The translations under genes and the position numbers were made by a program. The notes below the pieces were generated by a model that was given only the letters and a program-made list of their open reading frames with translations, did not search any database and was not told where the DNA came from. A stretch of 25,792 nucleotides of DNA. It comes from a virus. The stretch's first letter is position 1; each line of letters starts with the position of its first letter. Positions 1 through 25,792 of this stretch are shown piece after piece. The DNA lies in IMG/VR virus record IMGVR_UViG_3300036770_003827, positions 1 through 25,792 of that record. One strand, 5' to 3'.

Positions 1-2
1 CA

Positions 3-377
3 TTTACCATGGTACCGGATCTTTCAATTTGGTTGCTACAAGAATATGATGTAAAATTGTCTTGGAATGAATATCAAGCAATTAAGATTCATGATGGTAT
101 GTATGATGATGCAAATAAACCATATTATGTTGCTCGTTCAGCACAAGCCAAATTGAAAACAAATTTACCTATTGTTTTGCATCATGCAGATCATATGGCA
201 GCTCAAATTGAATACGAACGTTGGAGAAATCAACATAATGCAACTCCTAAACCAGTCGCAGAAAAATCTAAAATAACAAAAAGCAACGGTTTGAAAAACT
301 TAGCAGAAAATAATCCTACTGTCGAACAGTCGATAAATGATATTTTCAACGCATTTAAATCATTTAATCAAGATTAA
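3..377 (+). CDS. HD-domain phosphohydrolase-like protein, C-terminal part (5' truncated)
   Basis: The reading frame is open from base 3, so the gene very probably begins before the window; the ATG at 9 is only an internal Met. What is visible is about 120 residues ending with TAA at 375-377. The segments KLSWNEYQAIKIHDGMYD and LPIVLHHADHMAAQIEYE match the C-terminal half of small phage HD-superfamily proteins, where a helix with a conserved H, and later an H-x-A-D helix, help build the metal/phosphate pocket. The first HD motif would lie upstream and cannot be checked. The last 40 residues are polar and probably flexible. The next gene starts 2 nt after the stop. Likely role is nucleotide or phosphate-ester hydrolysis in the infected cell; the substrate is unknown. 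Confidence 0.6.
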   Translation, partial: FTMVPDLSIWLLQEYDVKLSWNEYQAIKIHDGMYDDANKPYYVARSAQAKLKTNLPIVLHHADHMAAQIEYERWRNQHNATPKPVAEKSKITKSNGLKNLAENNPTVEQSINDIFNAFKSFNQD

Positions 378-378
378 C

Positions 379-675
379 ATGACCATATTTTTATCATTAA
401 CAACATTAATGTTCTTATCCGGATTTGGATATTTTGCATACCGAGCTTATATATTAGCCGGGATATTAGCAGATGAACAAGAATATACAGAACAAGTAGC
501 ATTAACAAATGCATATATGTATTCAAAAATTGCAGAAGCATATAATAAAATGCAAGAAATAGACAGACTAGGTGCATTTGAAAAAGATGATGAATCTGGT
601 ACTACATTTCAATTACTAAAGCAAACAATTGACGAACTGAAAGAAGAATTTGATGGCACGCAAGAAGAAAACTAG
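379..675 (+). CDS. Small membrane-anchored conserved protein
   Basis: 98 residues. The start was set at ATG 379, 2 nt after the previous stop, rather than an upstream in-frame ATG at 337 that would overlap the HD gene by 41 nt. The N-terminus (about residues 2-28, IFLSLTTLMFLSGFGYFAYRA and following) is a single hydrophobic helix, followed by a charged, helical cytoplasmic-type tail with the acidic segment FEKDDESGTTFQLLKQTI. Small proteins with one N-terminal membrane helix and a tail of the kind DDE-x-G-x-x-F are, from memory, found beside gene 55 in other T4-like phages; their function is unknown to me. No clear ribosome binding site is present, so translation may be coupled to the upstream gene. 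The 3' end overlaps the sigma gene by 23 nt. Confidence 0.65.
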   Translation: MTIFLSLTTLMFLSGFGYFAYRAYILAGILADEQEYTEQVALTNAYMYSKIAEAYNKMQEIDRLGAFEKDDESGTTFQLLKQTIDELKEEFDGTQEEN

Positions 676-1351
676 TAATAATTATTTTACACGTATAACA
701 GATATAGCAATTTCTGCTTATAATAAAACAGATATCAGTTCTAAACGAGAAAAGATATATAGAAGATTTATATATCCGGCGTTTATGAAACTTGCTGAGA
801 ATTTAATTAATAAAGTTAAACCAACTTATATCGATTCTTCATTTAACGACTTACAAACCGATCTAGTTACATTTTTAACAGCTCGTTTAGATAAATTCAA
901 TCCGCAAGCCGGAAAAGCATATTCATACTATACAAGAACGTCATTTAATTATTTAATTGCAGAAAATCAAAAAGCATATTCTAAACTTAAGTCTGATTCG
1001 TTGGAAATTAATATTGACGAACAACGCAATATAGTAACAGAAATTCATAATGATGAAATGCAAGAAACATTAGAAGAATTCATGGATGCGTATATCGAAT
1101 ATTGTTATGATAATTTAAATTTTATTTTTACAAATCCAACAGATATTCATGTTGCAGACTCTGTTTTACATATCTTCGAAACTAGACAAAATATTGAAGA
1201 CTTTAATAAGAAAGCACTTTATATTTTTATACGAGAACGAACGGGTCTAGAAACTACGAATATTACAAGAGTTATCAAAACTCTTAAAAAAATATATGAA
1301 GACAAATTTCGCGAATATGAACAACAAAACTTCATAAACTTACCATTTTAA
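653..1351 (+). CDS. 55: Late-transcription RNA polymerase sigma factor, gp55 type
   Basis: 232 residues from ATG 653; the TTG at 650 in the same frame is less likely, and GAAAGAAG at 639-646 is the probable ribosome binding site. The N-terminus ARKKKTSNNYFT and the segment LDKFNPQAGKAYSYYT (about residues 78-95) followed by FNYLIAENQKAYSKLKS match the T4 gp55 family, whose hallmark is a K-F-(D/N)-P..G.A.SY.. sigma region 2-like helix for core polymerase and -10 element contacts. T4 gp55 is 185 aa; the extra length here is mostly the C-terminal part (about residues 130-232), which is helical and resembles no region I can name. In T4 this protein works with gp33 and the sliding clamp gp45 to read late promoters. 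The first copy of the ATATTTAT element starts on the last base of this gene's stop codon. Confidence 0.82.
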   Translation: MARKKKTSNNYFTRITDIAISAYNKTDISSKREKIYRRFIYPAFMKLAENLINKVKPTYIDSSFNDLQTDLVTFLTARLDKFNPQAGKAYSYYTRTSFNYLIAENQKAYSKLKSDSLEINIDEQRNIVTEIHNDEMQETLEEFMDAYIEYCYDNLNFIFTNPTDIHVADSVLHIFETRQNIEDFNKKALYIFIRERTGLETTNITRVIKTLKKIYEDKFREYEQQNFINLPF

Positions 1352-1360
1352 TATTTATTA
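1351..1360 (+). promoter_or_regulatory. Candidate late promoter element 1 (ATATTTATTA)
   Basis: The core ATATTTAT lies 25 nt before the ATG at 1376 and is followed by TTAAAGGAAG, which supplies the ribosome binding site. It is one of seven copies at equivalent places in the window. The reverse complement of the fuller form found elsewhere (TATATTTATA) contains the T4 late consensus TATAAATA, but the coding-strand reading differs from T4. Confidence 0.5.
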
Positions 1361-1375
1361 TTAAAGGAAGTTATT

Positions 1376-1825
1376 ATGGACAAAAATGATGAACTATTCA
1401 AAGGAACTAGTTTTGCTGATTTGATGTCTGACGTTTATCACAATTCTAAAAAGAAAGATAGACAAATGAATCAGCTTATTGCATCATTACAACCACTCAT
1501 AAAAAATGCATCCGATGCAACCGTTGTTATGCCTTTAATTAAAGACATATTAGATGTGTCTATAAAAAATGATGATCATTTAGTTAAACTAACAGCAATC
1601 GTTCAGCGATATATTTCTACAAAACAAACTATATCTGGTGCAGATTCGTTACTTAGTGACGATGAAAAGAAACAGCTTTTACAAATTGCAGAAACGACAC
1701 TTTCCCATGAATTAGAAGATGAATTAGAAACATTTCGTGAAACAGAACAAACGCGCGTGTTTGAACAACGCGTTTCGGATACGAAACGTAAATTAGATAA
1801 GGAATCAAATGATCAATCAAATTGA
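1376..1825 (+). CDS. Conserved phage protein of unknown function (baseplate cluster)
   Basis: 149 residues, start supported by AAAGGAAG at 1363-1370. I do not recognise a domain. It is soluble, with no membrane segment or signal peptide; the N-terminus reads LFKGTSFADLMSDVYHNSKK, the middle is helical (ATVVMPLIKDILDVSIKND), and the last 45 residues are a strongly charged Glu/Arg/Lys helix likely to form a coiled coil. Its stop overlaps the next gene (hub protein) by 17 nt, so the two are probably translated together and the product may be a virion component or a baseplate assembly factor. It is the first gene behind the first candidate late element, which fits late expression. Function is inferred from position only. 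Confidence 0.6.
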   Translation: MDKNDELFKGTSFADLMSDVYHNSKKKDRQMNQLIASLQPLIKNASDATVVMPLIKDILDVSIKNDDHLVKLTAIVQRYISTKQTISGADSLLSDDEKKQLLQIAETTLSHELEDELETFRETEQTRVFEQRVSDTKRKLDKESNDQSN

Positions 1826-2801
1826 ATCTTTATATGATATACAATCATTTCTCGTTGGCGAAGTTATTGATAAATTAAATACGTATAAACGAGAAGATTC
1901 TGAAATTGATATGTTGTTTACTATCGATGTAGCTGTTCGAAGTAGAAACGGTGTCATTAATATAACCGATATAAAACCGTATAATTCTAATTTTAAACAA
2001 ATACCAATTGTTGGTGAACATGTTTTAATATTTCAAACTATAGATCATCAAAGTGGTTTTAATAAAGAATTTCCGCAATGGTATTATTTAAACTCAGTTT
2101 CCGTACAATCAGGTATTAATAATAATATTTTACCTACTACATTTAAAACGACTGAATTAGATCCGGATTTTAAAGAAAAACGAGTTTCGCCACTACAACC
2201 CTATATCGGCGATGTTCTATTAGAAGGCCGTTGGGGTAATAGTATTAGATTAGGAAGTACTATAAATACTAATAATCGATATTCAAAACGACCTTCTTGG
2301 TCTGGTAATAGAATTGGCGATGCTATTATGATTTTATCTACAACTACCAGAGCAGAGGATTCTAAAAATTTTATAGTAGAAACTACCCGAGATACAAAAG
2401 CATCTTCCGTATATCTAACAACATCCCAAAAAATAGAAGATTTAAAATTATCTAAATCTTTGATCAAATTTAAAAAAGAATCTCAATTTGAACGAAATCA
2501 AATTATTGGGGTATCTGATAGAATTATTTTAAGAGCATATCGAGATATTGCATTATTGGATAGTGAAAAGGCTATAGTTTTAAATTCTCCTAATGTGTTA
2601 ATAGGTAATGATGGTGCTAATCAGCCGTTAGTTTTAGGAAATGATTTATATGATGTTCTTAGGAAAATGTTAGATCTCATGACATTCGGATATCAATCGA
2701 CAGCTGGACAGCCTGTTATTCATACTCGTACAAATGAAATCAATAGACTTAAAGAAAGTTTATTTAAAATAAAAAGTAAAAAACATAAAATTGATAAATA
2801 A
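1809..2801 (+). CDS. Baseplate hub / spike OB-fold protein, gp5-like without lysozyme domain
   Basis: 330 residues; AAGGA at 1799-1804 precedes the ATG. The segment IGDVLLEGRWGNSIRLGS (about residues 133-150), then GDAIMILSTT, and near the C-terminus VLNSPNVLIGNDG followed by a helix (LGNDLYDVLRKMLDLM) are the pattern of phage gp5/VgrG-type hub proteins: an OB-fold barrel that caps the tail tube, then short beta repeats (DRIILRAYRDIALLDSEKAIVLNS) that begin a spike. T4 gp5 is 575 aa with a lysozyme domain after the OB fold; no glycosidase-like segment is seen here. The C-terminal 25 residues are very basic (KIKSKKHKIDK). Neighbours gp25 and gp6 support a baseplate role. The name gp5-like is a structural analogy, not a sequence-proved orthology. 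Confidence 0.65.
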   Translation: MINQIESLYDIQSFLVGEVIDKLNTYKREDSEIDMLFTIDVAVRSRNGVINITDIKPYNSNFKQIPIVGEHVLIFQTIDHQSGFNKEFPQWYYLNSVSVQSGINNNILPTTFKTTELDPDFKEKRVSPLQPYIGDVLLEGRWGNSIRLGSTINTNNRYSKRPSWSGNRIGDAIMILSTTTRAEDSKNFIVETTRDTKASSVYLTTSQKIEDLKLSKSLIKFKKESQFERNQIIGVSDRIILRAYRDIALLDSEKAIVLNSPNVLIGNDGANQPLVLGNDLYDVLRKMLDLMTFGYQSTAGQPVIHTRTNEINRLKESLFKIKSKKHKIDK

Positions 2802-2803
2802 TT

Positions 2804-3616
2804 ATGCCAGTTACACCTCCGTTAGATCGTATTCCAGCTATTCCCAATCAATTGGTAGGTATTGTTAATTCAACATTATCAAAACAGTTAGATCAATTAT
2901 CTAAAACGGTTTTAGATACAGTTGAGATGTCTACCAAACTTTCAGAAGAAACGAATTGTGATGCATTAGAAACGCAAAGATTACGTGAAAGTTTACAATC
3001 AATATCTAATCAAATATCTAAATTGAATGATATTGTTCCAATAATTAATCAAGTAAATACTGCGATACAGGGTGCGGCAGCTGCAGCTGCGGCTATAAAG
3101 GCAGTACAATTACTAAATCCTGTTACTGCTCCAGCAGTACTTGCTGCAGAACTTATAACAGTACAAAATTTAACTATTTCAAATGCGTTACAGGCATCAA
3201 AACAATTACAACAAATACCGGGGCAAATCCAATCTACTTTGCAATCGTTATCTGCAGATATTGCTGAAGCGTTACAAAATTTTAGTAACATATGTAATAA
3301 TGAGTCATTTTCTTTTATAGAAGATGTTAATTTAGCATTAAATCAACAAGACGAATTACAGTCAGAATTTTATCAAACAATAAATGTCCAACAAGATGAT
3401 ATTGACGATAGAAATGAATTGATTAGTGAATTAGTTCAAACTCAAATTGATCTATTATCTAGCTTAGAAGAAGCACCGAGTCAAGTATTTCGTCAAGCAG
3501 GTCCGCCGACTAATGATATTGGAAAACCGGGAGATTACTACGTCGATACTCAAAACAATGTAATTTATGGGCCTAAACTTTCTAGAGTAGAATGGCCTTT
3601 GGGCGTAAATTACTAA
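2804..3616 (+). CDS. Coiled-coil virion protein with hydrophobic Ala-rich core segment
   Basis: 270 residues, starting 2 nt after the hub gene with no visible Shine-Dalgarno site, so translation is probably coupled. Residues about 10-85 are heptad-like helix (SKQLDQLSKTVLDTVEMS). Residues about 91-125 are strongly hydrophobic, beginning with seven alanines and continuing IKAVQLLNPVTAPAVLAAEL; then come more helices (130-230). The C-terminus (about 233-270) has PPTNDIGKPGDYYVDTQ and YGPK..WPLG, a motif I know from ends of phage tail-fibre and baseplate proteins (GD(Y/F)Y(V/I)DT..N..YGPK). It sits between the hub and gp25, so it is probably a structural protein of the hub or spike. The hydrophobic segment could be a buried trimer core or a membrane-active piece; neither is shown. 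Confidence 0.6.
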   Translation: MPVTPPLDRIPAIPNQLVGIVNSTLSKQLDQLSKTVLDTVEMSTKLSEETNCDALETQRLRESLQSISNQISKLNDIVPIINQVNTAIQGAAAAAAAIKAVQLLNPVTAPAVLAAELITVQNLTISNALQASKQLQQIPGQIQSTLQSLSADIAEALQNFSNICNNESFSFIEDVNLALNQQDELQSEFYQTINVQQDDIDDRNELISELVQTQIDLLSSLEEAPSQVFRQAGPPTNDIGKPGDYYVDTQNNVIYGPKLSRVEWPLGVNY

Positions 3617-3620
3617 TCAT

Positions 3621-3630
3621 TATATTTATA
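3621..3630 (+). promoter_or_regulatory. Candidate late promoter element 2 (TATATTTATA)
   Basis: The ATATTTAT core begins 23 nt before the ATG at 3645, in a 28-nt gap, and is followed by ATAAAAG. It is the same element and geometry as the other six copies. Confidence 0.5.
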
Positions 3631-3644
3631 ATAAAAGTATTCAT

Positions 3645-4124
3645 ATGGATTCAAAAACACTTATAAAAGCACTTAAAACTGCCGTACGTGAAGTTATAAA
3701 AGAAGAATTAACAGAAATTCTTCGCGAAGGGTTACAATCTACTATTAACGAGATGACATCTACAAAAACTACTAATGTAGCTACACAGACAAAACCAGTC
3801 ACACAAACAAAAAACAAAGTTCAATTTAATGAAAATAAATGGGCTTCTGTATTAAATCAAACCGATTCACTTCGAGAACAGTCTTCAGTTGGCTCATTTG
3901 CACAAATGATGAATGAAGAAATGGAAACATTGTCATTTTCATCACGAGATGCTGCTGGATTCGGAGCGGTTAGACAAAATAGTATGCCTAGAACAGCTGC
4001 GCCACAAATAATGGAAGATCCTGAAACGGGTAAAAATTTACAAGTAGATCCAATTGTTGCAAAAGCAATGACTCGAGATTATTCGGCTCTTATGAAAGCT
4101 ATCGATAAGAAAAAAGGTAAATAA
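3645..4124 (+). CDS. Conserved phage protein of unknown function next to gp25
   Basis: 159 residues. The N-terminal 35 residues form an amphipathic charged helix (LKTAVREVIKEELTEILREG), followed by a Thr/Gln/Lys-rich flexible stretch (about 38-62) and a C-terminal segment with EDPETGKNLQVDPIVAKAM and TRDYSALMKAIDKKKGK. I recognise this architecture only as a conserved hypothetical of T4-like aquatic phages. The stop codon shares its last A with the ATG of the gp25 gene (TAATG), a strong sign of coupled translation, and AAGG just upstream serves that next start. Given its place among wedge genes it may be a minor baseplate component or assembly factor; this is inference. No membrane segment or catalytic motif is visible. 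Confidence 0.6.
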   Translation: MDSKTLIKALKTAVREVIKEELTEILREGLQSTINEMTSTKTTNVATQTKPVTQTKNKVQFNENKWASVLNQTDSLREQSSVGSFAQMMNEEMETLSFSSRDAAGFGAVRQNSMPRTAAPQIMEDPETGKNLQVDPIVAKAMTRDYSALMKAIDKKKGK

Positions 4125-4561
4125 TGGGATATAGAATACAACCAGCGACAAATACAAATAATGTAGATATTGCATTAGGTATAGATTTATCGTTTGATAA
4201 TCCTGGTGTATTCAAATCTAATTATGAAACAAAACAACAAGCTAAAAGCAATTTAAAAAACTTACTATTAACTAGAGTTGGCGAAAGATATCATCAAGTA
4301 ACATTTGGTACAAATTTATTAAATATATTATTTCAGCCAAATGTTATTGAATTAAAAGAAGATATTGCAAACGAGATATCTAATGCTATATCGTTTTGGT
4401 TACCTTATATTTCAATTCAAGATCTTACAATTATTACAGCAGAGGATGATCCTACATTGTTAGAAATAATTCGTATTTCATTAACATACTCAGTTAATGG
4501 GTTTAGTAGTGATAAAATTACAATCATATCTGGGGAAGATGGACAGATAACTATTACGTAG
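4124..4561 (+). CDS. 25: Baseplate wedge subunit, gp25 family
   Basis: 145 residues, close to the T4 gp25 length of 132. The family core is visible: KSNLKNLLLTRVGERYHQ then FGTNLLNILFQP (about residues 43-72), i.e. the L-L-T-x-x-G-E-R...FG(S/T)x(L/I)...(L/I)F-x-P pattern of the gp25/W/GPW family, followed by helices and a beta hairpin ending ITIISGEDGQITIT. In T4 and related contractile machines gp25 joins the baseplate wedge core bundle with gp6 and gp53/gp7 and starts sheath polymerisation. It is immediately followed (7 nt) by gp6, its physical partner, and overlaps the preceding gene by one base. The start is supported by AAAAAAGG at 4112-4118. Confidence 0.88.
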   Translation: MGYRIQPATNTNNVDIALGIDLSFDNPGVFKSNYETKQQAKSNLKNLLLTRVGERYHQVTFGTNLLNILFQPNVIELKEDIANEISNAISFWLPYISIQDLTIITAEDDPTLLEIIRISLTYSVNGFSSDKITIISGEDGQITIT

Positions 4562-4568
4562 GAATACA

Positions 4569-6449
4569 ATGGAAACAAAAAAAGATATAACATACCTTGG
4601 TAAAGATTTTGGTCAATTTAGAAAAAATTTAATTGATTTTACAAAACAATATTTTCCAACTAGTTATACTGATTTCAATGAATCATCACCGGGCATGATT
4701 TTTATGGAGATGGCTTCATATGTAGGCGATGTGTTATCATACTATGCCGATGTTAATTTACGAGAATCATTACTAGAACAAGCGTCTGAGCGCGCAAATA
4801 TATTTGATTTAGCTAAATCCTTAGGATATCAACCTATAACTTCAGCACCGGCATATACAGAATTAGATGTATATCAATTAGTGCCGTCTATAGGTAGTGG
4901 AACCTCTGTACGTCCGGATTTTAATTATGCATTAACTATTAAACCCGGATTTCAAGTAAAACAAGAAAATGGTTCTGCTGTATTTAGAACATTAGATTCT
5001 ATAGATTTTGCATTTTCATCTAGCTACAATCCAACAGAAATAACAATATATGAAGTTGATGATTCAACGAATCAACCTATATATTATTTATTGAAAAAAC
5101 AAGCTCGAGCAGTATCCGGGCAAATTAGAAATGCATCATTCACATTTGGACAGCCAATAGCATATGATAAAGTTGTTTTGCCTGATACTAACGTAATCGA
5201 TATTTTATCTATAGAAGAATCAGATGGAGATAATTGGTATCATGTACCATATTTAGCTCAAGATACAATATTTGAAGCTGTGCCGAATCTAGTTGAAAAT
5301 GATCCAGAATTATCAGTCTATAGATCTTCAGCTCCTAGTTTACTTAAAATGAAGAAAACAGCTAAAAGATTTATATCTAGATTGCGTAGTGATAATCGTT
5401 TAGAAATACAATTTGGAAGTGGAATTTCAGATAATAATGATGAAGAAATAATTCCAAACCCGGATAACGTAGGTAATGGATTATCTGGGTTTAGAAGAGC
5501 AGTAGACGTTGATATCGACCCTTCGAATTTTCTTTATACAAGAACATATGGACAAGCTCCTTCTAATACAACGTTAACAATAAAATATACAATAGGTAAT
5601 GGTATAACAGATAACGTCCCAGCAAATGTACTAACTCAGATAAATTTTATAGAGTTTGATGATGATGTTAATAGTACAACGAATGCTGCAATAACTAATT
5701 TTGTTAAATCAAGCGTTTCAGTTACAAATCCAGTACCAGCAGCTGGCGCAAAATCAGCTGAATCATTACAAGACATTAAAAATAATGCGTTAGCTAACTT
5801 TGCAACTCAGAATCGTTTAGTTACGCGCGAAGACTATATCATTCGTGCATATTCAATGCCGGCAAAATTTGGAAGTGTTGCAAAAGCATATATTGTTCCA
5901 GATGATCAAATAAAACAAGAAGCTTTAGAACAAACAAAAATTCCTAATCCGTTAGCAATGAATATGTATGTTTTAGGATTTAATGAAAATAAACAGTTAG
6001 TAACACTTAATCAAGCTATCAAAGAAAATCTAAAAACATATTTAAGTTATTATCGAATGTTAACTGATGCTATAAACATTAAAGATGCATTTATAATTAA
6101 CGTAGCCGTTGATTTTGAAATTTCAGTACTGTCTAATTTTAATAGTAATGATGTACTTATTCGATGCATCGATACATTGAAAACATATTTTAACATAGAT
6201 CGTTGGCAAATTAATCAGCCAATTGTGAAAACTGACGTTATAAATACTATTGGCAATGTGAAAGGTGTTCAGAATGTTGTTTCTGTCAATTTTACAAATG
6301 TTTATCAAACATCTAAAAATTATTCAGGTAATATCTACGATTTACAATCTGCCACACGTAATGGCGTAATTTATCCTTCTTTAGATCCTAGTATATTTGA
6401 AGTTAAATTTCCTAATCAAGATATTAGAGGACGAGTGGTAAGTTATTAA
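4569..6449 (+). CDS. 6: Baseplate wedge protein, gp6 (J-like) family
   Basis: 626 residues, near the 660 of T4 gp6; AGGA at 4560-4563 is the ribosome binding site. The N-terminal signature MEMASYVGDVLSYYADVN then LRESLLEQASERANIFDLAKSLGY (about residues 46-90) is characteristic of gp6/gpJ baseplate proteins, and the middle part holds a typical J-like stretch (ESLQDIKNNALANFATQNR, VTREDYIIRAYSMPAKFGSV, about 394-440), followed by beta-rich C-terminal domains. In the virion two gp6 chains with gp7 (or an equivalent) form the wedge core and the inner ring of the baseplate. It lies directly behind gp25. No frameshift or truncation is visible. The stop is followed by a 35-nt gap carrying a candidate late element. 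Confidence 0.85.
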   Translation: METKKDITYLGKDFGQFRKNLIDFTKQYFPTSYTDFNESSPGMIFMEMASYVGDVLSYYADVNLRESLLEQASERANIFDLAKSLGYQPITSAPAYTELDVYQLVPSIGSGTSVRPDFNYALTIKPGFQVKQENGSAVFRTLDSIDFAFSSSYNPTEITIYEVDDSTNQPIYYLLKKQARAVSGQIRNASFTFGQPIAYDKVVLPDTNVIDILSIEESDGDNWYHVPYLAQDTIFEAVPNLVENDPELSVYRSSAPSLLKMKKTAKRFISRLRSDNRLEIQFGSGISDNNDEEIIPNPDNVGNGLSGFRRAVDVDIDPSNFLYTRTYGQAPSNTTLTIKYTIGNGITDNVPANVLTQINFIEFDDDVNSTTNAAITNFVKSSVSVTNPVPAAGAKSAESLQDIKNNALANFATQNRLVTREDYIIRAYSMPAKFGSVAKAYIVPDDQIKQEALEQTKIPNPLAMNMYVLGFNENKQLVTLNQAIKENLKTYLSYYRMLTDAINIKDAFIINVAVDFEISVLSNFNSNDVLIRCIDTLKTYFNIDRWQINQPIVKTDVINTIGNVKGVQNVVSVNFTNVYQTSKNYSGNIYDLQSATRNGVIYPSLDPSIFEVKFPNQDIRGRVVSY

Positions 6450-6455
6450 TCCGCG

Positions 6456-6465
6456 TATATTTATA
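6456..6465 (+). promoter_or_regulatory. Candidate late promoter element 3 (TATATTTATA)
   Basis: The ATATTTAT core begins 28 nt before the ATG at 6485. CTAAAAGGATTGG follows, giving a good ribosome binding site for the fibre gene. It lies in the 35-nt gap after gp6. Confidence 0.55.
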
Positions 6466-6484
6466 CTAAAAGGATTGGTAAATC

Positions 6485-8494
6485 ATGGGCGTATTATCTA
6501 ATAATTATGCACAAATTGTTCCTGGAGCATTAATATCAGCAAGTTATGTATCTGATATATATGATGTTTTAATGGGCTCTGAGCAAGAAAATGTAATGTT
6601 ATCTGGTTCATTAAATGTTACAGGAAGTATTTATGGTAATTTAATTGGCACGGCTAGTATAGCAGATACTGCATCATATGCTCTATATACTGATTATGTA
6701 ACTATAAGTTCGTCATATGCTGATAACGCAGGTACATCTTCAATTGCATTAAATGCTATTACAGCTTCATATGCTTTATATGCAGTTTCTGCATCATATG
6801 AAATTAATTATGAAACTTCTTCTAGTTATGCAGAAACTGCATCATATGTAGAAACTGCACAAACTGCAAGTTATGTTTCAAATGCAATAAGTTCATCATA
6901 TGCAATAAGTTCATCATATGTGCCAGGAATACCGACTTTTGATTTTACGCAATCACTTTTTGTATCTCCTACCGGGAATGATGCAACGGCCGTTATTGGA
7001 GATATTTCAAAACCATATCAATCTATAAATACAGCAAGGAATATAGCAGAGAGTGGTTCATTAATTTATGTATTACCTGGTACTTATTACTATAATAATA
7101 CAGATGCTGTTGGAAATCCTTATAGCGGAGCCAATCGTCAAACATTATTCAATTTATGGAAGAATGGCATTTCATATTATTTTTCACCTGGAGTAAAAAT
7201 TACTGTTTTAAATGAAACTGAAACAGATGATTTATTTTTATTTATGCCTACCGGTAGTGCTATATATGAATCATGTAATGTTTATGGACAATTAGAATTT
7301 GAAGCTTCATCAATTGGTGCTGACACATTCGGTGGCCGAGTATGTTTCTTTGGAATAACATTATCTAGTGTCGGTACCGGATATTCATTTACAGCTGAAG
7401 TTAAATCAATAAAAAGTTTTTCTTCTGAAATTATTTGTTTAGAAAATGTAACTACAGGATCTGGTTATCAACCTAGCAACATAAGTATTACTGCTGATTT
7501 AATTTATAAAAGACGATTTGGAGGTCAATCAGGTACATTGGCTGGAATGCTTTTAAGAAATACAAATGCAGAAAATTATAAATTCAATGTAAAACGTATT
7601 GAAAGTGATTATGATCCATTTTTAATTCGTGATGTATTAAATAGTAATTTTATCATTAATGTTAATGAAATTGTATCTGGCACATCATTAGTTTTTGTTA
7701 GAAATGCAGCAACGGGAAGTATAGATTTTAATGCACAAGCTGCATATTATGGTTTCTCTGCATTTTTCTCAACTAATGCAAACAGCATGACATTTAATAC
7801 TAATGTATCTGGATTATATAATACTACTTCAACGACAAATACGGTATTTGCACTAAATGTTCCTGGGTCTGGAAGATTTACTTTTAATGGTAATATATAT
7901 TTAACTAACAATTCAGGGGCTGGCAGGCCTTTAGTAGCACTTTCAAGCGCTACTGCTAATGTTATAATTAATGCAAATATACATTATACCGGTTCTACTA
8001 CAACTACTAGCACGGGTATAACATGTACAGGCGGTAATATTTTATTCTCGGGCAATGTGCAAGGAACATATGCTGGCCGATTTGTAAATAACACAAACGG
8101 AAATGTTACTATTAAAAATACATATATTAGTTCATCAGCAAATGGCATGACATTATTTAATAATACAGCAACTGCAACACAAGGTACAACTAGTTTAGTA
8201 AATTCTACAATATTTGTTAGTAGTTCAACCGATCTAATTAATGGTCAGTATTTAAAAACTAACATAATGAATTCGCAGATAAAAAATGCAGGAACTGCAA
8301 ATATAATATCTAATACAAATGCTAATGGAAGCGTTCAATTACATAATTCTTTGCTTGTAACTTCCGGAAGTAGTACAATTAATATTACAAATACGTCGCC
8401 ATTAACTGTATCAAATACTACATCTAATACAGCTGTTACGGCATCAACTATATATGGCACAATAACAGAATTAACAGAAGCAAATATATTATGA
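6485..8494 (+). CDS. Tail fibre / tailspike with ASY-type repeats and beta-helix
   Basis: 669 residues. Order: a short N-terminal head (1-40) likely to bind the baseplate; a repeat zone (about residues 55-145) with at least ten copies of (T/S)(A/S)S(Y/I) at 6-13 residue spacing, a pattern seen in trimeric fibre shafts; then SPTGNDATAVIGDISKPYQS and LIYVLPGTYYY (about 160-205), which match the entry of DUF1565-like right-handed beta-helices; then about 400 residues of short, N/T/S/G-rich strands (FTFNGNIYLTNNSG, VIINANIHYTGST, ILFSGNVQGTYAG) typical of a parallel beta-helix. Such proteins bind or cut surface polysaccharide. I cannot assign catalytic residues, so lyase activity is not claimed. 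Its stop overlaps the next start (ATGA), which pairs it with the 86-aa protein. Confidence 0.78.
   Translation: MGVLSNNYAQIVPGALISASYVSDIYDVLMGSEQENVMLSGSLNVTGSIYGNLIGTASIADTASYALYTDYVTISSSYADNAGTSSIALNAITASYALYAVSASYEINYETSSSYAETASYVETAQTASYVSNAISSSYAISSSYVPGIPTFDFTQSLFVSPTGNDATAVIGDISKPYQSINTARNIAESGSLIYVLPGTYYYNNTDAVGNPYSGANRQTLFNLWKNGISYYFSPGVKITVLNETETDDLFLFMPTGSAIYESCNVYGQLEFEASSIGADTFGGRVCFFGITLSSVGTGYSFTAEVKSIKSFSSEIICLENVTTGSGYQPSNISITADLIYKRRFGGQSGTLAGMLLRNTNAENYKFNVKRIESDYDPFLIRDVLNSNFIINVNEIVSGTSLVFVRNAATGSIDFNAQAAYYGFSAFFSTNANSMTFNTNVSGLYNTTSTTNTVFALNVPGSGRFTFNGNIYLTNNSGAGRPLVALSSATANVIINANIHYTGSTTTTSTGITCTGGNILFSGNVQGTYAGRFVNNTNGNVTIKNTYISSSANGMTLFNNTATATQGTTSLVNSTIFVSSSTDLINGQYLKTNIMNSQIKNAGTANIISNTNANGSVQLHNSLLVTSGSSTINITNTSPLTVSNTTSNTAVTASTIYGTITELTEANIL
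6650..6921 (+). repeat. Coding repeat zone of the fibre ((T/S)(A/S)SY units)
   Basis: Degenerate direct repeats built on GC(A/T)TCATATG and AGTTCATCATATG encode ASY/SSY units in the fibre shaft. Unit spacing is irregular (mostly 6-13 codons). Repeats of this kind can expand or shrink by recombination and so alter shaft length. Confidence 0.7.
6883..6918 (+). repeat. Perfect 18-bp tandem duplication
   Basis: Two identical, adjacent copies of TGCAATAAGTTCATCATA (6883-6900 and 6901-6918) encode consecutive AISSSY units at the end of the fibre repeat zone. Perfect identity suggests a recent duplication. Confidence 0.85.
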
Positions 8495-8751
8495 CACTAG
8501 CAGTATTACCTAAATTTAATAACATACAAGATGGAATTGATTTCATGTCAAATTTTTCACGGCCGTGTGCATTTCAAGTAGGCAATGATAATTATGATTA
8601 TAATGGTAATGTATTAGATATACCATATTCTATTATAGAAATTCAACTTGATAAAATGTATATGATTCAAATGTATGGCGATTCTGATACAAGCGAAGGT
8701 GTATTATATGTAGAATCGGGAATTTGTAAATGTAATAAAATAGACGAGTAA
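8491..8751 (+). CDS. Small protein coupled to the fibre gene, unknown function
   Basis: 86 residues; the ATG overlaps the fibre stop codon (ATGA), so translation is probably coupled. It is acidic and Asn/Asp/Tyr-rich (FQVGNDNYDYNGNVLDIP, IQLDKMYMIQMYGDSDTSEG), has no membrane helix, and ends in VESGICKCNKIDE with a C-K-C pair. I do not recognise the family. Position right behind a fibre/spike gene suggests a fibre assembly factor or a small capping subunit, since small genes in this spot often serve that role in T4-like phages (for example gp38 and gp57A), but there is no sequence similarity that I can see to support it. Confidence 0.55.
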   Translation: MTLAVLPKFNNIQDGIDFMSNFSRPCAFQVGNDNYDYNGNVLDIPYSIIEIQLDKMYMIQMYGDSDTSEGVLYVESGICKCNKIDE

Positions 8752-8756
8752 AAAAC

Positions 8757-9956
8757 ATGTTTAGAATATTTTACGCAGAAAAAGATGCAACCCTTTATGA
8801 AGGAACTACTACAAGTAGTATATCTGAACAAACAAATACTGGTTTAGATGAGATATTGGAAATTGGTAAACGTTTAGGAACAGATGGCGAAACTTTATTA
8901 AAATCTAGATCTGTTGTAAAATTTGATATGTCAGAAATTAATGCAACACTTACCAAATATTCCGTTGCATTATCAGACTGCAAATTTGTATTGCAACTTT
9001 ATACAACACATGCAAAAAATCTTCCTGCAGATTTTACACTCGAATCTAAAATAGTTGCACAACCATGGATCAATGGAACAGGTTTATTAGCATCTAATCC
9101 GGTTGTTTCGGATGGCGTACAATGGGCAAAGCCAATGGCATCTTGGTCATTTGACTCGCAATCTGGCTCATTATGGATTTCTAGTTCTCAACAAATTAAT
9201 ATTGATGGTACAAGTTTATATGTATCGGGTAGTGGAGCCGGCGGAAGTTGGTTATGGCAATCGGGTAGTGTAGGATTTGATTCTTCCTCTTTTGATTCTT
9301 CTTATTTTTATCAACCTGGGTTAAATTTGTCAGAACCATTTATATATCGTCCAACTGATATCATCCTGGATGTTACTGAAGCGGTAAAAATATGGATTAC
9401 AGGTAGCGGAGGCGTTGATATTGAAAATAATGGTTTTATTCTTAAATTTTCAGATGCAAATGAAGCAGATAATACAGTTACCGGATATATTCGTTATTTT
9501 AGTAGAGATACTCATACAATATATGTTCCTAGATTAACTATGTATTGGGATAATAGCACTTTTACAACAGGATCTTTAAGTGAAGTAGATCTGGAATCAT
9601 ATACAGTTTATAATAAGGTTAAACCGCAGTATAAAGACACTGAAATAACTAAAATACGAATATACGCACGCGATAAATTTCCTAGGAAATCTCCTACAAA
9701 TTTATTTCCAAATGAAACCGTAAAATATTTACCTTCTACTACTTATTATGCAATACGGGATGCTGCCACTGATGAATACATAATTCCGTTTGATAATATT
9801 TATAATAAAGTTAGTTGCGATAGCACTAGTAATTATATTTACATTGATATGAATAGTTTTATGCCAGAACGTTATTATCGCGTAGAACTTAAAATAGTTG
9901 ATGGAATTACTGAAGAATATATCGATGACCAAATTTATTTTAAAGTAGTTAGATAA
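8757..9956 (+). CDS. Virion structural protein, DNRLRE-like beta-rich N-terminus
   Basis: 399 residues. The N-terminal RIFYAEKDATLYEG... NTGLDEILEIGK...SRSVVKFDMS (about residues 3-63) follows the pattern of DNRLRE-type beta-sandwich domains (D-A-x-(L/I)-x-(E/D)-x..N-x-G....L-x-(V/I)-G...R-S-(L/V)-(L/V)-x-F-D), which are found in extracellular and adhesin proteins. The remainder is rich in S, G, Y and W (SGSGAGGSWLWQSGSVGFD), followed by a second beta-rich domain with a threonine/tyrosine-rich surface. Proteins of this shape are common in aquatic T4-like phages as tail or neck-associated structural proteins. It ends in a TAATG overlap with the next gene. Probably part of the baseplate periphery or fibre apparatus; the precise position is unknown. 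Confidence 0.6.
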   Translation: MFRIFYAEKDATLYEGTTTSSISEQTNTGLDEILEIGKRLGTDGETLLKSRSVVKFDMSEINATLTKYSVALSDCKFVLQLYTTHAKNLPADFTLESKIVAQPWINGTGLLASNPVVSDGVQWAKPMASWSFDSQSGSLWISSSQQINIDGTSLYVSGSGAGGSWLWQSGSVGFDSSSFDSSYFYQPGLNLSEPFIYRPTDIILDVTEAVKIWITGSGGVDIENNGFILKFSDANEADNTVTGYIRYFSRDTHTIYVPRLTMYWDNSTFTTGSLSEVDLESYTVYNKVKPQYKDTEITKIRIYARDKFPRKSPTNLFPNETVKYLPSTTYYAIRDAATDEYIIPFDNIYNKVSCDSTSNYIYIDMNSFMPERYYRVELKIVDGITEEYIDDQIYFKVVR

Positions 9957-11203
9957 TGCCAGAAATAAATAATAATATTAATTTAGTTAGTAACGCAGTT
10001 AACATTGATCTAATAGGAAAATATTTAGTTAATGGGTTAACTGTTACTTCTAATGATCCTAATATCATATCACGCGATAAAAATGGCGTTGTAGAAGTTG
10101 AACAAAACAACCCATTGATAATCGAGCCAACAACATATCGAATTAGTAATAAATCAATATTAAAAGTTGTTAATACTCAATTTACATATTTTAATTTTCC
10201 TGCAACAGTTAATGTTACTAATTTAAACTTACCAGAAATTGATTTTGAATTGCCGGAACTAGACTTAATTTATTCTAGATATAAACCTACTTCTAATCAA
10301 AGTGTTTCTGCAAATGGTTTAACTTTCAATCCACGTGGAATTGAATTATCAGAAGTAGTAGAAGGTACTGCACAAAGAAAACAAAATGCATATTTCGTTT
10401 CTAAAGAAATAAAAGAATCTGGTAAAGATCTTCGTATTAGAGCTAAAATTAAACATAAATTTCAAACAAATGATTCTAATTATCCGTGGGGCGTATTTAA
10501 AGCGTGGATAGCACAAGGCGGACCTAATATAAGTTTTGAAGGACAAGGCGGAGGCCGTACCAAATTCGGTCCATTTTACGGGGTTGAATATATTAGTACA
10601 CCCGAATTTAATCCTAATCTTATACCTAGTGTTATAACAGCTGCAGAAGAATTAGCTATTGCAGTTTTTAATTTTACTAACAGTCAATCTCCTAATATTT
10701 TTTATAGTGACTCAGTAGCTTATACTAATTATCTTGCTGCTTCTACTGAAGCACAACTTGTTTTGAATTCATTGCCTGATAATGTTAATGAATTAACGTT
10801 AATACCAGCAAGTACAAAAATATTAATAAATAATTTAATTAGTACATGTAATAGTAATGATGATTTTTCTAATGTTCTTATATCATCAAAACGGCAAGCA
10901 GTTGAAAATGAGTTGAATTTATATAATACATATGAAGTAGATATACAACAGAGTACAGATTCTGCTGGCTTAATAAAAGGCGATATTGGCGAACAACAAA
11001 CTTTATACGTAGATTTTATTGTACCTAATAGTAATTTTGAAGCAGGAGATTATTTCACAATTACAGCTGATAGTGATAGTGAACAAAATCCGTTTGTTGA
11101 AACTAGTGGAGTATTTAGATATCACTCAATTATTGCTGATGAGACGTATTTTGTAGTAACAGATGCATCTAAAAATGTTGATGTTTGGAACAAGGAACTT
11201 TAA
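9956..11203 (+). CDS. Virion-cluster protein of unknown function
   Basis: 415 residues, starting in a TAATG overlap with the preceding gene and ending in a TAATG overlap with the following one, so three structural genes are translationally chained. The N-terminal 100 residues are beta-rich and hydrophobic in short strands (FPATVNVTNLNLPEIDFELPE), the centre contains a glycine-rich, aromatic stretch (FEGQGGGRTKFGPFYGVEY, about residues 198-216), then a helical insertion (about 220-325), and a beta-rich C-terminal domain (QQTLYVDFIVPNSNFEAGDY). I do not recognise a family, and there is no membrane segment or catalytic motif. The context (gp6 and fibre upstream, large wedge-like protein downstream) suggests a baseplate or fibre-attachment component. 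Confidence 0.55.
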   Translation: MPEINNNINLVSNAVNIDLIGKYLVNGLTVTSNDPNIISRDKNGVVEVEQNNPLIIEPTTYRISNKSILKVVNTQFTYFNFPATVNVTNLNLPEIDFELPELDLIYSRYKPTSNQSVSANGLTFNPRGIELSEVVEGTAQRKQNAYFVSKEIKESGKDLRIRAKIKHKFQTNDSNYPWGVFKAWIAQGGPNISFEGQGGGRTKFGPFYGVEYISTPEFNPNLIPSVITAAEELAIAVFNFTNSQSPNIFYSDSVAYTNYLAASTEAQLVLNSLPDNVNELTLIPASTKILINNLISTCNSNDDFSNVLISSKRQAVENELNLYNTYEVDIQQSTDSAGLIKGDIGEQQTLYVDFIVPNSNFEAGDYFTITADSDSEQNPFVETSGVFRYHSIIADETYFVVTDASKNVDVWNKEL

Positions 11204-14200
11204 TGTTAACACAATATACAAATATAGATGAAATTGTAAGTGCCGATAGTTCACTTTCTGCAGAACGTATTGATAGAAGTCAAACTCAATATTCTTCACT
11301 CGCGCCTGCAGACCCCGTAATATTTGATCCTACAATTCTTTCGAATAAATTAGAATTTCATGTATATGCAGATGAAACATGGATTACTGGTAATCATTCT
11401 ATTCAAACGTTACAACAAATACCTCAATATTTTAACAATCAAACACAAATAACATTTCCATCAACGCCAGTTGCAGTCGACTTATTTAATACATTTAATG
11501 ATTTAAACATTTCAGCTGGTAAATTTAGAATTATTGTTAATTTTTTTAAAAATTTAATAGGTAGTTTCGAAAAACAACATTTACGAATTGATGAAATATC
11601 TCCGGACCGGACAGAAATAAAATTACGAGCAATTGACGCATCCGACGTTGAATGGCTACAACAAATTTCTGATTTTGCAGATTCTACTAATCAAACTGCT
11701 AGTACTGGCTATTATAAAACATACTTATTAAATTTTAGCAGAAATCAGTGTGTATTATTTGTTAATAGTGTAGTAATTGGCGAATATTTATATGTTAAAT
11801 TATATCAACCATTACCAGAACAATTTGACATTAATTTTAAATGTTGGGTAGTAGAAGAATTAAAACCAGCATATATTGATAAAGTATTACTAGCTAATTC
11901 TGCTATAATTGAACAATATACTACGCTATCCGGTCCGAATTGGCAAGCAAATTATTCGTATGATACATCTACTGATACCGGATTACGAAATTGGAATGAT
12001 TTATTAGCTTCATCGACACAAACATCACAACAAATCATCGATTCAATCTTTTCTGGAAGTTTATCTGGGATGTCTTTGAATATCGATTATTCTGATTTTA
12101 ATAACTTTATATTTTATAGTTCAGCTACGGAGCGATTAACTAATTTTAAATATAAACTACAACTATTAGAATATTACACATCGCAAAGTCTAATTATCTC
12201 TGGCGTATCAGGTAGTGTAGCTACTACAAACAGCAATGATTTTTTAAATTTAAAATCTTCGTTAATAGGAGGTTTTGATAATTTTGAAAAATACCTATAT
12301 TACCAATCTTCGTCAAAATTAACAACGTATGATATTCCGCTAGAAAATGCAAATGTTTCAGAGTTTACTGGTAGTTATATTCAACCAGTGCCAAAACAAA
12401 ATTCTACGGTACCGTATACATTATATTCAATCTCATCATCGCAGTTCGATTCTTGGTTTTCTGGAGTATATGATTCAGCATCAATATATGATTCATTAAA
12501 TAAAAATTCGTTAATACGTACTATACCAGATCATATTTCTTTAAGTAGCGATACTATAGAACTTTCTTCGTTTGTTAATATGTTAGGACATCATTATGAT
12601 ATACTTTATACGTATATTAATCATATGTCTAAAATCAATAATCGAGAAGAAAATCCAAAATTAGGTATGCCAAATGAATTGTTATATTCAGTAGCTAAAC
12701 AATTTGGGTGGAACTTAACAAATGGAAAACAAGGACAAGATTTATGGACATACATTTTTGGAGTAGATTCAAATGGCGTTCCATTAACGGGGTCAAATTC
12801 AGTTGGTGATCCGTCTGTATCTGGACAAAATCAAACTTATACTATTTGGCGTCGCATCGTAAATAACTTGCCATTGTTACTTAAATCTAAAGGAACAAAA
12901 CGAAGTGTACAGGCTTTATTAGCATGTTATGGAATTCCGCAATCGTTAATCAGTATTAATGAATATGGAGGACCTAGAATAGAACGTCCGCCTGTTTATG
13001 AAAAATTAAATTTTGATTATGCATTAGATTTAATTAATAACACATCCGGAACAGTTACTGTAAATTATTCACAACCTATAAATTCGGTCGAACTTCGTTT
13101 TCGCACGGATAATGTTATTGATAATCCATTATTACCAAGTACTATGAACTTGTTAACAATCGGATCAAATACAGTAACTTTAGATTATACAAGTGGAACA
13201 TATGGCACATTACAACTTAATGGAACTAGTTCTGCCGAAATTGAATTATTCGATGGCAGTTGGTTAACTACATTATTACGAACATCTGGTAGTGCAGTTG
13301 AGTTAGTTACGAAAAAATCTAAATATGGTAATATTATAGCAGCAGTATCAGCATCTGCAACAGCATCTTTTGCAACTTCTGCAACTTTAACATTAGGCGG
13401 AACGACGGGTGGTTCTAGATTACAAGGACAACTTCAGGAATTAAGATTTTGGACTAGCAGTTTAACTGATTCTGTATTCAATAATCATGTTAAAGCGCCA
13501 GCTGCATATAATGCAAATGTAGAAGCATATGATGAACTAGTATTTAGATTACCATTAACACAAAAAGTTAATCATTCAGTAACAAGTAGTTTATTAGGAG
13601 TTGAACCTAATCCATCAGGTATATCTGCATCATTTGCTGCATGGACAACGAATACCCCGTATGATTCAATTGAAGAAACATATTACTATGATGGCGTTTC
13701 TTTAGGAGCAGGCACATATGATGATAATAAAATACGTTTAGAAAATAATCGATTATTCGGAGTGTTAGATGTTAAAACGAGAGCTGAACGTTCTCAGTAT
13801 GATGATGCCCCGTTAGATAGTGCAAAATTAGGTATTTATTTTTCGCCACAAACGATGATCGATGAAGATATTATTGCTCATTTAGGATTTACTTCTTTAG
13901 ATGATTATATTGGCGATCCCGGGGAGTTAGACGGTAAATCTTATCCAGAGCTAATACAACGAGCGCAAACATATTGGAAAAAGTATTCTCAGAGAAATGA
14001 TATAAATTCATATATTGAAATATTTTCTTTGTTTGATTTATCATTCTTTAAACAGTTAGAACAATTGCTTCCGGCCCGCGCAAATAAACTTACGGGATTA
14101 TTAATTCAGCCTAATTTATTAGAACGTAGTAAAGATACAATATTACCAAAAATCGAACGTTTTGATAATACATATGAAACGATATTAGCTAATATAGTTC

Positions 14201-14691
14201 CTACTAGTAGTGGAGAGTATTTACAATATATTGGTTCAATTGATGGAAATATAGTGTCTTTAAATGCTATTGATGATGATCAGTTACAAGGATATTTAAC
14301 ATCATCTGTTGCAAAAAAATATAATGGTACGACATATTCATATGAATATTTAATTTTTTCTGGAAGTACTCCTATTACTGCATCTACTCCTTATTGGCGA
14401 AGTGAAGCATTTTGTCCGACTGTAACTTCATCGGTAGTTTCAGAAGTAAAACAATTTTATTATAGTGCATCTATCTCTAGTTCATATCAATTTGCACAGG
14501 TTCAAGATTATTTACCAACAGGTATAGATAATCAAAAATATTCTGGAACTAAAATGAGCAGTCCCGGATTCAATGTATCTTCTTTAGATACAATTGATGG
14601 AGGCCCCGTAGTACAATGGAATACTGCTAATCCTAATCAATTAGTATATCAATCATTCAATAACAATCAAGGTAGTTTTGTTTTAACATAA
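11203..14691 (+). CDS. Large baseplate/tail structural protein (possible gp7 counterpart) with LamG-like insert
   Basis: 1162 residues from ATG 11203 (TAATG overlap, AAGGA at 11192-11196); a TTG 18 nt upstream is not needed. About residues 549-591 read WRRIVNNLPLLLKSKGTKRS then VQALLACYGIP, resembling the 'LP.LL..KGT..A.. LL..(Y/L)G' signature of gpI/tail protein I baseplate components. After it, about residues 630-772, comes a beta-rich domain ending LQELRFWTSSLTDSVFNNH, the end of a LamG/concanavalin-like fold. The C-terminus (about 880-1000) is helical with an aromatic motif (RAQTYWKKYSQRNDIN). T4 gp7 is 1032 aa and follows gp6 in gene order, so size and place make a gp7-like wedge role plausible, but I see no direct gp7 similarity. 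Confidence 0.6.
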   Translation: MLTQYTNIDEIVSADSSLSAERIDRSQTQYSSLAPADPVIFDPTILSNKLEFHVYADETWITGNHSIQTLQQIPQYFNNQTQITFPSTPVAVDLFNTFNDLNISAGKFRIIVNFFKNLIGSFEKQHLRIDEISPDRTEIKLRAIDASDVEWLQQISDFADSTNQTASTGYYKTYLLNFSRNQCVLFVNSVVIGEYLYVKLYQPLPEQFDINFKCWVVEELKPAYIDKVLLANSAIIEQYTTLSGPNWQANYSYDTSTDTGLRNWNDLLASSTQTSQQIIDSIFSGSLSGMSLNIDYSDFNNFIFYSSATERLTNFKYKLQLLEYYTSQSLIISGVSGSVATTNSNDFLNLKSSLIGGFDNFEKYLYYQSSSKLTTYDIPLENANVSEFTGSYIQPVPKQNSTVPYTLYSISSSQFDSWFSGVYDSASIYDSLNKNSLIRTIPDHISLSSDTIELSSFVNMLGHHYDILYTYINHMSKINNREENPKLGMPNELLYSVAKQFGWNLTNGKQGQDLWTYIFGVDSNGVPLTGSNSVGDPSVSGQNQTYTIWRRIVNNLPLLLKSKGTKRSVQALLACYGIPQSLISINEYGGPRIERPPVYEKLNFDYALDLINNTSGTVTVNYSQPINSVELRFRTDNVIDNPLLPSTMNLLTIGSNTVTLDYTSGTYGTLQLNGTSSAEIELFDGSWLTTLLRTSGSAVELVTKKSKYGNIIAAVSASATASFATSATLTLGGTTGGSRLQGQLQELRFWTSSLTDSVFNNHVKAPAAYNANVEAYDELVFRLPLTQKVNHSVTSSLLGVEPNPSGISASFAAWTTNTPYDSIEETYYYDGVSLGAGTYDDNKIRLENNRLFGVLDVKTRAERSQYDDAPLDSAKLGIYFSPQTMIDEDIIAHLGFTSLDDYIGDPGELDGKSYPELIQRAQTYWKKYSQRNDINSYIEIFSLFDLSFFKQLEQLLPARANKLTGLLIQPNLLERSKDTILPKIERFDNTYETILANIVPTSSGEYLQYIGSIDGNIVSLNAIDDDQLQGYLTSSVAKKYNGTTYSYEYLIFSGSTPITASTPYWRSEAFCPTVTSSVVSEVKQFYYSASISSSYQFAQVQDYLPTGIDNQKYSGTKMSSPGFNVSSLDTIDGGPVVQWNTANPNQLVYQSFNNNQGSFVLT

Positions 14692-14704
14692 AATTAAAAT
14701 GAAA

Positions 14705-14715
14705 TATATTTATTA
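14705..14715 (+). promoter_or_regulatory. Candidate late promoter element 4 (TATATTTATTA)
   Basis: The ATATTTAT core begins 26 nt before the ATG at 14732, in a 40-nt gap, and is followed by GAAATAAAGG, which gives the ribosome binding site. Confidence 0.5.
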
Positions 14716-14731
14716 GAAATAAAGGTAATAT

Positions 14732-15397
14732 ATGGCTTATTTAGATAATACAAGTGTAACTGTTGATGCGATATTAACATTAAAAGGGCGAGAGTTATTA
14801 GCTCAAGGTGGAAATGCATTTCAAATTACACAATTTGCAGTTGGCGATGATGAAATTGATTATACATTATGGAATCCAGATCATCCACTTGGAACAGCAT
14901 ATTATGGAACAATAATAGAAAATATGCCAGTAACTGAAGCTATTCCTGATGAAACTCAAGCATTAAAATACAAGCTTGTAACATTACCAAAAAATACGGT
15001 TTATATTCCAATCGTATCTGTTGGAAATACTTCAATAACATTAGCTGGCCCGGGGTCAACTGCTGCAATAGTACCTAATACATTGAATTTGCAAGGCGGT
15101 AATAGTAATTTAGGATATACAGCTATTTTGTCAGATAACTCAATTGCATCGTTAAATGTAACTCAACCATTACAAAATTCTACATTACCAACTACCCCAA
15201 CAACTTTAGGTAGTAATGCAGATGCTCAAAGTGTTGCAGTAGCAGGATTTGCTTTTTCTGTTGTAGCAAAAACATTGTTAGTAGAATCAAAAACAGCAAC
15301 AATTACAATTATTGGTAACGAAACGGGTGGAAGTGTAACAATTAATTTAACAGTACAACAAGCAACTGTTGCAACATCGAATATATCTAATGCTTAA
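14732..15397 (+). CDS. Virion structural protein with TSVTVDAILTLKGRELLA-type N-terminus
   Basis: 221 residues; AAAGG at 14721-14725 precedes the ATG. The first 60 residues (NTSVTVDAILTLKGRELLA, FQITQFAVGDDEIDYTLWN) are a module I recognise from several structural proteins of T4-like aquatic phages, where it heads tail or baseplate proteins; its exact job is unknown to me. Residues about 85-221 are beta-rich, low in charge, high in Thr/Ala/Asn, with two Ig-like repeats suggested by alternating strands (VYIPIVSVGNTSITLAG; TATITIIGNETGGSVTINLT). It begins a new transcription unit behind a candidate late element. The next gene starts 13 nt after the stop. Likely a tail-surface or baseplate-peripheral protein. 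Confidence 0.6.
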   Translation: MAYLDNTSVTVDAILTLKGRELLAQGGNAFQITQFAVGDDEIDYTLWNPDHPLGTAYYGTIIENMPVTEAIPDETQALKYKLVTLPKNTVYIPIVSVGNTSITLAGPGSTAAIVPNTLNLQGGNSNLGYTAILSDNSIASLNVTQPLQNSTLPTTPTTLGSNADAQSVAVAGFAFSVVAKTLLVESKTATITIIGNETGGSVTINLTVQQATVATSNISNA

Positions 15398-15410
15398 TAT
15401 AGTAGAAAAT

Positions 15411-16640
15411 ATGGACTTAATTAAAAAACTTAAACAACAGCCTAGACAAGGCGGTGTCCCACAAATTAATACAACTGGTATAATTGCTAATCAAACCTTT
15501 ACATTAGCAGAAGTTACAGCTTTGGCACAACAGATGGCACAACAAATGTTAGCAGAACAAACAGCCGTAACATCTAACGGCCGCGTCTTTACTAAGTTTG
15601 ATGTTGCTAACGATATTGTATCAAAACAAACAGAAACTGTTACTGCAGGTATGTGGTCTGATGGTATTGCAAGTTTAACTACATATGCTACATCGTCAAA
15701 CCAAACTACATCGCAACGAAGATATTATGTTGATGTATATCAAGAAAATCCAGCAAACGAAGGCTCGGCGGTACAATTTTCTTTAGCTTACGGCCATGCA
15801 TTAGGTAGCGGATCAGACTCACAAGGTCAGCTTAATGATTCTCCTAGCCGCGCTGTTTATTCACAGTATAAACAATTATTGTTAAGTAGTACAACGAATA
15901 GATTTTCTACTACTAACTCTGGTAGTACAGATTCTATATATGTTTTAAACTTTAAACGTAATAGAATGCGTGAGCGTTTAGATCCAGGAAATTTTGAATT
16001 ACCATTAATATCAATATCTTCTAGAGCAACGAATGCAACAGGTTCAGTTGTTACAGGTAGTAGCATCGTAACATTAATTGATGATTCATCTTTAACATCT
16101 GCTACAGTTGGAGAATCTGGACGTGTATATAATATCGTTTCTGGATCGATTAACAGCGGCGTATATAATTCTGCTGCACCAGTATATTACGGAACTGCAT
16201 ATCCTGATTATGGAATATTAGTTTTAGATGGGAATGTTTTAGATCAAAAATTATCTTATAGTACCGTTACTGGCTCTAGTGTTGAAGGAAATAATCACTT
16301 TGTTTTATATCATTCAATATCAGGATCTTCATTTTTTACTAATCCACAAACATCGGACCCATTTGGATTTTTAGCTCGTAATTCAGAAAAAATTACAAGT
16401 ACACATTATTTTGTTAGAATAAAAAATGCAGAATATAACTTCTCTAATAATCCTTCATACGTAACAGGGTCAAATGGACAAATTGCACAAAGTACTTTTA
16501 TCAGTGATCCAAAAACGTATATTACAACGGTAGGATTATATAACAATCAACAAGAATTGTTAGCAGTTTCGAAATTGTCTAGACCATTACTAAAATCATT
16601 CCAGCGAGAAGCATTAATTAGAGTTAAGTTAGATTTCTAA
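15411..16640 (+). CDS. Virion structural protein sharing a C-terminal domain with the next gene
   Basis: 409 residues if started at ATG 15411, chosen because it clears the upstream gene; an ATG at 15390 (7 residues more, overlapping by 8 nt) is possible, and a TTG at 15369 unlikely. No strong ribosome binding site. N-terminal 50 residues: Gln-rich helix (ALAQQMAQQMLAEQ). Then a beta-rich domain with TETVTAGMWSDG, QRRYYVDVYQENP, FSLAYGHALGSGS and SRAVYSQYKQLLL (about 60-165), and RMRERLDPGNFELPL (about 184-198). The C-terminal end YITTVGLYNNQQELLAVSKL...ALIRVKLDF matches the end of the 16702 gene. This family is widespread in T4-like aquatic phages as a virion protein; placement in the particle is unknown. 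A hairpin/poly-T structure follows. Confidence 0.65.
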   Translation: MDLIKKLKQQPRQGGVPQINTTGIIANQTFTLAEVTALAQQMAQQMLAEQTAVTSNGRVFTKFDVANDIVSKQTETVTAGMWSDGIASLTTYATSSNQTTSQRRYYVDVYQENPANEGSAVQFSLAYGHALGSGSDSQGQLNDSPSRAVYSQYKQLLLSSTTNRFSTTNSGSTDSIYVLNFKRNRMRERLDPGNFELPLISISSRATNATGSVVTGSSIVTLIDDSSLTSATVGESGRVYNIVSGSINSGVYNSAAPVYYGTAYPDYGILVLDGNVLDQKLSYSTVTGSSVEGNNHFVLYHSISGSSFFTNPQTSDPFGFLARNSEKITSTHYFVRIKNAEYNFSNNPSYVTGSNGQIAQSTFISDPKTYITTVGLYNNQQELLAVSKLSRPLLKSFQREALIRVKLDF

Positions 16641-16659
16641 AATTAATCAATAATATAAT

Positions 16660-16695
16660 CCTGTTATATTTATAATAAAGTATAACAGGGTTTTT
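16660..16695 (+). terminator. Hairpin plus poly-T, probable intrinsic terminator overlapping a promoter element
   Basis: Arms CCTGTTATA (16660-16668) and TATAACAGG (16681-16689) pair perfectly over 9 bp with a 12-nt loop, followed by G and TTTTT (16691-16695). This is the form of a rho-independent terminator for the 15411 gene. Unusually, the ATATTTAT element (16666-16673) spans the stem and loop, and the only purine-rich tract near the ATG at 16702 (AGGG, 16687-16690) is in the 3' arm, so the hairpin might also mask a weak ribosome binding site. Confidence 0.6.
16665..16674 (+). promoter_or_regulatory. Candidate late promoter element 5 (TATATTTATA)
   Basis: The ATATTTAT core begins 36 nt before the ATG at 16702, the largest spacing of the seven copies, and is followed by ATAAAG exactly as at 3631. 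It lies inside the hairpin at 16660-16689. Confidence 0.5.
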
Positions 16696-16701
16696 ACTAT
16701 C

Positions 16702-18327
16702 ATGCCAGATACAACAACTACTAATTTATTCGACGGTTTGTACCCTTCAGTTTTTAAAAAAATAGATAATACTGATATACAAGTTAATGGATTCCAAGCA
16801 TATAAATCGTGGACTGTAATATCCGGTAGTTCTACTAGTAGTTGTTTACCATTAACTGCTATTTACAATAATTTACCTAGCTTACCTTCATTAGGAACAA
16901 CATTAACATATAATGATGCTACTAATATCGATGGCAGTTTGCAAACTGTTACATATTACTCTGTTAATCATATGTTTTATAAACGTAGAACTCAACCATA
17001 TGATAATTATAGCCAAACTGACTTGAATTTTATCAATAAAGGTTTATTTGAATCTGCATCTATTTTATCATTTCCACAAAAGAAGATTGGGGAAGGAATT
17101 AAAGTAGCTTCGTTTAAAATGACAGGAAGTTATAATGTAGGATCTGTATATAGTAGTGGTATGTATGGATCATCATCTTACGCATCGACTGGATCTGTTT
17201 TTTTATATACAGATCGATATGGAAATGTTTTAGATCAATCATTTAATACTGCGTCAATTATTAATGATGTTATTTGGTATGAAGGATTTAACGAATATTT
17301 CGATATATCTAGAATAACATATGAGTCAAATAATATATCATATGTTCCAGGTGTTCCCACTACTACAAATGCATTAATGCCAGTAGGCTTAAGTGCTAAT
17401 TTTAGTAGTAGTAGTTATATTAAGTATAATTTGCCAGGTGTATACAATCGAGATAAAGATTATGCTATTTCATTTTATATTTCTGGTGCTAATATAACAA
17501 ATAATAATCAATTGGTATTAGCTAAAGCATCTAGTTCAATGCAAGCTCAATACCCGTTTCAAATTCAATTAAGTGGAAGTAATCAATTGATATTTGATGT
17601 TGCTGGGACAACATCGTATAAAACACAACTTACATCGTCTGCATTAGTTAATCAATGGACTCACGTTTTATGTCAAAAAACCGGAAGTTCAATTGAAATG
17701 TATATCAATGGCACATTACATGCATCAGCAAGTAACTTAACTTTATTAACTTCTGATTGTTCTCCATTTACTGCATCAGATGCTAGGATTGATAATCAAT
17801 CTCCTTTATATATCGGCGGATATGGATCTAGCTCTATGAATTTAAATGGAAAACTTGATGAAATACGAATTTATAATAAATCACTAACAACTACAGAAAT
17901 TGGATATTTAGCTGATAGAACAGAGGGTGGTACATTTATTCAAACGGCAACTGTTGGTAATATTTTTGAAAAACAAGGAGTTGTTGTTTTATCGACTGTA
18001 GATTATAGATATAAAAATTTACTAAATTCAGCCTATACTGCGTCTTATCAAAGTACTAAAACTTTATATGAAATGGCTGTTACAGTTCGAATTGACCAGG
18101 GCGATTATAATATGTCTACTAATGTTTCGTTAACAAAAGATGATAACATAACATATCGTTGTTTTGTTAGTGGTAGCGATTTTGCTCCTTATATAACTAG
18201 TATAGGGTTATATGATCAAGCAGGACAATTACTTGCAATAGGTAAATTGGCTCAACCTGTACGTAAACGTATAGACGTTGATATGAATTTTTTAATTCGA
18301 ATTGATTTAGATAGGAATTTAAAATGA
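16702..18327 (+). CDS. Virion protein with LamG/concanavalin A-like domain (probable adhesin or decoration)
   Basis: 541 residues. N-terminal 230 residues are beta-rich and conserved-looking (GLYPSVFKKIDNTDIQVNGF, FNINKGLF-like and QKKIGEGIKVASFKMTGSYN). About residues 232-403 are a LamG-like jelly roll: DKDYAISFYISGAN, VNQWTHVLCQKTGSSIEMYI, NGTLHAS, PLYIGGYGSS and LNGKLDEIRIYNKSL TTTEI give the classic order of strands ending in 'DE(I/V)RIYN..L'. Such domains bind sugars or protein ligands on cell surfaces. The C-terminal 45 residues (YITSIGLYDQAGQLLAIGKL ... LIRIDLD) repeat the end of the upstream 15411 gene product. Its stop overlaps the next start (ATGA). Probably a tail-tip or peripheral protein that touches the host surface. 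Confidence 0.68.
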   Translation: MPDTTTTNLFDGLYPSVFKKIDNTDIQVNGFQAYKSWTVISGSSTSSCLPLTAIYNNLPSLPSLGTTLTYNDATNIDGSLQTVTYYSVNHMFYKRRTQPYDNYSQTDLNFINKGLFESASILSFPQKKIGEGIKVASFKMTGSYNVGSVYSSGMYGSSSYASTGSVFLYTDRYGNVLDQSFNTASIINDVIWYEGFNEYFDISRITYESNNISYVPGVPTTTNALMPVGLSANFSSSSYIKYNLPGVYNRDKDYAISFYISGANITNNNQLVLAKASSSMQAQYPFQIQLSGSNQLIFDVAGTTSYKTQLTSSALVNQWTHVLCQKTGSSIEMYINGTLHASASNLTLLTSDCSPFTASDARIDNQSPLYIGGYGSSSMNLNGKLDEIRIYNKSLTTTEIGYLADRTEGGTFIQTATVGNIFEKQGVVVLSTVDYRYKNLLNSAYTASYQSTKTLYEMAVTVRIDQGDYNMSTNVSLTKDDNITYRCFVSGSDFAPYITSIGLYDQAGQLLAIGKLAQPVRKRIDVDMNFLIRIDLDRNLK

Positions 18328-18860
18328 TACGATTAAAACAATTATTACGAGAAATGTCTGAATCAGATTTAAAACGTTGTTTAAAGAAAATAAAAAACAA
18401 TGAATTTAAAATTATAGGTGCCGGAGATAATGGACGTGTTTATGAAATTGATGGTGAAGATAAAGTTTTTAAAATTACTAAAGAACGAGATGAATATCAA
18501 GTAGCAGCACGTATAGTAGATAAACACGCAACATATTCTACATTTATACCAGTATATTATGTTAATGGGTCTGATATGTTTATAATGGCTAATGCAGAAC
18601 CATTACCCGAAACAATAAAGCGAGAAATTGATATGTTTATGCGAGATTTTGGTGCGTTTGCTAGGGAACAAGGCGGTGAAGTTTCTATATTCGAATTTAT
18701 AAAACAAACAGATTCAGTAAACAAACAATTGAATAATTTTTTAAATGCATTAGAAATAGATGTAGAAAAACTTGGAATCCCGGAATTTGATTTAGATTTA
18801 GATTTTAGATCGGAAAATGTCATGATGTGGAATAATACTATGGTATTAGTAGATTGGTAG
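18324..18860 (+). CDS. Minimal protein-kinase-like protein, possibly packaged in the capsid
   Basis: 178 residues; TAGGA precedes the ATG, which overlaps the upstream stop. Kinase landmarks in order: glycine loop G32-A-G-D-N-G37-R-V39, nucleotide Lys in VFK (K50), a possible helix-C Glu (E57), catalytic-loop-like D160-F-R-S-E-N165 (D-x4-N), and a DFG-like Asp D177 in LVDW, where W178 is the last residue. So the chain ends at the metal-binding Asp, with no activation segment or later C-lobe helices; typical kinases have over 250 residues. The first ten residues (IRLKQLLRE) are basic/hydrophobic and end in L-x-E, the cleavage consensus of T4-type prohead protease, reminiscent of the capsid-targeting peptides of T4 internal proteins. 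Kinase-like fold is likely; activity and packaging are inference. Confidence 0.65.
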   Translation: MIRLKQLLREMSESDLKRCLKKIKNNEFKIIGAGDNGRVYEIDGEDKVFKITKERDEYQVAARIVDKHATYSTFIPVYYVNGSDMFIMANAEPLPETIKREIDMFMRDFGAFAREQGGEVSIFEFIKQTDSVNKQLNNFLNALEIDVEKLGIPEFDLDLDFRSENVMMWNNTMVLVDW

Positions 18861-18873
18861 TTTTAATAATTAG

Positions 18874-18883
18874 TATATTTATA
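18874..18883 (+). promoter_or_regulatory. Candidate late promoter element 6 (TATATTTATA)
   Basis: The ATATTTAT core begins 29 nt before the ATG at 18904, in a 43-nt gap, and is followed by TATAAAAAAGGAATC with a strong ribosome binding site. Confidence 0.5.
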
Positions 18884-18903
18884 TATAAAAAAGGAATCAT
18901 ATA

Positions 18904-20808
18904 ATGATTTTTGAACAAAAGTCTGGTAATATTACTGCAGGAATTTTATACCCAACAGCAGCACAGCTAACTAACGCTAAAAATTATACAGGGGTTGAAG
19001 AATTTTTCCGTGTAATATATACACATCCTAAAAATCATGCTATAACAGAAAAAGATATTGTTGTTGCAATTCAACCTAGCAAAGATTATGGGTCTACAAG
19101 TAAATATTCTGATGGAAATTATTTATATATTGTCGACGATACGAATCCTATTAAAGATAAACGTACAACATATTATCAATGTTTTATTTTGAATGGTAAT
19201 ACTGTAACTAGAGATATTTTAAGCAAACAAAAAAACCCAATAACAACTAAAGATATTGCTACAATTGGTACAATTGGAACTTCAGATGTTATTACTAAAA
19301 CAGAATATAAAAAATTAGTCGCAGGTGTTGATCCTAATCAATCAAATTCTACTGTTATATCGCAAAAAACATTTCTAGATAAAACATTGAATCAACCAGC
19401 AGTTACTGTCACTAATAAACAGAACGGAAATGGTGCATATAAAGATAAAGATAAAGAACAAGAAAATCAACCCGACTATGTTGCTAAATTAAAAGATATA
19501 ACGATCGATAGGTTACGAGACCCTAGAATGATTCAATGGGCTATGTATGCAATTTTTAAAAGTACTACTGGAGGTGAAAATATTACGCAATTTAAAAATT
19601 TTTATAGAGCTTCTTGGAAACAGCTTCCAAATGGAGAATGGAATTTTGATGGAGACATTGGCAGGGCTTCGAAAAACTTAATACGATTTTTAAAATCGAT
19701 TGCTAAAGATCCGACAGTAAAAGCTGACAAATCTTCTTCGATTACTCCAGAGTTTAGAAATGAATTATTTAAAACTTTAAAACAACAAGGAATTCAAGTA
19801 CTTGAATCAGTTAATCCAAAAGTCGTTAAAGTACAATTATCAAATTTTTTACAACCACTATTTGAACAATTTGATTTAAATAATGTAGAAGAAAAAGCAA
19901 AAGATTTTAATAAAACCAATGCAACGCGAACAACATCTAAAACTACTAGTACGTCAACTTCAACTACGAAAAAGTCTAGCGATGTTTCTACATCTTTAAA
20001 AGACGCAGTTGTTGAAGCTTTGTCTGAAGCTGGATGGGGAAATAAAACTCCTCCTCAGTTATGGTCTTTTGGGGATAATAAGTATGGTATAGCTAAAATT
20101 TTAATTAGATCTAGTAATTATCTGATCTTTAAAGATGATGGTACTATAACATGGGCGTATGCTGATAACTCTTCTAATACAGGATGGAGCTCGTATCCCG
20201 TCGGGGCATGGGATAAGAATATTAAGTTAGATGCAACGGGAATTCCACATGGTGTGAAATGGATAACAGGAAGAGGTGGCGTTAAACTAACAGCATCGGA
20301 TTTATTTATTCGTGGAATCGATTCCGTTTTCGGAACATATTATGATGTAGCTAATACCGATAAAGCATTTCAAGATGTATTTAAAAATATTGATGCACAA
20401 ATTAATAGCACCGTATGGGGTATAAAAATGACAATTGAAGATGAATTAGGCGGATATAAAGATATGAATGATAACGAAGATGCAGCATGGGATGAAGTTG
20501 TTTTACACACTTGGAAAACTACTTGGTCGAAGCGTATGGATGTTGCAGAAAAGAATCTAAATCGATTACCGGCAGTATCAGATGATTCTCCATATAAGTA
20601 TTGGATAATTGGTGCTAAACAATCGATTGCCAATATTCGTGCATGTTTTGCATCGGGTTCTGATTTTTCTCGAGTTTTTCATAGTCCATCTTTTGAAGTA
20701 CGACATAGCTTTAGTTCAACCGGGGATATATGGTCTGGAACTAATTATAAACTAGTTTATTACCTTTCCGGAAAACGCGATCATGTATGGATTGATTTAG
20801 ATTTTTAA
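18904..20808 (+). CDS. Large protein of unknown function, two domains joined by a Thr/Ser linker
   Basis: 634 residues, start supported by AAAAAAGGA at 18886-18894. I do not recognise the family. Visible parts: an N-terminal beta-rich domain (1-165); a charged linker around residue 180 (YKDKDKEQENQ); a helical middle domain (about 195-335) with WNFDGDIGRASKNLIRFLKS, which faintly recalls peptidoglycan-binding repeats; a low-complexity Thr/Ser/Lys linker (about 340-360); and a Trp-rich C-terminal domain (about 365-634: GWGNKTPPQLWSFGDNKYG, NTGWSSYPVGAWDK, HTWKTTWSKRMD, ending HVWIDLDF). No signal peptide or membrane helix. It begins a unit behind a candidate late element and is followed after 4 nt by the resolvase gene. 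It could be a virion or injected protein; function unknown. Confidence 0.6.
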   Translation: MIFEQKSGNITAGILYPTAAQLTNAKNYTGVEEFFRVIYTHPKNHAITEKDIVVAIQPSKDYGSTSKYSDGNYLYIVDDTNPIKDKRTTYYQCFILNGNTVTRDILSKQKNPITTKDIATIGTIGTSDVITKTEYKKLVAGVDPNQSNSTVISQKTFLDKTLNQPAVTVTNKQNGNGAYKDKDKEQENQPDYVAKLKDITIDRLRDPRMIQWAMYAIFKSTTGGENITQFKNFYRASWKQLPNGEWNFDGDIGRASKNLIRFLKSIAKDPTVKADKSSSITPEFRNELFKTLKQQGIQVLESVNPKVVKVQLSNFLQPLFEQFDLNNVEEKAKDFNKTNATRTTSKTTSTSTSTTKKSSDVSTSLKDAVVEALSEAGWGNKTPPQLWSFGDNKYGIAKILIRSSNYLIFKDDGTITWAYADNSSNTGWSSYPVGAWDKNIKLDATGIPHGVKWITGRGGVKLTASDLFIRGIDSVFGTYYDVANTDKAFQDVFKNIDAQINSTVWGIKMTIEDELGGYKDMNDNEDAAWDEVVLHTWKTTWSKRMDVAEKNLNRLPAVSDDSPYKYWIIGAKQSIANIRACFASGSDFSRVFHSPSFEVRHSFSSTGDIWSGTNYKLVYYLSGKRDHVWIDLDF

Positions 20809-20812
20809 AAAT

Positions 20813-21295
20813 ATGCGAAAAAATCACTTTCATAGTGCCAGCAACTCAAAACGAGCTGCAGCATTAAAACATGGATATAAATCTGGTTTAGAACATGTTG
20901 TTGCAGAACAAATACAAACTGCTGCATATGATTTGAAATATGAAACAGAATCATTAAAATATATAGTACCAGAATCTAAACATAAATATACTCCAGATTT
21001 TATATTTACAAAACGAGATGGCACTACCATGTATATAGAAACAAAAGGACGTTGGACTACCGCTGATCGCGTAAAAATGAAACACGTTTTAGCATCAAAT
21101 CCTGGAATTGATATTCGCATGATATTTCAGAATCCAAATCAACGTTTATCAAAAACAAGCAAAACTACATACGAAGAATATGCACGTAAACTAGGAATAA
21201 TTTACGTTGCAAAAAAAGAAATACCCGCAGAATGGTTTGCTGAATGTTTAAAACCAGGAGAAGAACCAGTAACAATTAAAACTTTTTTTAAATAA
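20813..21295 (+). CDS. Holliday-junction resolvase, T7 endonuclease I (gp3) family
   Basis: 160 residues (T7 endonuclease I has 149). The PD-(D/E)xK site is complete: E27 in SGLEHVVAEQI, D62 in KYTPDFIF, and E76-T-K78 in MYIETKGRW; these correspond to T7 E20, D55, E65 and K67. Then follow KMKHVLASNPGIDIRMIFQN and a C-terminal W (EWFAECLKPGEEP), typical of the family. It acts as a dimer, cutting four-way junctions and branched DNA. T4 itself uses the unrelated endonuclease VII (gp49) for this. It starts 4 nt behind a gene that follows a late-type element, with no own promoter or ribosome binding site visible, so it is probably made late and used to debranch DNA before packaging. Confidence 0.87.
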   Translation: MRKNHFHSASNSKRAAALKHGYKSGLEHVVAEQIQTAAYDLKYETESLKYIVPESKHKYTPDFIFTKRDGTTMYIETKGRWTTADRVKMKHVLASNPGIDIRMIFQNPNQRLSKTSKTTYEEYARKLGIIYVAKKEIPAEWFAECLKPGEEPVTIKTFFK

Positions 21296-21390
21296 AGGTT
21301 TGATTTTAAAAATATTTTTAATATATTCATATGTAATTAATGAAATTTATTTAATTAATAGATTGAATAAAATGTTAATGTTATGAAATC

Positions 21391-21422
21391 GTTTGATCAG
21401 GAATGAAATGTATGTATCAAAC
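21391..21422 (+). promoter_or_regulatory. Inverted repeat enclosing a Shine-Dalgarno-like AGGA and ATG
   Basis: GTTTGAT (21391-21397) pairs with ATCAAAC (21416-21422), loop 18 nt. The loop contains AGGA (21399-21402) and the ATG at 21412. It could be an operator or an RNA hairpin that controls translation of the tiny reading frame or the primase; 7 bp of mostly A/T pairs is weak evidence. Confidence 0.3.
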
Positions 21423-21483
21423 ATATATTATAATTAATATAATTAATAATTGGATTCGTTACAGAATTTCAATATTATATTAA
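21412..21483 (+). CDS. Possible 23-residue leader peptide upstream of the primase
   Basis: The frame runs from ATG 21412 to TAA 21481-21483 and encodes a hydrophobic, Ile/Tyr/Asn-rich peptide (MYQTYIIINIINNWIRYR and five more). AGGA at 21399-21402 stands 9 nt before the ATG, whereas the primase ATG at 21485 has no ribosome binding site and begins one base after this stop. That arrangement would fit translational coupling. In sequence this A+T-rich a short frame can arise by chance, so the call is tentative. Confidence 0.25.
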   Translation: MYQTYIIINIINNWIRYRISILY

Positions 21484-21484
21484 T

Positions 21485-22429
21485 ATGAAGAATCTAAAAC
21501 TGTTACAATTATTAGAATCAGTATTAGGTAAAGGTAAATCAACCTCGGGCGATAACATTGCGTTCTTTTCTCCATTTCAATCTCATTATAAACCGAAATT
21601 AGAAATTAATATTAATACAACTAATTCTGGAGAAAATACTTGGCATTGTTGGATATCTGATAAAAAAGGTAGAAGCATAGCTTCTTTATTCAAACAACTC
21701 AATTTACCTAAAGAACGTTTTGAACAACTTAATCGTATTATAGAATCTGCAAAGTATCGTAATACTAATACAGAAACCAAACAAAACGTTGCATTGCAAT
21801 TACCAAATGAATATGCACCACTTTGGATAAAAAAATCAACACCTGATTATCGAAATGCTGTTCATTACTTAACACAAAGAGGCGTTACGGTTTTTGATAT
21901 TTTAAAATATAGAATTGGGTATTGTGAATCTGGAGAATATTCTGGCAAAATTATAATTCCTAGCTATGATGCAACTGGCCAGTTGAATTACTTCGTAAGT
22001 CGAGCATTTTACAAAGCAGACAAACAAAAACATAAGAATCCTAAAATATCAAAAGATATTATTGGATTTGAAATGACTATAAATTGGTCTGAACCGATTG
22101 TATTATGTGAAGGAGCATTTGATGCGATTGCAGTTAAACGCAATGCAATACCATTATTCGGAAAAATAATTCAACCAGCATTACAAAAGAAAATTATAGA
22201 AGAACGCGTAAAAAATATTTACATATGTTTAGATGCCGATGCATTAAAAAATGCATTATCAATTGCAGAAAGATTTATGGCAGAAGGTCTTAATGTTTAC
22301 TTTGTTGAACTTCAAAACGAAGATGCATCAGAATTAGGATTTCAACAAATTACAGAAATTATAGAAAATACTGACTTATTAACATTTGAACGTGTTATGG
22401 AGTTAAAAATGGGATTGCTATGGAAATAA
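21485..22429 (+). CDS. 61: DNA primase, TOPRIM type (T4 gp61 counterpart) with degenerate zinc ribbon
   Basis: 314 residues (T4 gp61 is 342). The TOPRIM core is clear: VLCEGAFDAIAVKR with E209-G-x-x-D213, and YICLDADA with D250-x-D252, the metal-binding residues of DnaG/gp61 primases. Upstream, GKIIIPSYDATGQLNYFVSR (about 154-173) is the usual primase core entry. The N-terminal region keeps the layout of the zinc ribbon (F28-S-P-F-Q32 ... KPKLEIN ... WHCWIS58 ... GRSIASLF), but where CPxC and CWxC would be expected it has S29-P-F-Q32 and C55-W-I-S58, so only one of four ligands remains. It makes RNA primers with the replicative helicase. It overlaps the next gene by 10 nt. Confidence 0.82.
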   Translation: MKNLKLLQLLESVLGKGKSTSGDNIAFFSPFQSHYKPKLEININTTNSGENTWHCWISDKKGRSIASLFKQLNLPKERFEQLNRIIESAKYRNTNTETKQNVALQLPNEYAPLWIKKSTPDYRNAVHYLTQRGVTVFDILKYRIGYCESGEYSGKIIIPSYDATGQLNYFVSRAFYKADKQKHKNPKISKDIIGFEMTINWSEPIVLCEGAFDAIAVKRNAIPLFGKIIQPALQKKIIEERVKNIYICLDADALKNALSIAERFMAEGLNVYFVELQNEDASELGFQQITEIIENTDLLTFERVMELKMGLLWK

Positions 22430-25400
22430 AACAAATTGATAAAATATTTCACGTTTCAGATATACACATTCGTACTTTAAAACGACATACTGAATACCGT
22501 CAAGTATTTCAAAATTTATTTGATACAATAAAAAGTCGAGCTACTAAAAATAGTGTAGCCGTTGTAACAGGAGATATTGTTCATAGCAAATTAGATATGT
22601 CTCCAGAATTAGTTCAAATGCTTGTAGATTTCTTTAATGGATTTACAATACCTACAATTGTTATTTTAGGTAATCATGATATGAACTTGAACAATATGCA
22701 TCGAGTTGATGCTGTAAGTCCCGTTCTAGATGTTATTCGTAATCCAAATATTCGTTTTGTTAAAGACAATGGACTTTTTGAATTTGGCGGCATAACATGG
22801 AATCATATGGCAGTTGATAAAACGCCTGCAGAATACATACGAGCAAAAGACTTTGATGCCTCATATAAAATTGCACTTCACCATGGTGCGGTTAATACTG
22901 CTAAAACGGATATCGGTTATCAAATATCAAATGAACATGTTACAACTGAATTATTTGAAGGGCATGATATTACACTTTTAGGTGATATTCATAAACCAGC
23001 TCAGTTTTTAGATGCCGAACGTACCATTGCATATCCAGGCTCACTTATCCAACAAAATCACGGTGAAGCATTAGACCACGGTATATTAGTATGGGATACG
23101 GAATCTAGAACGGCTGAATTTGTACAAATTGAAAATGATTATGGTTATGTAACATTAGAAACTCAAGGCGAAAAAATAGTTTCACACCCACACAGAATGC
23201 CACGCAAACCTCGTATACGAATCAAGTTTAATGGAACGAGTGCTGCGGATATGAAAAAACTTATTGCAACTATTCGAAAAAAATATGATGTACAAGACAT
23301 AACAATTCAAAGAACTATTGAACAAGCTAATTCTTCAACTACATCAAACTTAGCAATAGGTAATGTACGAGATGTTGAATATCAAAATACATTGTTAACG
23401 GATTATATTGATTCACACTTTCCTCAAGCAACTCCAGAAGAAACAGATGCAATACGACATATTAATCGTACGATTAATTCTAAACTTCCTGCAGTAGAAT
23501 CTATACGTCACGTAACATGGCATCCCATTTCATTTGAATTTGATAACATGTTTTCATATGGCGAAGGTAATGTATTAAACTTTGAAAATCTTTCTGATGT
23601 ATGCGGATTATTCGCAGCAAATACATCAGGTAAATCATCTTTGTTAGATGCAATAACATATACTATATTTGATAAATGTAGTAAAACTGGAAAAGCTAAT
23701 GAAGTTTTAAACAATAAAAAAACTTGGTTTCGAGGCGTCTTTAAATTTGAAATGAACGGCGTTACTTACGTAATTGAACGTAGAGGTACACAAAATAAAA
23801 AGAAAGAAACACACGTAAAAGTTGATGTTGATTTTTATACAGATTCAGAGAATTTAAATGGCGAAGAGCGTAGTGAAACAAATAAAAATATACGTCGTTA
23901 TTTAGGAACATATGATGACTTTATTTTAACAGCATTTTCGCTTCAAGCAGACAACAATAACTTTATTGAAAAGTCACAAAAAGAACGTAAAGATTTACTG
24001 TCACAGTTTTTAGATATTACAGTATTTGAACAGCTTTATCAACTTGCTGCAGATGAAATAAAAGAAACTGCCGGCCGTTTAAAAGATTATAAAAAAACAG
24101 ATTTTGCTGAATTGATTATATCGGCTGATAATGTTATATCAGAAAATCAAGAAACAATTACTACATTAGAACAACAAGAAGATGTTTTGCAAGATCAACG
24201 TAGCAATTTGCAAGAACGTATCGTTGAACTTATCGAAACAAAAATGCCAACTACATATGCTGGTCCAGATATCAATGAATTGAAACGACAAGAACAAGCA
24301 TTAGTAAAACAAATAGAAAATATTCAATTAGAAATAGAAACTGCAGAACGAGACTTAGACACATTAAACATAACGATAGAAGAACAAGAAGCACAGTTAG
24401 AAACATATGATATAGAATCTATTACATCTCAAACAAAACTTCACGCTTCGAAGTCATATTCAGTTAATACATTATTACAAAAATATCGTCAACAAAAGGA
24501 AATAGTAAATGCAAAACAAGAAAAGATTGATCATCTTTCCGACCATGAATATGATCCGGAATGTAAATACTGTACATCTAACGTTTTCGTACAAAATGCA
24601 ATCGAAGCTCAGAATACAATTGATCAAGATCGAGACATATTAACAAAAATTCATGAATCAATTGTAACGTTAAATCAAGAAATTGAAACATTAGAACCAG
24701 TATTCGAACAAACAAAACAACTCAATGAATTACGTAATGCATTAGCAACTAATCGCATAACTTTAGAACGCAATGAATTACAACTTCAAATACTAGAAAG
24801 TGATTTACAAACACGAGAATCGGAACTAGAAACAGCAATTGAACGTCAAGAATCATTTCGCCAAAATGAAACTGCAATTAAACATAATGAAACGATTGAT
24901 ACGCAAATAGAATCTTGCAAACAACAAATTGTTACGCTGTCCGATGAAATAAAAACAATTCAAGGACAAGTTAAAAATAACTATGGTGCAATAGAAGTAG
25001 CAAAAACACAAAAGGCTATGGCTATGCAAAATTTAGAACGATATCGGGCATTAGAAACTGAATACAAGGCATATGAATATTATTTAGAGTCTGTTAAGCG
25101 TGATGGTATTCCGTATGATTTAATTTCAAAAGCACTACCAAAAATAGAAGCAGAAATAAATAATGTACTTAATCAGATTGTAGATTTTAATATGGTTTTA
25201 AATACTGATGGTAAAAACATCAACGGCTATATTATTTACAATGAAGATGATTTTTGGCCTTTAGAATTAACTAGTGGAATGGAACGGTTTATATCTTCAT
25301 TGGCAATACGTATAGCGCTTATCAATGTTTCGGCATTACCTCGTCCTAATTTTATTGCAATTGATGAAGGTTGGGGAAGTTTAGATGCAGATCATATTTC

Positions 25401-25545
25401 ATCAGTAGTTAATCTATTTGATTATTTTCGTACTAAGTTTGATTTCTCAATTATTATTTCACACGTCGATTCAATGCGCGATATGGTAGACAATTTAATT
25501 GAAGTAAATAAAACCTCAGGATTTAGTAAGATTAATCATTCCTGA
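22420..25545 (+). CDS. 47-46: Mre11-Rad50 (gp47-gp46) fusion: recombination nuclease/ATPase in one chain
   Basis: 1041 residues, uninterrupted. N-terminal Mre11/SbcD phosphoesterase (about 1-320) with all motifs: D14-I-H16, G51-D52-I-V-H55, G84-N-H-D87, H154-H155-G, and G188-D-I-H191-K-P. A linker (about 320-365) leads into a Rad50/SbcC ATPase: FDNMFSYGEGNVLNF, Walker A AANTSGKSS with G404-K405-S406, Q-loop region FSLQADNNNFIEKSQKER, two long coiled-coil arms (about 540-700 and 735-910), zinc hook C715-K-Y-C718, signature LTSGMERF (950-957), Walker B FIAIDEGWGSLD (978-989) and H-loop SHVD (H1015). In T4, gp47 and gp46 are separate and resect double-strand ends for recombination-dependent replication. 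The usual first Gly of Walker A is Ala here. It overlaps the primase by 10 nt. Confidence 0.92.
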   Translation: MEIKQIDKIFHVSDIHIRTLKRHTEYRQVFQNLFDTIKSRATKNSVAVVTGDIVHSKLDMSPELVQMLVDFFNGFTIPTIVILGNHDMNLNNMHRVDAVSPVLDVIRNPNIRFVKDNGLFEFGGITWNHMAVDKTPAEYIRAKDFDASYKIALHHGAVNTAKTDIGYQISNEHVTTELFEGHDITLLGDIHKPAQFLDAERTIAYPGSLIQQNHGEALDHGILVWDTESRTAEFVQIENDYGYVTLETQGEKIVSHPHRMPRKPRIRIKFNGTSAADMKKLIATIRKKYDVQDITIQRTIEQANSSTTSNLAIGNVRDVEYQNTLLTDYIDSHFPQATPEETDAIRHINRTINSKLPAVESIRHVTWHPISFEFDNMFSYGEGNVLNFENLSDVCGLFAANTSGKSSLLDAITYTIFDKCSKTGKANEVLNNKKTWFRGVFKFEMNGVTYVIERRGTQNKKKETHVKVDVDFYTDSENLNGEERSETNKNIRRYLGTYDDFILTAFSLQADNNNFIEKSQKERKDLLSQFLDITVFEQLYQLAADEIKETAGRLKDYKKTDFAELIISADNVISENQETITTLEQQEDVLQDQRSNLQERIVELIETKMPTTYAGPDINELKRQEQALVKQIENIQLEIETAERDLDTLNITIEEQEAQLETYDIESITSQTKLHASKSYSVNTLLQKYRQQKEIVNAKQEKIDHLSDHEYDPECKYCTSNVFVQNAIEAQNTIDQDRDILTKIHESIVTLNQEIETLEPVFEQTKQLNELRNALATNRITLERNELQLQILESDLQTRESELETAIERQESFRQNETAIKHNETIDTQIESCKQQIVTLSDEIKTIQGQVKNNYGAIEVAKTQKAMAMQNLERYRALETEYKAYEYYLESVKRDGIPYDLISKALPKIEAEINNVLNQIVDFNMVLNTDGKNINGYIIYNEDDFWPLELTSGMERFISSLAIRIALINVSALPRPNFIAIDEGWGSLDADHISSVVNLFDYFRTKFDFSIIISHVDSMRDMVDNLIEVNKTSGFSKINHS

Positions 25546-25553
25546 TATTTATA
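25545..25553 (+). promoter_or_regulatory. Candidate late promoter element 7 (ATATTTATA)
   Basis: The core begins on the last base of the preceding TGA stop codon and 27 nt before the ATG at 25572, with TGAAAG following. As at 1351, the element and the upstream stop codon share a base. Confidence 0.5.
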
Positions 25554-25568
25554 TGAAAGAAATTTCAT
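25553..25568 (+). promoter_or_regulatory. Small GAAA-loop hairpin just upstream of the last gene
   Basis: ATGAAA (25553-25558) and TTTCAT (25563-25568) form a 6-bp stem closed by GAAA, a GNRA-type tetraloop, ending 3 nt before the ATG at 25572. It may affect translation start or mRNA stability. There is no poly-T, so it is not a terminator. Confidence 0.3.
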
Positions 25569-25571
25569 GTA

Positions 25572-25792
25572 ATGAAACGCAAAGAAGCAGTTTATAAAGG
25601 TTTAGAATTTGTCCCAGTTTATTTTGAAGATACATCATTAACATCCCCGGACTATTTTCAAATTACCGAATTTCCTACGCGTTTAACTGCAGGTAAAAAT
25701 TTATTTAAATTGCGAGGTCATCCTAACAATTTACGTGTTGGCGGTGTATTAAATCTAGAAGTATTAGATTATAATGGTGATCCAATTTATAC
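25572..25792 (+). CDS. Probable virion protein, N-terminal part (3' truncated)
   Basis: Open from ATG 25572 to the window edge, 73 codons. An ATG at 25567 is followed at once by TAA and is not the start. The visible sequence (KEAVYKGLEFVPVYFEDTSL, FQITEFPTRLTAGKNLFKLR, GHPNNLRVGGVLNLEVLDYN, GDPIY) is beta-rich; the GxPNNLRVGxxLxxEVLDYNGxPIY run is one I recognise from large structural (fibre or neck-type) proteins of aquatic T4-like phages, of unknown function. It is preceded by candidate late element 7, in keeping with a structural gene. The rest of the gene, and so its domain make-up, lies outside the window. Confidence 0.55.
   Translation, partial: MKRKEAVYKGLEFVPVYFEDTSLTSPDYFQITEFPTRLTAGKNLFKLRGHPNNLRVGGVLNLEVLDYNGDPIY

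Follow-up and report, generated by a model that had tools for sequence, protein, structure and literature searches.

The gene at 22420..25545 (+ strand) of the 25,792-nucleotide stretch of viral DNA analysed here (the window) encodes Mre11 (SbcD) and Rad50 (SbcC) homologues fused in one 1041-residue phage protein. The fusion is real, well conserved, functionally sensible and of an already published type, and the gene very probably supplies the phage with its own Mre11-Rad50 (SbcCD-type) DNA-end-processing enzyme as a single chain that serves recombination-dependent replication. The fusion proposed in the initial annotation is borne out by a single frame, unbroken from the ATG at 22420 to the TGA at 25545, that carries both sets of domains and has a predicted product of ~118 kDa. 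Residues 8-193 match Pfam Metallophos (calcineurin-like phosphoesterase, PF00149, E 4.5e-12), residues 322-1039 match PHROG 77, a phage SbcC family (E 1e-55), and both ATPase lobes match PDB chains of archaeal Rad50.

Genomic setting

The order of genes in the window is a phage endonuclease I gene (T7 gp3-type Holliday-junction resolvase; 20813..21295, + strand; PF05367, E 2.1e-32), a TOPRIM DNA primase gene (21485..22429, + strand; phrog_47, E 1.5e-28), which overlaps its downstream neighbour by 10 bases, and then the fusion gene. The primase adjoins the fusion gene in 106 of the 122 loci with room for it, and endonuclease I is found nearby in 95 of 99. Baseplate wedge genes, gp25-like among them, lie upstream of the endonuclease I gene, and on their account the contig can be assigned to a contractile-tailed phage; the virus is an aquatic one, and the source record, a 25.8-kb viral contig, is probably a partial genome. 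Elsewhere in the window, the product of 16702-18327 contains a concanavalin A-like lectin domain (PF13385, E 1.2e-19) and is probably a tail protein or an adhesin. The 178-aa protein encoded at 18324-18860, which has a close relative at L022 2622-3158, shows by eye some kinase-like features (GAGDNGRVYEI...FKIT near its start and DLDFRSENVMMW...LVDW at its end), and a Pfam search at 1e-3 gave no match to it.

The Mre11 half and its metal site

The calcineurin-like phosphoesterase domain of Mre11 occupies residues 8-225 (22441..23094, + strand), as judged from the PF00149 match, motif conservation and a structural model, and is followed at residues ~231-298 (23110..23313, + strand) by the Mre11 capping (accessory) domain, for which the model has strands and a helix and which is assigned by position. 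The motifs of this half are D14xH16, GD (51-52), GNHD (84-87), HHG (154-156) and GDIH (188-191), and they are invariant in 79/79 aligned homologues, a count that here and below excepts contig ends and positions beyond later frame breaks. All five Mre11 motifs had initially been reported as present. The phosphoesterase fold and motifs I-IV, intact in 79/79, do place the protein in the Mre11/SbcD family, but the canonical GHxH of motif V is absent and Asp189 stands at the usual metal-binding His.

With Asp189 at the place of a metal-binding histidine, nuclease activity should not be assumed, and it might be asked whether this half has lost or changed its nuclease function and the protein acts mainly as an ATP-dependent end-binding or tethering factor. 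GDIH is found in all 79 homologues and in the fusion loci of a further alignment except that of PAU, while the unfused comparison proteins of phages and E. coli have GHxH. However, the remaining metal ligands are all invariant, Asp is able to bind Mn2+, and a dN/dS of 0.06 in the nuclease half argues for a working site; this reading of the protein seems unlikely. Mimivirus R555, an accepted fusion, is reported to have the same motif V Asp (PMC3175470) and GDIH is therefore counted as a variant site, the claim to a canonical active site being lowered accordingly.

The Rad50 half

The initial report of a complete set of Rad50 ATPase motifs and a CKYC zinc hook in the same frame stands. The N-terminal ATPase lobe (23515..24099, + strand; PDB matches, conservation and model) contains the Walker A motif (398-406) and the Q-loop (Q509), and the C-terminal lobe (25060..25542, + strand; PDB matches and conservation) contains the signature TSGMER (951-956), the Walker B motif IAIDEG, the D-loop SLD and H1015, so that the full Rad50/SbcC set of Walker A, Q-loop, signature, Walker B, D- and H-loops flanks a coiled coil. 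The latter, residues ~561-880 (24100..25059, + strand), is made of long helices in the model and has a higher dN/dS of 0.21, and the CxxC zinc hook C715-K-Y-C718 (24562..24573, + strand) sits between its two long predicted helical arms, with both cysteines present in 79/79. Also invariant in 79/79 are GKS of Walker A (404-406), Q509, SGME (952-955), DEG (982-984) and H1015, and in a 47-sequence alignment the D-loop LD (988-989) is invariant.

The junction

The junction was viewed in an AlphaFold2 model of the monomer built from the 47-sequence alignment (mean pLDDT 82, pTM 0.45). A flexible stretch at residues 299-318 (23314..23373, + strand; pLDDT <50 at 300-311) leads from the capping domain to a helix-loop-helix at residues 319-354 (23374..23481, + strand), the putative Rad50-binding domain of Mre11 according to model and alignment. 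Its helices, 319-333 and 339-354, are modelled with confidence (block pLDDT up to 93), and in a sequence alignment they coincide with the helices at the C-terminus of E. coli SbcD and of T4 gp47. Between the second helix and the first Rad50 strand of the model, at 366-375, there is a connector of 11 aa (residues 355-365; 23482..23514, + strand). It had been supposed that ~45 residues (320-365) merely bridge the region that the Rad50-binding helices would normally occupy; given the two helices in this region, the model instead indicates that the helices by which Mre11 binds Rad50 are retained inside the fusion and that the true new linker is only ~11 residues long. This agrees with the 9-12 residues that, by a calculation on the T. 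maritima complex (PMC3175470), would bridge the ~28 A separating the C-terminus of Mre11 from the N-terminus of Rad50. As a single chain in which Mre11 precedes Rad50 and a short linker follows the helix-loop-helix, the protein conforms to the definition of the published fusions.

Is the fusion genuine?

Two scans of viral contigs yielded 308 relatives in the first and 504 in the second, of which the best 80 were kept; ~130 distinct viral contigs were fetched and 163 loci counted, some of them sharing a contig. The same uninterrupted domain order was found in the ~130 contigs and in the cultured Microcystis phage Mel-JY01. A frame break between the two parts had been named as grounds for rejecting the fusion, but motif V of Mre11 and the Rad50 P-loop (Walker A) are joined by one unbroken frame in 161/163 loci; L170 is also uninterrupted, having merely been missed by the motif search pattern, and L172 is interrupted within its Mre11 half. 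For four parts of the gene the median dN/dS was computed from pairs at 86-97% identity: Mre11 part, 0.063; residues 301-368, 0.058; first Rad50 lobe, 0.044; coiled coil, 0.21. The tested parts, junction included, are under strong purifying selection.

An apparent fusion can arise trivially, by a faulty assembly join or the loss of a stop codon between two normally separate genes, and there is a precedent in Listeria phage LMTA-57, where a single ORF results from one missing base. In the present case, however, relatives of 28-88% identity from many samples, Mel-JY01 among them, have the same join and the junction is under selection; an assembly join is excluded because independent relatives share the uninterrupted order, and the probability that the fusion is any such artefact is vanishingly small. 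LMTA-57 itself (L084 2501-5530) was considered as a natural SbcD-SbcC fusion and rejected, as it has one base fewer than near-identical relatives (3030 vs 3031), which, where annotated, mostly have two genes; the one-base difference probably reflects an error in sequencing or a recent mutation.

A few homologues are interrupted. L085 2953-7178 (LR756508, a 484-kb phage) and L172 2992-6226 each have the fused gene as two ORFs, and the break falls at one and the same position of the Mre11 half, after GDIHK.Q and before the YPGS.IQQN motif. The gap holds a 305-aa ORF with a match to a TnsA-like endonuclease in L085 and is just ~130 bases long in L172. An Rfam search of the window, L085 and L172 revealed no known intron, and the split could be explained by translational bypass, by an intron or by an insertion of the intein-like or homing kind. 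In a single case, L022 4774-7920, a stop or frameshift occurs in the coiled coil after residue ~764, with the remainder in a second ORF.

Are separate proteins also produced?

A fused frame need not mean that the fusion is the working form, as an internal start or proteolysis might also yield separate proteins. Codon 377 is ATG in 79/79 homologues, and it was the only candidate near the junction when these 79 were searched for a conserved internal start giving a complete separate Rad50. It was rejected, as initiation at M377, which lies past the first Rad50 strand (366-375), would cut that strand away; moreover, nothing resembling a ribosome site precedes the codon in the window and codon conservation around it is not raised (0.146 vs a gene mean of 0.102). 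The next conserved start codon upstream, M278, lies inside the capping domain. A conserved internal start, the other refutation envisaged initially, is therefore not to be found in the sequence data of the homologues, which lend no support to a separately made Rad50, and it is very unlikely that separate products rather than the fusion do the work.

Function and proposed mechanism

Foldseek matches the model of the fusion to Mre11-Rad50 and other SMC-like head structures. Eight large relatives (110-190 kb, perhaps incomplete) each have one Rad50-type AAA_23 match, which is always the fusion, and one RecA/UvsX homologue. The large relatives G001, G005 and G007 also have extra stand-alone metallophosphoesterases of 219-247 aa far from the fusion gene. 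In T4, gp46/gp47 serve recombination-dependent replication (PMC3175470). By analogy, and given that the gene follows those for endonuclease I and primase, the resection and tethering of DNA ends in recombination-dependent replication is the most likely role of the fusion protein.

The dimer architecture, the docking of the helices in cis, the nuclease activity and the pathway are what we infer from these observations. The protein would be expected as a homodimer, in which two chains pair via their Mre11 halves, ATPase heads and zinc hook to form the equivalent of the usual 2:2 complex. The helix-loop-helix of each chain would rest against the base of a Rad50 coiled coil, just where it sits when the two proteins are separate (the model being of a monomer only), and the ~11-residue connector would do no more than tie the two halves together covalently. 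The nuclease would presumably be gated by the binding and hydrolysis of ATP, and the enzyme may trim and tether DNA ends to let the phage RecA/UvsX initiate recombination-dependent replication, a pathway in which the neighbouring primase and endonuclease I would act as well. The ~118 kDa single-chain enzyme could also be a handy reagent for structural work on Mre11-Rad50, because its stoichiometry is fixed by the gene.

Relationship to known fusions

Although the fused arrangement had initially been greeted with surprise, a paper of 2011 had already presented Mre11/Rad50 fusions from Mimivirus (R555), from Bacillus phage 0305phi8-36, from several bacteria and plasmids and from eukaryotes (Yoshida, Claverie and Ogata; PMC3175470). 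The same study found that R555 homologues abound in viral fractions of aquatic samples, where their scaffolds also carry primase and T7-gp3-like endonuclease genes, the neighbours that are also seen at the window gene. R555 shares with the window protein the domain order, the capping and helix-loop-helix regions and the motif V Asp, but it is 1351 aa long and belongs to viruses of eukaryotes, whereas the window fusion has 1041 aa and lies on the contig of a contractile-tailed phage. Among predicted viral folds, those matching best over the full length come from the Mimivirus relatives Tupanvirus, Harvfovirus and Terrestrivirus (21-24% identity).

Among cultured phages, Mel-JY01 encodes a 1066-aa fusion (WWT39521.1) close downstream of its primase gene; it is a more distant relative, ~40% identical, and is annotated just as an AAA domain protein. 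The jumbo phages Tenacibaculum pT24 and PTm1, Chryseobacterium MA9V-1 and Sphingomonas PAU (gp288) have single proteins of ~1300 aa with the same order, which were 23-24% identical to the LR756501 fusion used as query and not among the matches listed for the window protein. Homologues with this order also occur in 484- and 735-kb uncultured phages, that of the 484-kb phage having the insert in its Mre11 half. SbcC/SbcD was judged nearly universal in jumbo phages by a 2021 review of 224 of them (PMC7824862). T4 gp47/gp46 and E. coli SbcD/SbcC are the same two enzymes and have the helix-loop-helix, but unlike the window fusion they are encoded by two separate genes and have GHFH or GHIH as motif V. 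A scan of bacterial genomes gave one 35%-identical fusion on a 4.1-kb MAG contig (L152, JAQUPX010000020.1), which may be a misbinned phage contig, and a plasmid search found no fusion.

The frequency of such fusions in uncultured phages, a question left by the initial annotation, can now be answered: they are common in aquatic phages, often labelled just "AAA domain", "DNA repair" or "metallo-phosphoesterase". The proposal made in 2011 that phages are the owners of many R555 homologues from the environment (PMC3175470) is borne out by the long contigs, and the abundance of the fusions in these, their presence as sole copy in large relatives and the invariant motif V Asp go slightly beyond the literature found. 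In a small tree, thinly sampled and with R555 left out, the fusions sampled all lie on one side of a single edge (bootstrap 100) and the two-gene pairs sampled all lie on the other, and a single fusion event thus suffices for that sample. It is possible, as a tentative proposal, that the phage fusions of the window type, the Tenacibaculum, Chryseobacterium and Sphingomonas jumbo fusions and R555 go back to one old fusion event, and that they may represent a covalently tethered, Asp-variant subclass of Mre11-Rad50 that replaced the two-gene system in a large and abundant group of aquatic phages.
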